The translations under genes were made by a program, and so were the position numbers. Under the pieces are notes generated by a model. The model saw nothing but the letters and a program-made list of their open reading frames with translations, did not search any database and was not told the origin of the DNA. Positions 1 through 63,998 of a DNA stretch of 63,998 nucleotides are shown one piece after another (position 1 is the first letter of the stretch; the number at the start of each line of letters is the position of its first letter). Source of the stretch: a virus; the IMG/VR virus record IMGVR_UViG_3300035182_000918, positions 1-63,998 of that record; one strand, given 5' to 3'.

Positions 1-166
1 TAACGGTCATAATTAATAATACTGTATTAATAGTCAGTAGAAAAAATGGTATCATTGTTTTTTCTATAAACAGGCGTATTTGCTGTAATCTTACTAAATA
101 CTGTTGTAGTTCTTGAATACGCTTTTGTTCCTCTTGCTTCATTATTTCTTGTTTACTCATTCTCAT
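1..166 (-). CDS. Small two-helix membrane protein, holin candidate (C-terminus cut by window edge)
   Basis: This is the N-terminal part of a gene whose full homologue lies at 40230-40517. The visible part starts MRMSKQEIMKQEEQKRIQEL, a charged, coiled-coil-like stretch, and then enters a hydrophobic segment (FFLLTINTVLLIMTV) at the window edge. The start chosen is the first of two close ATGs, which follows a GGGGGCGATA ribosome site and overlaps the 3' end of the upstream gene. The homologue has two membrane helices and sits beside other small membrane proteins and the endolysin, so a holin or lysis accessory role is inferred, not shown. Confidence 0.7.
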   Translation of the reverse strand, partial: MRMSKQEIMKQEEQKRIQELQQYLVRLQQIRLFIEKTMIPFFLLTINTVLLIMTV

Positions 167-359
167 TATCGCCCCCTAAATCCGTTCCAAAACCATCGTA
201 TTTTTTAAGTTCTTTATTTGTCTTTAGATAATTAAGTGCAATGCCTATAGCTATTTCAGCCCTGTTTAGTTCCTCTATATCCTTGTCCTTGTAAGATGAA
301 ATAATATCATCAACTTCAGCCTTGACTTTGTCCTCTATTGTCATTAGCTTTTTTGCCAT
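153..359 (-). CDS. Conserved small phage protein, 68 aa, unknown
   Basis: A 68-residue, highly charged protein (MAKKLMTIEDKVKAEVDD) predicted to be mostly helical. A GGAGG site lies just upstream of the ATG, and the start overlaps the gene before it. The homologue at 40504-40710 differs at only a few residues, so the frame is under constraint. It sits between the primase cluster and the lysis cluster. No family was recognised. Confidence 0.75.
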   Translation of the reverse strand: MAKKLMTIEDKVKAEVDDIISSYKDKDIEELNRAEIAIGIALNYLKTNKELKKYDGFGTDLGGDNENE

Positions 360-615
360 ACTTTTCCTCCAATATTTTGGCTATATATTTTGATGCATTT
401 ATTTGATAAAGCCTTTCGCCCAGATATTTCACAGTAGACTTCGGATACTTAACAGCTAAATCTGCAGCTTCAAGTAGTATATCAACTACTTGTGCCTCTG
501 GTAATATTTCCCTAATATCTTCAATCAAGTCCTCTAAAAAGATGTAGTTCGGGTAATAATCCCTTTGTGCTATAACCGCTATAATCAGCTTTGTGTATCC
601 TTCTAACTCATACAT
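316..615 (-). CDS. Conserved early protein, 99 aa, paralogue of the domain at 6595-7056
   Basis: A helical protein whose core pattern (YPNYIFLEDLIEDIREIL, then VKYPKSTVKYL, then SKYIAKILEEKYG) recurs in the N-terminal half of the product of 6595-7056 (YPNYITSEDLVEDTLELVK, EKYPKTVI, PKLIAKIL). The two are therefore paralogues, and this one lacks the C-terminal helix-turn-helix. It starts immediately after the primase stop codon and is probably translationally coupled. The homologue in genome B is at 40679-40966. Function unknown. Confidence 0.8.
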   Translation of the reverse strand: MYELEGYTKLIIAVIAQRDYYPNYIFLEDLIEDIREILPEAQVVDILLEAADLAVKYPKSTVKYLGERLYQINASKYIAKILEEKYGKKANDNRGQSQG

Positions 616-616
616 A

Positions 617-2101
617 TTAATTAAACATCTCTACCGTTATTTCGTTATTATTAGTCATAGGTAAATAATTGTTTTTTATTATCCTAACCTTTACCCCATT
701 GTAATACCTGTGCAACAGTGCAACCCATCTTGAGTTATCAAATAGTGCTGCTGCACCCCTTAAGCCCTCTTTACTATCGTTGTCCTTTTTTCTTAAGTGG
801 TGTATCATTACGATATTGCTATTGGTTCTTTCAGTTAATCTCATTAATCTTTGGAATATAGCCTCTACAATCTCATTGTTGTTCTCATCGGAAAACAGCA
901 TACCAACTGGGTCTATAAAAACTAAATCGCTGTTAGTTAAATGCTCTTCAACTTTTTCAAAGAAATAATTGCCACGCCTTGTCCATTCACCATCTTTTAA
1001 CAGGTTGATATGGTTTATTCTTTCCACAACTATTTTCCCTGCTATTGCTTCGTAGTTACCGTCAAAATATGTGTCAATTAGGTGTTTAATCCTGTATAGT
1101 ATAATATAATAACTATCTTCAAGACTTATAAAAGTAGTCTTTAATCCCTCGTTAATAGCACCATAAATAGCACAATATAAACTAAACATAGACTTACCTT
1201 CACCACCTCTACTTGCTAATATACCTATAACACCCTTTGGTATATTTAAGAGTTCAGGTAATAATATTTGAGGCTCTGGTATTGGTTGAGTTAAAGCTTC
1301 TATATCAATTACATACTTTTGGGTTTCCACATTCTTATACAAGTAATCAGCGTTATCAAGTAATACCCAAAAGTCCTCTTCGGAAGACTCTTGAATAAAG
1401 TCAGCAATGTCATAACCTTTTTTAGGGTTACCTCTAAACCTTACAATTCTTATTGTATTCACTATAGGTTCAAGTGTTTTTTGAATAGCTTTTGTATTAC
1501 GATATCCAGTCTCATCATTGTCTTCAAATATAACTATATTTGCTTGTCTAAAGTATTCTTCTAAATATTCTTGATATTGAACCTCAAAACTGTTAAAACC
1601 AAGCACTATTGCGTTTGCATCAATAGCAAAAGGTTTTAATGCTTCAGCACATTTTTCACCTTCAGTCAACCAAATCTCGGTATCCATACTACGCTTTTGT
1701 GGCAACTGTTGCAAATTATACAATACTTGGGTTACGCCTTTTGGTTCTATTTTAAAGGTTTTCTTACCGTCCTTTTCATAGCGATATTTCTTATATAACT
1801 CATTACCATCTAAATCTTTGTAAACATACACCACAACATTATCCACATTGTTTAAATCAAGATTACTGTTCTTAAATTCACCCATTTCTTTAACCCCCAT
1901 TAATTGTAAAAATCGTTTATAATTTCCGTGAACACCACAACCGAAACAGTGGAATGCTCCAGTCTCTGGATTTATTCCCAAACTTGGGTTGTGGTCTTCG
2001 TGAAAAGGGCAGGTTGCAAGGTAGTTATTTCCTACTTTTTTTATATCCAAATACTTGTTATAAAGTTTAAGATAATCAGGTTTCACTAATGCTAAATTCA
2101 T
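617..2101 (-). CDS. Primase-helicase fusion (CHC2 zinc finger, TOPRIM, RecA-like ATPase)
   Basis: Replicative enzyme expected to make RNA primers and unwind DNA. The N-terminus has a CHC2-type zinc finger: CPFHEDHNPS near residues 31-40 and FHCFGCG near 50-56 give Cys-x2-His and Cys-x2-Cys. A TOPRIM region follows at about 140-215 (TEGEKCAEAL, then IFEDNDETGY). The C-terminal half is a RecA/RepA-like ATPase with Walker A GGEGKS around residue 300, Walker B-like LVFIDPVG and a sensor-like MIHHLRKK. The layout resembles phage T7 gp4, with a RepA-like motor. I chose the ATG at 2101; a GTG three codons upstream is also in frame. The 5' end overlaps the 182-residue gene by 26 nt. Confidence 0.93.
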   Translation of the reverse strand: MNLALVKPDYLKLYNKYLDIKKVGNNYLATCPFHEDHNPSLGINPETGAFHCFGCGVHGNYKRFLQLMGVKEMGEFKNSNLDLNNVDNVVVYVYKDLDGNELYKKYRYEKDGKKTFKIEPKGVTQVLYNLQQLPQKRSMDTEIWLTEGEKCAEALKPFAIDANAIVLGFNSFEVQYQEYLEEYFRQANIVIFEDNDETGYRNTKAIQKTLEPIVNTIRIVRFRGNPKKGYDIADFIQESSEEDFWVLLDNADYLYKNVETQKYVIDIEALTQPIPEPQILLPELLNIPKGVIGILASRGGEGKSMFSLYCAIYGAINEGLKTTFISLEDSYYIILYRIKHLIDTYFDGNYEAIAGKIVVERINHINLLKDGEWTRRGNYFFEKVEEHLTNSDLVFIDPVGMLFSDENNNEIVEAIFQRLMRLTERTNSNIVMIHHLRKKDNDSKEGLRGAAALFDNSRWVALLHRYYNGVKVRIIKNNYLPMTNNNEITVEMFN

Positions 2102-2624
2102 TTTCTTCACCCTTTTTTAATATTGTATTCCAATAGTGTGATTTTGTCAAGTCCTTTCCGATTATATTGTGCCTTACACATTCTTCTACATCATTAAACG
2201 CTTTATCCCAATTTATTTTTTCATCTACATTATACCCGATACCCACAACCGTTCTAAACAAATTCCAATAACCTCTTGCAAATAAGTAGAAATCTCTACT
2301 AATAGGTCTTACTAAAATCTTGATTGATTGATCATACCTAACGGTTATATAACCAAGAAAATAATATTTAACCTTACTCTCAAAAAAGAAATCACCAAAT
2401 GTTTTAAAACTGTAATAACAGTTTAAAACAAAATCAGCACCTACTAAAGTAAAAGAAATAAACTCTTTAAATTTACGCGGATTAAACACATAACCAGAGA
2501 TAGGCAAAACCTGAAGATACGCTCTGTTTTGAACAAAGTCAGGATACTTAACTTGGGCTTTGTTAGCCTTTGTAAGCATCTTCCTTATTCGTATGTTATA
2601 TCCTTTTATACTGTTTTTTAACAT
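2076..2624 (-). CDS. Conserved early protein, 182 aa, unknown
   Basis: A 182-residue basic and aromatic-rich protein (IRIRKMLTKANKAQVKYPDF at the N-terminus). No catalytic motif or membrane segment is clear. The genome B homologue at 42427-42975 is nearly identical. It lies between the nuclease and the primase and overlaps the primase start, so a replication or recombination accessory role is likely but unproven. Confidence 0.8.
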   Translation of the reverse strand: MLKNSIKGYNIRIRKMLTKANKAQVKYPDFVQNRAYLQVLPISGYVFNPRKFKEFISFTLVGADFVLNCYYSFKTFGDFFFESKVKYYFLGYITVRYDQSIKILVRPISRDFYLFARGYWNLFRTVVGIGYNVDEKINWDKAFNDVEECVRHNIIGKDLTKSHYWNTILKKGEENEFSISET

Positions 2625-2628
2625 CCCT

Positions 2629-3600
2629 CTACTTCTCCAGTTTAAATAGTTGCTCCTGTGCCTGCCTGCAAAACGGTGCAGCTTTGCAGTATAAAGCGCA
2701 ATTCATAACACCTTCCCTTTCCTCAATTGTATATTTTTTATCTGGATTATCCTTAACAAACATTTCAGCTTCTACTTTTGTATTAAACACCTTAATAGCA
2801 CTCTTGCGTTTTGGTTGTTTTATAGCATAGGTTGTTGGTCTTAACATCTTTTCATCATCAGAACAGATATCCAACTCATACAAATCCTGCGGTGCCAACT
2901 CTATTAGCTTTTTATACAAGTAAATACGCTCCGACAAATATTTCTCTACATCTTCCATAGGCATTACATTAACAGCCACGACTGTCACATTTTCTTTTGG
3001 GTAATCGCTTTGACTTGTTTTTGATTGTTGCCAACCATCCCAAAAGAATGTTATATCAGCCTTTACTATTTGGGTTAACCTTTCTTCTGTATTTGCTCCC
3101 AGATAGCGATAAACCGATAATTGCTTTTCATAATTTGCATAAGTTCCAAAGACATACTTATAAGTGTTTGCTGTCTTCCAATCCACAAGCTTTTCATCTG
3201 GAAAAGAAACAAGGTCAATAACGCCTTTTATTGTAATATCATCAATTGTTAATTTAACAGGATACTCAACCAAATAATCCTCTTCTTTTGTTATCTCTCT
3301 TAAAAATTCAGGCTTGATATCTACATAATCACCGTTTAAAACCGCCCTTAAGTAATCAGAATAAAATTCATTTTTAATCTTTGTTGTAGCATAAAGAAGT
3401 GCTATTTGATTGTGTAATGCTGTTCCCTTAAAAGCACGAAAAGTATCTCTTTTGTTCGTAGGTAAATCTACTTTCTTTTTCAAAGCTGCCGCTTTTAAAG
3501 AGCCTATAATATCAGTGACCCCCACAGTATGGGGGTCTTTATTTTGAGGGTGTAAATTACTTATTGACTCGTATAAATCATCTAAATACTTTGTCATCAC
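2629..3600 (-). CDS. PD-(D/E)XK nuclease of the RecB/Cas4 type
   Basis: A 323-residue predicted exonuclease for DNA replication or recombination. FKGTALHNQIALLYA near residues 54-68 matches the first helix of RecB-family nucleases. IKGVIDLVSF followed by VDWKTA (about 123-142) supplies the Asp and Asp-x-Lys active-site pattern. The C-terminus has a cysteine group (NCALYCKAAPFC), as in Cas4/AddB iron-sulfur nucleases, but the usual N-terminal partner cysteine is absent, so cluster binding is uncertain. The start overlaps the stop of the SSB-like gene (ATGA-type coupling). The homologue in genome B is 43718-44689. Confidence 0.88.
   Translation of the reverse strand: MMTKYLDDLYESISNLHPQNKDPHTVGVTDIIGSLKAAALKKKVDLPTNKRDTFRAFKGTALHNQIALLYATTKIKNEFYSDYLRAVLNGDYVDIKPEFLREITKEEDYLVEYPVKLTIDDITIKGVIDLVSFPDEKLVDWKTANTYKYVFGTYANYEKQLSVYRYLGANTEERLTQIVKADITFFWDGWQQSKTSQSDYPKENVTVVAVNVMPMEDVEKYLSERIYLYKKLIELAPQDLYELDICSDDEKMLRPTTYAIKQPKRKSAIKVFNTKVEAEMFVKDNPDKKYTIEEREGVMNCALYCKAAPFCRQAQEQLFKLEK
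3517..3537. repeat. Perfect 7-bp inverted repeat inside the nuclease gene
   Basis: GACCCCC and GGGGGTC are separated by 7 nt within the 5' coding part of the nuclease gene. The same sequence is kept at 44606-44626 in genome B. It would form a strong mRNA hairpin about 60-80 nt after the start codon. A regulatory role is inferred only. Confidence 0.6.
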
Positions 3601-4106
3601 AGTTCCTCCTCCTCTGGGTCAGGTTCCTCTTTTTTCCCTGTTACTATGCTTTGAATATCCTTTAGTTCCCATTTTTGACCTAACTGTAAGTCTGCTAAAA
3701 AATCATATCCCTTTTCTAAATTATCCAATAATTTTAACAATGCGTGATAGCTAAAAGCTGTTACCTTAAGCCCATCAATCATAAGTTGATAAGAGTTTTT
3801 TTCTTCGCTTTTTTCAATCACTTTCAGGGCTATGTCTTTTGCGTACGCCAACAACATAGTTTTATCTCTGTTATCACCACCATTGCCTCTTGAAAAACCG
3901 TTTTGCGGTGTAGTAGGTTGAGTATTTAACTTTGTTGCTTTTAAAACCTTCGGATATTGCCCTTCCTCAATCTCAACCTCGTATGTTCCACCTTGTTCAA
4001 ATACCAGTTTTTCATTCCAGCAGTAATATTTCCCGTTTACCATCGTATAACTTTTACCGCTTTTGGTTGTTTTTTTCTCAACCTTTGACACAGTTAATTG
4101 TTGCAT
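3597..4106 (-). CDS. Putative single-stranded DNA-binding protein
   Basis: A 169-residue protein with a beta-rich N-terminal region of about 65 residues (TVSKVEKKTTKSGKSYTMVN), a Gly/Asn-rich linker (NGFSRGNGGDNRD near 82), a helical middle and a very acidic tail ending EEPDPEEEEL. An OB-like N-terminus plus an acidic tail, next to a nuclease and a primase-helicase, fits a phage SSB, but no diagnostic motif is decisive. Genome B has 44686-45195. In genome A a promoter at 4127-4154 lies directly upstream, inside the HNH gene. Confidence 0.6.
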   Translation of the reverse strand: MQQLTVSKVEKKTTKSGKSYTMVNGKYYCWNEKLVFEQGGTYEVEIEEGQYPKVLKATKLNTQPTTPQNGFSRGNGGDNRDKTMLLAYAKDIALKVIEKSEEKNSYQLMIDGLKVTAFSYHALLKLLDNLEKGYDFLADLQLGQKWELKDIQSIVTGKKEEPDPEEEEL

Positions 4107-4126
4107 AAAGCACCTCCTAATTATAT

Positions 4127-4154
4127 ATTATACCACTTCTTTTAAATTTGTCAA
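4127..4154 (-). promoter_or_regulatory. Sigma-70-like promoter inside the 3' end of the HNH gene
   Basis: On the minus strand TTGACA (4149-4154) is followed by 16 bp and TATAAT (4127-4132). It points at the SSB-like gene, which starts at 4106. Genome B, which lacks the HNH gene, also lacks this promoter. Confidence 0.7.
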
Positions 4155-4691
4155 ATCTTTTGTTTCACCCAACATTTGCAATTCTAAATAATATAACGCT
4201 AAAGCATCTATAGTATTCATTCCTTTACCAGTCCAGTTATTATGAGATATTCTTCTATGTAGTTTTTTAGGAATATATATTACGGTTTCTTTGTCTTGTA
4301 GGTGATGGGCTTCTGAACCTTTAAAGTGTCCGTTTAATGGTCTAAAACCTAATCGTCGTCTTTTGTAACGCATTCTAAGATAAACCATCTTCTTTCCTCC
4401 TTTCCATTTTGAATGTTCTTCACCATATTTGCCATACATTGGGTTGTTTTCACCTTTTTTGGCTCTGCTCATTCTTACTTTAAATTCTTCCGAATGATGC
4501 TTACCATACATTGGGTGATTTTCACCTTTACAAGCTTCACTTATACTTCTGCTTTTTATACCAAATTCTTTCATTCGTCTCCTAATGGTGCTATCGCTTG
4601 TTCCTAATTTTTTAGCAACTTTTCTTAAAGATAGTTTTTGATTAATATATAAATCTTCAATTTCTTTTTTGCTTACACTAAATCTTCTCAT
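4128..4691 (-). CDS. Free-standing HNH homing endonuclease with NUMOD3 repeats (genome A only)
   Basis: A 187-residue predicted selfish endonuclease. Residues about 7-45 form a helix-turn-helix (KLSLRKVAKKLGTSDSTIRR). Residues about 55-95 hold two NUMOD3 motifs (GENHPMYGKHHSEEF and GENNPMYGK), which bind DNA. The C-terminal part (SEAHHLQDKE then KKLHRRISHN, about 127-153) resembles an HNH nuclease core. It is absent from genome B, where the flanking genes are adjacent (45195 and 45199). Its insertion changed the C-terminus of the 4678-5136 product and brought in a promoter for the gene downstream. Confidence 0.85.
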   Translation of the reverse strand: MRRFSVSKKEIEDLYINQKLSLRKVAKKLGTSDSTIRRRMKEFGIKSRSISEACKGENHPMYGKHHSEEFKVRMSRAKKGENNPMYGKYGEEHSKWKGGKKMVYLRMRYKRRRLGFRPLNGHFKGSEAHHLQDKETVIYIPKKLHRRISHNNWTGKGMNTIDALALYYLELQMLGETKDLTNLKEVV

Positions 4692-5136
4692 AAAAACTTC
4701 CTCTTTTTAACACTTTGTCAGCTATCTTTTCTGCTAACTCTTTTAATAATTTAAAATCACAAAAAGCTTGGTATCCATCTTCAATAACCTCTCTTAATGT
4801 CCAATCCTTACCTTCCTCTATAAAACTTCCCAAAATGAAATAATCGCCTTCGTGCATATAATCCCAACCATACCAGTAAAAACCTTTTGGATAATATTTA
4901 TCATCACCTTCCTCACTAAAAGTTAAACCACCGTGACATCTTAAAGGCAACTCATAATCACTAAACCCCGCTAATGGGTGGTCTTCTGGTATACCCAAAT
5001 ACTGTGTGAAATGGCTACCCCTAACATTTAGTATCAACCTTTGAACACCGTCTTCGTTCCACTCCAAAACCTTGCAACTCTGTTCTCCAAAATCCCTTGC
5101 GTGCCTTTTACCAAGTTCATCAGACACTTGTAACAT
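4678..5136 (-). CDS. Conserved phage protein of the HGGLTF type, 152 aa
   Basis: The motifs GIPEDHPLAGFSDYELPLRC, HGGLTFSEEG and WYGWDYMHEGDY belong to a hypothetical protein family widespread in tailed phages, of unknown function. The start follows GGAGGTG. The last residues (KRGSFYEKI) differ from those in genome B (KRNKEE) exactly where the HNH gene joins, so the 3' end was rebuilt by the insertion. The gene is transcribed from the promoter at 5159-5186. Confidence 0.85.
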   Translation of the reverse strand: MLQVSDELGKRHARDFGEQSCKVLEWNEDGVQRLILNVRGSHFTQYLGIPEDHPLAGFSDYELPLRCHGGLTFSEEGDDKYYPKGFYWYGWDYMHEGDYFILGSFIEEGKDWTLREVIEDGYQAFCDFKLLKELAEKIADKVLKRGSFYEKI

Positions 5137-5148
5137 AATTCACACCTC

Positions 5149-5628
5149 CTAATTTTCTAATATATCACTTTTTTTAGATTTGTCAAGTAAAAAATTCAAA
5201 GCATACAACCCTATACATACGGCATCGGCTGTATCAAAAGACCTCATAATTTGCCCTGTAAATTTTTCAGCGTAAGCCAATGATGCCTGCTTTCTTTCCC
5301 TTCTGGGTGCTTTTGCTCCTAACTCTAATATCTTCTGCCACTCTGAAGCCGACACTCTAATTATGCTACCCATTGGGTTGCAAACCCTGTAAAGCGTCGT
5401 TACTTCCGCTCGTAAAGCCACCAAATCCATTAGAACTTTTGCATTGTTGTAATAATACTGCAACTCAATTGCAAGATGTTTTGCGGGATTTTTAAGCAAA
5501 AACTGCCACATAGCATTAAAAGAGTAATCAAATGTGTTGCAATAGCGTAGTGTTTTGTCTTTCCACAAAGCAACACCTAAACGCTTGCCTGGATCTACAC
5601 TTATAAGGTCGTAAATTGTAATACTCAT
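5149..5628 (-). CDS. RuvC-like Holliday junction resolvase
   Basis: A 159-residue RNase H-fold nuclease. SVDPGKRLGVALWKD carries the first catalytic Asp (D12), AIELQYYYNN carries a Glu near 67, and RSFDTADAVCIGLYAL near 130-145 carries the C-terminal acidic pair. This order matches RuvC, so it should resolve branched DNA during replication, recombination or packaging. The start overlaps the zinc-ribbon gene stop. Its 3' end contains a promoter for the next gene. Genome B has 46712-47191. Confidence 0.88.
   Translation of the reverse strand: MSITIYDLISVDPGKRLGVALWKDKTLRYCNTFDYSFNAMWQFLLKNPAKHLAIELQYYYNNAKVLMDLVALRAEVTTLYRVCNPMGSIIRVSASEWQKILELGAKAPRRERKQASLAYAEKFTGQIMRSFDTADAVCIGLYALNFLLDKSKKSDILEN
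5159..5186 (-). promoter_or_regulatory. Sigma-70-like promoter within the 3' end of the resolvase gene
   Basis: The minus strand has TTGACA (5181-5186), a 16-bp spacer and TATATT (5159-5164), about 20 bp upstream of the start at 5136. The same arrangement is kept at 46722-46749. Confidence 0.7.
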
Positions 5629-5792
5629 CTACCCTCCCCTTTTTTCTGATATTCTTCCAAGTGATGTTTGAATACCAATACCTTGCATTTCGGACACCTT
5701 ACTACAATACAGCCATCATCAAGCCTGTCTGTAACTTTCCAATCAAGCTTATTAGATGTTTCTCTACAAATAGGACACTTGTATTGTTTCAT
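5625..5792 (-). CDS. Small zinc-ribbon protein, 55 aa
   Basis: MKQYKCPICRET and VVRCPKCKVLVF give two CPxC knuckles, expected to bind one zinc. It is a paralogue of the N-terminus of the next gene upstream (5789-6598), so it probably arose by partial tandem duplication. I chose the ATG at 5792. A longer frame starts nine codons earlier, but that ATG lies before the AGGAGG site. Confidence 0.8.
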   Translation of the reverse strand: MKQYKCPICRETSNKLDWKVTDRLDDGCIVVRCPKCKVLVFKHHLEEYQKKGEGR

Positions 5793-6598
5793 ATTAGTTC
5801 TACGCCTCCTTTTAACCATTCAATACTACCATTTCTCTCTTTAGCTTGACTTCTATCCATCACCTCCCACTTGTCATTTTGTTTTAAAAGATTTATTAAA
5901 GTGTCTACTGTTACCGATGCTTGCCAATGTTGTGTGAATATTCCTACACTATCACCTTCGGTAAATTTCACTTTCATTTCCCAATAAAGCACTGGATTAA
6001 ATCTATGATACCTATAAAAAAGTTCTAAATTGTGTTCCAACTCACTAAAATTTTTCTGTGATTTTAATTTCTTAACCGCATCTGATTCTTCCTCTACATA
6101 CAAAGTAACATTTGGGTCAAGATGATTTATAAACGGAAAGAATATTTTACTAAATCTTATATTTTGCAGTTCTGAATTAATTAACATAGGCTCATTACTA
6201 TAATCATTGATACAATAAAAAGCTATTTTATTATCTTCAATTATCACATCGTTAAAGTTATTATAAAACAACCAATCTCCTCTAAACTTTTTCCAACATT
6301 TTAATATTTCTATGGCTTCTTCATAAGATATTCCATAAAAATTCCTATCAAAATATTCTATCATACAAAAATTTTCGTTAAAAAATATTTGCTTCGGGTT
6401 ATAAATTATTTCTCTTTTTTCACAGGGTATATCTGTCTTTTCTATATTCCTTGAACCATCCTTAAATGTTTTTTTGAACATTAAAGATTTACATTTAGGA
6501 CACATTACCACAAGACCCTTTTTTTTAATTCTCTTTTTTGGTTTTAATTCGTCTTCATTTACCATCTCATTACACACAGGGCACTTATACTGTTTCAT
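5789..6598 (-). CDS. Zinc-ribbon protein with a large unknown C-terminal domain, 269 aa
   Basis: The N-terminus (about 1-45) is a zinc ribbon: YKCPVCNEMV and VVMCPKCKSLMF. The remaining 220 residues are aromatic-rich and match no family I recognise. The product is nearly identical to that of 47352-48161. Start and stop overlap the neighbouring genes by 4 nt, so the operon is tightly coupled. Confidence 0.8.
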   Translation of the reverse strand: MKQYKCPVCNEMVNEDELKPKKRIKKKGLVVMCPKCKSLMFKKTFKDGSRNIEKTDIPCEKREIIYNPKQIFFNENFCMIEYFDRNFYGISYEEAIEILKCWKKFRGDWLFYNNFNDVIIEDNKIAFYCINDYSNEPMLINSELQNIRFSKIFFPFINHLDPNVTLYVEEESDAVKKLKSQKNFSELEHNLELFYRYHRFNPVLYWEMKVKFTEGDSVGIFTQHWQASVTVDTLINLLKQNDKWEVMDRSQAKERNGSIEWLKGGVELI

Positions 6599-7056
6599 TT
6601 TGCCTCCTTTTTGTATTTCTTAAAACCATATTTCCAAGCATAATGCCATATAGTCTCTTTTATACAACCACATTCTTTGGCTATATCATTAGCACTCCTG
6701 TTCTTAATTAAATATTCCCGTTTTAACCACACGGGGTCTTTAAAGTTTTCATTTTTAAACATATTGTATTGTGTTAATACTCTGCAACTTCCTTCTTGTG
6801 GTGAATTTCCACTTATAAGTATTTTCGCTATGAGCTTCGGCAGATTAATATAATACAATGCAAAATGCCAATGGTTAAAATCCCTGATGACAGTCTTTGG
6901 ATATTTTTCCACTATCTCAAACAACACCATTCGGATACTTGAAATATCCGCTTTGACCAACTCTAAAGTATCCTCAACTAAATCTTCTGATGTTATGTAG
7001 TTAGGATACTTGTCTTCCTCAAGTAAAACTCTTTTTAAAAGCCCTAATGCACCCAT
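6595..7056 (-). CDS. Two-domain early protein with C-terminal helix-turn-helix, 153 aa
   Basis: Residues about 15-80 match the 316-615 product. Residues about 115-150 (KNRSANDIAKECGCIKETIW) form a helix-turn-helix like those in phage homing endonucleases, though no nuclease motif is present. It is the first gene after the promoter at 7077-7104, so it may be an early regulator. Genome B has 48158-48619. Confidence 0.8.
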   Translation of the reverse strand: MGALGLLKRVLLEEDKYPNYITSEDLVEDTLELVKADISSIRMVLFEIVEKYPKTVIRDFNHWHFALYYINLPKLIAKILISGNSPQEGSCRVLTQYNMFKNENFKDPVWLKREYLIKNRSANDIAKECGCIKETIWHYAWKYGFKKYKKEAK

Positions 7057-7076
7057 TTCACACCTCCTTAAAATAC

Positions 7077-7104
7077 AATATACACATTTTTTTCAAAAAG
7101 TCAA
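7077..7104 (-). promoter_or_regulatory. Sigma-70-like promoter of the replication operon
   Basis: On the minus strand TTGACT (7099-7104), 16 bp, then TATATT (7077-7082), upstream of the gene starting at 7056. A-rich sequence precedes the -35 box, as in an UP element. It is conserved at 48640-48667. Confidence 0.8.
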
Positions 7105-7366
7105 GAAAAAAATTCACAAAAAATACAACCCAAAAATCACTATGAGACACCACTCTAAAAATCGCCTACAAGGCTATTTATTTTAGCGTGGTGAGTGTTT
7201 AGAGCCCTCTATAGTATAATTGCCCTATGAGATAAAAACACCCCCAAAATTAGCCCTTTATTTAGATTTGTTTTAGTTTTGTCTAAAAATGTTAGGTTAG
7301 TCTAACTTTTTTAGATTTATCTAACGGTATATAGAAAAATATATAGCGGTATGTTTCTCTTTTTCA

Positions 7367-7530
7367 AGCGGTGCTTTAGGCACCGCTGAAGATTTTAACA
7401 AAAAAAAAAACACATACCAGCCCAGCCGTTAGGCTGGGGAAGCCTGCAAGCTTTTAGCTTGCAGATATATAATAATAATTATTAATATCCGTTCCTCTGG
7501 AACGGATTTTGCTACGCGCGCACGCGCGCG
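7367..7530. repeat. Cluster of four GC-rich hairpins plus a CG-alternating tract
   Basis: Perfect stems: AGCGGTGC/GCACCGCT (7367-7387), CCCAGCC/GGCTGGG (7421-7438), CTGCAAGC/GCTTGCAG (7444-7464) and ATCCGTTC/GAACGGAT (7487-7507). An alternating purine-pyrimidine CG tract follows at 7513-7530. In genome B the 5' arm of the fourth hairpin is missing. Confidence 0.85.
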
Positions 7531-7750
7531 ATTATTATATATTATATTTATTATTATATACCTCTCTCTTTAGAGAGAGATATATTTCTTTCTTTTCTTT
7601 TGTTACTTTTCTTTTCTTTCTTAAAAACAAGCCAACATAGTTGGTCTTAAAACTTCGGATAACTTTGTTATAGGTTAATAACTTGGTTACTTATTTTGTG
7701 TTGACTGCAAGTCCCACAGTAGTGTAAAGTAAAATCGTTTTTGTTTTACG

Positions 7751-7797
7751 CAAAATTATTTGTGTGCTATTTAGTATACACAAAATTATTTGTGTGC
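7751..7797. repeat. Two 17-bp direct repeats 30 bp apart (operator-like)
   Basis: CAAAATTATTTGTGTGC occurs at 7751-7767 and 7781-7797. Most of each unit is itself near-palindromic (CACAAA...TTTGTG). Both are conserved at 49231-49277 with the same 30-bp spacing. They may bind a dimeric regulator, for example the ribbon-helix-helix protein encoded next to them. Confidence 0.7.
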
Positions 7798-7821
7798 GGT
7801 ATTTTGAAGAATATCGTAAAC

Positions 7822-7843
7822 AAAAAAGAGGGCTTACGCCCCC
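7822..7843 (-). terminator. Rho-independent terminator
   Basis: On the minus strand GGGGGC-GTAA-GCCCTC is followed by a run of T, directly after the stop of the 7844-8059 gene. Conserved at 49302-49325. It ends the small-gene/clamp transcription unit. Confidence 0.85.
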
Positions 7844-8059
7844 TTATAGCATCTCATCGTTCTTATGGTTCTTGTAATATTCTATGATTGCAATCCTAAA
7901 GAGTTCCGATGCTTTGTAACCTTGTCTTTCAGCAAACCTAACCCATTTCTCATAGGCTTCCTCTGTGGTCTGAAAGCATACAATCTTTTTTGGTGTTTTC
8001 TTTGGTCTCCCCACGCCTTTTCTTTCGTATTTTTCTTTTATTACTTCAACCATATCCAT
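7844..8059 (-). CDS. Ribbon-helix-helix-like DNA-binding protein with AT-hook-like segment
   Basis: A 71-residue basic protein. GRPKKTPKK near residues 17-25 resembles an AT-hook, followed by KIVCFQTTEEAYEKWVRFAE and KASELFRIAI, a strand-helix-helix pattern typical of RHH transcription factors. An autoregulatory role at the repeats just downstream is inferred. The product is nearly identical to that of 49326-49541. Confidence 0.7.
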   Translation of the reverse strand: MDMVEVIKEKYERKGVGRPKKTPKKIVCFQTTEEAYEKWVRFAERQGYKASELFRIAIIEYYKNHKNDEML

Positions 8060-8060
8060 T

Positions 8061-8282
8061 TTATACCTCCCTTAATCTTAAAATATCTTCTAACTCTTTA
8101 ATTACAGAAGCCATTTCTTTTATTTTTTGACGACAGTCATATAAGTCTGCATCAATAGTTCTGCCACCATATAGATGCAAAAAATTATCAGCATAAATAG
8201 ATGCATCTTCTACTTTATATTCTATTTCTTCTCTTTGTTCTTTGAGTATTTTGATAATTGTTAACAATTTTTCTTTGTTCAT
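8061..8282 (-). CDS. Small helical protein, 73 aa, unknown
   Basis: A charged, probably coiled-coil protein (MNKEKLLTIIKILKEQREEI). The genome B copy at 49543-49764 differs by one residue. It lies one base from the RHH-like gene and is probably co-transcribed with it. Confidence 0.75.
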   Translation of the reverse strand: MNKEKLLTIIKILKEQREEIEYKVEDASIYADNFLHLYGGRTIDADLYDCRQKIKEMASVIKELEDILRLREV

Positions 8283-8292
8283 ATTACACCTT

Positions 8293-8646
8293 CTAATATT
8301 TTAGATTTAACTCTAATTCTCTTAACATAATATCGTTTGTCTTTAGTGTATCCTGCATAATGCTAAACAATTCCTCAAGCCTATCAAAAGAATACTCTGT
8401 CATTTCATCTATGGCTCCTATTTTAAGAGTATTCAAAATCCTATTGCAAGTCTGAAGCCTCTCAATGTTTTCTTCTATATCCCTCTTTAAACTGTTTAAA
8501 ATTACCTCTGCCTCTTTGTAGCTTTGTTTCTTTTGCCTTTTTTGTATTTCTTCCCACATTTTTTTACCCGTTTCCGTTTCTGTCATTGTCTCAATCATTT
8601 TGTCAATTTGACTTTGTAACTTTGCTACGCTTACAACCTCGTTCAT
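8293..8646 (-). CDS. Coiled-coil protein, 117 aa, unknown
   Basis: Nearly all-helical, with many Glu/Lys/Leu heptads (LNSLKRDIEENIERLQTCNR). No catalytic motif. Genome B has 49775-50128 with scattered substitutions. A strong AGGAGG site precedes the ATG. Confidence 0.75.
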   Translation of the reverse strand: MNEVVSVAKLQSQIDKMIETMTETETGKKMWEEIQKRQKKQSYKEAEVILNSLKRDIEENIERLQTCNRILNTLKIGAIDEMTEYSFDRLEELFSIMQDTLKTNDIMLRELELNLKY

Positions 8647-8690
8647 AAAAAACCTCCTTTTTTTTAAAAATAGCCATAATTCAAGTAAAA

Positions 8691-8837
8691 TTATTTAAAC
8701 AACATTTCTATGGTTGTTATCCATAGTAAGATTGTTATTAAAGTAAAAATAATCCAAACCCATATTCCGTTTTTACTTGCGTAATCACTTTGCTCTTTGT
8801 TTGTCTTTGTAACTTTGTAATTCTTATAATCAATCAT
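8691..8837 (-). CDS. Single-helix membrane micro-protein, 48 aa
   Basis: The translation is polar for about 24 residues (MIDYKNYKVTKTNKEQSDY) and then has one membrane segment (IWVWIIFTLITILLWIT). The start is preceded by AGGAGG, which overlaps the end of the 24-residue gene upstream. The homologue at 50173-50319 has the same length with mostly conservative changes. Function unknown. Confidence 0.7.
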   Translation of the reverse strand: MIDYKNYKVTKTNKEQSDYASKNGIWVWIIFTLITILLWITTIEMLFK

Positions 8838-8840
8838 CTT

Positions 8841-8915
8841 TTAACCTCCTATTGCTATTATTAATAGCATTAAGAAAAAAATTAGTAAAACAATTAACCC
8901 TAAAAAATCCCACAT
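8841..8915 (-). CDS. Membrane micro-protein, 24 aa
   Basis: The sequence MWDFLGLIVLLIFFLMLLII plus AIGG is almost wholly hydrophobic. AAGGAGG is ideally spaced before the ATG. Genome B encodes a 25-residue version at 50590-50667 with conservative changes, supporting translation. It is a possible membrane effector; function unknown. Confidence 0.65.
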   Translation of the reverse strand: MWDFLGLIVLLIFFLMLLIIAIGG

Positions 8916-8924
8916 ACTACCTCC

Positions 8925-9125
8925 TTAATCCAGTGATGCGATATCAACCACGACATACCAGCCGTGATTGACATCGTTTTTGTTTTCTGGTGTAACCTTC
9001 CAAGTGTCCCTGCCGTCCTGCAAATAGATATTTGGCATATATGGAGCAGCTTTATACTGCTCCTTATACCACGCTTCCGCATTTTTTGCTTTTTCATAAC
9101 TGTTGTAATAATACCTATACTCCAT
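8925..9125 (-). CDS. Conserved small protein, 66 aa
   Basis: MEYRYYYNSYEKAKNAEAWY begins a compact protein that ends GWYVVVDIASLD. The frame is preserved at 50677-50877 with conservative substitutions, whereas the overlapping frame 8900-9097 is not protein-like. No family recognised. Confidence 0.75.
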   Translation of the reverse strand: MEYRYYYNSYEKAKNAEAWYKEQYKAAPYMPNIYLQDGRDTWKVTPENKNDVNHGWYVVVDIASLD

Positions 9126-9378
9126 ATAACGCCTCCTTTAGTAATTCTTGTTTTTGTTCCTCTGTTAATATAACGGCTATTTTAATAGGTGATTGTGGAT
9201 ATTTTAAAGTCTTGCCAGTATAAAATAAATCGCCGTCAATTATTAACTTGTGGTATGTTGTTTTAAAGCCTTTAAGTGTGTCGGGTTGTAACTTTTCAAT
9301 CACATTTGCTACATCCCACAGTTCTTGATAATACTCTTTCATACTCTCATCAAAAGACTTAATACCTAAATCTAACAT
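9115..9378 (-). CDS. Conserved small protein, 87 aa
   Basis: Starts MLDLGIKSFDESMKEYYQEL and ends with a Glu/Lys helix (LTEEQKQELLKEALYGV). It overlaps the 66-residue gene by 11 nt. Genome B has 50867-51130. Function unknown. Confidence 0.75.
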   Translation of the reverse strand: MLDLGIKSFDESMKEYYQELWDVANVIEKLQPDTLKGFKTTYHKLIIDGDLFYTGKTLKYPQSPIKIAVILTEEQKQELLKEALYGV

Positions 9379-9728
9379 AAAACACCTCCTATTTCTCTTT
9401 TATTTTCATATATATTACCAATTATTTTTATATCAGAATTTAAATATCCCAGTTCTTGTTGAAGTTCAACAAACCAGCACCCTAACCTATTAAATATTAC
9501 ACCAACCCCATCTGAAGTTTCTATTATATCGCTTTCATAAATTTCTTTTCCAAAACTGTCTTTTTTCCCAGTAAACTGCATAAGTTTAACTTGTTGGGGT
9601 GTTTTAAATTCCTCTTTTTCATCCCAAACCCAAATGCCAGTAATTTTATTATCGTTCCATTCAATTTTTTTAACCTTACACATTTTGTTTTTTACTAAAT
9701 CCCATACTCTAAATTTTAAATTATTCAT
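9372..9728 (-). CDS. YopX-family protein (genome A only)
   Basis: A 118-residue protein with the YopX family pattern: KFRVWD at the start, LMQFTGKKDSFGKEIYESDI in the middle and IIGNIYEN near the end. YopX proteins are common in phages of low-GC hosts; their role is unknown. It is driven by the promoter at 9761-9788. Genome B has no counterpart at this position. Confidence 0.85.
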   Translation of the reverse strand: MNNLKFRVWDLVKNKMCKVKKIEWNDNKITGIWVWDEKEEFKTPQQVKLMQFTGKKDSFGKEIYESDIIETSDGVGVIFNRLGCWFVELQQELGYLNSDIKIIGNIYENKREIGGVLC

Positions 9729-9760
9729 TTAGACACCTCCTAAAGTTTTTTCTTAATAAT

Positions 9761-9788
9761 AATATACATACTTTTTAATAAAAGTCAA
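9761..9788 (-). promoter_or_regulatory. Sigma-70-like promoter of the YopX-family gene
   Basis: On the minus strand TTGACT (9783-9788), 16 bp, TATATT (9761-9766). The -35 box overlaps the stop end of the gene upstream. The matching position in genome B is 51158-51185. Confidence 0.75.
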
Positions 9789-10042
9789 GTGTTTTTGTGT
9801 TTGATTTCTTTTCTTAATTCATTTATTACTATCCAACTTACAGGGAACTTTTTAAGAGTTAAAAAATCTTTGTTATATTCCATTGTTTTATTCCAAATAT
9901 GCATAAATACCAGCCAGTTTACTTGTGTGTCTTTGTGTTTGTTTAGTATTTGTGAGATAATTCTCTCAACTGTTTTTGTGTAGCCCACAGCCTCAAAAAA
10001 GCTTTGCATTTCCTCAATGCTTTCAAATTGTTTTAGTTCCAT
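9785..10042 (-). CDS. Small orphan of the MEL-F-FF family, 85 aa (genome A only)
   Basis: Starts MELKQFESIEEMQSFFEAVG and ends WIVINELRKEIKHKNT. The same plan (MEL/MQL, Phe, acidic stretch, Phe-Phe, and a C-terminal amphipathic helix ending in Lys/Glu) appears at 39575, 45652 and 53045. I used the ATG at 10042, after AGGTG, instead of a longer frame that begins in non-coding sequence. Function unknown. Confidence 0.65.
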   Translation of the reverse strand: MELKQFESIEEMQSFFEAVGYTKTVERIISQILNKHKDTQVNWLVFMHIWNKTMEYNKDFLTLKKFPVSWIVINELRKEIKHKNT

Positions 10043-10089
10043 AAAACACCTCCAAAATAATTCTAAAGCTTGCAAACAAGCTCTTAATA

Positions 10090-10113
10090 AAACGGCGCGC
10101 GCAAGCGCCGTTT
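10090..10113 (-). terminator. Terminator after the sliding clamp gene
   Basis: A perfect 9-bp stem AAACGGCGC/GCGCCGTTT with a 6-nt loop. It may act in both directions. The equivalent in genome B is at 51659-51676. Confidence 0.75.
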
Positions 10114-10125
10114 AATAAAAGCTTG

Positions 10126-11217
10126 CTATTGTCGTATGGGTGTCATTACTAATATAAAATTGTTTGCTCTCATTTCTAAAGGTTTTATAGGCTCTTTAAA
10201 ATAGAAAGTGATATCATTGATATTGTCGGGAAGTGTTTTTAAGAAATCTAAAGTGTATTTACCATTGATTGCTAAATCATAGCTTGTAATATCATTGTCA
10301 GTATTATTTTGATAATCAATATTAGCTTCTGCATTGTCATTTGATAATAACATTTGATTGTTTGTAAACTTTACATTAACGGCTATTGAATCCTTTGTTA
10401 ATAATCCGTTTAATGCGTTTATCATTTCTTGCTTGTTAAACATAATTGTGTTTATACCTTCATTACCTTCTAATAAAACGGCTTGATATTGTGGGAAATT
10501 ACCTTTTTGAAGTGGTGCTATTAATTTTAACTGTTTATTGTCAATAGAAAAAGATATATAATCACTATTTGCATTTAAATAAATATCACTTTTGCATTTA
10601 TTAAATAACTTTATAAATGCATTTATCGCTTTGTGATTTATTAGTTCATAAAAGTCTTTTAAGTAATTAGAATCCGTGCCGTTTAAATAGTACCAGTATA
10701 ATTTACTTCTATCGGTTCCCACTGCATTAAATACATTATCTTTGATTTCAATTAAAACATTAGAAAAAACATCCTGCTCATCTTTGTTTACAGCTTTTAC
10801 TACTTTTAATAACTGCAATAAATCATTAGCATTTATTACAGCCTTTAAATCTAAACTTACATTATTAGGAACTTCAAAGCCACTAACATCTTTAAACACT
10901 TGTTTAGTTGTTTTAATATTGCTTGAAGTGATTAAAGCCGTTTGATTGTCAATGTCAATTGTAAAGTTAGCATCCGACTTGAAATCAAAAAAGTCAGCAG
11001 GTGCTAAAAAAGTATTCTCATTAGTGTCATTTAAAGAGTTGTCAATTTTAACTAAACTTGTCAAGAAATATTCTTCATTGTAAGTATAAACTCTTAAATA
11101 ACCAGCACCTACTTTGCAGTAAAAATGTCTTGTTACTAAATATCTGTCTTTAGATAATCCGACCTTAAGCGCCTGCAAGTCTTTTAATGCTTGCTTTGAA
11201 AGTGTAAAACTTAACAT
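10126..11217 (-). CDS. DnaN-like DNA polymerase sliding clamp
   Basis: A 363-residue protein with the three-domain length of bacterial beta clamps. The C-terminus FILVMTPIRQ corresponds to the conserved DnaN ending (YVVMPMRL in E. coli), and the final domain (YTLDFLKTLP, then EMRANN) fits the family. It would hold a polymerase on DNA. No phage polymerase is visible, so a host polymerase is the likely partner. The start at 11217 follows GGAGG; the longer frame runs into the promoter. The genome B orthologue (51692-52786) is far more diverged than the flanking replication genes. Confidence 0.85.
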   Translation of the reverse strand: MLSFTLSKQALKDLQALKVGLSKDRYLVTRHFYCKVGAGYLRVYTYNEEYFLTSLVKIDNSLNDTNENTFLAPADFFDFKSDANFTIDIDNQTALITSSNIKTTKQVFKDVSGFEVPNNVSLDLKAVINANDLLQLLKVVKAVNKDEQDVFSNVLIEIKDNVFNAVGTDRSKLYWYYLNGTDSNYLKDFYELINHKAINAFIKLFNKCKSDIYLNANSDYISFSIDNKQLKLIAPLQKGNFPQYQAVLLEGNEGINTIMFNKQEMINALNGLLTKDSIAVNVKFTNNQMLLSNDNAEANIDYQNNTDNDITSYDLAINGKYTLDFLKTLPDNINDITFYFKEPIKPLEMRANNFILVMTPIRQ

Positions 11218-11255
11218 AAGGAACCTCCTAAAAAAAATTTTTTTTCTTATTAAGT

Positions 11256-11283
11256 AATATACACATTTTTTATAATTTGTCAA
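11256..11283 (-). promoter_or_regulatory. Promoter of the sliding clamp gene
   Basis: Minus strand TTGACA (11278-11283), 16 bp, TATATT (11256-11261). A long (AAAAAC)n-like tract lies upstream of the -35 box. Same position relative to the clamp gene in genome B (52821-52848). Confidence 0.85.
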
Positions 11284-11438
11284 GTGTTTTTTTGTTTTTG
11301 TTTTTTTTGTTTTTGTTTTTTTTCATTTTTGCAATCCTCATTTTTAAATTAGTTATAAAGCAATTACTTGCTTATATAACTTGGTGATGTATATTAGTAA
11401 ATAATATACATTACTAAATTATATAAATAAAACAAAAC
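11284..11438. repeat. Inter-cassette spacer with two palindromes and a GT/AC-rich tract
   Basis: A tract of repeated GTTTTT-like units (11284-11325) is followed by an inverted repeat AGTTATAAAGCAA-TTAC-TTGCTTATATAACT (11351-11381) and a perfect 10-bp palindrome ATGTATATTA/TAATATACAT (11387-11411). Near-copies occur twice in genome B (52849-53015 and 53635-53795). Confidence 0.8.
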
Positions 11439-11461
11439 AAAAAAAGGCGCCTTAAGGCGCC
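11439..11461 (-). terminator. Rho-independent terminator
   Basis: On the minus strand GGCGCC-TTAA-GGCGCC followed by seven T. It overlaps the stop codon of the 11461-11820 gene. Confidence 0.9.
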
Positions 11462-11820
11462 TATACAAAAGCCTCGCTTGCATAATATGGTTGCATTATT
11501 GAACCTATGTTGTAATCAATCCATTCCCAGCTATCTTTATTATATCTTTTATTCATTGTATAAATGATAGCATTAGGATTTTTTTCAAAAATCTTGTCAA
11601 TAAACTCTCCATAAACATACCAGGAACCATAAGGAACATGTCGACCAGTATAAGATATTTTAGAGCCTATTTCATAACTGTTTTTAGTTGCAATCCTAAA
11701 TGACAAATAGCCTTTTTTACAAGAATTTTTAAATACAAGTTTTAAATTATTCTTATAACTTGTATTTAATTCATTTAAAATGCCTTGCAATTCCTCAATA
11801 GACAAGCCTTTTACATACAT
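11461..11820 (-). CDS. Small orphan protein, 119 aa (genome A only)
   Basis: MYVKGLSIEELQGILNELNT begins a basic, aromatic-rich protein with no recognised motif. It occupies the cassette slot that the 53045-53323 gene holds in genome B. Confidence 0.65.
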   Translation of the reverse strand: MYVKGLSIEELQGILNELNTSYKNNLKLVFKNSCKKGYLSFRIATKNSYEIGSKISYTGRHVPYGSWYVYGEFIDKIFEKNPNAIIYTMNKRYNKDSWEWIDYNIGSIMQPYYASEAFV

Positions 11821-11854
11821 ACAACACCTCTCATAAAATAAATTTTTTTAAAGT

Positions 11855-12058
11855 TTAAATTATTGATAAAATTATTATAAATGGTAATTCTTTAAATTCT
11901 AATGTTTTACCATTATCCAAAATCACATTAAAACACCTATTGTTAAAATTAAACTTAATTTTATCAATTTTTACACCGTTTAAATAATTTTGATTTAACA
12001 TTGTAACAACTTCAAATTCATTACCATTTACATCTTTTAAAATGTTTTGATAGTCCAT
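11855..12058 (-). CDS. Small beta-rich orphan of the GVKIDKI family, 67 aa
   Basis: DYQNILKDVNGNEF, then YLNGVKIDKIKFNF, then FNVILDNGKTLEF. The same three-block pattern occurs in the neighbouring gene 12086-12310 and in genome B at 53355 and 54527, so this is a duplicated small-domain family. Function unknown. Confidence 0.7.
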   Translation of the reverse strand: MDYQNILKDVNGNEFEVVTMLNQNYLNGVKIDKIKFNFNNRCFNVILDNGKTLEFKELPFIIILSII

Positions 12059-12085
12059 AAAGCACCTCTCAAAAATAGATTTATT

Positions 12086-12310
12086 TCAATAATCTTTAAA
12101 TTGCAATACTTGACCAGTCTCTAATGTTACATCATAACAATCATTGTCACTATTAAACTCAACTTTATCAATTTTCACGCCGTCTAAATAATTCTCATAG
12201 AAATACTCAACCCTATCACTTGACCAGTTATAAAATGGACGACTAACCGTAATAATTGTAAAGATCACGCCGTTTACATCTTTTAAACTAATGTTGGGAT
12301 AATTCATCAT
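12086..12310 (-). CDS. Small orphan of the GVKIDKI family, 74 aa
   Basis: A paralogue of the next gene (LKDVNGVIF, YLDGVKIDKVEF, YDVTLETGQVLQF) with an insertion in the middle. It is the first gene after the promoter at 12358-12385. Two adjacent ATGs are possible; I used the first. Confidence 0.65.
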   Translation of the reverse strand: MMNYPNISLKDVNGVIFTIITVSRPFYNWSSDRVEYFYENYLDGVKIDKVEFNSDNDCYDVTLETGQVLQFKDY

Positions 12311-12357
12311 AAAACACCTCTTTAAATAAATTTGCAAGCTTTTTGCTTGCTAATAAT

Positions 12358-12385
12358 AATATACATATTTTTTATAAAAAGTCAA
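12358..12385 (-). promoter_or_regulatory. Most upstream leftward early promoter
   Basis: Minus strand TTGACT (12380-12385), 16 bp, TATATT (12358-12363). It faces away from the putative origin region. The genome B counterpart is 54969-54996. Confidence 0.8.
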
Positions 12386-12693
12386 GTTTTTTATAAATTA
12401 TGTATAATTAAGATAAAACTGTTATTACAAGCAAAACAAGGTATAAAAAAAATAAAGTAAAAAATGATTGATTTTTTCTAAAAAACTTGAAAATACTAAA
12501 GAAGAATTTTACCAAAAAAAAGATAGTAAATAAGTAACTAACTTGTGCGATAGTGGTCGAGGGTAATAAGCTAACTTGTTAACCTGCCAAACTTAACAAC
12601 TTAACATCTATGAAGTTAGTAATATATATAACTCAATCATATACAATAGGTAACAATCCCACTAACTTATTTAGTTATCACTTGATAACAAAA

Positions 12694-12783
12694 GTTAGCA
12701 AATGCTAACAATGTATTACAATGTCTTACAATGTTAGACAAGGCTAACAATCCTGTATAGCAATTGTATAGCAAGTGTATAGC
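12694..12783. repeat. Tandem iteron-like repeats and a GTTAGCA palindrome
   Basis: GTTAGCA-AA-TGCTAAC (12694-12709) is followed by three ACAATGT units at 12708, 12718 and 12728 (10-bp period) and three TGTATAGC units at 12754, 12765 and 12776 (11-bp period). Helical-period spacing is typical of protein-binding iterons. Genome B has different repeats at the same place. Confidence 0.75.
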
Positions 12784-13004
12784 TAACTATTTACTCAAGT
12801 GATTGATTAATTAGTGAGTAAGTAACTAACTATTTTGACTGGCTGCGATTTTAAGATTGGGCTGGCGCGTAGACTGTTACGCGCGAGCCCCTCATTGCTT
12901 TCCCCCGCAAACATAGGGTTGCAGTTACACTTGCATTCGCAAGTGGGCTTACAGCAACACTTACCTTACGCTGTCGCTTTGCTTTTGCTTTTTTGCTTTT
13001 GCAA

Positions 13005-13090
13005 AAAAAGAAAAGAAAAGAAAAAGAAAAACAAGAGAAAAGAAAGAAGCAAAGAAAAAAGAAATAAAAGAAAAAGAAAAGAAAAGAAAA
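13005..13090. repeat. Polypurine tract (A/G on the plus strand)
   Basis: About 85 bases almost entirely A and G, made of GAAAA/AAGAA units. A shorter polypyrimidine tract at 7584-7622 has the mirrored position next to the other hairpin cluster. It could form triplex or single-stranded DNA under tension. Also present at about 55622-55711 in genome B. Confidence 0.7.
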
Positions 13091-13091
13091 C

Positions 13092-13381
13092 CTATCCCCC
13101 TAAAGGGGGATAGATAATAAATATAAATATATATATCTTATCGCGCGCGCACGCACACGCGCGCGTAGCAAAAACTGTTCCAGCCCGTTGCGAAGCAAGG
13201 GCTGGGATTTCCACGCCTATCGGCGTGGGGTTTTCGCCCGCAAAGCGGGCATTACCACCCGCGCTAACGCGCGGTTATGTGCTCGCCTTTAGGGCGAGCA
13301 TAGACACCCAGCCCTAACGGGCTGGATTGATTGCTTCTTTTCCTCCCTTAAAATCCCCTTCTGGCAATGCGAAGCATTGCC
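13092..13381. repeat. Array of nine GC-rich hairpin elements
   Basis: Perfect stems with short loops: CTATCCCCC (13092-13113), the CG tract (13142-13165), CCAGCCC (13180-13205), CCACGCC (13211-13228), GCCCGC (13236-13250), CCGCGC (13259-13274), GCTCGCC (13281-13299), CCAGCCC (13308-13325) and GGCAATGC (13363-13381). They sit in otherwise very AT-rich DNA. All except the 13180 element are conserved in genome B (55718-55970). Confidence 0.88.
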
Positions 13382-13551
13382 TTTGAAAAACAGGGCGTTA
13401 TATTTATTTTTATATAACACTATCTTTTCTGTTGTTATAACAGGACTATTTCGTTATTTCAAAAAATATAATATCAATATTAAAAATTGTCTTTTTTTTA
13501 TAAAGATATTTTTAGCAAGATATTATTGTGATAACAACAAATTTAGGTCTC

Positions 13552-13581
13552 TTGACACCACAACTACTTTCGTGCTATAAT
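13552..13581 (+). promoter_or_regulatory. Consensus promoter of the rightward structural operon
   Basis: TTGACA (13552-13557), 18 bp, TATAAT (13576-13581): both boxes are perfect sigma-70 consensus. Two palindromic stretches (GTTATAT...ATATAAC and CTGTTGTTATAACAG) lie 100-160 bp upstream. Conserved at 56143-56172. Confidence 0.88.
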
Positions 13582-13660
13582 ATATATAGGGGGAAAAGTA
13601 GGGTGAGTAAAATAATCCGCTTTTTAAGAGCGTTAATATAAATTAATCAGGGAGGCGTAA

Positions 13661-14059
13661 ATGTCGGCTATTAAGATTCTTGACCCAAAGGTTGTTAAAA
13701 CGATTGACAACATACTTGAGAGCAACTACAAAGTGTTTGAGGAAGAAAAAGAACGCAAGCAGGAAAGACAAAAAGCAATGCAGCAAACTGAAGAAATAAT
13801 TTTAAGAAAAATGCCTGTTACGAAAAGAATGAAGTATCTGAATATGCAAAAAGACAAAAAACTTCAAGAAGAGTTAAAAGGGCATTGGGCATCGGAAAAC
13901 GAAGTTATTCAGTATAGAGATAAAACTCCTAAAATGCCGATTGATATAAGCCTTGAAGATGTTGTTAATAAAATTCAGCCACAGAAAATCAAGGTTACTG
14001 GCGTAAACTACGATAAAAACGGCAACGAAATAATAACGCAAGGTGAGAGAACTCTATGA
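13661..14059 (+). CDS. First structural-operon protein, 132 aa, unknown
   Basis: A highly charged helical protein (NYKVFEEEKERKQERQKAMQ) that precedes the portal gene and overlaps it by 4 nt. GGGAGG lies before the ATG. The position fits a head assembly or terminase accessory protein. The genome B copy (56251-56649) is almost identical. Confidence 0.75.
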   Translation: MSAIKILDPKVVKTIDNILESNYKVFEEEKERKQERQKAMQQTEEIILRKMPVTKRMKYLNMQKDKKLQEELKGHWASENEVIQYRDKTPKMPIDISLEDVVNKIQPQKIKVTGVNYDKNGNEIITQGERTL

Positions 14060-15732
14060 ACAAACAAGAGATGCTTGAAGCCATAGAAAGACTAAAAAGC
14101 AAATTATCCTACAACAAGGAGTATCTACGACAGAAATATAGCTACTACTACTTCGGAACACCTACAAATTTTCCCGCCAAAGTAAATAATATTTTCTCAA
14201 CCGTCAACCAGCTTGAGAGTTTAATCTTCAGTGCTGACCACTTAATACTTGAGCCAAGACTTGATGACAGCTTGGACGAAACAGAAAGCAAAGAGTTCGT
14301 TGAGAAAATTGTTAGTAAATTAGCCGATGTTATTAGTGAAGATTTTAGGAACACAAAATCAGACGACGAGTTAAGCAAAATTATTCTTGATTCTTTAATT
14401 ACTAAAAATGGCTTTGGTAAAATTATATATAACTCTGAAGGGTTTTGGGAGACACCAAAGGTAATCCGATTAAACCCCTACAATGTGGCTGTCGGTTATG
14501 ATAGCTTTAATATACGAGACTTATCTCAAATTATTATGCACCGAACTTATATGACAGCAAGAGAGTTTGAGGTTAGGTATCCTGATTCTTACAAAAAGCT
14601 GAAAACAAAACAGAGAAAAGAAATGGCTGAACAAACTTCAGAAGACATCAATCAAGATTTAGCAATTAAGCTTTTACCAGCCACTCCAACACAAACAGGT
14701 GGTCAAATCCCTTATCAGATTAAACCAGACCAGACTGGAGTAGTTAACAGACAGCCAGTATTTGATTTAGTTGAAATGGTTGAGTTATGGTATTACAACT
14801 TTGACGATGATAATATTGAACACAAAAATAAGTGGGTTGAGAATATTATTGTTGATGATTTAGTTTTGGAAACAAGATATCATATGGCCAATCCATTCTT
14901 CTCAATAATAACACTGGATTATGCGACAGATGAATATGGGTATTCCGTTATTAGCTTAATTGAAAGCATTCAAGACGCAATGGAAGATATATACGAAGAT
15001 GTTCAAAGTGCACGAAAAAGGCTAATTAACCCACCAGTCTTAATATCAGGATTTGGTATTAACCCTGAAGTAAAAGACGAAATAGAAAGAGCAATTAAAA
15101 CACCAGGCAGTGTAGAAACTGTTGATGCACAAGGCGTTAAAATTGACACATATGAGTCTAAAATACAACCACAGGTTGCAATGGAAGAAAAACAAACACT
15201 TGAACAAGATGCACAAAAAGTCTTAAGTATGACAAGCATAATGCAAGGTGTTCCTGCAAAGAATGTAAGGTCAGCAAGCTATGCACAAATCTTAAGTCAG
15301 TTTTCATCGGCACCTATTAAGAAGATTGCCGTTAAAATAGAAAAACAGGTTGAGGATATGTTTAACACTCTTGCTGAAATCTATATACAAGCCTCAACTA
15401 TAAAATACAAGATGTTACTAAAAAACGAAACACTTACATTCAATTTTTCTAATTTAAGTTTGATTAATTGGGGTAGGATTTGCGTATATGCACATTCAAC
15501 AAGCCCAATCATAGAAGAGCAAAATCAAATGCTATTAATGCAGTTAGCAGATATGGGTATAATACCAAAAGAGATTTTAGTAGAGGTTTTGGATTTACCG
15601 TTTAAAGATAGAATTTTGGCATATCTTAAAAAACAAGAAATGGAACAACAAGCAATGGCAATGTCACAGCAACATATGGAAGAGGCAAAGAAACTGGGAG
15701 ATATGAAAAAAGATGCTGAAAAGAAAAAGTAG
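14056..15732 (+). CDS. Portal protein
   Basis: A 558-residue protein with the size, position and character of a podovirus-type portal. It has an alpha/beta N-terminal half, a conserved central segment (NPPVLISGFG, then PGSVETVDAQGVKI) and a long helical region (KNVRSASYAQILSQFSSAPI, then EKQVEDMFNTLAEIYIQA), followed by a Gln/Met/Lys-rich tail. Portals form the dodecameric DNA gate where terminase docks. Genome B has 56646-58322 with few differences. Confidence 0.8.
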   Translation: MNKQEMLEAIERLKSKLSYNKEYLRQKYSYYYFGTPTNFPAKVNNIFSTVNQLESLIFSADHLILEPRLDDSLDETESKEFVEKIVSKLADVISEDFRNTKSDDELSKIILDSLITKNGFGKIIYNSEGFWETPKVIRLNPYNVAVGYDSFNIRDLSQIIMHRTYMTAREFEVRYPDSYKKLKTKQRKEMAEQTSEDINQDLAIKLLPATPTQTGGQIPYQIKPDQTGVVNRQPVFDLVEMVELWYYNFDDDNIEHKNKWVENIIVDDLVLETRYHMANPFFSIITLDYATDEYGYSVISLIESIQDAMEDIYEDVQSARKRLINPPVLISGFGINPEVKDEIERAIKTPGSVETVDAQGVKIDTYESKIQPQVAMEEKQTLEQDAQKVLSMTSIMQGVPAKNVRSASYAQILSQFSSAPIKKIAVKIEKQVEDMFNTLAEIYIQASTIKYKMLLKNETLTFNFSNLSLINWGRICVYAHSTSPIIEEQNQMLLMQLADMGIIPKEILVEVLDLPFKDRILAYLKKQEMEQQAMAMSQQHMEEAKKLGDMKKDAEKKK

Positions 15733-15740
15733 TTCTTTAT

Positions 15741-15911
15741 TTCCTTACAAAGGTGGGCAACTCTCGTGTAAGGAAAAATTCAGTGAGGAGGTGCCAAATG
15801 TTGGTAGCCGAGAAAAGGGGTCGCAAGGTAAAAAGATAGTCTGTAAAACAGCTATCTCGGGTGTGCTACTCAAAGGGGCTACTTCGGTAGTCCCCGCTTT
15901 AGACTAATTAT
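15741..15911 (+). ncRNA. Candidate structured RNA element with leader peptide
   Basis: The 190-bp gap between portal and fibre genes is strongly conserved with genome B (58331-58502) and folds well. Elements are TTCCTTAC/GTAAGGAA (15741-15775), GTAGC/GCTAC (15804-15869), CCGAGA/TCTCGG (15808-15860), AGATAG-CTG/CAG-CTATCT (15834-15857) and a TTCG-capped hairpin (15871-15900). In genome A the second and third stems compete for TCT. In genome B one inserted T lets both form. The same indel shifts the reading frame, so this is not one protein. Role unknown. Confidence 0.6.
15798..15839 (+). CDS. Possible 13-residue leader peptide
   Basis: An AGGAGGTG site at ideal spacing precedes ATG and the peptide MLVAEKRGRKVKR. 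It is identical in genome B (58388-58429) and lies inside the structured element. Translation through it would open the early stems, so an attenuation-like role is conceivable. Confidence 0.45.
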   Translation: MLVAEKRGRKVKR

Positions 15912-15923
15912 GGAGGTTTTTAG

Positions 15924-17180
15924 ATGATTGGAAAAGAATATACACTACAAAACATAGATAACAATTCAAATGGAATAACCTATAAAGGCTATACTGCAAC
16001 AAGTGGCGAATGGTGTATTATAGCTGATGACGGAACAAACCAAAGGGCTGCTTATGGTCCAAAAGGCTATTCATCTGCTTGGGCAAACCGAGTGGGGTTT
16101 ATGTATGCACAGGAAGCCCCAAAAAACTTGTATATTAGCACAACTGGTGCAAGTGCTAATTCAATAGCTATGTATGACACTAATATACAAAAGTTAGTTC
16201 CTGCTACAGCTTATATCAATTTTGATACTACCAGCACCAAGATTGGTTATTTAACTCTCCAAAACAATACCACAGGTAATTACAATACTGCTATTGGTGC
16301 TATAGTTCTCCTAAACAATACCACAGGTAGTGGCAATACTGCTATTGGTTCTTTAGCTATAGAATACAATACTACAGGTCACGACAATACTGCTATTGGT
16401 GTTACCGCTCTCCAAAACAATACTACAGGTTACGACAATACTGTTATTGGCGTTGCAGCTCTCCAAAACAATACTACAAGTGGTTACAATACTGCTATTG
16501 GTGTTTCAACTCTCCTTGATTTAGGTTCACCACAAACAGCAGGAAGTTTTAATATTGGAACAAGTTACACTATACAATCAATAGGAACCACTGATTTTAC
16601 CCTCATTGGAGCATCTTCCAATACGGTAGGAGTAACATTTACAGCAACTGGAGTGGGTTCAGGAACAGGAACGGCTACTCCTAATAGTATAAACAACAAT
16701 ACTGCAATTGGATATAATGCAGGTAGAGGGATTATTTACGGCACAGGAAACACTATTGTTGGTGCTAATGTAACTGGATTGTCTGCAGGATTGACAAACA
16801 ATATTATCTTAGGAAATGGAACTGGAACAATAAAAGCACAACACGATGGCACCAATTGGACTTTAACAGGAAACGTCAATACAACTGGTGCATTAAATTG
16901 TAATTTAATTACAACCCTTACAGGCACAACCGCAGGAAGCGTCAAGTGGTCGCAGTATATGCAGGGTCAATTCAAGGCTTTTGCAGCACAGTTTTTGAGT
17001 TATGAAAACAATACAACTACATCACAGACTATTACATTCCCAACGTCCTTTGTAAATACACCAGTAGTAGTGACAAATACTACAGGATTAACAATTACAG
17101 TAACTACAACAACTCTAACAATAGGTGCACCCAACAATACTACAACCTACAGTGGTATTGTAAAGGTAGAGGGATTTTAA
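15924..17180 (+). CDS. Fibre or spike protein with NTAIG beta-roll repeats, 418 aa
   Basis: Three parts are visible. The N-terminus (about 1-95) is shared with genome B. The centre (about 100-300) has at least five repeats of about 17 residues of the type NNTTGNYNTAIG, as in trimeric YadA-like beta-rolls, plus a segment (IQSIGTTDFTLIGASSNTVG) of a kind frequent in phage fibres. The C-terminus (about 315-418) is again shared (LTGTTAGSVKWSQYMQGQF). It probably binds the host surface as a trimer. The centre is replaced in genome B. Confidence 0.75.
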   Translation: MIGKEYTLQNIDNNSNGITYKGYTATSGEWCIIADDGTNQRAAYGPKGYSSAWANRVGFMYAQEAPKNLYISTTGASANSIAMYDTNIQKLVPATAYINFDTTSTKIGYLTLQNNTTGNYNTAIGAIVLLNNTTGSGNTAIGSLAIEYNTTGHDNTAIGVTALQNNTTGYDNTVIGVAALQNNTTSGYNTAIGVSTLLDLGSPQTAGSFNIGTSYTIQSIGTTDFTLIGASSNTVGVTFTATGVGSGTGTATPNSINNNTAIGYNAGRGIIYGTGNTIVGANVTGLSAGLTNNIILGNGTGTIKAQHDGTNWTLTGNVNTTGALNCNLITTLTGTTAGSVKWSQYMQGQFKAFAAQFLSYENNTTTSQTITFPTSFVNTPVVVTNTTGLTITVTTTTLTIGAPNNTTTYSGIVKVEGF

Positions 17181-17195
17181 TTTTTAGGAGGTCTT

Positions 17196-17510
17196 ATGTC
17201 AGCAACAATCACAGTAACGAAATTAATTCAATATCCACCAGTAAACCCAGATAAGTGGATAGTTGGTTTTACTACAGATGTAGGAAATGGTAATCAATTT
17301 TATCTTGAAACAAGCGTTGGTTTGGCTTCAGCAAAAACAAGTCAAGAAGTGGTGGATATTGCGCTAAATCAATTAGCAGACACTATTAACAACCAAATTG
17401 CAAGTATGCAAACAGCACCGCCGTTGATTGGGAGCACGGTTAAATTACCAACAACATCAACAACTACTGAAACCACAACTGCTACAACAAGTAGCACACC
17501 AACAGCATAG
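17196..17510 (+). CDS. Small virion-associated protein, 104 aa, unknown
   Basis: MSATITVTKLIQYPPVNPDK opens a beta-rich protein with a Thr/Ser-rich tail (TTSTTTETTTATTSSTPTA). The genome B copy is 59391-59705. It lies between two fibre-like genes and may decorate the fibre or head. Confidence 0.7.
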   Translation: MSATITVTKLIQYPPVNPDKWIVGFTTDVGNGNQFYLETSVGLASAKTSQEVVDIALNQLADTINNQIASMQTAPPLIGSTVKLPTTSTTTETTTATTSSTPTA

Positions 17511-17518
17511 GAGGGAAA

Positions 17519-18028
17519 ATGGCAGGTTTACAGGATATTCTAAAAAGTGGTGGAGGTGCTGGAATGCCACCACAGGGCGGTCAACCACCAATGGGTGGAC
17601 CAGATATGGGTGGAGCACCACAATCTCCATTAGCAGGCAATCCACTTGCAGCTGCAGGAGCAATAGGAACAGGTGGGCTTCAGAAATTAGCTTCAGCAAT
17701 AGTAGCCGCTATTATTAGGGTTTTGGATTTTATACTACCAATTTTTGGAACAAATAGCAAAGAGGGTAACAAGATATTATCGGCTATTCGTGGGCTTCAA
17801 GAGGTAGCTGGAGATGCAAAAGCAACTGATGTAATGGCAGCTATTCAAACACTGGTATCAAGTCTACCAGCCAATATGCAAGGGGCAAATCCATTATCGG
17901 GTATAACAGGTATATTACAAGGTGGTGGACAAGGACAACCGCAAGGCGGACAAATGGGTGGAGCACCAGGTATGCCACCACAAGGTGGCGACATACAATC
18001 TTTAATGCAATCACAAGGAGGAATGTAA
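17519..18028 (+). CDS. Gly/Pro/Gln-rich protein with hydrophobic core, 169 aa
   Basis: Both ends are low-complexity Gly-Met-Pro-Gln sequence (GGQPPMGGPDMGGAPQSP and GGQGQPQGGQMGGAPGMPPQ). The middle (LAAAGAIGTGG to ATDVMAAIQTLV) is helical and hydrophobic. It could be a membrane-interacting virion protein. The genome B copy (59714-60223) is nearly identical. Confidence 0.7.
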   Translation: MAGLQDILKSGGGAGMPPQGGQPPMGGPDMGGAPQSPLAGNPLAAAGAIGTGGLQKLASAIVAAIIRVLDFILPIFGTNSKEGNKILSAIRGLQEVAGDAKATDVMAAIQTLVSSLPANMQGANPLSGITGILQGGGQGQPQGGQMGGAPGMPPQGGDIQSLMQSQGGM

Positions 18029-18029
18029 A

Positions 18030-18212
18030 ATGGCAAATGAAAAAGGCAACGAGCTGGCTTCGTTTAGCAAAGTCAAAGTTAATCCAGAAAGACCGTATTC
18101 ATCTCACAACCCGCAATACAAAGACCCAAGTAGGGTAAGAGACGTAGATGAGTATGGCTGGAAACCAAACAAAAATGCTAAACCCTACTGGGGTGAAAAG
18201 AAAGACGAGTAG
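18030..18212 (+). CDS. Small basic protein, 60 aa
   Basis: MANEKGNELASFSKVKVNPE starts a polar, probably disordered protein conserved at 60225-60407. AGGAGGAATGTAAA lies upstream. Function unknown. Confidence 0.65.
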   Translation: MANEKGNELASFSKVKVNPERPYSSHNPQYKDPSRVRDVDEYGWKPNKNAKPYWGEKKDE

Positions 18213-18247
18213 GCATTTTGCCTACTCTGTTCTTTTAGAGGTGCAAT

Positions 18248-18394
18248 ATGCCAATACCAAAAAAGAGAAAAAAAGAGACAACAAGTGAATGGCGAAGCAG
18301 GATAGTAAAGAAAGAAATAGAAGCGGGTAAGCCACAAAAACAAGCTGTGGCTATAGCTTATAGTATAACCAAGAAAAAGAAAAGGAGAAAGTAA
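18248..18394 (+). CDS. Very basic small protein, 48 aa
   Basis: MPIPKKRKKETTSEWRSRIV, then KEIEAGKPQKQAVAIAYSIT and a Lys/Arg tail. The GKPQKQAVAIAYS core resembles a short conserved phage protein found near head genes. Its stop abuts the next start. Conserved at 60439-60585. It may bind DNA; function unknown. Confidence 0.7.
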   Translation: MPIPKKRKKETTSEWRSRIVKKEIEAGKPQKQAVAIAYSITKKKKRRK

Positions 18395-19444
18395 ATGGCT
18401 ATTACTATTCCAAATGTAATAAACAACATTTCCAGTTCACAAATAGTAACACAAAGTGGACAAGCTTGCATTCCTGCTAATTTGATAGACGCTAACTTTC
18501 AAGCTTTAGCAAACCCTGTAAACCCCGTTATTTCTGTTACTGGTAGTATATCCTTATTAACAGCAAATAGCGGTAATATATATGAGCTAAATGCCCCAAG
18601 TGCTAATGCGACAATAACTCTTCCAACACCAACAAATGGGTTCAATGCTATTTTTGTTGGTAATAATTCTTCAAGTTATACTTATACTTTTTCAGCTTCA
18701 AGTGGTAGTATTCTTTGGAATAATACCTCAAGTGCAAGTGTAACACCAAACACTACAAGTGGAGTTTATTTTTTAGTGTCAGATGGAACCAATTACATAC
18801 TAAATTCTTATAGTGATATTACTGGTGTTACTTCGGGAACTTATGGTAGTAATACTCAAATATCTCAAATAACTGTTGATGCAAAAGGTAGAGTAACAAG
18901 CGCAACAGCACTGTCATTGTTTACAGCACAAAACACTGCAGTCTTTACCTCTTCTGGTTCTTGGACTGTTCCACAAGGTGTAACTAAAATATTAGTAAGC
19001 GGTTGTGGTGGTGGAGGTGGTGGTGGAGGAAGTTATAGTGGTGCTTCTGGATATGGTGGTTTAGCGGGACTATCTACTATAAAACAATCTATTTCAGTAA
19101 CACCAGGTCATACATTAACGATTACTATAGGAGCAGGTGGAACAGGTGGGGCACCTGGGGCGGTCAATAATGGTGGGAGAGGTGGAGATACAACTTTAGT
19201 AGATAGCAATACATCTACTACTCTATTAACTCTTTCGGGTAGGGGGGATACTTTTATGATAATATCAGGTGGTGGATGTGCTGCAGTAGGCGAAGGGGGA
19301 GTGTTTGGAACAAGTCCTTTGGTTGTCTGCTCGGATAATGGACACCCTGGAAATGGATATGGAGCGGGGGGTGGTGGTGCATCTGGTGATGCTTCTCGCA
19401 CAGGTGGCAACGGTGCGCCTGGTATTCTAATTATAGAGTGGTAG
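18395..19444 (+). CDS. Fibre/adhesin with glycine-rich C-terminal domain, 349 aa
   Basis: The N-terminal two thirds are beta-rich. FTSSGSWTVPQGVTKILVSG then opens a glycine-rich domain (about 210-349) ending GNGAPGILIIEW, a plan well known from phage fibre tips, where Gly-rich loops form the receptor-binding surface. Compared with 60586-61647 the Gly-rich loops differ strongly while their frame is conserved, as expected for host-range variation. Confidence 0.8.
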   Translation: MAITIPNVINNISSSQIVTQSGQACIPANLIDANFQALANPVNPVISVTGSISLLTANSGNIYELNAPSANATITLPTPTNGFNAIFVGNNSSSYTYTFSASSGSILWNNTSSASVTPNTTSGVYFLVSDGTNYILNSYSDITGVTSGTYGSNTQISQITVDAKGRVTSATALSLFTAQNTAVFTSSGSWTVPQGVTKILVSGCGGGGGGGGSYSGASGYGGLAGLSTIKQSISVTPGHTLTITIGAGGTGGAPGAVNNGGRGGDTTLVDSNTSTTLLTLSGRGDTFMIISGGGCAAVGEGGVFGTSPLVVCSDNGHPGNGYGAGGGGASGDASRTGGNGAPGILIIEW

Positions 19445-19454
19445 GAGAAATAAA

Positions 19455-20057
19455 ATGAGAGTAGCTTGTTTAGACAGTAATAACAATATAATCAATACAA
19501 TTGAAGTGAAAGACTTAAACTCTATACCAGATTTCATAGGTGTAGATAGTAATAATAACCCAATTCATAAAAATCAAGCAGTTAACTTTGTAAAAATACC
19601 AGATGTTATTCAAGTTGACCCAAACAATACTTATGTTTGGCTTGATGAAAAAGGTAATTTACAAACTCAATATATACCTGCATTAGCACCAAAGAATGCA
19701 CTAAAAGTAAATAACTACGGTCATTCTAATTTACCGCTTAATACCCTAATAACTATTGACAACGGAACAATAATACAAAACACAGAACAACAAATATTAC
19801 AAAATTTACAAAAACAAAAGTTACAAAATCTTTCCATTTATGTTGCATCACTTTTGCAACCAACAGATTATATAATTATAAAAATGGCTGAATCACAATT
19901 AACAAATAATAATATACCACCAGGATTACAGACTAAATATGCGAATCAATTACAGCAAAGAGCAAATATTAGAAAATGGAATGATGATATGGAGCAAGCA
20001 ATAAACAACGCGACAACCATAGAACAATTGCTTGCTATTAATATAGAGTATAATTAA
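19455..20057 (+). CDS. Tail-fibre assembly/chaperone-like protein, 200 aa
   Basis: The N-terminal part is beta-rich. The C-terminal part (LLQPTDYIIIKMAESQLTNN, then RANIRKWNDDMEQAINNA) resembles the helical end of tail-fibre assembly proteins, which have a T-D-Y/W-x-x-x-K/R-x-x-E pattern. It directly follows the Gly-rich adhesin, the usual place for its chaperone. Genome B has 61664-62266. Confidence 0.6.
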   Translation: MRVACLDSNNNIINTIEVKDLNSIPDFIGVDSNNNPIHKNQAVNFVKIPDVIQVDPNNTYVWLDEKGNLQTQYIPALAPKNALKVNNYGHSNLPLNTLITIDNGTIIQNTEQQILQNLQKQKLQNLSIYVASLLQPTDYIIIKMAESQLTNNNIPPGLQTKYANQLQQRANIRKWNDDMEQAINNATTIEQLLAINIEYN

Positions 20058-20071
20058 AAGGAGGAACAATA

Positions 20072-20626
20072 ATGCAAATAACACAAGAAGAGTTAGATTT
20101 GTTAGACCCAGAAACACAGCAAAAAATACTTGCTATGACGCAGGAGTATGAACAGGCGACAAAGGTTAAAAACGAACTGCAGGATTTTATGAACAAGGTT
20201 TACTCTAACCCGCAGTTAAAACAGCAGTTTGAACAAGTGGTGAAACAAGTAGACCCAAATGTAGAACTTCCAAAAAGTCCTATTGAAAGTTATATTGACC
20301 CAATCAAACAAGAGTTTGAAGCATTTAAACAAGAACAAGCAAGAAAGGAACTAAAAGCACGATTGGAAGCAAAGGCAAGACAACTTGGTATTGCACCAGA
20401 AGAGTATCCAAAAATAGATGAAATTATGGCTCAAAAGAAAATGCTTGATATGGAATCCGCTATGGAATACTATGCAGCGGTTAGGGACAGGAGTAGAGGG
20501 TTAACAACAAGTGTTGCTGACAATGATATATTGTCAAATGTTAACAAACAGGCAGAAATATATGACTTAAACACGGCAAAACAAAAAGCACTTGAAAAAA
20601 TTAGATACATACAAGGAGGATTTTAA
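20072..20626 (+). CDS. Putative capsid scaffolding protein
   Basis: A 184-residue acidic, almost entirely helical protein (LLDPETQQKILAMTQEYEQA), placed two genes before the major capsid gene, as scaffolds usually are. The genome B version (62279-62833) is nearly identical. Confidence 0.7.
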   Translation: MQITQEELDLLDPETQQKILAMTQEYEQATKVKNELQDFMNKVYSNPQLKQQFEQVVKQVDPNVELPKSPIESYIDPIKQEFEAFKQEQARKELKARLEAKARQLGIAPEEYPKIDEIMAQKKMLDMESAMEYYAAVRDRSRGLTTSVADNDILSNVNKQAEIYDLNTAKQKALEKIRYIQGGF

Positions 20627-20628
20627 AA

Positions 20629-20919
20629 ATGGCTAACAAAGTCAATTTCGGGGTAACGGGCACAGGTGGGGATTATTTAGGAACACCTATAACATTGAGT
20701 ATTTCGGCAAGTTCAAGTCAGGTTATTACACAAAAAGGCTACTACTATGTATTGCCTGATACAAACGGCACACTGCAAATGAATGTAAACAGCACTTGGA
20801 CAAATATGGCAACAGCGGGAAACGGTGGATTAATTTACAGCGATGGAGCAAGTTTTAGGATATCAGCAAATGCTAGTGGAAGCACAACTAAACTTGTTCA
20901 AGCATTATACTTACATTAA
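20629..20919 (+). CDS. Putative head decoration protein, 96 aa
   Basis: A small beta-rich protein (VNFGVTGTGGDYLGTPITLS, ending KLVQALYLH) between scaffold and capsid genes. Size and position fit a capsid-stabilising decoration protein; there is no diagnostic motif. Conserved at 62836-63126. Confidence 0.6.
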   Translation: MANKVNFGVTGTGGDYLGTPITLSISASSSQVITQKGYYYVLPDTNGTLQMNVNSTWTNMATAGNGGLIYSDGASFRISANASGSTTKLVQALYLH

Positions 20920-20934
20920 AAGGGGGAATAAAGA

Positions 20935-22002
20935 ATGGCAGGCATAACAACCACTACAGGCACAGGTCCTTTAATAGGACAGGGATTTTATCCTACTTCG
21001 GCGCAGAGCGCACAGAACTATATCAATGTAATGCTTCCAGAGATAATGCCAAGCGTTATCTATGAAGGCGTTAGGAAGGCACGACCAACATTAAGGTTGC
21101 TGCTTAAAAAAACACAAAAACCACTAAAAGGTGGTTGGGCTCCAATTAATCAACCAGTGTCGTTTCAGACATTTGGTAACAACGGTAACTGGACAGGAAT
21201 GAGCGGTAGCTTCAATATCCCAACTATTACCAATCCAATACAAAACTTACAGTTCTTACCAGCACTGTATATCAACCCAATATCTTATCTCTTAACCGAA
21301 GAGGTAATGATGGATAGTCCTAATGCGGTAATAGATGTTGTTGCACAAAGGATTACAGACGCATATGAAACAATGTTTGATAACCTTAACTCAACAATAT
21401 TGGGAACAATGGGCACCAACTCGTTGCAAATGCAAGGGTTATATGATATCGTAGATAACGGAACAAACCAGTCATACTACGGTGGACTAACAAGAGCAAG
21501 CTATACATATCTGAACTCTAAAATATTCAGTTACTCTGCTGGTATATTCTCTTCAACACCAACGGCTTATCAGATAGTTCACAGATACTTGCTATCGTTC
21601 TTAAACGATACTAACTACAGAATACCTGATGTAGGTATTACATCATTTGCGGTATTTTCTGCATTAACAGAGTCAATGGCAAGTATAGAAAGGGTTCAAG
21701 TTCAAGACCCAGCAAGAATAGCTGACAGCAGGGATTGGGCAGTTCAGGTAGTAAGCGTAGATGGTGTTCCAATTCTACCAGACCCAAGCATATCAACAAA
21801 TACAATCTACTTCTTAAATCTCAACAAGCTTGAACTTGGAACAGTTCCACAGCTTAATTTCAAACTAACACCACCAGCAGACCTACAACCAACAGGACAG
21901 TTAGGCTTCGTTCAAACGGCATTGATAGCTGGGCAATTTTATTCATTTGAACCATCAGCACATTTTCAGCTAACGGGCTTCCCTGGAGTAACATTAGCAT
22001 AG
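20935..22002 (+). CDS. Major capsid protein
   Basis: A 355-residue protein with the length, position after the scaffold, and order expected of an HK97-fold capsid. Conserved features include LLLKKTQKPLKGGWAPINQP, a central helix (VIDVVAQRITDAYETMFDNL) and a C-terminal beta region (FYSFEPSAHFQLTGFPG). A strong GGGGG site precedes it. The second copy is cut by the window edge (63142-63998). Confidence 0.8.
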   Translation: MAGITTTTGTGPLIGQGFYPTSAQSAQNYINVMLPEIMPSVIYEGVRKARPTLRLLLKKTQKPLKGGWAPINQPVSFQTFGNNGNWTGMSGSFNIPTITNPIQNLQFLPALYINPISYLLTEEVMMDSPNAVIDVVAQRITDAYETMFDNLNSTILGTMGTNSLQMQGLYDIVDNGTNQSYYGGLTRASYTYLNSKIFSYSAGIFSSTPTAYQIVHRYLLSFLNDTNYRIPDVGITSFAVFSALTESMASIERVQVQDPARIADSRDWAVQVVSVDGVPILPDPSISTNTIYFLNLNKLELGTVPQLNFKLTPPADLQPTGQLGFVQTALIAGQFYSFEPSAHFQLTGFPGVTLA

Positions 22003-22050
22003 TAATAAAAATTTGGGTAGCACACCCATTTAAAAATTAAGGAGGTAGGT

Positions 22051-22404
22051 ATGTGGATTTACAACAAAACAAACAACGAATATAAAGTAAAATGGGGTTC
22101 TAAATATTACAAACTACAACCAAAAATGAATGAAATAGAAGACGAAATAGCAAAAGCATTTTTTGGTTACAATGTAGATATATACAACAGTGACCCAAAA
22201 GAAGCAGAAAAAGAAGCACAAAGACTTGTAGATATTATCAAGCAAAGATGGGCATTAGCAGGTGTTGAAATAAAAGATGACAGCTGGCTTGAGTTTAATG
22301 AACCAAACAGTAAGTGGCTTATATCTGATAGTCACGATGAAATAATTGATATGCTACAACCTGAAACACAAAAGGGAAAAGCGATAAATGGCAACCCTAA
22401 ATGA
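22051..22404 (+). CDS. Structural-region protein, 117 aa, unknown
   Basis: MWIYNKTNNEYKVKWGSKYY begins a charged protein that overlaps the next gene by 17 nt. The position after the capsid suggests a head completion role. No motif recognised. Confidence 0.65.
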   Translation: MWIYNKTNNEYKVKWGSKYYKLQPKMNEIEDEIAKAFFGYNVDIYNSDPKEAEKEAQRLVDIIKQRWALAGVEIKDDSWLEFNEPNSKWLISDSHDEIIDMLQPETQKGKAINGNPK

Positions 22405-22963
22405 TTATTTAACATTTGTTAGTAGTAAAATACCAACATATTCAGCTATTCCACAAGCTACTGTTATTAATGCAGTTAACGATGCACGAAACCAAGTAGC
22501 TTTGTGGACTGGTTGCACCAAAACAAAACTAACATTTAATTTAACACAAGGGACAAATACATACACATTAAGCAGTATATTTGGTAACCAAATATTAACA
22601 GGTATAATATCAATATGGCTCTGGATAGGAACATTTAAATATCCATTGCAAAAAGGTAGTATAGGTAATTACAATTGGGACTATCAGCAGTATCCTACTA
22701 CTTATTGGATAATATCACAGTCATTAAGAGTATACCCAACACCATCAAGTAATTACCCACTTGAAATATATTATACTTATCAACCACAAGCATTAAATTA
22801 TTCAACTGATGTTGATAATGATATACCGCAAGCATTTTATCAAACGGTTGGTCTTCTTGCTTCATCTTATACGGCTATTGCAGACGGTAATGCACAGTTA
22901 GGTCAACTATATGAACAAATGGCACAAAAGCAAGCTGAAGGCAATCATATAGGTAGGTGGTAA
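22388..22963 (+). CDS. Putative head-tail connector / tail tubular protein A-like
   Basis: A 191-residue protein starting MATLNDYLTFVSSKIPTYSA, with early helices and a later beta region (SLRVYPTPSSNYPLEIYYTY). Length, pattern and position resemble podovirus gp11-like adaptors that extend the portal. Confidence 0.55.
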   Translation: MATLNDYLTFVSSKIPTYSAIPQATVINAVNDARNQVALWTGCTKTKLTFNLTQGTNTYTLSSIFGNQILTGIISIWLWIGTFKYPLQKGSIGNYNWDYQQYPTTYWIISQSLRVYPTPSSNYPLEIYYTYQPQALNYSTDVDNDIPQAFYQTVGLLASSYTAIADGNAQLGQLYEQMAQKQAEGNHIGRW

Positions 22964-24540
22964 TGGCACAACAACAAGGACAGCCAAAAGTATCTAACAT
23001 ACAAATGAATAAAAAAGACCCAATGAAGGGTCTTACAATAACAATTCAAGGATACTCTGGTATTAATAATACTCAACCACCTGATTTAATACCTGATAAT
23101 GCTGTCCAAGATATATATAATTTTCTACCAATAGGCAACGGCACAGTTAGAAAACTACAACCACCTTCACTGGTAGCTACTCTTCCCTACAATCCAATTG
23201 TAATGATTAATGATATTTTAAACGGTAGCCTTGTAATGTTTGTTATACTTGATGACGGTAGTGCTGGAACCATTAGTGGTGGAACTTACTCACAGGTTGC
23301 TACTGCAAATACATTCAGCACGGTTGCAAGTTATATTCAAATAACCAACTGGCAAAATCAGGTTTTTTTAATTATTGACAATATAAAGGGATATTTTTCA
23401 TATTCACCAAGTAGTGGCTTAACACTAATAAATTCTGGTATAAAAGGTAATACAATAATAGTTTATCAAGGTAGAGTATTTGTTGGTGGCGGTAGAAACA
23501 TACAATATTCAGCACCTACAAGCTATACAGATTTTACAACTACAAATGGTGGTGGAACATTTATGATTTCATCACCTAACTTAAAACAGCAAATAATAAA
23601 GCTTATTGCGTATATGAATAATATCTATGTAGTAGGAGACCACGCAGTAATAGCTATTACAGGAACTACAATTAACAATGACCCAAGCTTGTGGTATATA
23701 CAAGAGATATTTAACACAACAGGTAGTATTTACTCTAATAGCGTTATTAACTTTAACAATACAATATATCTTGTAAATGAATACGGTATATATCAAATAG
23801 TAAGTAGTCAATCTCAAAAAATTGACTATATGGTTGATATTACTAAATTTAGCTGGACTTCGGGTCAAGCGGATTTGGCACAGATTAATAACCTTAACTT
23901 TTATCTTTTGCCTATACAAAAATACAGTATATTATACTCACAAAACTATAATCTGTTGTTAGCTTATTGTGTGGATTTACAGCAGTATTTTCAAATAGAT
24001 TTAGGATTTAATATTACTGGAGTTTATGCAACAAGAAGTATAACAGACCACAGTATTTACATATTAGCACAGAACAGCATATATAAATTAGGCGGTGGAG
24101 CATCAAAAATTAAAGGCTTAATAAGAACAAAGAACTTTGATTTTGGTTATCCTTTTTTATATAAGACAGTAAGAAACACAAGCTTTAATATTATACCTTA
24201 CAGTGGAACACCTAATATGTCTTTAACAGTAAACTTACAATCTCTTACAGGAACATCTCCAAGTCAATCTGGAACAAATATGAACAGCTTAAACTATATA
24301 AGCAATTTAGCTATCGCGGTTTCAACCTCTACCTCACCACTTTATATACTACCACAAAATGGTGTTAATATTCCATTGTTGATAAATATTAATACTGCAA
24401 TTCCTACATCTTATTTACCTATATTCTACTTAAATGTAAGTGGTAATGCGTTTAGCTTTGATATAGCAGATAACAGTAATGCTTCATTTGATATAGTCCA
24501 AACTTATATAAGAGCGCATTTAGGAAGGTCGGTAGTATGA
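22963..24540 (+). CDS. Putative tail tubular protein B-like / nozzle protein, 525 aa
   Basis: A long beta-rich protein with repeated strands (VFVGGGRNIQYSAPTSYTDF, then IYILAQNSIYKLGGG), consistent with a beta-propeller nozzle such as T7 gp12. The start (MAQQQGQPK) overlaps the preceding stop by one base. It follows the adaptor-like gene, as in podoviruses. Assignment is from order and character only. Confidence 0.55.
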   Translation: MAQQQGQPKVSNIQMNKKDPMKGLTITIQGYSGINNTQPPDLIPDNAVQDIYNFLPIGNGTVRKLQPPSLVATLPYNPIVMINDILNGSLVMFVILDDGSAGTISGGTYSQVATANTFSTVASYIQITNWQNQVFLIIDNIKGYFSYSPSSGLTLINSGIKGNTIIVYQGRVFVGGGRNIQYSAPTSYTDFTTTNGGGTFMISSPNLKQQIIKLIAYMNNIYVVGDHAVIAITGTTINNDPSLWYIQEIFNTTGSIYSNSVINFNNTIYLVNEYGIYQIVSSQSQKIDYMVDITKFSWTSGQADLAQINNLNFYLLPIQKYSILYSQNYNLLLAYCVDLQQYFQIDLGFNITGVYATRSITDHSIYILAQNSIYKLGGGASKIKGLIRTKNFDFGYPFLYKTVRNTSFNIIPYSGTPNMSLTVNLQSLTGTSPSQSGTNMNSLNYISNLAIAVSTSTSPLYILPQNGVNIPLLININTAIPTSYLPIFYLNVSGNAFSFDIADNSNASFDIVQTYIRAHLGRSVV

Positions 24541-25043
24541 GTAATCAAACAACACCTGTTAGTTATATTACTATAACTGGTTTACCAGATATACAAAGCA
24601 AGTTTCCTGAAAATAAAACGGTTAATATATTAAACGACTTTCAGCAACAGCACTACACAGACCACTCAACTATTTACTCTGTTATCAATAACTTGTATAA
24701 GAGTTTAAATATGCCACAGATACAAGTTCCATTACCAAACTTATTCTTTAATGACGCACCAAGCTTTAATATATTTCTAACCAATAATAGGACAGACCAC
24801 GCGTTGTTTTATCAAGCAACAACCCAAATAGCACAAGAGTTAGTGGCAAAGGGTTATGGTGTTACACCAACCCTTATTAACTTTAATGAAAATTTAATTC
24901 AGTCAACGAATGAATATAACTATTTGACGATTGATAAATTTATACAACAAGAGGTTTCAATACACAATGCTTTTATGAGGTATTTGGAAATATTGATTGA
25001 CACTCTTAATAAAACGCCAATACCATTGGCGGGTGGGAGTTAA
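24537..25043 (+). CDS. Virion-region protein, 168 aa, unknown
   Basis: MSNQTTPVSYITITGLPDIQ starts a mixed protein whose C-terminal half is helical (FIQQEVSIHNAFMRYLEILI). It overlaps the previous gene by 4 nt. It may belong to the tail or the internal core. Confidence 0.65.
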   Translation: MSNQTTPVSYITITGLPDIQSKFPENKTVNILNDFQQQHYTDHSTIYSVINNLYKSLNMPQIQVPLPNLFFNDAPSFNIFLTNNRTDHALFYQATTQIAQELVAKGYGVTPTLINFNENLIQSTNEYNYLTIDKFIQQEVSIHNAFMRYLEILIDTLNKTPIPLAGGS

Positions 25044-25044
25044 A

Positions 25045-25401
25045 ATGATTGAGTTTAGAGAAGTTAAATATATTCCAAGAGGACATATATTTAGAAAGAT
25101 ATATGATAAATATCATAACGGTTGGTTGATAAATTATGATATTTTTAAGTCAAATGTAAAAGACGCAGAGAACTATTTGATATACAAGGATAATAAGGAA
25201 ATAGGATTTGTAAGCTTTGTATACAAGCCAGATACTTTAATGGTTTATATTCACTATTTAAGCGTAGCTTGTGCAAGCAAAAAGGTTAATATTAAAAAAG
25301 AACTATATAACTTACTATTGACAAAAGGATATTACTTTGTTATGGTATGTTATTATAGAATTAAGAAAAGAAGATTTTTTTGTTATCATATAAAACATTA
25401 A
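25045..25401 (+). CDS. Small protein, possibly GNAT-like, 118 aa
   Basis: Strand-rich centre (YLIYKDNKEIGFVSFVYKPD, then LMVYIHYLSV) followed by a helix (KKELYNLLLTKGY) resembles half of an acetyltransferase fold, but the acetyl-CoA loop (Q/R-x-x-G-x-G/A) is not seen. The very basic C-terminus (RIKKRRFFCYHIKH) is unusual. I used the ATG at 25045; a longer frame begins inside the previous gene. Confidence 0.5.
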   Translation: MIEFREVKYIPRGHIFRKIYDKYHNGWLINYDIFKSNVKDAENYLIYKDNKEIGFVSFVYKPDTLMVYIHYLSVACASKKVNIKKELYNLLLTKGYYFVMVCYYRIKKRRFFCYHIKH

Positions 25402-25416
25402 AAGGAGGATAATAAT

Positions 25417-26238
25417 ATGTCAGACCCAGCGACAGTTGGAGCTATAGCATCGGTTGTAGGAACTGTATTTGGTATAGGGGAGAGTTTGTTTGGAGGCAGT
25501 AGCATTAAAATGCCAAAACTACAAATGCCACAGGTTCAAAATTTTAAAATACCAGAAACAGACTTACAACAGTTAAATCAACAAATAGCACAAAATACAC
25601 AATTATCAGACCAAGCAAGACAAGCCGCTATGCAGGCTATTAACGGCTATAATCAAGGACAGCTTTCAGAAGCTTATGCTGGTATGTATCAAGACCAGTA
25701 TAACAAAGCAAAACAGCAAATACTACAGCAGTTAGCAGCACAAGGATTTACTGAAGGTAGCACACAGTATACCAGTGCTATGCAAAACCTTGAGACTTGG
25801 GCTGCAAACCTAAAATCACAGCTATTGCAAAAACAGTTAGATGACGGATTGAGGTTAGCTGGTTTATCTGATAATGCTATAAAAGATTTGGAGAGTTCTT
25901 GGCAAACGCAAAGTGGTATTAATGCACAAAATAATGCCGCTAATATTGAAGGCACAAATGCTTACAATCAAGCACAATTGGGGCAAACACAAGCACAAAT
26001 GTTAAATCAACAACTACAACAACAAAAATACGGCAATATAGCAAATGCTGTTCAAGGACTCGGCGGAGCACTTGGAAAAATAGGTAGTGGTGGAACAGGT
26101 TCAATAACAAGCACAGGTGATATAGGTGGACAATATTCTTCAAATCCTGTAGGTTATCAAACAGCTAAATCTGACCCAATGGGTGCAGCAGGTCTTCCAA
26201 CATTTGGTAGTATATTTGGGGGTCAATCAAATGGCTAA
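25417..26238 (+). CDS. Putative internal virion / DNA ejection protein, 273 aa
   Basis: A hydrophobic, Gly-rich N-terminus (VGAIASVVGTVFGIGESLFG) is followed by long Gln/Ala helices (QQILQQLAAQGFTEG). This resembles podovirus internal virion proteins that enter the host membrane. It overlaps the next gene by 8 nt. Confidence 0.6.
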   Translation: MSDPATVGAIASVVGTVFGIGESLFGGSSIKMPKLQMPQVQNFKIPETDLQQLNQQIAQNTQLSDQARQAAMQAINGYNQGQLSEAYAGMYQDQYNKAKQQILQQLAAQGFTEGSTQYTSAMQNLETWAANLKSQLLQKQLDDGLRLAGLSDNAIKDLESSWQTQSGINAQNNAANIEGTNAYNQAQLGQTQAQMLNQQLQQQKYGNIANAVQGLGGALGKIGSGGTGSITSTGDIGGQYSSNPVGYQTAKSDPMGAAGLPTFGSIFGGQSNG

Positions 26239-27349
26239 CGCTATTAATGATATAATAAAGCAATCTGTAAACAATATAACCAATATACAACAAGCAAATC
26301 AACAACTACAGAGTATATTAGGGCAAAGCCAAAACCAACAAACAACTGGTAGTCAGCAATTACCAAGTGATATGGTATTAAGTCCATTTGAAGTATCTCA
26401 ATATAATACTCTTATGACCGAAGACCCTACATCAAGCAAACATAAACACGGTAAAGTAGTAGCTACTTACTTAAGTGGCAAAGTGCCTGCACAGATAGAA
26501 CAAATGGAAAATCCTTCTAACTATTCAGAGTTAACAAATATGCTGTCTAATTTATCAAAACAAGGACAATCCGCATTACAAGGTTATATTTCAAACCAAC
26601 AAAACCTTGCTCCAAGTCTATTTGCTAACACTTGGGAAACACCAAACAAAGACACAAGTTCAATTAGTCTATCATTAGCAGGTAACCAACCTAAAAACAA
26701 AATAATGCAACAATATGAAGGCAAGTATAATGAGATGCAACAGCAATTAGACACACAAAAACAAAACTATTTAAGCCAATTAGATACAATGAGAACTAAC
26801 ATACAAAATTCATTACAGCAATTAGCAAATCCTGATACAGCAAGAGCGTTAATATTAGGCACAACAGCAACATATTTGCAGAATGTTTATAATAGAATAT
26901 CTCCTTATTTAGACCAAAAAAGCTATCAACAGTTAACCCAACAGATGCAAGACATATATTCAAAGGATCAACAGTTTGCTACCAGTTATAACCAATTATT
27001 CCAAAACTATTTGGGTATGAATGCAAACCTAATTGATACGTTAAAACAAATTCAATCGAATACATTTGGCGGTATGCAACAAGGTGCACAGCAAGCAACA
27101 CAACAGCTATCACAATTAGGTGGTCAACAACTTAATGTTCCAAATATAACAGATATGGGTTCAGCTATTAAAGCACAGGGAATACAAAATACGGCAAACA
27201 ATCAAATACAAGACATACAATTTGCTGATACACACTTTGGCTTAACACCAACAGATTGGCAGGCGTATATACAATCTAATGGTCAAGCACCAACAAGTCA
27301 GGAAGATGCTGACCGATTGCAACAAAATAGATATTGGAGTGGAGGATAA
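26231..27349 (+). CDS. Gln-rich helical virion protein, 372 aa
   Basis: Extremely rich in Gln and Asn (QQATQQLSQLGGQQL) and mostly helical. It sits between two other candidate ejection proteins. The ATG at 26231 was chosen because it overlaps the previous stop (ATGGCTAA). Probably a second internal protein. Confidence 0.6.
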   Translation: MANAINDIIKQSVNNITNIQQANQQLQSILGQSQNQQTTGSQQLPSDMVLSPFEVSQYNTLMTEDPTSSKHKHGKVVATYLSGKVPAQIEQMENPSNYSELTNMLSNLSKQGQSALQGYISNQQNLAPSLFANTWETPNKDTSSISLSLAGNQPKNKIMQQYEGKYNEMQQQLDTQKQNYLSQLDTMRTNIQNSLQQLANPDTARALILGTTATYLQNVYNRISPYLDQKSYQQLTQQMQDIYSKDQQFATSYNQLFQNYLGMNANLIDTLKQIQSNTFGGMQQGAQQATQQLSQLGGQQLNVPNITDMGSAIKAQGIQNTANNQIQDIQFADTHFGLTPTDWQAYIQSNGQAPTSQEDADRLQQNRYWSGG

Positions 27350-27351
27350 TT

Positions 27352-28473
27352 ATGAGCACACCAATAAAAGGACCTTTTGATTTTAATTCAATAACAAATA
27401 CACAACAACAAAAACCAGCACAAAAACCAACTCCTACACCAAAACCAGCGCTAAAAATAACTCAAACATCACAACCAAAACAACCTACTAAACAAACACA
27501 ATCAACAATACCAAAAATTACTGCACCAACGCAACAGCCATTATTGCAATCACCTTCAGATACAGAAGCAAAAAATCTTATAGATAACTTTAATAAATTA
27601 CAACAACAATTAAATGAAAGTCAAAAAAAATATAATGAAGTTGCACAACAAATAATATCAGATACTTCCAAAAGAAAAAGTGAATTAACAGAATATTTTA
27701 AGAAAATGGATGATGCGTTAAAGCAAACAGATGACATTCCAACAATAAAAACATACAAAGATATAGTTCAAGAAAATAGTAAATTAATGCCATTAATGGT
27801 TGGTCTTATAGCATTAGGAACAGCAGTATTTGGTAATAGAGACGGCACAACAATGGCAGATAAAATGGGGGCTATGTTTGGTGCTTTAAAAGAAAAAAAC
27901 TTAACAGATTGGAAAACAGCTTCAGAAGATTTCAAAAGTCAATTAGAGCAGTGGAAAGTTAAAAGTGAGAATATATATAACAAAGTAAATATGATGATGC
28001 AAAAGTTAATGATGGGTGAAAAAATAGATGATGAATTAGCAAAATTTAAAACTGATTTTGCAAATACTAATTTAAATACTAACTTGTCATTGTTAAGTAT
28101 TATATCAAAAATTTTACCAGAAGTAGAAAGAATGCAACAAGAAACTAAATTAAAAGTTGCACAATTAAATATGGAAGCACCATATTACGGAGCACTTACT
28201 CAAAGTCTTATAGAGGGCACTAAAGAGAAACAAGCATTAACAGCAAAAAATACCGCTATAGCACAAATGTTACAAGAAGCAAATCAAGCATATCAAGAAT
28301 ATGCTAAAGCACTTGATAAAGGTGACCAAAAGTTAGCGGCAAAATGGCTTGCTAAATATCAAGCATTAATTAAAAAAATACCATCATCTGGAAACAGTGG
28401 TGATGGTGGTTTAGATATTAATCTTACACCAGGTCAAGTTCAAACTAATTCTAATGTTGTAAGCAGTAAATAA
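27352..28473 (+). CDS. Virion protein with Pro-rich N-terminus and coiled coil, 373 aa
   Basis: Residues about 15-75 are a disordered Pro/Lys/Gln/Thr region (KPAQKPTPTPKPALK). About 85-130 and 160-330 are helical, with one short hydrophobic helix (LMPLMVGLIALGTAVFG) near 145. It fits the ejection protein group. Confidence 0.6.
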   Translation: MSTPIKGPFDFNSITNTQQQKPAQKPTPTPKPALKITQTSQPKQPTKQTQSTIPKITAPTQQPLLQSPSDTEAKNLIDNFNKLQQQLNESQKKYNEVAQQIISDTSKRKSELTEYFKKMDDALKQTDDIPTIKTYKDIVQENSKLMPLMVGLIALGTAVFGNRDGTTMADKMGAMFGALKEKNLTDWKTASEDFKSQLEQWKVKSENIYNKVNMMMQKLMMGEKIDDELAKFKTDFANTNLNTNLSLLSIISKILPEVERMQQETKLKVAQLNMEAPYYGALTQSLIEGTKEKQALTAKNTAIAQMLQEANQAYQEYAKALDKGDQKLAAKWLAKYQALIKKIPSSGNSGDGGLDINLTPGQVQTNSNVVSSK

Positions 28474-28485
28474 AAGGAGTAGTAA

Positions 28486-31400
28486 ATGTTTGAAAACATT
28501 TATGATATAATGAAAGCAGCAATGGAGGGACAAAAAGATTTTCAACCCCCACCAACAACACAACGAATGTCACAGCTTGTAACTAATGAACGCAAAGACT
28601 CATTACCAGACCAAATCATACAACACTTAAAAAATTCAATACAAGAATATAATAAACATCATCAAAACGAAAACATATTAAAGCCACTTGTAAGTTTTAA
28701 CAATACACAACCTGAAAAACCTAATCCTCCCAAAAATATATTAGAACCACTTGTAAAGAGTTATGAACAGTATGGTGAACTTTCTAATTTACGCAAAGAC
28801 CCGAAGATTGCTAATATATTAAGTAAATCTGCTGTTCTTCCTATTTTAGGAAAAGTTAGTATTGGGGATGTAATTCCAAGAACTACAGTTGAAGCAATAG
28901 CTTGGAAAGAAATACCAATACCCGCCCTTAAACCAATAGGAAAAGGAATTAGTGGTTTTTTAAAATCTACCGCTACAAGTGCTGTTAAAATGGCTGGTTG
29001 GAATGAAGCTATCAATGAAGTTTACAATTTAAGTTCTGGTAATAAACTTGGAACAAATGCAGAAGGGGCATTAGAAAGCGGTGCATTATTTGGTGGTGCT
29101 GGAACAACTTTAGTAAAAACCGTTCCATTTGTATCAAAATTCATTAGAACAGGGGCATCAGGTCTAGCAAAAACATTATACGAATCATTCCCACAAACAA
29201 CTAAAGAATCTCTAACTTGGGCTTTTTCACACGCAGCAAAATATTTTACACCTACTTATGCCTTAACATCAAAGCCTACAAGATTTTTTCTGCGTATAGT
29301 CAATAGAGCATTATCAACTTTGAATGAAGCAAGATTAGCAGCTACAAATGCATTAAATTTTATAGACAATAATAGGATTGGTTCAATATTAGATGAACTT
29401 GGTAAAAAAATATCTCCTGAAAAACACCAATCAATTAATAGATATGGTGCTGCAATATATTTTACAGCGGCACCAGACGAAGAGATAGCACAATTTATTG
29501 AAGCAAATCCTGAAGCTAAAGAAATAGTAGAAACAGTAAGAAATACTTTAAGACAATATAAAAACAATGTTCAAGATGCAAGACAAGCATTTGAAAAAAA
29601 CCAAGAAGCATTAAGGATTAAGAGAACGCTTCAGGGTAAAGAAATGAAAGAGATGAAATATGATGAATACTTTACAACAGCAAAAAGCCCTAAAGAAGCA
29701 TTACTTGAAAAAGACACTCCTTTAGTAGATGAGATAGCATATAAATTTAATAACAAAGAAGGATTTTGGAATGGCTATTTTGGTAGCATATATTTTCCTG
29801 TAGCATTAGATAAATACTTTAAAACAGGTAGAGGATTATCTGCTAAAATAAATGACAAATATGTATATTCTATAGATAAACACGATGCTCATAGATTAGC
29901 TTCTAAAATAACTGATATTATAAAAGCAGATTTTCCAGAAGAAAAATGGACAGAAATAAAAGATAAAATATATCAAAAATTACAAGATATGCCAGTTGCA
30001 GGAACTTACTCTGAACTTTATAACCATATGAATGATATCATTGAAAGTGCATATGGTCGTGTTAACTACAACGAAATAAGAGCTGGTGTAAGAAACGAGA
30101 TTAAAAATAAAATAAAAGAAATCAATGATATAAAAAGAAATCTCAATAAAGAGATAACTAAAATTAAAAGAGAAAAATTTAAAGAATTAAAGAATTTAAG
30201 TGGCGAAGAATTAGAGAATGCCAAAAAGAAAATAATAGATGATTTGAATGAATACAAAAAAAATAGATTAGAAGAAATCAAAAAAATGAGAGATAGTGAA
30301 CTGCAGAGAATAAGAAATATAAGAGATAGTAAACTACAAGAAGCAAAAGAACTTAAAAAAGAACAAATTAAAAAAGCACAAAAATTTATTTATCAAATAT
30401 ATAAAACTTCACATATAAGTGGAGCAACAACAGCAGAAGAAGAAAAAGCATTAAGCGAATTATTTGAAAAAGCAGATAAATTATTTGAAAAGGAAGGCTA
30501 CGGTTCATTAGACGCTTCCAGATTAATGAAATTTTACAGTGATATAGCATTAGCATTTCAAAACTTTGGCGACAAAGACATAATAGAAAATAAGTTAGTT
30601 CCTGGGTTACCTATTAGCGAAGTAATAGATGATATCCATAATTTAGCTGAAAAAATACAAGGAATAAGACCACAAAAGTATTTCTTTTTGAGCGGTGGCT
30701 TGCACGGTAATATCGTAAAAACGCTTGATGAATTTTTAATACCACCAGAACTATTTACATCAGAAGTCCATTCGCTTGAATTAAAAGCAAATGACTTTGC
30801 TATATTTCTTAAAAGATTAGCAATAGGATTAATTCCAACATTCCATATGAAATCACTAACAGCTTCAGGCATTTATAGAGAAGGTGATTTATCTACTCTT
30901 ATTGAAAACAGCAGAAATATATTTATGAATAAAGAAGATTTTGCACAAAAGATAAGTCCATTAGCAGAAAAAATGAGTAAACTATTAAAAGAATTTCCTA
31001 ATACTTCTACTGTATTATCAGGAACAGCTGATATACCAGTTAGAATTGGAAATATTATTAGTAAAACTCCGTGGCTTAAGTGGGCTGATGATAGACTATG
31101 GTATAGATTCCAAACCTATGATAAAGTTAGTGCATTTGCTCGTATATACGATGATTTAACAGCTGGTAAAATAACAAGAAAAGAAGCCGAACAAATGATT
31201 AAAAATGTTAATACATTTTTCGGTGGCTTACCTGAATTTGCAAAATTTAATCCACATTTACGAACCGCATTAAGATATGCATTTCTTGCACCTGACTGGG
31301 AGTGGTCTCTTGTAAAGCAGTTAATGGGTGGCGTGTTAGGATTGGACGAAGAGAGAGTAAGATATTTTTATAATGTATTATTTTTCAATATGTATCTCAA

Positions 31401-32793
31401 TAGTGCTATTAATGCTGCAAGAGGAATGTATCCTGACACCGTAGATTGGCATAGAGTTTATGATGCTGTTAGAAATAATGATATAGGAAGATTGTTTAAA
31501 CAAACACTAACAGTAGCTGGAATTCCTATTAATATAGATATTCTTGGTTATGAAAGTGAAATGTGGACATTGTTTTATTCAGCAATTGAACCAATAATTC
31601 AAGCAGGTGCAATAACAAAAGGTTCTTTAAACACCGCATTACATAATTTCTTTTACCATCTATCTACTAAACGCTCAATCCCCTGGCAAGAGCTTGCTTC
31701 AATTAGTAATTATATGACAAATACAGATACAAAAAATAAAAGTATATTACAAGCAGTATTAGCACCATTCTTTCCATATGTAGCAAAAGGATTTATCTTT
31801 CCAAAAGACAAAGGTAATTGGTTGGCAAGTGGTGCATCTTCGCTGTTCAGTAGCACTGGTGTTCGTTCGCAGGTCTTAACTAAAACTCAACCTATGGCTC
31901 AATTAATGACAAGCGACCAAAGATATACACCTGAAACATATGAGCAAATAAGAAAATATATTATTACTTTCGTAAAAGACCTTGCAAAAAGCCATAAAGA
32001 CCCAAAAAGAGCATATGAATACAACTTATATTCTTCATTGCTTGATACGGGTTTTTCTGACACTATACCTAATTTTAAAGAATTTGTTAAGCAATATAAA
32101 GAGACAGATAATCCACAAACAAAACAAGAAATAAAAATACAGTTACAACAGTATGCATTAAGAACAGCAAGACAAATGTATCAAAAAATTACACACAGCA
32201 CTTTTTACGATGTCTTAAAATCTCAAATGGGAGGGCAGGGTGCTAATGATTATGTATCAAAATTAGTAATTAAAGTATTAAATTATGGTTTTATGAGAGC
32301 AAAACAACAAGCTACAAAAGAACAAACATCATCACTTTATCCTGATGAACAACAACCACAAACGCAACAACCAGAACAACCACAATCATATAATATTCAA
32401 CAACAAGACACTTCAGAAAATATAAATACTATAATCCAAAAAGCAGCTTCTACTTATGGTATCCCAGAAAAACTTATTAGTGCTGTTATACAAGCTGAAT
32501 CCAGTGGTAACCCTGATGCAGTATCACCAAAGGGTGCTGTTGGACTAATGCAGCTTGAACCAAGCACAGCACAGGAATTAGGTGTAACAGACATAAACGA
32601 CCCTCAACAAAATATTATGGGGGGTGCAAAATACTTAAGCTACCTAATTAAAAAATACAACGGTGATTTTGTTCTTGCTTTAGCAGCTTACAATGCAGGA
32701 CCAAACGCAGTAGACCAATATGGAGGAGTTCCACCATATGGAGAAACAATTAACTACATTAATAGAGTTGCCGATATTTATAATAATACCTAA
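28486..32793 (+). CDS. Giant ejection-type protein with C-terminal lytic transglycosylase
   Basis: 1435 residues. Residues about 1-900 include long charged coiled-coil stretches (KEINDIKRNLNKEITKIKRE near 545-660). The last 130 residues are an SLT domain: GIPEKLISAVIQAESSGNPD (catalytic Glu near 1338), then GAVGLMQLEPSTAQELG and AAYNAGPNAVDQYGG. It should cut peptidoglycan during DNA entry, like T7 gp16, but there the SLT domain is N-terminal. The stop codon overlaps the stop of the converging gene. Confidence 0.88.
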   Translation: MFENIYDIMKAAMEGQKDFQPPPTTQRMSQLVTNERKDSLPDQIIQHLKNSIQEYNKHHQNENILKPLVSFNNTQPEKPNPPKNILEPLVKSYEQYGELSNLRKDPKIANILSKSAVLPILGKVSIGDVIPRTTVEAIAWKEIPIPALKPIGKGISGFLKSTATSAVKMAGWNEAINEVYNLSSGNKLGTNAEGALESGALFGGAGTTLVKTVPFVSKFIRTGASGLAKTLYESFPQTTKESLTWAFSHAAKYFTPTYALTSKPTRFFLRIVNRALSTLNEARLAATNALNFIDNNRIGSILDELGKKISPEKHQSINRYGAAIYFTAAPDEEIAQFIEANPEAKEIVETVRNTLRQYKNNVQDARQAFEKNQEALRIKRTLQGKEMKEMKYDEYFTTAKSPKEALLEKDTPLVDEIAYKFNNKEGFWNGYFGSIYFPVALDKYFKTGRGLSAKINDKYVYSIDKHDAHRLASKITDIIKADFPEEKWTEIKDKIYQKLQDMPVAGTYSELYNHMNDIIESAYGRVNYNEIRAGVRNEIKNKIKEINDIKRNLNKEITKIKREKFKELKNLSGEELENAKKKIIDDLNEYKKNRLEEIKKMRDSELQRIRNIRDSKLQEAKELKKEQIKKAQKFIYQIYKTSHISGATTAEEEKALSELFEKADKLFEKEGYGSLDASRLMKFYSDIALAFQNFGDKDIIENKLVPGLPISEVIDDIHNLAEKIQGIRPQKYFFLSGGLHGNIVKTLDEFLIPPELFTSEVHSLELKANDFAIFLKRLAIGLIPTFHMKSLTASGIYREGDLSTLIENSRNIFMNKEDFAQKISPLAEKMSKLLKEFPNTSTVLSGTADIPVRIGNIISKTPWLKWADDRLWYRFQTYDKVSAFARIYDDLTAGKITRKEAEQMIKNVNTFFGGLPEFAKFNPHLRTALRYAFLAPDWEWSLVKQLMGGVLGLDEERVRYFYNVLFFNMYLNSAINAARGMYPDTVDWHRVYDAVRNNDIGRLFKQTLTVAGIPINIDILGYESEMWTLFYSAIEPIIQAGAITKGSLNTALHNFFYHLSTKRSIPWQELASISNYMTNTDTKNKSILQAVLAPFFPYVAKGFIFPKDKGNWLASGASSLFSSTGVRSQVLTKTQPMAQLMTSDQRYTPETYEQIRKYIITFVKDLAKSHKDPKRAYEYNLYSSLLDTGFSDTIPNFKEFVKQYKETDNPQTKQEIKIQLQQYALRTARQMYQKITHSTFYDVLKSQMGGQGANDYVSKLVIKVLNYGFMRAKQQATKEQTSSLYPDEQQPQTQQPEQPQSYNIQQQDTSENINTIIQKAASTYGIPEKLISAVIQAESSGNPDAVSPKGAVGLMQLEPSTAQELGVTDINDPQQNIMGGAKYLSYLIKKYNGDFVLALAAYNAGPNAVDQYGGVPPYGETINYINRVADIYNNT

Positions 32794-33137
32794 TCTTGCT
32801 TCTTTCGTTCTCTCCAAGCTATTTTAAGCATTTTGTAAAATAGCGGAGAGGATATTTTTTTAATGAACGGTTCCTTAAGAAAAGCAAACACAGAGTTAGT
32901 TCTTACTTTTAACTTACGGGCTATTTCTTCTATATCATAGCCTAACTCAAACAAATAAAACGACAAATAGCTTTTAATATACGACACTCCTCTTTGAGCC
33001 AATATATAGTTAGTTACTATCTGACTAACTAATGGAGGAGAAATATTAAGTATTCTGGCTACTGTTTGTTCGTTATATTCCTTGTATAAAGATAGTATTT
33101 CAAATATATCTTTCTTGGTTAACTCTTCTAATTTCAT
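32790..33137 (-). CDS. Protein with two helix-turn-helix segments, 115 aa
   Basis: YNEQTVARILNISPPLVSQI and YDIEEIARKLKVRTNSVFAF each look like a helix-turn-helix, so DNA binding is likely. It could be a small terminase-type protein or a late regulator. I used the ATG at 33137, whose ATGA overlaps the preceding stop; a start 15 nt upstream is possible. It ends the leftward operon. Confidence 0.65.
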   Translation of the reverse strand: MKLEELTKKDIFEILSLYKEYNEQTVARILNISPPLVSQIVTNYILAQRGVSYIKSYLSFYLFELGYDIEEIARKLKVRTNSVFAFLKEPFIKKISSPLFYKMLKIAWRERKKQD

Positions 33138-33310
33138 TTTCTTGATAACCATTCCAAAATCCTTACGGCTGTTTTATACCTTACTTTTTTACCTTGCCTT
33201 ACTCTTGTGCAGTTTAGCCCCATTCTCTTTAATGTCTTGCAAGGGAGAAAACGAATCTTCTCCATTGCAATCATAATAATCTTTTCTCTGTTTTCGTCGC
33301 TTACGAACAT
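33134..33310 (-). CDS. Small basic protein, 58 aa
   Basis: Starts MFVSDENREKIIMIAMEKIR and ends LEWLSRK, rich in Lys and Arg. The start overlaps the zinc-ribbon gene stop by 10 nt and the end overlaps the next start (ATGA). This tight coupling supports a real gene. Possibly nucleic-acid binding. Confidence 0.6.
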   Translation of the reverse strand: MFVSDENREKIIMIAMEKIRFLPCKTLKRMGLNCTRVRQGKKVRYKTAVRILEWLSRK

Positions 33311-33486
33311 TTAGACCAACCGCAACTCAAACAGGTCATACAGCCTTCAGCATACATTAGGCTTTTGCTTCTACACACAGGACACACATTACCTATCTCA
33401 ACTTTTTTGTTACCGTGCTTTTCACGGAATTTCTTTTTCCTTCTCTCAATCTCTTCATCGGTTAGTGGTTCACCTATTGGTTTCAT
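33301..33486 (-). CDS. Orphan zinc ribbon resembling the C-terminus of ribonucleotide reductase
   Basis: A 61-residue protein. NVCPVCRSKSLMYAEGCMTC and LSCGWSKCS closely match the C-terminal zinc-binding tail of class II (B12-dependent) ribonucleotide reductases, which have CP-x-C-x(8-10)-EGC-x-x-C-x-x-CG-x-SKC. No reductase gene is visible, so it stands alone. It may bind zinc or interact with a host reductase. Confidence 0.75.
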   Translation of the reverse strand: MKPIGEPLTDEEIERRKKKFREKHGNKKVEIGNVCPVCRSKSLMYAEGCMTCLSCGWSKCS

Positions 33487-33497
33487 ATCTATACCTC

Positions 33498-33602
33498 CTA
33501 ATAAAACTCTCTATACGCTACGCTAATGGGTCTACAAGCTTCATTAGACCACTCGGCAATATAATTATACCCTTGAGTGTCATAAACCTTGTCATAATAG
33601 GA
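33498..33602 (-). pseudogene. Possible gene remnant without a start codon
   Basis: The minus strand reads YYDKVYDTQGYNYIAEWSNE and CRPISVAYREFY before TAG, which looks protein-like, but a stop lies just upstream in frame and no ATG/GTG/TTG precedes it. It may be the 3' end of a decayed gene. Confidence 0.3.
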
Positions 33603-33656
33603 TTATAAAATATGGGTTAACCAAAGTCTGCATAATAAAGTAATAGTTAGTATACA

Positions 33657-34379
33657 TCACACAACCTCTCCGTTTATTATCTTTAAGTTGTCAACTTTGA
33701 ATACTCCGTTCTCGAGATAGTCTATTATTGCAAAACCGTTGTTCCAATTTGTATGAGGGTCATAACTAACAAATGTTTGTCCCATACAACCAACAACCCA
33801 AGCCCCTTTAACCTTATTGCCTATGGTTCTAAAGAAATATTCATCTGTTTTATGCCAATGACCAACAATGGTATTTTCGTGTGTTGCACCTAATATTCTT
33901 TCAGCAATATTCTTTCTTCCACCAATTTTTAACTCGTGCCCGTGAAGATGATATAGCTTCCTAATCTTTAACGGTGCTAAACCACTTGTCATTAACTTCC
34001 AGTTATCTACATACTCAATCTGATACTTTTTATCAAGCATATCTTGAATGGTAATCATACCATACAAAGCAGGTGCTTTGGTAATGATGTAGTTTTCTAA
34101 CCTTTTTTCGTGATTGCCTTCAATGTAATAGATTTTCATAGGGTGAAAAGCTTTGTCAAGCTTTTCTATAAACTGTGATAAGAATGGAATTTCAGATTGT
34201 AAAGACCAATTATCAGGGTCGTGAGTAAATGAACTGACACTCTCAAAATCCATTATGTCTCCACCCAATACCAATGTCTCAAAGTAAATGCGTCGTTTCT
34301 TGATGTAATCAATCATTATATCAACCGCATTTTCATTAAAATACGGTAGATGAACATCAGCAATAAATAATTCTATCAC
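33657..34379 (-). CDS. Calcineurin-like metallophosphoesterase
   Basis: A 240-residue protein with the full motif set: IADVHLP (D8, H10), LGGDIMD (D41), YIEGNHEKR (N89, H90), HLHGHEL and VGHWH. It should hydrolyse phosphodiesters using two metal ions; the substrate is unknown. It overlaps the TerS-like gene start by 4 nt and is encoded beside the terminase, as in several phages. Confidence 0.88.
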   Translation of the reverse strand: MIELFIADVHLPYFNENAVDIMIDYIKKRRIYFETLVLGGDIMDFESVSSFTHDPDNWSLQSEIPFLSQFIEKLDKAFHPMKIYYIEGNHEKRLENYIITKAPALYGMITIQDMLDKKYQIEYVDNWKLMTSGLAPLKIRKLYHLHGHELKIGGRKNIAERILGATHENTIVGHWHKTDEYFFRTIGNKVKGAWVVGCMGQTFVSYDPHTNWNNGFAIIDYLENGVFKVDNLKIINGEVV

Positions 34380-34927
34380 TTCGCCTCCTTTTTTAAAAAC
34401 TTTTGATATAAACTTTTCTTAACTTCTTTTGGTTGTTCTATCTCTATCATTTCTATTTCTTCTGCTGGACTTATATAATTAATAAAAAATACAGGAAATC
34501 CTATCGGTAATTTACTCAAATCCCTTTTTTCCATCTTATATTTCTTCCATAGAGAAAAATTGTAAACAGCTAAATCATATTCACTTGGATATTCCTTACT
34601 TATCGTGTTAAGCAGATTACATAATTTTAACCAATCTCTTTTTCGTGTTAAAAACCAGCGGGTTATTATAACTTGAGTTTGATTTCTTGATAGTTGAATT
34701 GGTTTATGCTTTTTGGGAAAATAAGACTTTAAGTCATCTACTTTTTTGCCGTCCCTTTGTAGCTTTTCCAGAACAGTTACTTTAGTTGCTTTGGTTAAAT
34801 ACTTTGTTTCTTTAAAGTTACGAAGAGTTTGAAGACCAACTCCTAACCGTTCAGCTATCTCCTTATAGGTGTAGCCGTTATTGTGGGCATAGTCTATTAC
34901 ATCAAGCAATATGCCATTTGTAATCAC
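34376..34927 (-). CDS. Putative small terminase subunit (N-terminal helix-turn-helix)
   Basis: A 183-residue protein. YTYKEIAERLGVGLQTLRNF (residues about 19-38) is a clear helix-turn-helix. The rest is helical and charged. It overlaps the large terminase gene by 4 nt. Recognition of the packaging site is inferred from the HTH and linkage. Confidence 0.6.
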   Translation of the reverse strand: MITNGILLDVIDYAHNNGYTYKEIAERLGVGLQTLRNFKETKYLTKATKVTVLEKLQRDGKKVDDLKSYFPKKHKPIQLSRNQTQVIITRWFLTRKRDWLKLCNLLNTISKEYPSEYDLAVYNFSLWKKYKMEKRDLSKLPIGFPVFFINYISPAEEIEMIEIEQPKEVKKSLYQKFLKKEAK

Positions 34928-36792
34928 TTTATCTTATACCCCGCATTATTAAATTCTTGTTTTACAATGTTTTGAATAAGAAGCTGTTGAGGATTTTCTT
35001 TGGCTATTTTTCTCATCTCTTCTTGCTTGGTTAACTTTTGCAAATACTCTTCGTAAAACGGAAGCATCGGCTGGAGTATCGCTTCCCAAGCTTCTATTGC
35101 AAACGCAGCACACATAACTCTATCATCGTGCTTTGATTGTATAGCACCTATATCTCCGTTGTCTACAATGATATATTTTAACTCTTGCATTAAATCGGAA
35201 CTTCTAATAATACAACTACCATCAGCTACCGCTGCTTTCAGCTGTGCCATAATCTTATGCTTATTACCACCTGTTATCCACTGTATTGCACTACCAGGCA
35301 TTAGGCTATCAACCCTTTTGTAAACATAATCTTTCATTTTTCTTGCATACTCATATAGGGTTCTATCTTTAACATTCTCTTCAATTATTGTTCTTCTTAA
35401 CAATTGAATAATCTGTGCTACTGCCCTACCAGCACCATCTATCTCATACATAGACAAGTATGCATTAAACATAGAACCGATTTTAAGGAACAAGTAAGCC
35501 GATTGAATAGTATCGGTGGTAGGACTTGCCCACTCTGCTACTTGGAGTATTTTATCCCTAAATGCTTTCCACACTTGAATAACAGCCCTATCGCTTTCAG
35601 GGTTAGTAGAGTAAGCTGGGTCAAATGATAAGATATAACCATTGTAAGATAAATCTGGTGGGTCTTCCCATATCTTTAAATGACCTGTTTGACTTGGTGC
35701 TAACTGTGTTTTAGATGGCTTATCAAAAAATACAGGTTCAAATCTCTTAATAGGCTCTTTTACTTCTTCTTGTGCATTCCTTAATGTAGTAGGAACAAAA
35801 TAGTTACTACCACTTGCCCTAAAGGCATCTTCAGGAACAAAAGGATACATCTCATACATTTGGTCTTCTTTTGATTTACCTGTCTCATAGTCTTCTTTTA
35901 TTTTTTCTTTAAAAGTTTTTCTCCACCAAGCTATTTGATTCATAGTGAGTTCATAACCGTATACCCTTTTTATCTCATCAACTCTTTCTTTTTCGTCAGA
36001 GGTTAAATTGTAACCATATTTGAGTAAATCAGCATCGTTATCAACCCTATAAATATCTTTTAACCACCACCCAATAAATAAGGCAGCTTGGGTGTTACTT
36101 TCTTTGGCTGCTTCCCAAGTATCATAATAGAAGTTAAAACCGTTTGCTGTTGACTCATAAACAAATAACCTCTCGGGATTTGTCTCGCTAAAGGTTTGTT
36201 CAAAGTTGTTTATATCTTGAACGCTTGGATAATAAGCCACTTCTGTTAAATGAGCAAATGTAGTAGCTTGACCTCTACCCATATTACCTGTAGCTTTGTT
36301 ACGACTTTTTGGGTGATAGTAAGCAATATCTGAATCAAGTGTTCCAACACTTGTCCAAGTAAAACTGGTATGGTCTGCATTATTTATAATCATTGGGCGC
36401 TTTTGAGAAGGTTGAAGAGATTTCCAATATCGTTTTGTAATAAGAGCACGAACTTCTTTTACCGTTCTTTCGTCGTGGGCTACAATTGCTGCTTGGGTAT
36501 TTCTAAATCTCATTGCATAGTATAAATCAAACAATGACATTGATGTGGTTATACCAAGTTGTCTTGCTTTGAGAACAACAATTGTTTTAACATCTTTACT
36601 TTCTAATGTTTCAAATAATACTCTAAATAGTATTTTCTGTGCTCCATACCATTCCTTGTGATTAAAATTCATCCTGCCTTTTTCCTTTGATACAATTACA
36701 ACATTTTGGCTCCACTTAATAAAATTTTTATATGAAATATTATTGAATTCTAAATAATTTGTGATATATTCTGGCTTTATCTGAATAATCAT
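34924..36792 (-). CDS. terL: Large terminase subunit
   Basis: A 622-residue packaging motor. The ATPase domain has a Walker A-like VVLKARQLGITTS (residues 72-84) and YESTANG (about 215-221) in the coupling region. The RNase H-like nuclease domain has LSFDPAYS (about 390), MYEIDGAG and KHDDRVMCAAFAIEAWE (about 565). It pumps and cuts DNA at the portal. It lies just after a strong terminator with no obvious promoter between, so read-through or a weak promoter must express it. Confidence 0.92.
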   Translation of the reverse strand: MIIQIKPEYITNYLEFNNISYKNFIKWSQNVVIVSKEKGRMNFNHKEWYGAQKILFRVLFETLESKDVKTIVVLKARQLGITTSMSLFDLYYAMRFRNTQAAIVAHDERTVKEVRALITKRYWKSLQPSQKRPMIINNADHTSFTWTSVGTLDSDIAYYHPKSRNKATGNMGRGQATTFAHLTEVAYYPSVQDINNFEQTFSETNPERLFVYESTANGFNFYYDTWEAAKESNTQAALFIGWWLKDIYRVDNDADLLKYGYNLTSDEKERVDEIKRVYGYELTMNQIAWWRKTFKEKIKEDYETGKSKEDQMYEMYPFVPEDAFRASGSNYFVPTTLRNAQEEVKEPIKRFEPVFFDKPSKTQLAPSQTGHLKIWEDPPDLSYNGYILSFDPAYSTNPESDRAVIQVWKAFRDKILQVAEWASPTTDTIQSAYLFLKIGSMFNAYLSMYEIDGAGRAVAQIIQLLRRTIIEENVKDRTLYEYARKMKDYVYKRVDSLMPGSAIQWITGGNKHKIMAQLKAAVADGSCIIRSSDLMQELKYIIVDNGDIGAIQSKHDDRVMCAAFAIEAWEAILQPMLPFYEEYLQKLTKQEEMRKIAKENPQQLLIQNIVKQEFNNAGYKIK

Positions 36793-36818
36793 TTTAATTC
36801 CCCCGAATTCAGTAGAAT

Positions 36819-36841
36819 AAAAAAGGCGACATATAGTCGCC
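36819..36841 (-). terminator. Strong rho-independent terminator between lysis and packaging genes
   Basis: Minus strand GGCGAC-TATAT-GTCGCC followed by TTTTTT, immediately after the 36844-37107 gene. Confidence 0.9.
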
Positions 36842-36843
36842 CA

Positions 36844-37107
36844 TTAGTTTACTATATGTGGTTTGGTTTCTTCTTTTTCGTATACTCCTATTATATTATC
36901 AACATTAATTGCGAAAATATAACTATTATTTTCAGTAACCTCTAATAAGATAGCCTCTACTAAATCTACTAAAACCTTATCACCCTTTTTGAATTCATAT
37001 TCCAAATACTCTGGCACCTCTAAAAGGTCAGCTTTTACACTATGATTAATATATGTTAAATCTTTAGCCTCAACTATAATCCAATTATTCACTGGTCTTA
37101 ATTTCAT
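36844..37107 (-). CDS. Small beta-rich protein, 87 aa, unknown
   Basis: MKLRPVNNWIIVEAKDLTYI, then LEYEFKKGDKVLVDLVEAIL. The pattern (valine-rich strands, GDKVLV) resembles GroES-like barrels found in some phages, but it is shorter and the mobile loop is not obvious. Last gene before the terminator. Confidence 0.6.
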   Translation of the reverse strand: MKLRPVNNWIIVEAKDLTYINHSVKADLLEVPEYLEYEFKKGDKVLVDLVEAILLEVTENNSYIFAINVDNIIGVYEKEETKPHIVN

Positions 37108-37364
37108 TTCTTCACCTCTTCTACTGCTTTGGCTACTTCAGCTACCTTATCCAATATATTCTCACCCTGTTCTATTTTTTTAATCACCTTATCGTGGTCT
37201 GCACTAAAATAACCTACTAACGCTATACCTATTCCAACAACGCCTGTTGTAATTGCTGTTATCAACCCCTGTGTGCTACTGTTAACCGCTATTCCTGCTA
37301 TTGATAATATAACAATTACCAACCCTGATATTGAGCCTGACAATGTTGTCTTAATATCCTGCAT
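37104..37364 (-). CDS. Putative holin, two membrane helices, 86 aa
   Basis: MQDIKTTLSGSISGLVIVIL and ITTGVVGIGIALVGYF form two membrane segments with a short turn, followed by a charged tail (DHDKVIKKIEQGENILDKVA). This is the classic class II holin plan. I used the ATG at 37364, after GGAGG, not the longer frame that lacks a good site. Confidence 0.65.
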   Translation of the reverse strand: MQDIKTTLSGSISGLVIVILSIAGIAVNSSTQGLITAITTGVVGIGIALVGYFSADHDKVIKKIEQGENILDKVAEVAKAVEEVKK

Positions 37365-37365
37365 A

Positions 37366-37557
37366 TTATTTGCCTCCATAAGCAATAGTTTTTAATTGGT
37401 CTAAAACTGAATTCCTATCATATACAATCTGTTGTAAATCCCGTTGGTCAATATCTTTACCAGTTTCCTTTGCCTCTTTAATTAATCCTCCAACCTTACT
37501 TGCTGTTGTAATTAAATCAACTAAAATATCCATTGCCAATTCTACATTGTTCATCAC
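37366..37557 (-). CDS. Small helical protein, 63 aa
   Basis: MMNNVELAMDILVDLITTAS starts an amphipathic helical protein between the lipoprotein and holin-like genes, overlapping the former by 4 nt. Function unknown. Confidence 0.6.
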   Translation of the reverse strand: MMNNVELAMDILVDLITTASKVGGLIKEAKETGKDIDQRDLQQIVYDRNSVLDQLKTIAYGGK

Positions 37558-37913
37558 TTAACCCCCTTTGAACTTAAAAACATTTGCACCTTTTGTAGAG
37601 TGCTAATTGCTTCCGTTAAAATTAAATCCGCATTGTTTACCTGTGTTCCGTTGCTTGCCTGATATGCCTTCTGTGCATTGTCGGCTAATGTTGCTGCTGT
37701 TGACAATGCTTCATAGACATATTTCACATCTGCCTGTGTTAATTTCCCTGCGTTGTAGGCATTAATAGTAGTTTGCCCTAACACCTTAATTGTTGCATCA
37801 ATATAAGCAATCTTCTGTAGTGGTGTCGTTGGTGTAACAGTTTTAACCTGTGTGCAACCTACAACTGTAAAGAGAAATAACACTCCAAGAAATATTGTGA
37901 AAAATCTCTTCAT
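37554..37913 (-). CDS. Lipoprotein, possible outer-membrane lysis protein, 119 aa
   Basis: A signal peptide (MKRFFTIFLGVLFLFTVVGC) with a lipobox ending at Cys20 marks a lipid-anchored exported protein. The mature part is helical (ADVKYVYEALSTAATLADNA). In a lysis cluster this could be an outer spanin-like protein or a surface-exclusion factor, and would suit a Gram-negative host. Confidence 0.75.
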   Translation of the reverse strand: MKRFFTIFLGVLFLFTVVGCTQVKTVTPTTPLQKIAYIDATIKVLGQTTINAYNAGKLTQADVKYVYEALSTAATLADNAQKAYQASNGTQVNNADLILTEAISTLQKVQMFLSSKGVK

Positions 37914-38194
37914 ACAACCTCCTTTTTTCTAATATATACAAATATTAGTTTTCTCATATCAATTACTTCGTAATTTTCTAACTGTAACTCTTCCTCCATT
38001 TTTCTAAAATCTTCTTTCATTTCTTCCTCATCTTCAAAATCCTTAATTCTAACTGGTAAAGTAATAAAAAGTATTTTTCCATCTTTTATGTCTTGTATAT
38101 ATTCCTGATTGAGATGATTAATAAGTTTTATTCCCCATTCTTCAGCCTTATCAGGGCTGTCAATAGCCTCTTCCCAAATCTCTACAAAATCCAT
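37910..38194 (-). CDS. Acidic small protein, 94 aa, unknown
   Basis: MDFVEIWEEAIDSPDKAEEW begins a soluble, acidic alpha/beta protein. It overlaps the lipoprotein gene start. No family recognised. Confidence 0.6.
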   Translation of the reverse strand: MDFVEIWEEAIDSPDKAEEWGIKLINHLNQEYIQDIKDGKILFITLPVRIKDFEDEEEMKEDFRKMEEELQLENYEVIDMRKLIFVYIRKKEVV

Positions 38195-38203
38195 TTAAAC
38201 CTC

Positions 38204-38629
38204 CTATCTATGAATTAATTGATGCGATGTTAATAACATATCTTTTATAGCATAATAATGTGGATTAAAAATCATAGCAATATAATGACTGTCTAAAAAA
38301 TCTGATAATGTAATCATAAAGAAAACAAGCATAATCACCCCAAAAACTCCTAATGCCATCATTTTAATAATTCCACAATCCTCATCTCCAACCTCATCAT
38401 CTACATCTTTTTTTGCCTTTAAAAACATTTTAAAAACAAGAATTGTGCCCCCTAAAGTCAATATAGCCGTTATTAAAAAAGAAACCACACCTATTATACC
38501 TGATACAAATTGCTGATAAACAAAATAGGGATAAATCTTATCAACCGTAATTCCTAATTGATGAGCCACTTCTCTCAACATATTAGCAACATTGTTACCC
38601 ACATCAAAACTAAAATTAAAATCACTCAT
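38204..38629 (-). CDS. Membrane protein with two helices, 141 aa
   Basis: Two hydrophobic segments (GIIGVVSFLITAILTLGGTI and MALGVFGVIMLVFFMITL) are separated by a charged loop (KAKKDVDDEVGDED). It may take part in lysis. A separate AGGAGGTTTAA site precedes the start. Confidence 0.65.
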   Translation of the reverse strand: MSDFNFSFDVGNNVANMLREVAHQLGITVDKIYPYFVYQQFVSGIIGVVSFLITAILTLGGTILVFKMFLKAKKDVDDEVGDEDCGIIKMMALGVFGVIMLVFFMITLSDFLDSHYIAMIFNPHYYAIKDMLLTSHQLIHR

Positions 38630-38827
38630 TTAAACCTCCTTTTCTTCTCTGGTTGATGTTTTAACTAACAAATCTTGATTTAAATTAATAGTTATTTGTC
38701 GTGGTTGCGTTTCAATAGACTCTATAGAATCATCTGGAAGAACTATTACTGTAAATGTTTTATCAGGTGTCTTTTCATAATCAAACACATCTACTATCCA
38801 ACCCCAAAACTTTTTCACCCAATTCAT
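38630..38827 (-). CDS. Small protein, 65 aa, unknown
   Basis: MNWVKKFWGWIVDVFDYEKT gives an amphipathic, tryptophan-rich N-terminus that could touch the membrane; the remainder is beta-rich. Spaced one base from its neighbours in the lysis operon. Confidence 0.6.
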   Translation of the reverse strand: MNWVKKFWGWIVDVFDYEKTPDKTFTVIVLPDDSIESIETQPRQITINLNQDLLVKTSTREEKEV

Positions 38828-39070
38828 CTAACCCTCCTGTTCAGCTTTTTTAACATACCTTGACGCTAAAATATTATCAATTTTTTCAAATACCCATCTA
38901 CCTCCTTTTTCGCCTAATTTAGCTTCTTCATAATAATTTCCAAAAGCATCTTTATATGTTTTTTCCCCTACATCAACAACAACAAGAGGAATTTCTTCGT
39001 CCCAACGCTCAATACTTTCCAACACTACATTAAGAATGTAAAGTCGTTCATCTTTTTTCTTTTTACTCAT
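38828..39070 (-). CDS. Small protein, 80 aa, unknown
   Basis: MSKKKKDERLYILNVVLESI starts a charged alpha/beta protein directly after the endolysin gene. No motif recognised. Confidence 0.6.
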   Translation of the reverse strand: MSKKKKDERLYILNVVLESIERWDEEIPLVVVDVGEKTYKDAFGNYYEEAKLGEKGGRWVFEKIDNILASRYVKKAEQEG

Positions 39071-39553
39071 TTAACCCTCCTTTACAAATATTGGTTTTAA
39101 TCTAATATACTCTTGTATTAGATTGGCTACCCTATTTAACCAACCCTGCCCAAATGTTTTAAAATTAACATCACCAGTGTGATAACTAATCCTCTTTTGT
39201 AATATATACATCGTGTATATATCCCAGTTCTTAACTTGACTTTTAAGGTCAAGATAAGCATTTTTCATTACATTTGATATCCATCTTGGTCCGCACAATA
39301 TAGCACAGTCAAGACACACAAATGCTACAGGAAACGGGTAGTTACTTAATCCCAATGGTTGCCAATAAGCATTGTAGTAAATATTTAATGCTTGGTCTAA
39401 AGTTAGCTTTGCAATATCAATGTTAGGATAAGCCCTTTTACTTATACCATATTTTGTTTCACCACCAGGGTCAGCGGGGTTATTCACATATCCACCTTCT
39501 GTGGCGAGTATCCACTCTTCTATGGTATTCTTTTGAAACTCACTCCAATCCAT
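39071..39553 (-). CDS. Endolysin, GH108-type N-acetylmuramidase
   Basis: A 160-residue protein with the hallmark ATEGGYVNNPADPGGETKYG, where Glu19 is the expected catalytic acid of the GH108 family, followed by ISKRAYPNIDIAKLTLDQAL. The C-terminal region (FVCLDCAILCGP) fits a peptidoglycan-binding half. It should break the host wall at lysis. I used the ATG at 39553, after AGGTG. Confidence 0.9.
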   Translation of the reverse strand: MDWSEFQKNTIEEWILATEGGYVNNPADPGGETKYGISKRAYPNIDIAKLTLDQALNIYYNAYWQPLGLSNYPFPVAFVCLDCAILCGPRWISNVMKNAYLDLKSQVKNWDIYTMYILQKRISYHTGDVNFKTFGQGWLNRVANLIQEYIRLKPIFVKEG

Positions 39554-39574
39554 AAACACCTCCTTGTGCAAAAG

Positions 39575-39892
39575 TCAATCATTATTCCTTTCTTTCAATT
39601 CCTTCACTATCATAACAATCAAAAAGTAAGACAACGAATAAAAGTAGTTCGATAAATGTGTCATTTCATCATCAATATCTGTTTCTATAAGCTCGTTCCA
39701 AGTCTCTACAAATACTTGCTGTGATGCCAGTTCTCTATCATTCACACAAACTCCATCTATTACAACATCATTAACCTTCCAATCTTCTTTTTCTATCAAA
39801 GATAAAATACCTTCCAATATTAGCTCTGTAAAACCATTCTTAATTAGAAAATCTTCTAAATATGAATACTCTTCAAATTTCTGCAACTCCAT
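39575..39892 (-). CDS. MEL-F-FF family small protein, 105 aa, directly after the mini-tmRNA
   Basis: Starts MELQKFEEYSYLEDFLIKNG and ends FLIVMIVKELKERNND, matching the family at 9785, 45652 and 53045. The ATG at 39892 follows AAAGGAGGTG. An in-frame extension upstream runs through the RNA gene and promoter and is rejected. It is probably translated from the transcript that also carries the RNA at 39909-39989. Confidence 0.7.
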   Translation of the reverse strand: MELQKFEEYSYLEDFLIKNGFTELILEGILSLIEKEDWKVNDVVIDGVCVNDRELASQQVFVETWNELIETDIDDEMTHLSNYFYSLSYFLIVMIVKELKERNND

Positions 39893-39908
39893 AAACACCT
39901 CCTTTACT

Positions 39909-39989
39909 TGGTGGAGGAGACGGGAATCGAACCCGTGTCCAACAGATGCGCTTTGGCTTTTACCTGTTGTCAAAACCATTCGCTCCCCC
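39909..39989 (-). ncRNA. Miniature tmRNA-like RNA: tRNA-like domain without tag frame
   Basis: The minus-strand RNA is 81 nt. It has a 7-bp acceptor stem (GGGGGAG/CTCCTCC) with a G-U third pair, then CGAATGGTTTTGA resembling the tmRNA D-loop (GG-x-TT-x-GAC). Next come a 6-bp stem CAACAG/CTGTTG with an 18-nt loop, GGAC, a T-arm (ACGGG-TTCGATT-CCCGT), discriminator A and encoded CCA. The GGAC-plus-T-arm end closely matches tmRNA 3' ends. The message-like region and pseudoknots of tmRNA (hundreds of nt) are missing. G3-U70 and A73 should allow charging by AlaRS. No normal anticodon arm can be drawn. Confidence 0.85.
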
Positions 39990-39996
39990 ACATAAT

Positions 39997-40024
39997 AATA
40001 TACACACTTTTTACAAAAAGTCAA
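39997..40024 (-). promoter_or_regulatory. Dedicated promoter of the mini-tmRNA
   Basis: Minus strand TTGACT (40019-40024), 16 bp, TATATT (39997-40002). Seven bases separate the -10 box from G1 of the RNA, so transcription should start at or next to the mature 5' end. Confidence 0.85.
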
Positions 40025-40027
40025 GTC

Positions 40028-40255
40028 TTAATGTATAAGTTGTAATAATTTTAAAATAATCTCTGTTGTTACCCCTACAAACAACAATATGCCAACATTC
40101 CTTAAACTTTTAAATGCGTCATTGAGATATCCTATTTCAATCTTTATCTCCTTAATATCCTTCTCTAATGCACCAAACTTTGAACCCAGTTTAGCCTCAA
40201 GAACAATGTCAATTAAGTGTTCGTTGTCTTTATTGAGAATCTCTTGGTCTGCCAT
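40028..40255 (-). CDS. XhlA-like membrane protein, possible holin partner, 75 aa
   Basis: An amphipathic coiled-coil region (FGALEKDIKEIKIEIGYLND) precedes one C-terminal membrane helix (VGILLFVGVTTEIILKLL). This plan matches XhlA-type haemolysin/lysis proteins. The start overlaps the upstream gene by 26 nt, with GGAGGGA in place. Confidence 0.65.
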   Translation of the reverse strand: MADQEILNKDNEHLIDIVLEAKLGSKFGALEKDIKEIKIEIGYLNDAFKSLRNVGILLFVGVTTEIILKLLQLIH

Positions 40256-40517
40256 CTTTAATCCCTCCTAAATGAATTGTTAAAATATAAAATATAAGTG
40301 AAAATACCGCAAAAATACTCATTACTATTATCTTTTGCCAACTTATATTGATAACAGTAATAACAAGCAATACTGTATTAACAATTAAAAGCAAAATAGG
40401 TATTGCCATTTTCTCTATAAAAAGCCTTATCTGTTGCACTCTTAATAGATACTGTTGTAGTTCTTGAATACGCTTTTGTTCTTCTTGCTTTATTATTTCT
40501 TGTTTACTCATTCTCAT
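40230..40517 (-). CDS. Two-helix membrane protein, holin candidate, 95 aa
   Basis: A charged N-terminal helix (QEEQKRIQELQQYLLRVQQI) is followed by two membrane segments (ILLLIVNTVLLVITVI and IIVMSIFAVFSLIFYILTI). This is the complete version of the gene cut at window position 1. It marks the point where genome B's early operon runs into genome A's lysis genes without a break. Confidence 0.7.
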   Translation of the reverse strand: MRMSKQEIIKQEEQKRIQELQQYLLRVQQIRLFIEKMAIPILLLIVNTVLLVITVINISWQKIIVMSIFAVFSLIFYILTIHLGGIKDGRPRDSQ

Positions 40518-40710
40518 TTTCACCCCCAAGCTCCGTTCCAAAACCATCGTATTTTTTCAATTCTTTATTAACCTTTAAATAATTAAGTGCGATATTCACT
40601 GCTATTTCAGCCCTATTTAGTTCCTCTATATCCTTGTCCTTGTAAGACGAGATAATGTCATCAACTTCAGCCTTGACTTTATCTTCTATTGTTATTAGCT
40701 TTTTTGCCAT
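40504..40710 (-). CDS. Conserved small phage protein, 68 aa (genome B copy)
   Basis: Nearly identical to the product of 153-359, with the same GGAGG start context. Most differences are conservative (for example NIALNYLKVNKELKKY for GIALNYLKTNKELKKY). Function unknown. Confidence 0.75.
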   Translation of the reverse strand: MAKKLITIEDKVKAEVDDIISSYKDKDIEELNRAEIAVNIALNYLKVNKELKKYDGFGTELGGENENE

Positions 40711-40966
40711 ACTTTTCCTCCAGTATTTTGGCTATATACTTGCTGCAATTTATCTGATACAAACGCTCCCCTAAATATTTCACAGTAGCCTTCGGATACT
40801 TAACAGCCAAATCTGCGGCTTCAAGTAGTATGTCAACTACTTGTGCCTCTGGTAATATTTCCCTAACATCTTCAATCAAGTCCTCTAAAAAGATGTAGTT
40901 CGGGTAATAATCCCTTTGGGCTATAACCGCTATAATTAGCTTTGTGTATCCTTCTAACTCATACAT
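40679..40966 (-). CDS. Conserved early protein, 95 aa (genome B copy)
   Basis: Orthologue of 316-615 with a shorter C-terminus (ends KKANNNRR). It shares its core with the N-terminal domain of 48158-48619. Confidence 0.8.
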   Translation of the reverse strand: MYELEGYTKLIIAVIAQRDYYPNYIFLEDLIEDVREILPEAQVVDILLEAADLAVKYPKATVKYLGERLYQINCSKYIAKILEEKYGKKANNNRR

Positions 40967-40967
40967 A

Positions 40968-42452
40968 TCAATTAAACATCTCTACCGTTATTTCGTTATT
41001 ATTAGTCATAGGTAAATAATTGTTTTTTATTATCCTAACTTTAACCCCGTTATAATATCTATGCAACAGTGCAACCCATCTTGAGTTATCAAATAGTGCT
41101 GCTGCACCCCTTAAACCCTCTTTGCTATCGTTGTCCTTTTTTCTTAAGTGGTGTATCATCACAATGTTACCATTGGTTCTTTCAGTTAATCTCATTAATC
41201 TTTGGAATATAGCCTCTACAATCTCATTGTTGTTCTCATCGGAAAACAACATACCAACTGGGTCTATAAAAACTAAATCGCTGTTGGTTAAATGCTCTTC
41301 CACTTTCTCAAAAAAGTAGTTACCACGCCTTGTCCATTCACCATCTTTTAACAGATTAATATGGTTTATTCTTTCAACTACTATTTTTCCTGCTATTGCT
41401 TCGTAGTTACTGTCAAAATATGTATCAATTAGGTGTTTAATTCTGTATAGTATAATATAATAACTATCTTCAAGACTTATAAAAGTAGTTTTTAATCCCT
41501 CATTAATAGCACCATATACAGCACAATACAAGCTAAACATAGACTTACCTTCACCACCTCTACTTGCTAATATACCTATAACACCCTTTGGTATATTTAA
41601 GAGTTCTGGCAACAATATTTGTGGCTCTGGTATTGGTTGGGTTAAGGCTTCTATATCAATTACATACTTTTGGGTTTCCACATTTTTATATAAGTAGTCA
41701 GCATTATCTAATAGAACCCAAAAGTCTTCTTCAGAAGACTCTTGAATAAAGTCAGCAATGTCGTAACCTTTTTTGGGGTTACCTCTAAACCTTACAATTC
41801 TTATTGTATTTACTATAGGCTCAAGTGTCTTTTGAATAGCTTTTGTATTACGATATCCAGTCTCATCATTGTCTTCAAAGATAACTATATTTGATTGTTT
41901 AAAAAATTCTTCTAAATATTCTTGATATTGAATCTCAAAGCTGTTAAAACCAAGCACTATTGCATTTGCATCAATAGCAAAAGGTTTTAATGCTTCAGCA
42001 CATTTTTCACCTTCGGTTAACCATATTTCGGTATCCATACTACGCTTTTGTGCCAACTGTTGCAAATTATACAACACTTGGGTTACGCCTTTTGGTTCTA
42101 TTTTAAAGGTTTTCTTGCCATCTTTTTCATAGCGATATTTCTTATATAACTCATTACCATCTAAATCTTTATAAACATACACCACAACATTATCCACATT
42201 GTTTAAATCAAGATTGCTGTTCTTAAATTCACCCATTTCTTTAACCCCCATTAATTCTAAAAATCGTTTGTAATTACCGTGAACACCACAACCGAAGCAG
42301 TGGAACGCTCCAGTCTCTGGATTTATTCCTAAACTTGGGTTGTGGTCTTCGTGAAAAGGGCAGGTTGCAAGGTAGTTGTTTCCTACTTTTTTTATATCCA
42401 AATACTTGCTATAAAGTTCAAGATAATCAGGTTTCACTAATGCTAAATTCAT
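40968..42452 (-). CDS. Primase-helicase fusion (genome B copy)
   Basis: Orthologue of 617-2101 with all motifs kept: CPFHEDHNPS, FHCFGCG, TEGEKCAEAL, IFEDNDETGY, GGEGKS and LVFIDPVG. Only scattered substitutions separate the two proteins, in contrast to the diverged clamps. The ATG at 42452 is used as in genome A. Confidence 0.93.
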   Translation of the reverse strand: MNLALVKPDYLELYSKYLDIKKVGNNYLATCPFHEDHNPSLGINPETGAFHCFGCGVHGNYKRFLELMGVKEMGEFKNSNLDLNNVDNVVVYVYKDLDGNELYKKYRYEKDGKKTFKIEPKGVTQVLYNLQQLAQKRSMDTEIWLTEGEKCAEALKPFAIDANAIVLGFNSFEIQYQEYLEEFFKQSNIVIFEDNDETGYRNTKAIQKTLEPIVNTIRIVRFRGNPKKGYDIADFIQESSEEDFWVLLDNADYLYKNVETQKYVIDIEALTQPIPEPQILLPELLNIPKGVIGILASRGGEGKSMFSLYCAVYGAINEGLKTTFISLEDSYYIILYRIKHLIDTYFDSNYEAIAGKIVVERINHINLLKDGEWTRRGNYFFEKVEEHLTNSDLVFIDPVGMLFSDENNNEIVEAIFQRLMRLTERTNGNIVMIHHLRKKDNDSKEGLRGAAALFDNSRWVALLHRYYNGVKVRIIKNNYLPMTNNNEITVEMFN

Positions 42453-42975
42453 TTTCTTCACCCTTTTTTAATATTGTATCCCAATAGTGTGATTTTGTCA
42501 AGTCCCCTCCGATTATGTTGTGCCTTACACATTCTTCTACATCATTAAACGCTTTATCCCAATTTATTTTTTCATCTACATTATACCCGATACCCACAAC
42601 CGTTCTAAACAAATTCCAATAACCTCTTGCAAATAAGTAGAAATCTCTACTAATAGGTCTTACTAAAATCTTAACTGATTGGTCATATCTAACTGTTATA
42701 TAACCAAGAAAATAATATTTAACCTTACTCTCAAAAAAGAAATCTCCAAATACTTTAAAGCTGTAATAGCAGTTTAAGATAAAATCAGAACCCACTAAAG
42801 TAAAAGAAATAAACTCCTTAAATTTACGCGGATTAAATACAAAACCAGAGATAGGCAAAACCTGAAGATACGCTCTGTTTTGAACAAAGTCTGGATATTT
42901 AACTTGGGCTTTGTTAGCCTTTGTAAGCATCTTCCTTATTCGTATATTATATCCTTTTATGCTGTTTCTAATCAT
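42427..42975 (-). CDS. Conserved early protein, 182 aa (genome B copy)
   Basis: Orthologue of 2076-2624, nearly identical. Its start overlaps the end of the inserted methyltransferase gene by 4 nt, showing that the insertion was fitted into the operon. Function unknown. Confidence 0.8.
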   Translation of the reverse strand: MIRNSIKGYNIRIRKMLTKANKAQVKYPDFVQNRAYLQVLPISGFVFNPRKFKEFISFTLVGSDFILNCYYSFKVFGDFFFESKVKYYFLGYITVRYDQSVKILVRPISRDFYLFARGYWNLFRTVVGIGYNVDEKINWDKAFNDVEECVRHNIIGGDLTKSHYWDTILKKGEENEFSISET

Positions 42976-43715
42976 AATAATATCCTTGTTAATCTTCCTT
43001 CTGCCATTTTAATATATTCTGGATTTTCTTCTATGCCTATGTAATTTCTTCCAAGCTTCTTCGCGGTTACTGCTGTTGTGCCGCTTCCCATAAATGGGTC
43101 TAAAACCACATCACCCTTTAGCGTGCTTGCCTGAATAAACCTACCCACAACTGCTTCAGGTTTTTCTGTAGGGTGTTCTGTTTGACCATACGAAGATTTA
43201 TTAGCTGTAAGCATATAATTACACATTTCTTTTTGAGTTAAAAAGTTCTTAATTTTACCTTCACCCTTACTTCCAACCCAAACAAATTCTGAAGATGAAA
43301 GCCAATTTACTTTACGAAAAGAAGGCACAGGGTTTGTTTTAGCCCATACAAAAATAGTTCTTGATTTGACACCATATTTAGGTGCTAAAAACAAATCAAA
43401 ATAACCTATTCTTTGTTTATCAAAAAAAATATAAATCCAGCTTTTTGGTTTTAACACCCTTATACACTCTTTAAACCAACTTTCAGTAAACTCAAAAAAA
43501 TCTTGTTCACTGTCAAAACAGTCCCACTCTCCAAAATCTAATCTAATGTCCGAATTTCTTTTATGTGTTTTTGATGATAAATTTTTTCTACTAATCTTAT
43601 TGCCTTCTTGACTAATAAAATAAGGTGGGTCAGTAACAACTAAATCCACACTTTCATCTGGGATTGTTTTTAACACTTCTAAACAATCACCTTGTATTAT
43701 CTTGTTTACTTCCAT
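42972..43715 (-). CDS. Orphan DNA methyltransferase (genome B only)
   Basis: A 247-residue beta-class amino-methyltransferase. VVTDPPYF (D29-Y32) is catalytic motif IV, TEHPTEKP is the motif preceding SAM binding, and DPFMGSGTT (from 206) with YIGIEENPEY is motif I. It should methylate adenine N6 or cytosine N4 in host or phage DNA. No restriction enzyme is nearby, so protection against host restriction or gene regulation is likely. It is inserted between the nuclease and the 182-residue gene; genome A has 4 bp there. Confidence 0.93.
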   Translation of the reverse strand: MEVNKIIQGDCLEVLKTIPDESVDLVVTDPPYFISQEGNKISRKNLSSKTHKRNSDIRLDFGEWDCFDSEQDFFEFTESWFKECIRVLKPKSWIYIFFDKQRIGYFDLFLAPKYGVKSRTIFVWAKTNPVPSFRKVNWLSSSEFVWVGSKGEGKIKNFLTQKEMCNYMLTANKSSYGQTEHPTEKPEAVVGRFIQASTLKGDVVLDPFMGSGTTAVTAKKLGRNYIGIEENPEYIKMAEGRLTRILL

Positions 43716-43717
43716 AC

Positions 43718-44689
43718 TTACTTCTCCAACTTAAACAATTGCTCCTGTGCCTGTTTGCAAAATGGTGCCGCTTTACAATACAAAGCACAGTTCATAACAC
43801 CTTCCCTTTCCTCAATTGTATATTTTTTGTCTGGATTATCCCTAATAAACATTTCAGCCTCAAGCTTGGTATTAAATATTTTTACCGCACTTTTTCGCTT
43901 TGGTTGTTTTACGGCATAAGTTGTAGGTCTTAACATCTTCTCATCATCAGAACAGATATCTAACTCATACAAATCTTGGGGCGGTAACTCTATTAGCTTT
44001 TTATACAAGTAAATACGCTCCGACAAATATTTTTCTACATCTTCCATAGGCATTACATTAACAGGCACGACTGTTACATTTTCTTGGGGATAATCGCTTT
44101 GACTTGTTTTTGATTGTTGCCAACCATCCCAAAAGAATGTTATATCAGCCTTTACTATTTGAGTTAACCTCTCTTCTGTATTTGCTCCCAAATAGCGATA
44201 AACCGATAATTGCTTTTCATAATTTGCATAAGTTCCAAAGACATACTTATAGGTGCTTGCTGTCTTCCAATCTACAAGCTTTTCATCTGGAAAAGAAACA
44301 AGGTCAATAACGCCTTTTATTGTAATATCATCAATTGTTAATTTAACAGGATACTCAACCAAATAATCCTCTTCTTTTGTTATCTCTCTTAAAAATTCAG
44401 GCTTAATATCCACATAATCGCCATTAAGGATTGCCCTTAAGTAATCGGAATAAAACTCATTTTTAATTCTTGTCGTAGCATAAAGTAATGCTATTTGGTT
44501 GTGCAATGCTGTTCCCTTAAAAGCACGAAAAGTATCTCTTTTATTCGTGGGTAAATTTACTTTCTTTTTTAGGGCTGCCGCTTTTAAAGAGCCTATAATA
44601 TCAGTGACCCCCACAGTATGGGGGTCTTTGTTTTGAGGGTGTAAATTGCTTATTGATTCATATAAATCATCTAAATACTTTGTCATCAC
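43718..44689 (-). CDS. PD-(D/E)XK nuclease (genome B copy)
   Basis: Orthologue of 2629-3600 with FKGTALHNQIALLYA, IKGVIDLVSF, VDWKTA and the C-terminal NCALYCKAAPFC group. The inverted repeat near its 5' end is also kept (44606-44626). Confidence 0.88.
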   Translation of the reverse strand: MMTKYLDDLYESISNLHPQNKDPHTVGVTDIIGSLKAAALKKKVNLPTNKRDTFRAFKGTALHNQIALLYATTRIKNEFYSDYLRAILNGDYVDIKPEFLREITKEEDYLVEYPVKLTIDDITIKGVIDLVSFPDEKLVDWKTASTYKYVFGTYANYEKQLSVYRYLGANTEERLTQIVKADITFFWDGWQQSKTSQSDYPQENVTVVPVNVMPMEDVEKYLSERIYLYKKLIELPPQDLYELDICSDDEKMLRPTTYAVKQPKRKSAVKIFNTKLEAEMFIRDNPDKKYTIEEREGVMNCALYCKAAPFCKQAQEQLFKLEK

Positions 44690-45195
44690 AGTTCCTCCTC
44701 CTCTGGGTCAGGTTCCTCTTTTTTTCCCGTTACTACGCTTTGAATATCCTTTAGTTCCCATATGTTTTGACCTGACTGTAAGTCTGCTAAAAAATCGTAT
44801 CCCTTTTCTAAATTATCCAACAATTTTAACAATGCGTGATAGCTAAAAGCAGTTACTTTAAGCCCATCAATCATAAGTTGATATGTGTTTTTTTCTTCAC
44901 TCTTTTCTATCACTTTTAAGGCTATATCCTTTGCATATGCAAGCAACATAGTTTTATCTCTATTATCACCACCATTGCCTCTTGAAAAACCATTTTGCGA
45001 TGTAGTAGGTTGAGTATTTAATTTTGTTGCCTTTACAATTTTTGGATATTGTTCCCCTTCAATCTCTACTTCATACACTCCACCCTGTTCAAATACCAAT
45101 TTTTCGTTCCAACAATAATACTTCCCGTTTACCATCGTATAACTTTTACCTTTTTGGGTTGTTTTTTTCTCAACCTTTGACACAGTTAATTGCAT
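44686..45195 (-). CDS. Putative SSB (genome B copy)
   Basis: Orthologue of 3597-4106 with the same Gly/Asn linker and acidic tail (EEPDPEEEEL). It lacks the upstream promoter that the HNH insertion supplies in genome A and must be read from further upstream. Confidence 0.6.
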   Translation of the reverse strand: MQLTVSKVEKKTTQKGKSYTMVNGKYYCWNEKLVFEQGGVYEVEIEGEQYPKIVKATKLNTQPTTSQNGFSRGNGGDNRDKTMLLAYAKDIALKVIEKSEEKNTYQLMIDGLKVTAFSYHALLKLLDNLEKGYDFLADLQSGQNIWELKDIQSVVTGKKEEPDPEEEEL

Positions 45196-45198
45196 AAA

Positions 45199-45648
45199 TT
45201 ATTCCTCCTTGTTTCTTTTTAATATTTTGTCAGCTATCTTCTCTGCTAACTCTTTTAATAATTTAAAATCACAAAAAGCTTGGTATCCATCTTCAATAAC
45301 CTCTCTTAATGTCCAATCCTTACCTTCCTCTATGAAACTTCCCAAAGTGAAATAATCGTCTGCGTGCATATAATCCCAACCATACCAGTAAAAACCTTTT
45401 GGATAATGCTTACCATCGCCTTCCTCGCTAAAAGTTAAACCACCGTGACATCTTAAAGGCACCTCATAATCACTAAACCCCGCTAATGGGTGGTCTTCTG
45501 GTATACCCAAATACTGTGTAAAATGACTACCTCTAACATTCAGTATCAACCTTTGCACACCTTCTTCATTCCACTCCAAAACCTTGCAACTCTGTTCTCC
45601 AAAATCCCTTGCGTGCCTTTTACCAAGTTCATCAGACACTCTTAACAT
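45199..45648 (-). CDS. HGGLTF-type conserved phage protein, 149 aa (genome B copy)
   Basis: Orthologue of 4678-5136 with GIPEDHPLAGFSDYE and WYGWDYMHADDY. It ends KRNKEE, probably the uninterrupted original C-terminus. Confidence 0.85.
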   Translation of the reverse strand: MLRVSDELGKRHARDFGEQSCKVLEWNEEGVQRLILNVRGSHFTQYLGIPEDHPLAGFSDYEVPLRCHGGLTFSEEGDGKHYPKGFYWYGWDYMHADDYFTLGSFIEEGKDWTLREVIEDGYQAFCDFKLLKELAEKIADKILKRNKEE

Positions 45649-45651
45649 AAT

Positions 45652-45951
45652 TCACACCTCCTTTTTAATATCTCTCATTAATTGTGCTAATAAAATACTT
45701 CTTGCTGGATAGTTTCTTGTTGACAAATATTCTGGTATTCCATTGTCTAAAAAATAATTCCAACTCTTTACAAAAAAATCCTCTACATCTTTCATAGGAG
45801 CACCTTTAGAAGTATCACTGGCGTAAAAGAAATCCAATTCGTGTTTCATTAAGTAAATAATTGTCATATACATTCGGCTGTAATCACTATCAAAATATTT
45901 ACCAAAAAAATTACCAGCATCTTCGCCATCTTTAAATCTTGGTAATTCCAC
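45652..45951 (-). CDS. MEL-F-FF family small protein, 99 aa (genome B only)
   Basis: Starts MELPRFKDGEDAGNFFGKYF and ends ILLAQLMRDIKKEV, the family plan seen at 9785, 39575 and 53045. It is one of three genes inserted between the resolvase and the HGGLTF gene in genome B. Function unknown. Confidence 0.65.
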   Translation of the reverse strand: MELPRFKDGEDAGNFFGKYFDSDYSRMYMTIIYLMKHELDFFYASDTSKGAPMKDVEDFFVKSWNYFLDNGIPEYLSTRNYPARSILLAQLMRDIKKEV

Positions 45952-45952
45952 A

Positions 45953-46324
45953 TCACACCCCCTTTTGCCAATTCTTTATCAATTCTGAATTAATATTATC
46001 CAAGCCTTTAAGAGGTAGTTCATCTCCTTCCCAAATTAATGTAATAGGCTCAATATATTTATTTGGTTTCTGGGGTATATCGTGATACTCCCACCATTCA
46101 CTCTTATTATAATCCCAATGTCTATCAAGCCAAAAATCCTTACCTACAACTAATAAATCAGTAGCTACTTTTGGGACTCTCAAACTTTCGTATTGTATGT
46201 TAGCAAGTTTCTCGAAAACTTCCCAAGAAAAATAACCCCACGACTCACTCCCGCACCATAAAACATCTTCTACAGACTTTAGATTTCTGTGTAAAACATC
46301 TAAAGTTTCCACTAATAAATTCAT
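45953..46324 (-). CDS. Acidic Trp-rich protein, 123 aa (genome B only)
   Basis: MNLLVETLDVLHRNLKSVED begins an acidic protein with many Trp residues (DFWLDRHWDYNKSEWWEYHD). No family recognised. The ATG follows GGAGGTG. Confidence 0.65.
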   Translation of the reverse strand: MNLLVETLDVLHRNLKSVEDVLWCGSESWGYFSWEVFEKLANIQYESLRVPKVATDLLVVGKDFWLDRHWDYNKSEWWEYHDIPQKPNKYIEPITLIWEGDELPLKGLDNINSELIKNWQKGV

Positions 46325-46338
46325 ACACACCTCCTAAT

Positions 46339-46701
46339 TTAACATTTCTTGTTTCTAAAATAAGCTTCAAACTCTTCTTTAAATTCTTTAGTAAACATAT
46401 TCAAAACCTTTTCTACATCATATTCTTTATTACAATTTTTCTCTATTGTTCTTAATATTTGTTTCTTCATATCTGTTATGTAAGGCGGATAAGGTATCCC
46501 TGGGCATCTGTAGTTCAAGTCCATTTGTCCTAAACAAAATCTTATAGTTTCTTTGTCTTCTTCGTTCTCAACTGATGAGATTAAACGTCTACTTATTTCC
46601 CATAGTAAATCACTTTTTTCGGGGAAATACTTTTTAGAAAGAGCATTCTCGTAACAATCTAACAAAATTTCAGCATAAGTATTAGATATTTTATCACTCA
46701 T
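46339..46701 (-). CDS. Helical protein, 120 aa (genome B only)
   Basis: MSDKISNTYAEILLDCYENA opens a helical, acidic protein with four Cys residues (C16, C70, C81, C106 approximately). It is the first gene after the promoter at 46722-46749. Function unknown. Confidence 0.65.
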   Translation of the reverse strand: MSDKISNTYAEILLDCYENALSKKYFPEKSDLLWEISRRLISSVENEEDKETIRFCLGQMDLNYRCPGIPYPPYITDMKKQILRTIEKNCNKEYDVEKVLNMFTKEFKEEFEAYFRNKKC

Positions 46702-46711
46702 ATTACACCTC

Positions 46712-47191
46712 CTAGTTTTCTAATATATCACTTTTTTTAGATTTGTCAAGTAAAAAATTTAAAGTATACAACCCTATGCATACAGCATCGGCTGTATCAA
46801 AAGACCTCATAATCTGTCCTGTGTATTTCTCGGCGTAAGCTAATGCCGCTTCTTTGCGTTCCTTTCTGGGTGCTTTTGCACCTAACTCAAGCACCTTTTG
46901 CCACTCTGAAGCCGACACCCTAATTATACTACCCATCGGGTTACAAACTCTGTAAAGCGTTGTTACTTCAGCCCGTAAAGCAACCAAATCCATCAGTATT
47001 TTAGCATTGTTGTAATAATACTGCAATTCAATCGCAAGATATTTTGCGGGATTTTTAAGTAAAAATTGCCACATAGTGTTAAAGCTGTAATCAAAGGTGT
47101 TACAATACCTTAAAGTCTTATCCTTCCATAAAGCGACGCCCAATCTCTTTCCTGGATCTATGCTTATAAGATCATAAACAGTAATACTCAT
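46712..47191 (-). CDS. RuvC-like resolvase (genome B copy)
   Basis: Orthologue of 5149-5628 with SIDPGKRLGVALWKD, AIELQYYYNN and SFDTADAVCIGLY. The ATG at 47191 matches the genome A start; the longer in-frame extension overlaps the zinc-ribbon gene and is rejected. Confidence 0.88.
   Translation of the reverse strand: MSITVYDLISIDPGKRLGVALWKDKTLRYCNTFDYSFNTMWQFLLKNPAKYLAIELQYYYNNAKILMDLVALRAEVTTLYRVCNPMGSIIRVSASEWQKVLELGAKAPRKERKEAALAYAEKYTGQIMRSFDTADAVCIGLYTLNFLLDKSKKSDILEN
46722..46749 (-). promoter_or_regulatory. Sigma-70-like promoter in the resolvase 3' end
   Basis: Minus strand TTGACA (46744-46749), 16 bp, TATATT (46722-46727), reading into the three genome B-specific genes. Confidence 0.7.
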
Positions 47192-47355
47192 CTGTCCTCC
47201 TCTTTTTTCTGATATTCTTCCAAGTGATGTTTGAATACCAATACCTTGCATTTCGGACACCTTACTACAATACAACCATCATCAAGCTTGTCTGTAACCT
47301 TCCAATCAAGCTTGTTAGAAGTTTCTCTACAAATAGGACACTTGTATTGTTTCAT
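47188..47355 (-). CDS. Small zinc-ribbon protein, 55 aa (genome B copy)
   Basis: Orthologue of 5625-5792, with both CPxC knuckles kept. Confidence 0.8.
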   Translation of the reverse strand: MKQYKCPICRETSNKLDWKVTDKLDDGCIVVRCPKCKVLVFKHHLEEYQKKEEDR

Positions 47356-48161
47356 ATTAGTTCTACGCCTCCTTTTAACCATTCTATACTACCATTTCTC
47401 TCTTTAGCTTGACTTCTATCCATCACCTCCCATTTGTCATTTTGTTTTAAAAGATTTATTAAAGTATCTACTGTTACCGATGCTTGCCAATGTTGTGTGA
47501 ATATTCCTACACTATCACCTTCAGTAAATTTCACTTTCATTTCCCAATAAAGCACTGGATTAAATCTATGATACCTATAAAAAAGTTCTAAATTGTGTTC
47601 CCACTCACTAAAATTTTTCTGTGATTTTAATTTCTTAACCGCTTCTGATTCTTCCTCTACATACAAAGTAACATTTGGGTCAAGATGATTTATAAACGGA
47701 AAGAATATTTTACTAAATCTTATATCTTGCAACTCTGAATTAATTAACATAGGCTCATTACTATAATCATTGATACAATAAAAAGCTATTTTATTATCTT
47801 CAATTATCACATCATTGAAGTTATTATAAAACAACCAATCTCCTCTAAACCTTTTCCAACATTTTACTATTTCTATGGCTTCTTCATAGGATATTCCATA
47901 AAAATTCCTATCAAAATATTCTATCATACAAAAATTTTCGTTAAAAAAAATTTGCTTCGGGTTATAAATTATTTCTCTTTTTTCACAGGGTATATCTGTT
48001 TTTTCTATATTCCTTGAACCATCCTTAAATGTTTTTTTGAACATTAAAGATTTACATTTAGGACACATTACCACAAGACCCTTTTTTTTTATTCTCTTTT
48101 TTGGTTTTAATTCGTCTTCATTTACCATCTCATTACACACAGGACACTTATACTGTTTCAT
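47352..48161 (-). CDS. Zinc-ribbon protein, 269 aa (genome B copy)
   Basis: Nearly identical to 5789-6598. The N-terminal zinc ribbon and the unknown aromatic-rich domain are both preserved. Confidence 0.8.
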   Translation of the reverse strand: MKQYKCPVCNEMVNEDELKPKKRIKKKGLVVMCPKCKSLMFKKTFKDGSRNIEKTDIPCEKREIIYNPKQIFFNENFCMIEYFDRNFYGISYEEAIEIVKCWKRFRGDWLFYNNFNDVIIEDNKIAFYCINDYSNEPMLINSELQDIRFSKIFFPFINHLDPNVTLYVEEESEAVKKLKSQKNFSEWEHNLELFYRYHRFNPVLYWEMKVKFTEGDSVGIFTQHWQASVTVDTLINLLKQNDKWEVMDRSQAKERNGSIEWLKGGVELI

Positions 48162-48619
48162 TTTGCCTCCTTCTTGTATTTCTTAAAACCATATTTCCAA
48201 GCATAGTGCCAAATTGTTTCTTTAATACAACCACATTCTTTGGCTATATCATTGGCACTCCTGTTCTTAATTAAATATTCCTGTCTTAACCACACGGGGT
48301 CTTTAAAGTTTTCGTTTTTAAACACATTGTATTGTGTTAATACTCTGCAACTTCCTTCCTGTGGTGAATTTCCGCTTATAAGTATTTTCGCTATAAGCTT
48401 CGGTAGATTAATATGATACAATGCAAAATGCCAATGGTTAAAGTCTCTGATGACAGTCTTTGGATATTTTTCCACTATCTCAAACAACACCATTCGGATA
48501 CTTGAAATATCCGCTTTGACCAACTCTAAAGTATCCTCAACTAAATCCTCTGATGTTATGTAGTTAGGATACTTATCTTCCTCAAGTAAAACTCTTTTTA
48601 AAAGCCCCAGTGCGCCCAT
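48158..48619 (-). CDS. Two-domain helix-turn-helix protein, 153 aa (genome B copy)
   Basis: Orthologue of 6595-7056 with the KNRSANDIAKECGCIKETIW helix-turn-helix. First gene after the promoter at 48640-48667. Confidence 0.8.
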   Translation of the reverse strand: MGALGLLKRVLLEEDKYPNYITSEDLVEDTLELVKADISSIRMVLFEIVEKYPKTVIRDFNHWHFALYHINLPKLIAKILISGNSPQEGSCRVLTQYNVFKNENFKDPVWLRQEYLIKNRSANDIAKECGCIKETIWHYAWKYGFKKYKKEAK

Positions 48620-48639
48620 TTCACACCTCCATAAAATAC

Positions 48640-48667
48640 AATATACACATTTTTTTCAAAAAGTCAA
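48640..48667 (-). promoter_or_regulatory. Promoter of the genome B replication operon
   Basis: Minus strand TTGACT (48662-48667), 16 bp, TATATT (48640-48645). Confidence 0.8.
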
Positions 48668-49301
48668 GAAAAAAATTCACAAAAAATACAACCCTAAAAA
48701 ATCACCATAAGATACCACCCTAAAAATTGCCTACAAGGCTATTTATTTTAGCGTGGTGAGTGTTTAGAGCCCTCTATAGTATAATTGCCCTGTGAGATAA
48801 AAACACCCCCAAATTAGCCCTTTATTTAGATTTGTTTTAGTTTTGTCTAAAAAATGTTAGGTTAGTCTAACTTTTTTAGTTTTATCTAACGGTATATAAA
48901 AAAATATATAACGCACTGCTTCTCTTTTTCAAGCGGTGCTTTAGGCACCGCAAGATTTTAACAAAAGAAAAAAACACATACCAGCCCAGCTGATAGGCTG
49001 GGGAAGCCTGCAAGCTTTTAGCTTGCAGATACTGGAACGGATTTTGCTACGCGCGCACGCGCGCGATTATTATATATTATATTTTATACCTCTCTCTTTA
49101 GAGAGAGATATATTTCTTTCTTTTCTTTTGTTACTTTTCTTTTCTTTCTTAAAACTTCGGATAACTTTAGTTAGGAAGTTATTAACTTATTACTTATGAT
49201 TGTGTAAAGTAAAGTCGTTTTTGTTTTACGCAAAATTATTTGTGTGCTATTTGGTATACACAAAATTATTTGTGTGCGGTATTTTGAAGAATATCGTAAA
49301 C
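48668..49301. other. Non-coding region with hairpins and operator-like repeats (genome B)
   Basis: Counterpart of 7105-7821. It keeps the GTTAGTCTAAC palindrome (about 48860), three hairpins, the CG tract (about 49050-49066), the polypyrimidine tract and the two 17-bp repeats (49231-49247 and 49261-49277). It is shorter because of several deletions, one of which removes one arm of a hairpin at about 49031. Confidence 0.7.
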
Positions 49302-49325
49302 AAAAAAAAGAGGGCTTACGCCCCC
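49302..49325 (-). terminator. Rho-independent terminator (genome B)
   Basis: Same hairpin as at 7822-7843 with a slightly longer T run. Confidence 0.85.
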
Positions 49326-49541
49326 TTATAGCATCTCATCGTTCTTATGGTTCTTGTAGTATTCTATGATTGCAATCCTAAAGAGTTCCGATGCTTTGTA
49401 ACCTTGTTTTTCAGCAAATCTAACCCACTTCTCATATGCTTCCTCTGTGGTCTGGAAGCATACAATTTTTTTTGGTGTTTTCTTTGGTCTACCTACGCCC
49501 TTTCTTTCATACTTGTCTTTGATTACTTCAACCATATCCAT
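49326..49541 (-). CDS. RHH-like DNA-binding protein with AT-hook-like segment (genome B copy)
   Basis: Orthologue of 7844-8059 with two or three substitutions. GRPKKTPKK and the strand-helix-helix region are kept. Confidence 0.7.
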   Translation of the reverse strand: MDMVEVIKDKYERKGVGRPKKTPKKIVCFQTTEEAYEKWVRFAEKQGYKASELFRIAIIEYYKNHKNDEML

Positions 49542-49542
49542 T

Positions 49543-49764
49543 TTATACCTCCCTTAATCTTAAAATATCTTCTAACTCTTTAATTACAGAAGCCATTTCT
49601 TTGATTTTTTGACGACAGTCATATAAGTCTGCATCAATAGTTTTACCACCATATAGATGCAAAAAATTATCAGCATAAATAGATGCATCTTCTACTTTAT
49701 ATTCTATTTCTTCTCTTTGTTCTTTGAGTATTTTGATAATTGTTAACAATTTTTCTTTGTTCAT
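49543..49764 (-). CDS. Small helical protein, 73 aa (genome B copy)
   Basis: Differs from 8061-8282 at one position. Function unknown. Confidence 0.75.
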   Translation of the reverse strand: MNKEKLLTIIKILKEQREEIEYKVEDASIYADNFLHLYGGKTIDADLYDCRQKIKEMASVIKELEDILRLREV

Positions 49765-49774
49765 ATTACACCTT

Positions 49775-50128
49775 CTAATATTTTAGATTTAACTCTAATT
49801 CTCTTAACATAATATCGTTTGTTTTTAAGGTATCTTGCATAATACTAAACAATTCCTCAAGTCTATCAAAGCTGTATTCAGTCATTTCATCCACAGTTCC
49901 TATCTTAAGAGTGTTTAAAATCCGATTGCAAGTCTGAAGTTTTTCAATGTTTTCTTCTATATCCCTCTTTAAACTGTTTAAAATCACCTCTGCCTCTTTG
50001 TAGCTTTGTTGTTTTTGTTTTCTTTGTATTTCTTCCCACATTCTTTTACCTGTTTCCGTTTCTGTCATCGTTTCAATCATTTTGTCAATTTGATTTTGTA
50101 GTTTTGCTACACTTACAACCTCATTCAT
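49775..50128 (-). CDS. Coiled-coil protein, 117 aa (genome B copy)
   Basis: Orthologue of 8293-8646 with scattered conservative changes. Function unknown. Confidence 0.75.
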   Translation of the reverse strand: MNEVVSVAKLQNQIDKMIETMTETETGKRMWEEIQRKQKQQSYKEAEVILNSLKRDIEENIEKLQTCNRILNTLKIGTVDEMTEYSFDRLEELFSIMQDTLKTNDIMLRELELNLKY

Positions 50129-50172
50129 AAAAAACCTCCTTTTTTTAAAAATTACCTAAAATTAAGATAAAA

Positions 50173-50319
50173 TTATCTAAACAATATTTCTATGGTTGTT
50201 ATCCATAGTAAGGTTGTTATTAAAGTAAAAATAACCCAAGCCCATACTCCGTTTTTACTTGCGTAATCACTTTGTTCTTTGTTTGTCTTTGTAATTTTGT
50301 AATTCTTATAATCAATCAT
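50173..50319 (-). CDS. Single-helix membrane micro-protein, 48 aa (genome B copy)
   Basis: Orthologue of 8691-8837 (MIDYKNYKITKTNKEQSDY, then a hydrophobic segment, ending TTIEILFR). Here it overlaps the end of the extra gene 50312-50590 by 8 nt. Confidence 0.7.
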   Translation of the reverse strand: MIDYKNYKITKTNKEQSDYASKNGVWAWVIFTLITTLLWITTIEILFR

Positions 50320-50590
50320 CTTTTAACCTCACAATGATTGCTTTTTTTAAATCTTTTATAATTTCTGTATTTAGTTGTGTGATTATACCACTCTTGTATA
50401 ATCTATAAAGCATTTCTAAAGTCCCTACTACATCTGACACCACCCATCTTGCCCATTTTCTATCACAAATTCTATTGTGTATTTCAGACAATATATCAAA
50501 AAAATCATCTCCCAGTGGTAATGGAAACACTTCCAATTTTTTTACATAAGCATCTACCAACTCTGTGTTTGTCATTTTTTTGTAGTCCAT
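50312..50590 (-). CDS. Small helical orphan, 92 aa (genome B only)
   Basis: MDYKKMTNTELVDAYVKKLE starts a helical protein inserted between the two membrane micro-genes. The ATG at 50590 overlaps the previous stop (TGATG). Function unknown. Confidence 0.65.
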   Translation of the reverse strand: MDYKKMTNTELVDAYVKKLEVFPLPLGDDFFDILSEIHNRICDRKWARWVVSDVVGTLEMLYRLYKSGIITQLNTEIIKDLKKAIIVRLKDD

Positions 50591-50667
50591 CACTCACCTC
50601 CTATTGCTATTATTAATAGCATTAAGAAAAAAATTAGCAAAATAATTGACCCTAAAAAATCCCACAT
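50590..50667 (-). CDS. Membrane micro-protein, 25 aa (genome B copy)
   Basis: MWDFLGSIILLIFFLMLLII plus AIGGE. AAGGAGG precedes the ATG. Compared with genome A the 3' end was rewritten where 50312-50590 was inserted, but the membrane segment is kept. Confidence 0.65.
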   Translation of the reverse strand: MWDFLGSIILLIFFLMLLIIAIGGE

Positions 50668-50676
50668 ACTACCTCC

Positions 50677-50877
50677 TTAATCCAGTGGTGCGATATCGAC
50701 CACAACATACCAGCCGTGGTTTTTATCGTCTTTGTTTTTTGGTGTAATCTTCCAACTATCACGCCCGTCCTGCATATAGATATTTGCCATATATGGAGCA
50801 GCTTTATACTGCTCCTTATACCACGCCTCCGCATTTTTTGCTTTTTCATAACTGTTGTAATAATACCTATACTCCAT
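50677..50877 (-). CDS. Conserved small protein, 66 aa (genome B copy)
   Basis: Orthologue of 8925-9125; ends GWYVVVDIAPLD. Confidence 0.75.
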   Translation of the reverse strand: MEYRYYYNSYEKAKNAEAWYKEQYKAAPYMANIYMQDGRDSWKITPKNKDDKNHGWYVVVDIAPLD

Positions 50878-51130
50878 ATAACGCCTCCTTTAGTAATTCT
50901 TGTTTTTGTTCCTCTGTTAATATAACGGCTATTTGAATAGGTGCTTGCGGATATTTTAAAGTTTTGCCAGTATAAAATAAATCGCCGTCAATTATTAACT
51001 TGTGGTATGTTGTTTTAAAGCCTTTAAGTGTGTCGGGTTGTAACTTTTCAATCACATTTGCCACATCCCACAGTTCCTGATAATACTCTTTCATACTTTT
51101 ATCAAAAGACTTAATACCTAAATCTAACAT
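50867..51130 (-). CDS. Conserved small protein, 87 aa (genome B copy)
   Basis: Orthologue of 9115-9378. The ATG at 51130 matches genome A; an upstream extension comes from non-coding sequence. It is driven by the promoter at 51158-51185, since the YopX gene is absent here. Confidence 0.75.
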   Translation of the reverse strand: MLDLGIKSFDKSMKEYYQELWDVANVIEKLQPDTLKGFKTTYHKLIIDGDLFYTGKTLKYPQAPIQIAVILTEEQKQELLKEALYGV

Positions 51131-51157
51131 AAAACACCTCCAAAATTTTTTCTTAAT

Positions 51158-51185
51158 AATATACATACTTTTTAATAAAAGTCAA
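51158..51185 (-). promoter_or_regulatory. Sigma-70-like promoter
   Basis: Minus strand TTGACT (51180-51185), 16 bp, TATATT (51158-51163). Confidence 0.8.
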
Positions 51186-51340
51186 GTGTTTTGTTTGTGT
51201 TTTTGTATTTGTATTTGTTTTTGTATTTGTTTGCATTTGTTTCATTTTACAGCCCTCGCTTTTTATCATTTAGTTATATATATCAATTTCTAATATATAT
51301 TTGCTTACACAAGCTACGCTTAACTTAATAATATAAAACA

Positions 51341-51362
51341 AAAAAGCGCGCCTATTGCGCGC
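51341..51362 (-). terminator. Rho-independent terminator
   Basis: Minus strand GCGCGC-AATAG-GCGCGC followed by TTTTT. The stop of the 51352-51603 gene lies in the loop. Confidence 0.85.
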
Positions 51363-51603
51363 CTTCATTTATTAAATTGTCAATAAATTGTTTGTAATCT
51401 TTTTCAATACTTTTTACATAATCTAAACTATCATTGTTTATTTTGTAAATGTTATAACCTGCAAAATTATTATTGCCTAACTGTTTACTAAATTCAATAA
51501 CCAAAAAATCTTTATAGATTTTATATTTTCTATCTCCAAACAACCTTTTGTTTATCCTGCTAAAAAAAGCAGGATATTTGCTTTTTAACTCTACTAACTT
51601 CAT
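51352..51603 (-). CDS. Small orphan, 83 aa, paralogue of 53812-54060
   Basis: MKLVELKSKYPAFFSRINKR, then FAGYNIYKINNDSLDYVKSI, very close to the product of 53812-54060. Two copies therefore exist within genome B, while genome A has none. The ATG at 51603 follows AGGTATTTT. Function unknown. Confidence 0.7.
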   Translation of the reverse strand: MKLVELKSKYPAFFSRINKRLFGDRKYKIYKDFLVIEFSKQLGNNNFAGYNIYKINNDSLDYVKSIEKDYKQFIDNLINEGAQ

Positions 51604-51658
51604 AAAATACCTCCATAAAAGAAAAGTAGCTTGTAAAAAAAACAAGCTCTTAATAAAA

Positions 51659-51676
51659 CGGCGCTTGTGCGCGCCG
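51659..51676 (-). terminator. Hairpin terminator after the genome B clamp gene
   Basis: CGGCGC-TTGTGC-GCGCCG, equivalent to 10090-10113. It lacks a long T run on the minus strand, so termination may be weak. Confidence 0.6.
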
Positions 51677-51691
51677 CTTAATAAAAGCTTG

Positions 51692-52786
51692 CTATCTTAA
51701 GATAGGAGTCATTACTAAAATGTAATTATCGGCTCTAAACTCTAAAGGGTGCTGATTATCTTTAAAATACATTATAATATTATCAATATTTACAGGCAGT
51801 GTTTTAAGATAATCTAATAAATATTTACCATTAATTTTAACTTGCAGGTTTGTTTTGTTTTCATAGTCAAGAATTGACTCGCTTTCTTTTGTTTTTAATG
51901 TTAGCTTGTCATTTAAGATAAAATCAACTGGTGTTAAATCCTCTTTATAACCATTTAATAAAGTTTGTAAAGTATTAATCATATTGTCTTTATTAAACTT
52001 TATAGAGTTTATGCCTTCGTGATTTACTTCTAATAAAACCATTTCATATCGCGGAAAGGTGCCTTCTATTAATTTTGTTATTAATTTTACTTTGTCATTA
52101 TTAAATGCAAAACTAACATACTCATTATTGCTATTAATGTAAATATCGCCGTTGTATTTACCTATAATTTTAGTTAGTGCATTAATAGCTTTTTCATTAA
52201 TAATGCCATAAAAATCTTTTAAATAGTTTTGCTCATTACCTTTAAATATAGACCAGTATAGCTGGCTTCTATTAGTAGCCACACTATTAAATACATTATC
52301 TTTGATATCAAATAAAACGCTTTTAAATACTTCATAATTCTCATATTTATCTTTGTATACCGCGTTCTTTACTTTTAACAACTGCAATAAATCATTAGCA
52401 TTTATTACAGCTATTAAATCCATATTGTCATTTGTAAACAGCGGGAAGCCATTTGCATCTTTGAATACCTGTTTATTACTTTTAATATTGTTTGAAGTAA
52501 TTACTGCCGTTTGATTATCAATATCAATATTATATTGACAATCGCTTTTAAAATCAAAGAAGTCGTTTACTGCTAAAAACTCGTTCTCGTTTGTGTTATT
52601 ACTTGCATTGTCAATCTTAACAAGCCTTGTTAAATAATAATCATTGTTAAAAGCATAGACTCTTAAGTAATTAGCTCCGACTTTACAATAAAAATAATTA
52701 TTTATTGAATATCCGTTTTTAGATAATCCGACCTTTACCGCCTGCAAGTCTTTTAACGCTTGCTTTGAAAGTGTAAAACTTAACAT
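51692..52786 (-). CDS. DnaN-like sliding clamp (genome B copy)
   Basis: A 364-residue orthologue of 10126-11217. The start (MLSFTLSKQALKDLQ) and the C-terminus (NYILVMTPILR) are conserved, but the middle is strongly diverged, unlike the nearly identical primases. The ATG at 52786 follows AGGAGG. Confidence 0.85.
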   Translation of the reverse strand: MLSFTLSKQALKDLQAVKVGLSKNGYSINNYFYCKVGANYLRVYAFNNDYYLTRLVKIDNASNNTNENEFLAVNDFFDFKSDCQYNIDIDNQTAVITSNNIKSNKQVFKDANGFPLFTNDNMDLIAVINANDLLQLLKVKNAVYKDKYENYEVFKSVLFDIKDNVFNSVATNRSQLYWSIFKGNEQNYLKDFYGIINEKAINALTKIIGKYNGDIYINSNNEYVSFAFNNDKVKLITKLIEGTFPRYEMVLLEVNHEGINSIKFNKDNMINTLQTLLNGYKEDLTPVDFILNDKLTLKTKESESILDYENKTNLQVKINGKYLLDYLKTLPVNIDNIIMYFKDNQHPLEFRADNYILVMTPILR

Positions 52787-52820
52787 ACAAAACCTCCTAA
52801 AAAAGTTTTTTCTTATTAAT

Positions 52821-52848
52821 AATATACACATTTTTTATAATTTGTCAA
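52821..52848 (-). promoter_or_regulatory. Promoter of the genome B clamp gene
   Basis: Minus strand TTGACA (52843-52848), 16 bp, TATATT (52821-52826). Confidence 0.85.
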
Positions 52849-53015
52849 GTGTTTTTTTGTTTTTGTTTTTGTTTGTTTTTGTTTTAATTTTTGTTTTTTC
52901 ATTTTTGCAATCCTCATTTTTTAAATTAGTTATAAAGCAATTACTTGCTTGTATAACTTGGTGATGTATATTATTTACCAATATACATTACTAAATTATA
53001 TAAATAAAACAAAAC
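52849..53015. repeat. Inter-cassette spacer, copy 2
   Basis: Same elements as 11284-11438: GT-rich tract, AGTTATAAAGCAA inverted repeat and the ATGTATATTA palindrome with one mismatch. Confidence 0.8.
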
Positions 53016-53040
53016 AAAAAAGCGCGCTTTATCGCGCGCT
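53016..53040 (-). terminator. Rho-independent terminator
   Basis: Minus strand AGCGCGC-GATAAA-GCGCGCT followed by T. It ends the 53045-53323 gene. Confidence 0.85.
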
Positions 53041-53044
53041 CTTA

Positions 53045-53323
53045 TTAATTATCAATTTCTTTTATATCCTGCATAAACTTGCTAATTAAAGTATATAAGA
53101 GAGAGCAATTCATAATACCACAATTTAAATAAAGATTATCTCTTAATAAGCTATTCCATATTTCTCTAAAAGCTTCAGCACAATCATCAAATTTCTTGCA
53201 GTGTTTTTTATTCCTGCATTTGATAATGTCTAAAATTTCTTTAAATACAGTGTCTAAATAATACAAATCTTTTTCAAAAAATTCCTGCAATTCCTGCACC
53301 GTTTGAAAAAACTTTAATTGCAT
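53045..53323 (-). CDS. MEL-F-FF family small protein with Cys residues, 92 aa
   Basis: MQLKFFQTVQELQEFFEKDL starts it and YTLISKFMQDIKEIDN ends it, matching the family plan. The middle has four Cys (KCRNKKHCKKFDDC plus NCGIMNC region), which may bind metal. It occupies the cassette slot of 11461-11820. Confidence 0.65.
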   Translation of the reverse strand: MQLKFFQTVQELQEFFEKDLYYLDTVFKEILDIIKCRNKKHCKKFDDCAEAFREIWNSLLRDNLYLNCGIMNCSLLYTLISKFMQDIKEIDN

Positions 53324-53354
53324 AAAACACCTCTCATAAAATAAATTTTAAAGT

Positions 53355-53558
53355 TTAAATTGTTAATAAAATTACCATAAATGGCAATTCTTTAAATTCT
53401 ATTATTTTACCATTATCCAAAATCACATTAAAACACCTCTTGTTAAAATCAAATTTAATTTTATTAATCTTTACACCGTTTAAGTAATTTTGATTTGACC
53501 TTATAACGACCTCAAACATATTACCGTTTACATCTTTTAAAATGTTTTGATAATCCAT
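53355..53558 (-). CDS. GVKIDKI-family small protein, 67 aa (genome B copy)
   Basis: Orthologue of 11855-12058 (LKDVNGNMF, YLNGVKINKIKF, FNVILDNGKIIEF). Confidence 0.7.
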   Translation of the reverse strand: MDYQNILKDVNGNMFEVVIRSNQNYLNGVKINKIKFDFNKRCFNVILDNGKIIEFKELPFMVILLTI

Positions 53559-53606
53559 AAAACACCTCTTTTAAATAAATTTACAAGCTTTTTGCTTGCT
53601 AATAAT

Positions 53607-53634
53607 AATATACACATTTTTTTATAAAAGTCAA
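53607..53634 (-). promoter_or_regulatory. Sigma-70-like promoter
   Basis: Minus strand TTGACT (53629-53634), 16 bp, TATATT (53607-53612), upstream of the 53558 start. Confidence 0.8.
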
Positions 53635-53795
53635 GTATTTTTGTTTGTATTTGTGGTTGGTTGTTTTTGTTTTTGTTTGTATTTGTCATTTCTAAAAAAC
53701 TCCACTTTTAATAAATTGGTTATAAAGTAATTACTTACTTATATAACTTGATAATATATATTAGTAAATAATATATATTACTAAATTATATAAAT
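53635..53795. repeat. Inter-cassette spacer, copy 3
   Basis: Third version of the spacer: GT-rich tract, then a variant of the 13-bp inverted repeat (GGTTATAAAGTAA...) and an AT-only palindrome (about 53754-53779). Confidence 0.75.
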
Positions 53796-53820
53796 AAAAA
53801 AGGCGTGTTTATCACACGCC
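53796..53820 (-). terminator. Rho-independent terminator
   Basis: Minus strand GGCGTGT-GATAA-ACACGCC followed by TTTTTT, at the end of the 53812-54060 gene. Confidence 0.88.
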
Positions 53821-54060
53821 CTCTTTTATCAAATTGTCAATAAATTCTTGATAATTTTTTTCAATGCTTTTTACATAATCTAAACTATCATTGTTAATTT
53901 TATAAATATTATAACCTGCAAACTTGTATTTACCAATTTGCTTTTCAAATTTTATTACTAAATAACCTTTATAAACTTTATAACCTTTATCACCAAACAA
54001 TCGCTTATTTGCTCTATCAAAAAAATCTTTATACTTGTTTTTTAATTCTTTTACTGTCAT
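53812..54060 (-). CDS. Small orphan, 82 aa, paralogue of 51352-51603
   Basis: MTVKELKNKYKDFFDRANKR, then FAGYNIYKINNDSLDYVKSI. Its start overlaps the upstream stop by 4 nt. Function unknown. Confidence 0.7.
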   Translation of the reverse strand: MTVKELKNKYKDFFDRANKRLFGDKGYKVYKGYLVIKFEKQIGKYKFAGYNIYKINNDSLDYVKSIEKNYQEFIDNLIKEGV

Positions 54061-54302
54061 ATTGCACCACCTAACTTTAATTTTTTTTGTCGCTCTAATT
54101 TACAATAAATTAAAACTAATTTTTTAGCTTTTTCTAAAAATTTCTTGTCTATTCTTTTTGATTTTACAAAATAATAATTGTCTTTTTTTTCAATATAAGA
54201 TTCAAAACCAATATTGTTTAACTTGATAGCAAATAAATTTGCTATCTTTTCACACTCAAATAGTTGATTAATAGCAATTTTTTTTCTATATAATTCAATC
54301 AT
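54057..54302 (-). CDS. Small basic orphan, 81 aa (genome B only)
   Basis: MIELYRKKIAINQLFECEKI starts a very Lys-rich alpha/beta protein. No family recognised. Confidence 0.6.
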   Translation of the reverse strand: MIELYRKKIAINQLFECEKIANLFAIKLNNIGFESYIEKKDNYYFVKSKRIDKKFLEKAKKLVLIYCKLERQKKLKLGGAI

Positions 54303-54312
54303 AAAGCACCAC

Positions 54313-54513
54313 CTAATTATAATTGTTTTTTAATATAAGCAATCCATATTGACACTTGCCAAACTTTTCTAATCTATCGATATAGTGTCGATAGACATTG
54401 TGCTTAATTAATAAAATTTGACCATTGTTAGTTAGCAAGAATAATTCTTGCTTATTATCGCAAGTAAACACAGTAAACCTAACTTTGTCTTTGCAAATAA
54501 TTCTAATTAACAT
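54313..54513 (-). CDS. Small orphan, 66 aa (genome B only)
   Basis: MLIRIICKDKVRFTVFTCDN begins a beta-rich protein. The ATG at 54513 follows AGGAGTATTTT. Function unknown. Confidence 0.6.
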   Translation of the reverse strand: MLIRIICKDKVRFTVFTCDNKQELFLLTNNGQILLIKHNVYRHYIDRLEKFGKCQYGLLILKNNYN

Positions 54514-54526
54514 AAAATACTCCTTT

Positions 54527-54706
54527 TTAAAAGTTTTCAAAATATAATGTTTTACCATTTGCTAAAATAACAATAAAAGTATTATTGTTTTTTATTACCT
54601 TTTCAATTCTAATACCATCAATAAAATAAACATACTTTTTACCACTCATATCAATTGTTACATCGTAAATCACACCATCAATATCAATTACTTGTAGAAT
54701 ATTCAT
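54527..54706 (-). CDS. GVKIDKI-family small protein, 59 aa
   Basis: Translation gives MNILQVIDIDGVIYDVTIDM, then IDGIRIEKVIKNN and IVILANGKTLYFENF, a divergent member of the family at 11855, 12086 and 53355. GAGGTG lies 4-5 nt before the ATG. Confidence 0.65.
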   Translation of the reverse strand: MNILQVIDIDGVIYDVTIDMSGKKYVYFIDGIRIEKVIKNNNTFIVILANGKTLYFENF

Positions 54707-54717
54707 AAAACACCTCT

Positions 54718-54912
54718 TTAAATAATATTAAAAAATCTATCAATAACACCAAAATCAACCTTTAAATAAAGCCCTGTGCTCATATAGTCGTTATTTCTAT
54801 AATAGTATTCAATGCAATTACCATAATCAATCCCAATTAAATATCTGCTATCTTTTACCTGCAAGAATACCAATTTACCTCTTGCTAACTTTTTTAAAGT
54901 TACATACTTCAT
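54718..54912 (-). CDS. Small orphan, 64 aa, first gene of the genome B early unit
   Basis: MKYVTLKKLARGKLVFLQVK begins a basic, beta-rich protein. The ATG at 54912 follows GAGGTG. It lies next to the promoter at 54969-54996. Confidence 0.6.
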   Translation of the reverse strand: MKYVTLKKLARGKLVFLQVKDSRYLIGIDYGNCIEYYYRNNDYMSTGLYLKVDFGVIDRFFNII

Positions 54913-54968
54913 AAAACACCTCTCAATAAAAGTTTTTTTAGCAAGCTTTTTCAAGCTTGCTTAATTAT

Positions 54969-54996
54969 AATATACATACTTTTATAAAAAAGTCAA
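54969..54996 (-). promoter_or_regulatory. Most upstream leftward promoter of genome B
   Basis: Minus strand TTGACT (54991-54996), 16 bp, TATATT (54969-54974). Confidence 0.8.
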
Positions 54997-55189
54997 GTTT
55001 TTTATAAATTAAGTATAATTTAGATAAAATTGTTAAAATAGCAAAATCAAGCAATAAAAAAATAAAAGAAAAAATTAGTCATTTTTTTTCTATAAAATTT
55101 GAAAATACCAAAGAAGGATTTTTTTGCTAAAAAAAGATAGTAAATAAGTAACTAACTTGTGCGATAGTATGGGCTGGTAATAAGCTTAT

Positions 55190-55364
55190 AACTTGACCAA
55201 CCTTGTCAAGTTTACTACTTGCCAAGTTATATACTTATAACCAAGCATTGAATAGGTAACTGTTCCACTAACCTATTTAGTTATAAACTTATAACTTGAC
55301 TACTGTGGTCAAGTTTATTGGTTGGTTGGTTATTAGATTATAACTTAACCACTATTGTCAAGTT
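55190..55364. repeat. Three inverted-repeat iterons, AACTTGAC-N7-GTCAAGTT
   Basis: Copies at 55190-55212, 55293-55315 and 55342-55364 (the third has AACTTAAC in the left arm). All have exactly 7 bp between 8-bp arms, as expected of dimer-binding sites. None is present in genome A. Confidence 0.8.
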
Positions 55365-55717
55365 ATAACCCAATAACCAAAGGTTAGCCAAAGCCTAACT
55401 TTGTTAGACTAACCTAATTTTTTTATATAGTAATTATTTAGAAAGTTAGTAACTAACTAAATTATTTGAGAAATTGATTGAATGGTTAGTTAGCAAGTAA
55501 CTAACTTTTTAATTGGCAAGGCACCAAAACCAGGCACGCGTGAGTCCCTCATTGCTTTCCCCCGCAAAACATACCCTTGAGTTACACTTGCTATCGCTTT
55601 GCTTTTGCTTTTTTGCTTTTGCAAAAAAAAGAAAAGAAAAGAAAAAGAAAAACAAGAAAAAAGAAAAGAACCAAAAGAAAAAAGAAATAAAAGAATAAGA
55701 AAAGAAAAGAAACCTAT

Positions 55718-55970
55718 CCCCCTAAAGGGGGATAGATAATAAATATAAATAAATATATCTTATCGCGCGCGCACGCACACGCGCGCGTAGCAAAAACTGT
55801 TCCACGCCTATCGGCGTGGGGTTTTTGCCCGCAAAGCGGGCATTATCACCCGCGCTAACGCGCGGTTATGGGCTCGCCTTTAGGGCGAGCATAGACACCC
55901 AGCCCTAACGGGCTGGATTGATTGTTTCTTTTCTTCCCTTAAAATCCCCTTCTGGCAATGCGAAGCATTG
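55718..55970. repeat. Array of GC-rich hairpins (genome B)
   Basis: Same order as 13092-13381 (CTATCCCCC, CG tract, CCACGCC, GCCCGC, CCGCGC, GCTCGCC, CCAGCCC, GGCAATGC), but without the CCAGCCC-GTTGCGAAGCAA hairpin found at 13180 in genome A. Confidence 0.88.
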
Positions 55971-56142
55971 CCTTTGAAAAACAGGGCGTTATATTTATTT
56001 TTATATAACACTATCTTTTCTGTTGTTATAACAGGACTATTTCGTTATTTCCAAAAATATAATATCAATATTAAAAATTGCCTTTTTTTTATAAAGATAT
56101 TTTTAACAAGATATTATTGTGATAACAACAAATTTAGGTCTC

Positions 56143-56172
56143 TTGACACCACAACTACTTTCGTGCTATAAT
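56143..56172 (+). promoter_or_regulatory. Late operon promoter (genome B)
   Basis: TTGACA (56143-56148), 18 bp, TATAAT (56167-56172), as in genome A. Confidence 0.88.
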
Positions 56173-56250
56173 ATATATAGGGGGAGAAGAGGGCGAGTAA
56201 CACAATCTGCTTTTTAAGAGCGTTAATATAAATTAAACAGGGAGGCGTAA

Positions 56251-56649
56251 ATGTCGGCTATTAAGATTCTTGATCCAAAGGTTGTTAAAACAATTGACAA
56301 CATACTTGAGAGCAACTATAAAGTGTTTGAAGAAGAAAAAGAACGCAAGCAAGAAAGACAAAAAGCAATGCAGCAAACTGAAGAAATAATTTTAAGAAAG
56401 ATGCCTGTAACCAAAAGAATGAAGTATCTGAATATGCAAAAAGACAAGAAACTTCAAGAAGAGTTAAAAGGGCATTGGGCATCAGAGCAAGAAGTTATTC
56501 AGTATAGAGATAAAACCCCTAAAATGCCGATTGATATAAGCCTTGAAGATGTTGTTAATAAAATTCAGCCGCAGAAAATCAAGGTTACTGGCGTAAACTA
56601 CGATAAAAACGGCAACGAAATAATAACTCAAGGTGAGAGAACTCTATGA
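56251..56649 (+). CDS. First structural-operon protein, 132 aa (genome B copy)
   Basis: Differs from 13661-14059 by only a residue or two. Overlaps the portal gene by 4 nt. Confidence 0.75.
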   Translation: MSAIKILDPKVVKTIDNILESNYKVFEEEKERKQERQKAMQQTEEIILRKMPVTKRMKYLNMQKDKKLQEELKGHWASEQEVIQYRDKTPKMPIDISLEDVVNKIQPQKIKVTGVNYDKNGNEIITQGERTL

Positions 56650-58322
56650 ACAAACAAGAGATGCTTGATGCTATAGAAAGACTAAAAAGCAAACTCTCAT
56701 ACAACAAGGAATATCTACGACAGAAATATAGCTACTACTATTTCGGAACGCCTACAAACTATCCAGCCAAAGTAAATAATATTTTCTCAACCGTTAACCA
56801 GCTTGAGAGTTTAATATTCAGTGCAGACCATTTGATACTTGAACCAAGACTTGACGACAGTTTGGACGAAACAGAAAGCAAAGAGTTCGTTGAGAAAATT
56901 GTTAGCAAATTAGCCGATGTTATTAGCGAGGACTTTAGAAACACAAAATCAGACGACGAGTTAAGCAAAATTATTCTTGATGCTTTAATCACTAAAAATG
57001 GCTTTGGTAAAATTATATATAACTCTGAAGGGTTTTGGGAGACACCAAAGGTAATCCGATTAAATCCCTACAATATGGCTGTCGGTTATGATAGCTTTAA
57101 TATACGAGACATATCTCAAATTATTATGCACCGAACTTATATGACAGCAAGAGAGTTTGAAGTTAGGTATCCTGATGCTTACAAGAAGCTTAAGGCAAAG
57201 CAGAGAAAAGAAATGGCAGAGCAGACTTCAGAAGACATCAATCAAGATTTAGCAATTAAGCTTTTACCAGCCACTCCAACACAAACAGGTGGTCAAATTC
57301 CTTATCAGATTAAACCAGACCAGACTGGAGTAGTTAATAGACAACCAGTATTTGATTTGGTTGAAATGATTGAGTTATGGTATTACAACCTTGACGATGA
57401 TAACATTGAACACAAAAACAAATGGGTTGAAAATATTGTTGTTGATGATTTAGTTTTGGAAACAAGATATCATATGACTAATCCATTCTTCTCAATCATA
57501 ACGCTTGATTACGCAACAGATGAATATGGGTATTCTGTTATTAGTTTAATTGAAAGTATTCAAGATGCAATGGAAGATATATACGAAGATGTTCAAAGTG
57601 CACGAAAAAGGTTAATTAACCCACCAGTTTTAATATCAGGATTTGGTATTAACCCTGAAGTAAAAGACGAAATAGAAAGAGCAATTAAAACACCAGGTAG
57701 CGTAGAAACTGTTGATGCACAAGGCGTTAAAATTGACACATATGAGTCTAAAATACAACCGCAAGTTGCAATGGAAGAAAAGCAAACACTTGAACAAGAC
57801 GCACAAAAAGTCTTAAGTATGACAAGCATAATGCAGGGTGTTCCTGCAAAGAATGTAAGGTCAGCAAGCTATGCACAAATCTTAAGTCAGTTTTCATCGG
57901 CACCCATTAAGAAGATTGCTGTTAAAATAGAAAAGCAAGTTGAGGATATGTTTAACACTCTTGCTGAAATCTATATACAAGCCTCAACTATAAAATACAA
58001 GATGTTATTAAAAAACGAAACGCTTACATTCAATTTTTCTAACTTGAGTTTAATTAACTGGGGTAGAATTTGCGTATATGCACATTCAACAAGCCCAATT
58101 ATTGAAGAACAAAATCAGATGTTGTTAATGCAGTTAGCAGATATGGGCATAATACCAAAAGAGATTTTAGTAGAGGTTTTGGATTTACCGTTTAAAGATA
58201 GAATTTTGGCATATCTTAAAAAACAAGAAATGGAACAACAAGCAATGGCAATGTCGCAGCAACATATGGAAGAGGCAAAGAAGCAGGGAGATGTGAAAAA
58301 GGATGCTGAAAAGAAACAGTAG
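56646..58322 (+). CDS. Portal protein (genome B copy)
   Basis: 558 residues, orthologue of 14056-15732 with scattered conservative changes. Same role as DNA gate. Confidence 0.8.
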   Translation: MNKQEMLDAIERLKSKLSYNKEYLRQKYSYYYFGTPTNYPAKVNNIFSTVNQLESLIFSADHLILEPRLDDSLDETESKEFVEKIVSKLADVISEDFRNTKSDDELSKIILDALITKNGFGKIIYNSEGFWETPKVIRLNPYNMAVGYDSFNIRDISQIIMHRTYMTAREFEVRYPDAYKKLKAKQRKEMAEQTSEDINQDLAIKLLPATPTQTGGQIPYQIKPDQTGVVNRQPVFDLVEMIELWYYNLDDDNIEHKNKWVENIVVDDLVLETRYHMTNPFFSIITLDYATDEYGYSVISLIESIQDAMEDIYEDVQSARKRLINPPVLISGFGINPEVKDEIERAIKTPGSVETVDAQGVKIDTYESKIQPQVAMEEKQTLEQDAQKVLSMTSIMQGVPAKNVRSASYAQILSQFSSAPIKKIAVKIEKQVEDMFNTLAEIYIQASTIKYKMLLKNETLTFNFSNLSLINWGRICVYAHSTSPIIEEQNQMLLMQLADMGIIPKEILVEVLDLPFKDRILAYLKKQEMEQQAMAMSQQHMEEAKKQGDVKKDAEKKQ

Positions 58323-58330
58323 TTCTTTAT

Positions 58331-58502
58331 TTCCTTACAAAGGTGGGCAACTCTCGTGTAAGGAAAAATACAATCAGGAGGTGCCAAATGTTGGTAGCCG
58401 AGAAAAGGGGTCGCAAGGTAAAAAGATAGTCTGTAAAACAGCTATCTTCGGGTGTGCTACTCAAAGGGGCTACTTCGGTAGTCCCCGCTTTAGACTAATT
58501 AT
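58331..58502 (+). ncRNA. Candidate structured RNA element (genome B copy)
   Basis: Same stems as 15741-15911. One extra T at about 58447 separates the CCGA/TCGG and AGATAG/CTATCT stems, so both can form. It includes the 13-residue peptide frame at 58388-58429. Confidence 0.6.
58388..58429 (+). CDS. Possible 13-residue leader peptide (genome B copy)
   Basis: Identical peptide MLVAEKRGRKVKR with the same AGGAGGTG site. Confidence 0.45.
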   Translation: MLVAEKRGRKVKR

Positions 58503-58513
58503 GGAGGTTTTAG

Positions 58514-59356
58514 ATGATTTCAAAAGAATATACACTACAAAATATAGATAACAATTCAAATGGAATAACCTATAAAGGCTATACTGCAACAAATGGTGAA
58601 TGGTGTATTATAGCTGATGACGGAACAAATCAAAGGGCTGCTTATGGTCCTAAAAACTATTCAGCTGCTTGGGCAAACCGAGTGGGGTTTATGTATACAC
58701 AGGAAGCCCCAAAAAACTTGTTTATTAGTAATGCAGGTGCAAGCACGGGATTAGTAACTGTATTTGATAGTAGTTTACAAAAGTTGGTGCCTGCGGTTAC
58801 TGGAGTAGCGGTTAAGACAGGAAAAAATACACTTGATGATGGAAGTGGAAATGCTGATATTAGTGGAGGTATAGATTTTGGTAATTATGCTACGCTAAGC
58901 ACTGGTGGATTACCCATATTACAGCGTAACGGTAGTGATAATGGTATAAATATTATATGTTTAGCCGATATATGTCATTTTTATAATGCTGCACAAAGCA
59001 CAGTATTGATGAATTTAACAAGTAGTGGACTCACCCTTAATGTTGGAAATTTCCAATTAAGTGGAGCATTAAATTGTAACTTAATCACAACCCTTACTGG
59101 CACAACCGCAGGAAGCGTGAAGTGGTCGCAATATATGCAAGGACAATTCAAGGCTTTTGCAGCACAGTTTTTGAGCTATGAAAACAATACTACTACAAGT
59201 CAGACTATTACATTTCCAACATCGTTTGTAAACACACCAGTAGTAGTGACAAATACTACGGGATTAACAATTACAGTAACTACAACAACATTGACAATAG
59301 GTGCACCAAATAACACTACACTTTACAGTGGAATAGTAAAAGTAGAAGGTTTTTGA
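58514..59356 (+). CDS. Fibre or spike protein with a different central domain, 280 aa
   Basis: The N-terminal 90 residues and the C-terminal 100 residues match 15924-17180, but the centre (DDGSGNADISGGIDFGNYAT, then LPILQRNGSDNGINII) replaces the NTAIG repeats. The protein is 138 residues shorter. This is a modular exchange of the probable receptor-binding part. Confidence 0.75.
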   Translation: MISKEYTLQNIDNNSNGITYKGYTATNGEWCIIADDGTNQRAAYGPKNYSAAWANRVGFMYTQEAPKNLFISNAGASTGLVTVFDSSLQKLVPAVTGVAVKTGKNTLDDGSGNADISGGIDFGNYATLSTGGLPILQRNGSDNGINIICLADICHFYNAAQSTVLMNLTSSGLTLNVGNFQLSGALNCNLITTLTGTTAGSVKWSQYMQGQFKAFAAQFLSYENNTTTSQTITFPTSFVNTPVVVTNTTGLTITVTTTTLTIGAPNNTTLYSGIVKVEGF

Positions 59357-59390
59357 TGATTACATTAAGTAAAAATTTTTAGGAGGTCTT

Positions 59391-59705
59391 ATGTCAGCAA
59401 CAATCACAGTAACAAAATTAATTCAATACCCACCAATAAACCCAGATAAATGGATAGTGGGTTTTACAACAGATGTAGGAAACGGCAATAGTTTTTATCT
59501 TGAAACAAGTGTTGGTTTGACTTCAGCAAGCACAAGTCAAGAAGTGGTGGATATTGCATTAAATCAATTAGCAAATACTATTAATAACCAAATTGCAAGT
59601 ATGCAAACAGCTTCACCGTTACTTGGAAGCACGGTTAAATTACCAACAACATCAACAACTACTGAAACCACAACTGCTACAACAAGTAGCACACAAACCG
59701 TATAG
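59391..59705 (+). CDS. Small virion-associated protein, 104 aa (genome B copy)
   Basis: Orthologue of 17196-17510 with the Thr-rich tail. Confidence 0.7.
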   Translation: MSATITVTKLIQYPPINPDKWIVGFTTDVGNGNSFYLETSVGLTSASTSQEVVDIALNQLANTINNQIASMQTASPLLGSTVKLPTTSTTTETTTATTSSTQTV

Positions 59706-59713
59706 GAGGAACA

Positions 59714-60223
59714 ATGGCAGGTTTACAGGATATTCTGAAAAGTGGCGGAGGTGGTGGAATGCCACCGCAAGGCGGTCAACCACCAATGGGTGGACCAGAT
59801 ATGGGCGGAGCACCACAATCTCCATTAGCAGGCAATCCCCTTGCGGCTGCGGGAGCAATAGGAACAGGTGGCTTACAGAAATTAGCAGCTGCAATAGTAG
59901 CGGCAATCATTAGGGTTTTGGATTTTATACTTCCAATTTTTGGAACGAATAGTAAAGAGGGCAACAAGATATTATCGGCTATTCGTGGGCTTCAAGAGGT
60001 AGCTGGAGATGCAAAAGCAACTGATGTAATGGCAGCTATTCAAACACTGGTATCAAGTCTACCAGCTAATATGCAAGGAGCAAATCCGTTATCGGGTATA
60101 ACAGGCATATTACAAGGTGGTGGACAAGGACAACCGCAAGGCGGACAAATGGGTGGAGCACCAGGAATGCCACCACAAGGTGGCGACATACAATCTTTAA
60201 TGCAATCACAAGGAGGAATGTAA
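59714..60223 (+). CDS. Gly/Pro/Gln-rich protein, 169 aa (genome B copy)
   Basis: Nearly identical to 17519-18028. Confidence 0.7.
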   Translation: MAGLQDILKSGGGGGMPPQGGQPPMGGPDMGGAPQSPLAGNPLAAAGAIGTGGLQKLAAAIVAAIIRVLDFILPIFGTNSKEGNKILSAIRGLQEVAGDAKATDVMAAIQTLVSSLPANMQGANPLSGITGILQGGGQGQPQGGQMGGAPGMPPQGGDIQSLMQSQGGM

Positions 60224-60224
60224 A

Positions 60225-60407
60225 ATGGCAAATGAAAAAGGCAACGAGCTGGCTTCGTTTAGCAAAATCAAAGTTAACCCAGAGAGACCGTATACCTCTC
60301 ACAACCCTCAATACAAAGACCCAAGCAGGGTTAGAGATGTAGACGAGTATGGTTGGAAACCAAACAAAAATTCTAAACCTTACTGGGGTGAAAAGAAAGA
60401 CGAGTAG
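60225..60407 (+). CDS. Small basic protein, 60 aa (genome B copy)
   Basis: Nearly identical to 18030-18212. Confidence 0.65.
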   Translation: MANEKGNELASFSKIKVNPERPYTSHNPQYKDPSRVRDVDEYGWKPNKNSKPYWGEKKDE

Positions 60408-60438
60408 GCATTTTGCCTACTCTATTTTGGAGGGTTAA

Positions 60439-60585
60439 ATGCCAATTCCAAAAAAGAGAAAAAAAGAAACCACAAGTGAATGGCGAAGCAGGATAGTGAA
60501 GAAAGAAATAGAAGCAGGTAAGCCACAAAAACAAGCCGTGGCGATAGCATATAGTATAACCAAGAAAAAGAAAAGGAGAAAGTAA
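60439..60585 (+). CDS. Very basic small protein, 48 aa (genome B copy)
   Basis: Same protein as 18248-18394, with GGAGGGTTAA upstream. Confidence 0.7.
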   Translation: MPIPKKRKKETTSEWRSRIVKKEIEAGKPQKQAVAIAYSITKKKKRRK

Positions 60586-61647
60586 ATGGCTATCACTGTT
60601 CCAAATACCATAAACAATATAACAAGTTCCCAAATAGTAACACAAAGTGGACAAGCTTGCGTTCCTGCTAATCTAATAGACGCTAACTTTCAAGCTTTAG
60701 CAAATCCTGTAAATCCCGTTATATCTGTTACTGGTAGTATATCTTTGTCAACAGCCAATAGCGGTAATATCTATGAGTTAAATGCCCCGACTGCTAATGC
60801 GACAATAACTCTTCCAACACCAACAAATGGGTTTAATGCTGTTTTTGTTGGTAACAATTCTTCAAGCTATACTTATACTTTTACAACTCCAAGTGGCAAC
60901 ATACTTTGGAACAATACTACAGGTGCAAGTGCAACACCAAACACCAAAAGCGGTATTTACTTTTTAGTATCAGATGGAACTAATTACATACTAAATTCTT
61001 ATAGTGATATTACAGGCGTTACATCTGGAACTTACGGTAGTAATACTCAAATACCACAAGTAATAGTTGATACAAAAGGTAGAATAACAAGTGCAACTGC
61101 ATTATCACTATTTACAGCACAGAATACTGCAGTATTTACTTCATCTGGCTCTTGGACTGTTCCACAAGGCGTAACCAAAATATTAGTAAGCGGTTGTGGG
61201 GGTGGTGCTGGTGGTGGGGGAAGTTATTATAGCAGCTCTTCAGATTATCGTGGTGGTAGTGGTGGTGGTGCTGGACAATCAACTATAAAACAATCTATAT
61301 CTGTAACACCAGGTCATTTATTAAGCATAACAATAGGAGCAGGTGGCGGTAGTGGTTCAGCTGGTGGTTCTACGACTATTGTAGATTCCACTTCTTCTAC
61401 TACTTTATTAACCTTAAGTGGTGGTTTAATAACCTATTCTTTTTCATTAGATTATACTCCTCATTATTTTTCTGGTTCTGGTGGTCCTGGTGAAAGTGGA
61501 CCTTTTGGACAAGGAGGTGGCTCCAGCAGCTCAACAACTGGTAATAATGCAACTGGTTATGGTTCTGGTGGAGCAGGTGCGGGTGGTTCTTCAGGTGCTT
61601 ATGCGGGTGGTAATGGTGCACCAGGCATTATAATTATAGAGTGGTAA
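60586..61647 (+). CDS. Gly-rich adhesin, 353 aa (genome B copy)
   Basis: Orthologue of 18395-19444. FTSSGSWTVPQGVTKILVSG and the end GNGAPGIIIIEW are kept, while the intervening Gly-rich loops are very different (SYYSSSSDYRGGSGGGAGQS, then YTPHYFSGSGGPGESGPFGQ). Confidence 0.8.
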   Translation: MAITVPNTINNITSSQIVTQSGQACVPANLIDANFQALANPVNPVISVTGSISLSTANSGNIYELNAPTANATITLPTPTNGFNAVFVGNNSSSYTYTFTTPSGNILWNNTTGASATPNTKSGIYFLVSDGTNYILNSYSDITGVTSGTYGSNTQIPQVIVDTKGRITSATALSLFTAQNTAVFTSSGSWTVPQGVTKILVSGCGGGAGGGGSYYSSSSDYRGGSGGGAGQSTIKQSISVTPGHLLSITIGAGGGSGSAGGSTTIVDSTSSTTLLTLSGGLITYSFSLDYTPHYFSGSGGPGESGPFGQGGGSSSSTTGNNATGYGSGGAGAGGSSGAYAGGNGAPGIIIIEW

Positions 61648-61663
61648 GTAAAGGAGAAATACA

Positions 61664-62266
61664 ATGAGAGTAGCTTGTTTAGATAGTAATAACAATATAA
61701 TTAACACAATTGAAGTAAAAGATTTAAACTCTATACCAGATTATATTGGAGTAGACAATAACAACAATCCAGTTCATAAAAATCAAGCAGTTAACTTTGT
61801 AGAAATACCAGATGTTATCCAACCTGACCCAAATAACACTTATGTTTGGCTTGATGAAAATGGTAATCTACAAACTCAATATATACCTACATTAGCACCA
61901 AAGAATGCATTAAAAGTAAACAATCACGGTCATTCTAATTTACCGCTTAATGTCCTAATAACTATTGACAACGGAACAATAATACAAAACACAGAACAAC
62001 AAATATTACAAAATTTACAAAAACAAAAGTTACAAAATCTTTCCATTTATGTTGCATCACTTTTACAACCAACAGATTATATAATTATAAAAATGGCTGA
62101 AGCACAATTAACAAATAATAATACACTACCAGCATTACAGGCTAAATATGCGAATCAATTACAGCAAAGGGCAAACATTAGAAAATGGAATGATGATACA
62201 GAGCAAGCAATAAATAATGCGACAGCCATAGAACAATTGCTTGCTATTAACATAGAGTATAAGTAA
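61664..62266 (+). CDS. Fibre assembly/chaperone-like protein, 200 aa (genome B copy)
   Basis: Orthologue of 19455-20057 with LLQPTDYIIIKMAEAQLTNN. Confidence 0.6.
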   Translation: MRVACLDSNNNIINTIEVKDLNSIPDYIGVDNNNNPVHKNQAVNFVEIPDVIQPDPNNTYVWLDENGNLQTQYIPTLAPKNALKVNNHGHSNLPLNVLITIDNGTIIQNTEQQILQNLQKQKLQNLSIYVASLLQPTDYIIIKMAEAQLTNNNTLPALQAKYANQLQQRANIRKWNDDTEQAINNATAIEQLLAINIEYK

Positions 62267-62278
62267 AAGGAGGAAAAA

Positions 62279-62833
62279 ATGCAAATAACACAAGAAGAGT
62301 TAGATTTGTTAGACCCAGAAACCCAACAGAAGATACTTGCTATGACGCAGGAGTATGAACAGGCAACAAAGGTTAAAAATGAACTACAGGATTTTATGAA
62401 TAAGGTTTACTCTAATCCGCAGTTGAAACAGCAGTTTGAACAAGTAGTAAAACAAGTAGACCCAAATGTAGAACTTCCAAAAAGTCCTATTGAAAGTTAT
62501 ATTGACCCAATCAAACAAGAGTTTGAAGCTTTCAAACAAGAACAAGCAAGAAAGGAACTAAAAGCACGATTGGAAGCAAGAGCAAGACAACTTGGTATTA
62601 CACCAGAAGAGTATCCTAAAATAGATGAAATTATGGTTCAAAAGAAAATGCTTGATATGGAAACCGCTATGGAATACTATGCAGCGGTTAGGGACAGGAG
62701 TAGAGGGTTGACAACAAGTGTTGCTGATAATGATATATTGTCAAGTGTTAACAAACAGGCTGAAATATATGACCTAAACACAGCAAAACAAAAAGCACTT
62801 GAAAAAATTAGATACATACAAGGAGGATTTTAA
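62279..62833 (+). CDS. Putative scaffolding protein (genome B copy)
   Basis: 184 residues, nearly identical to 20072-20626. Confidence 0.7.
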   Translation: MQITQEELDLLDPETQQKILAMTQEYEQATKVKNELQDFMNKVYSNPQLKQQFEQVVKQVDPNVELPKSPIESYIDPIKQEFEAFKQEQARKELKARLEARARQLGITPEEYPKIDEIMVQKKMLDMETAMEYYAAVRDRSRGLTTSVADNDILSSVNKQAEIYDLNTAKQKALEKIRYIQGGF

Positions 62834-62835
62834 AA

Positions 62836-63126
62836 ATGGCTAACAAAGTCAATTTCGGGGTAACGGGCACAGGTGGGGATTATTTAGGTTCACCTATAAC
62901 ATTGAGTATTTCGGCAAGTTCAAGTCAGGTTATTACACAAAAAGGCTACTACTATGTATTGCCTGATACAAACGGCACACTACAAATGAATGTAAACAGC
63001 ACTTGGACAAATATGGCAACAGCGGGAAACGGTGGATTAATTTACAGCGATGGAGCAAGTTTTAGGGTATCAGCAAATGCTAGTGGAAGCACAACTAAAC
63101 TTGTTCAAGCATTATACTTACATTAA
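62836..63126 (+). CDS. Putative head decoration protein (genome B copy)
   Basis: 96 residues; two substitutions relative to 20629-20919. Confidence 0.6.
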   Translation: MANKVNFGVTGTGGDYLGSPITLSISASSSQVITQKGYYYVLPDTNGTLQMNVNSTWTNMATAGNGGLIYSDGASFRVSANASGSTTKLVQALYLH

Positions 63127-63141
63127 AAGGGGGAATAAAGA

Positions 63142-63998
63142 ATGGCAGGCATAACAACTACTACAGGCACAGGTCCTTTAATAGGACAGGGATTTTATCC
63201 TACTTCGGCGCAAAGCGCACAGAACTATATCAATGTAATGCTTCCAGAGATAATGCCGAGCGTTATCTATGAAGGCGTTAGGAAGGCACGACCAACATTA
63301 AGGTTGCTGCTTAAGAAAACACAGAAACCACTAAAAGGTGGTTGGGCTCCAATCAATCAACCAGTGTCATTTCAGACATTTGGTAACAACGGTAACTGGA
63401 CAGGTATGAGCGGTAGCTTCAATATCCCAACTATTTCCAACCCAATACAAAACTTACAGTTCTTACCATCACTGTATATCAACCCAATATCTTATCTCTT
63501 AACCGAAGAGGTAATGATGGAATCTCCAAATGCGGTAATAGATGTTGTTGCACAAAGGATTACAGACGCATATGAAACAATGTTTGATAACCTTAACTCA
63601 ACAATATTGGGAACAATGGGCACCAACTCGTTGCAAATGCAAGGGTTATATGATATCGTAGATAACGGAACAAACCAGTCATACTACGGTGGACTAACAA
63701 GAGCAAGCTATACATATCTGAACTCTAAAATATTCAGTTACTCTGCTGGTATATTCTCTTCAACACCAACGGCTTATCAGATAGTTCACAGATACTTGCT
63801 ATCGTTCTTAAACGATACTAACTACAGAATACCTGATGTAGGTATTACATCATTTGCGGTATTTTCTGCATTAACAGAGTCAATGGCAAGTATAGAAAGG
63901 GTTCAAGTTCAAGACCCAGCAAGAATAGCTGACAGCAGGGATTGGGCAGTTCAGGTAGTAAGCGTAGATGGTGTTCCAATTCTACCAGACCCAAGCAT
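63142..63998 (+). CDS. Major capsid protein (genome B copy, cut by window edge)
   Basis: The first 285 or so residues of the capsid protein, nearly identical to 20935-22002. The reading frame is open to the window end. Confidence 0.8.
   Translation, partial: MAGITTTTGTGPLIGQGFYPTSAQSAQNYINVMLPEIMPSVIYEGVRKARPTLRLLLKKTQKPLKGGWAPINQPVSFQTFGNNGNWTGMSGSFNIPTISNPIQNLQFLPSLYINPISYLLTEEVMMESPNAVIDVVAQRITDAYETMFDNLNSTILGTMGTNSLQMQGLYDIVDNGTNQSYYGGLTRASYTYLNSKIFSYSAGIFSSTPTAYQIVHRYLLSFLNDTNYRIPDVGITSFAVFSALTESMASIERVQVQDPARIADSRDWAVQVVSVDGVPILPDPS

Follow-up and report, generated by a model that had tools for sequence, protein, structure and literature searches.

tmRNA is close to universal in bacteria. 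Its tRNA-like domain (TLD) is charged with alanine and bound by SmpB and EF-Tu, whereas the mRNA-like region bears the resume codon, the tag reading frame with its stop, and the pseudoknots. Canonical tmRNAs (ssrA, Rfam RF00023), including the complete ones borne by some phages, span roughly 350–400 nt. Forms without a tag reading frame are known from the mitochondria of jakobids and as CDS-less plastid forms of ~65 bp in Mallomonadaceae. The 2025 tmRNA database lists only 9 standard-form genes without a coding region among 97,179, and one phage case (PMC11915505). This case is mycobacteriophage DS6A, whose tmRNA is little more than the TLD (Mao 2009; Hudson 2014, PMC4131195; Nawrocki 2025, PMC11915505). 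A TLD-only molecule is reported to strongly inhibit tmRNA, and the DS6A form to inhibit endogenous tmRNA in E. coli (PMC4131195, PMC11915505). Here, we describe an 81-nt RNA of this type in a viral record and show that the same kind of RNA is present in more than 200 further viral contigs.

The window, i.e., the whole stretch of DNA that was analyzed, is the IMG/VR virus record IMGVR_UViG_3300035182_000918 of 63,998 bases. The RNA is encoded on its minus strand and consists of the tRNA-like domain of tmRNA and little else (Table 1). All elements listed in an earlier note—which gave no strand—are present, although the P2 stem comprises 7 bp closed by 14 nt and not, as stated there, 6 bp closed by 18 nt. 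The acceptor stem is fully paired with G3-U70, the alanine identity pair; there is neither an anticodon arm nor a tag frame in the loop, and 81 nt leave no room for the pseudoknots. The tmRNA model of Rfam matches the RNA from model position 1 to 374 with the mRNA-like region missing, scoring 66 bits against a gathering score of 47 (E 1.6e-23 for the whole window), so that chance is excluded. ARAGORN—the usual tool, which rarely calls such elements—reports nothing in the window, making this type of RNA easy to miss. The minimum-energy fold contains the acceptor stem, P2 and the T-arm (z = -2.1).

Table 1. Positions of the mini-tmRNA, its elements, and features discussed together with it (window coordinates unless another record is named).
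Feature	Position	Strand	Description	Basis
Mini-tmRNA	39909..39989	-	tRNA-like domain only, 81 nt including CCA	RF00023, 66 bits; family model R1, 71.1 bits
Acceptor stem, 5' strand	39983..39989	-	GGGGGAG; pairs 7/7 with 39913-39919, G3-U70	sequence; family alignment
D-loop-like segment	39969..39982	-	CGAAT-GGTTTTGAC, no D-stem	sequence; tmRNA model alignment
P2 stem, 5' strand	39962..39968	-	AACAGGT; 7 bp with 39941-39947	sequence; P2 of the family covaries
Capping loop	39948..39961	-	AAAAGCCAAAGCGC, in place of the whole mRNA-like domain	sequence; fold
P2 stem, 3' strand	39941..39947	-	ATCTGTT	sequence; fold
Segment before the T-arm	39937..39940	-	GGAC	sequence
T-arm	39920..39936	-	ACGGG-TTCGATT-CCCGT	sequence; tmRNA model alignment
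Acceptor stem, 3' strand	39913..39919	-	CTCCTCC, with U70	sequence; family alignment
A73 discriminator and encoded CCA	39909..39912	-	A, CCA	sequence
Promoter block	39990..40026	-	TTGACT (40024-40019), 16 nt, TATATT (40002-39997), 7 nt before the RNA	repeated in the window; 37/37 identical in L100
Places of the repeated 37-nt block	7070, 9754, 12351, 39990, 48633, 51151, 53600, 54962	-	promoter-like	at most 7 changes
Next gene downstream	39575..39889	-	104 aa, unknown function, own ribosome-binding site	
Longer frame	39575-40024	-	reads through the RNA; probably not the gene	
Large terminase	34924-36792		best isolate match Hydrogenobaculum phage 1	31.8% identity
Collinear stretches	1-21791 and 40352-63998		mostly about 90-95% identical	
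Full-size tmRNA candidate, 123-kb phage record L137 (record of L007)	201-592		besides its mini-tmRNA	94 bits
Release-factor-like domain, 181-kb phage record G032 (record of L085)	111947-112138		record with mini-tmRNA	

The RNA is not an isolated case. We searched IMG/VR for the pattern GGNTTYGAC, 20–50 nt, GGACNNGGGTTCRANTCCC, which was split over four scans yielding 59, 31, 83, and 36 contigs, in all 209 contigs with 127 distinct sequences—a lower bound, as the pattern is strict. The pattern does not ask for an acceptor or a P2 stem. Nevertheless, 124 of the 127 sequences have a perfect 7-bp acceptor stem, compared with 0.8% when upstream sequence is used as a control. Of the three exceptions, one carries an indel (L019), one lies at the very end of its contig (L181), and one has two unpaired positions (L157). 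G3-U70 is present in 125 of 127 sequences and A73 in all, whereas an encoded CCA is present in only 25. Reading from GCN to a stop between GAC and GGAC is possible in only 35 of 126 sequences, without a shared position, product or tag; the mRNA-like function is absent. Among 50 phage records—49 from IMG/VR including the window, and phage LuckySocke—49 have an RF00023 match over the cut-off.

The structure of the family is under selection. A covariance model (R1) aligned 90 matches, and in 89 distinct rows 93.3% of the pair cells are standard with a covariation score of 0.672 (shuffled 0.138; slid partners at most 0.111). On the plain MAFFT alignment, which was not fitted to the structure, these values are 89.0% and 0.600 (shuffled 0.131; slid at most 0.14), and RNAalifold finds P2 and the T-stem unaided, with compensatory changes in eight pairs. 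Acceptor pairs 4, 5, and 6 take four or more pair types each, whereas pair 3-70 is G-U in 89 of 89 rows—as expected if alanylation is selected. Most members carry an A-rich bulge and a 3-bp hairpin inside P2, which itself varies with compensation; the loop of the window's own copy is shorter. The D-loop and T-arm motifs were demanded by the pattern and their conservation is, hence, not counted as evidence. Compensatory changes in the acceptor and P2 stems of relatives, which the earlier note had named as support for its reading as a tag-less phage tmRNA, are thus strongly borne out.

Seven isolated phages carry the element: LuckySocke, GiJojo, pSt2308, BRock, and Riptide (Streptomyces), Jojan60 (Stenotrophomonas maltophilia), and phiPsal1 (Pontimonas salivibrio), with R1 scores of 59.7–87.2 bits, and the structure covaries within this set too. 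In the regions read, none is annotated as tmRNA; in GiJojo and Jojan60 a hypothetical protein is drawn over it. Weak blastn hits in further isolates (Gordonia, Synechococcus, Salinibacter, Microbacterium, Cellulophaga, and IME-SM1) match only the T-arm end, reach 22–34 bits with R1, and are not counted. In 257 Gb of bacterial and archaeal genomes, the same pattern gave 13 hits, of which four score above 60 bits with R1. Three of these four genomes (Parafrankia, Mycobacterium, and Phycisphaerales records) also have a separate full-size tmRNA over 140 bits. In the two that were compared, Parafrankia and Mycobacterium, the mini differs from the host gene in acceptor and T-stem, so it is not a copied host 3' end. 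The hits in the bacterial and archaeal genomes also include tRNA-like false hits (L127, L128, L130); a pattern artifact for the 209 viral hits is, however, rejected, as almost all of them have the unasked-for acceptor stem. In addition, Microvirga lenta bears two copies of a longer mini-tmRNA-like element on two contigs (L124 and L125; 43.6 bits with R1 for L124), possibly a mobile bacterial relative.

The genomic sites of the element fit high expression. In 20 distinct loci, it lies 33–299 nt upstream of an HK97-type major capsid gene (Pfam PF05065, E 1.9e-43 for one representative), across capsid proteins as little as 43% identical, and phiPsal1 has the same arrangement. In 8 loci, it begins at or within a base of the end of an upstream gene. 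In 25 of 126, about a fifth, there are tRNAs within 2 kb; in LuckySocke, GiJojo, and pSt2308 it sits between tRNA-Val and the serine tRNAs—a place also kept in BRock (two tRNAs of pSt2308 are typed OTHER). Among the 50 phage records, many of which may be fragments, none has SmpB, 8 have a tyrosine integrase, 1 a release-factor domain, and 1 an additional full-size tmRNA candidate (Table 1). Hence, the RNA would have to use the SmpB of the host.

The window's copy is preceded by a promoter-like block. On its own such a match is expected by chance, but the block recurs at 8 places in the window—at several of them directly before a ribosome-binding site and start codon—so that it is very probably a phage promoter that here starts transcription at or near the first base of the RNA. 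In L100, a contig from a second strain of the same phage, the RNA differs at 2 of 81 positions and the promoter block at none, while the aligned stretch as a whole is 89% identical. The gene downstream is replaced in L100 by an unrelated gene with repeated segments also found near window 4400-4700. The end of the L100 contig is identical to window 1-689. The window itself runs about one and a half times round a phage genome of roughly 41 kb through two strains, or is a chimera of them. The match of its large terminase hints at a hot-spring host, although a host could not be fixed.

By its sequence, the RNA has every recognition element of the TLD: G3-U70 for alanyl-tRNA synthetase, A73, the D-loop/P2/T-arm body that SmpB binds, and an EF-Tu-compatible T-arm and acceptor. 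It is inferred that the RNA is made in quantity during infection, matured like a tRNA, charged with alanine by the host enzyme, and bound by host SmpB and EF-Tu, thereby competing with host tmRNA for SmpB and for stalled ribosomes. Without a resume codon it cannot finish trans-translation, so host tagging would fall. The phage might gain by protecting unfinished or nonstop-encoded phage proteins from SsrA-tag degradation, or by blocking a host process that needs tmRNA. With moderate confidence, we take this inhibition of host trans-translation as most likely, as it agrees with the reports on DS6A; in the absence of transcript, charging, or binding data, however, it remains an inference—SmpB binding being inferred from homology—as does the decoy function proposed in the earlier note. 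In addition, DS6A-like molecules are reported to inhibit whether or not they can be charged, so the strict conservation of G3-U70 asks for more than SmpB titration and suggests that ribosome entry in the charged state is selected. Also, phage lambda-imm-P22 needs host tmRNA, and inhibiting it is not obviously good for every phage. More tentatively still, and with slightly less than even chances, the family might represent a widespread, dedicated viral inhibitor of bacterial trans-translation—an alanyl-charged mimic kept by phages of very different hosts as a structured RNA rather than a protein—that shuts off ssrA tagging or tmRNA-dependent defense during infection.

The main rival is a tag-less ribosome rescue, in which the alanyl-mini-tmRNA with SmpB enters stalled ribosomes and takes over the nascent chain, which then leaves by drop-off, peptidyl-tRNA hydrolase, or a release factor—providing the phage with untagged proteins and free ribosomes. 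The conservation of G3-U70 means that charging matters, and jakobid and other mitochondrial tmRNAs are kept despite lacking the tag frame (PMC11915505). However, there is no known way to finish without a resume codon, a release-factor-like gene occurs in only 1 of 50 records, and the one tested relative is reported to inhibit and not to rescue; we hence regard this possibility as rather unlikely, though not closed. A counter-defense decoy appears less likely again. The RNA could occupy a host defense protein that recognizes tmRNA—such as the SmpB-like domains predicted in CoCoNuT type IV restriction systems, whose SmpB-like OB-folds are proposed to bind tmRNA (PMC11090510)—or an RNase that attacks tRNA-like RNAs. 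Phage tRNAs are proposed to evade tRNA-targeting host defenses (PMC10264068), and part of the loci lie close to tRNAs, yet the very broad phage range fits a universal target like SmpB or the ribosome better than a patchy defense system.

It is also doubtful that the element merely punctuates RNA processing, i.e., that it is cut by RNase P and the 3' tRNA-processing enzymes to set the 5' end of a downstream mRNA such as that of the major capsid protein. Its frequent abutment on genes would fit, but any tRNA would do for this purpose, while tmRNA-specific features (G3-U70, the lack of an anticodon arm, P2) are kept over wide divergence and many loci lie in tRNA arrays or after their own promoter. 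Least likely is a scar of integration into host ssrA; the earlier note had named a deletion scar of an integrated attachment site as one outcome that would refute its reading. Although ssrA is a common integration site (PMC10865867), this origin is not supported: both acceptor strands are present and paired, no tyrosine integrase is found in the window and few among the 50 records, the host ssrA 3' end differs from the mini in the two genomes compared, DS6A itself integrates at tRNA-Lys, and the covariation is strong. A permuted two-piece tmRNA is rejected, as the 5' half precedes the 3' half.

Compared with canonical tmRNA, the mini-tmRNAs share the acceptor with G3-U70, the D-loop-like GGNTTYGAC, P2, GGAC, and the T-arm, but comprise about 80 nt without resume codon, tag, stop, or pseudoknots; one phage record (L007) has both forms. 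With the tag-less jakobid and plastid forms they share the lack of a tag reading frame, yet those are organellar genes reduced by genome decay, without shared gene context. Phage tRNAs in tRNA arrays are likely to be processed in the same way as the mini-tmRNAs, which, however, bear no anticodon arm and cannot decode. Like the RNA of DS6A, the window's RNA is phage-encoded, with a complete TLD and no coding region. Whereas one phage example and a handful of organellar or doubtful bacterial CDS-less tmRNAs were known, a broad phage family with a conserved capped P2 is, to the extent of the open-licence PMC literature searched, not described. Such a family would make inhibition of, or substitution for, trans-translation a common phage strategy, and it includes culturable systems—LuckySocke on Streptomyces lividans, phiPsal1 on Pontimonas salivibrio, and Jojan60 on Stenotrophomonas. 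DS6A is one isolated sequence in the literature; the family presented here comprises 127 distinct sequences in unrelated phages and gene contexts, with a hairpin-capped P2.
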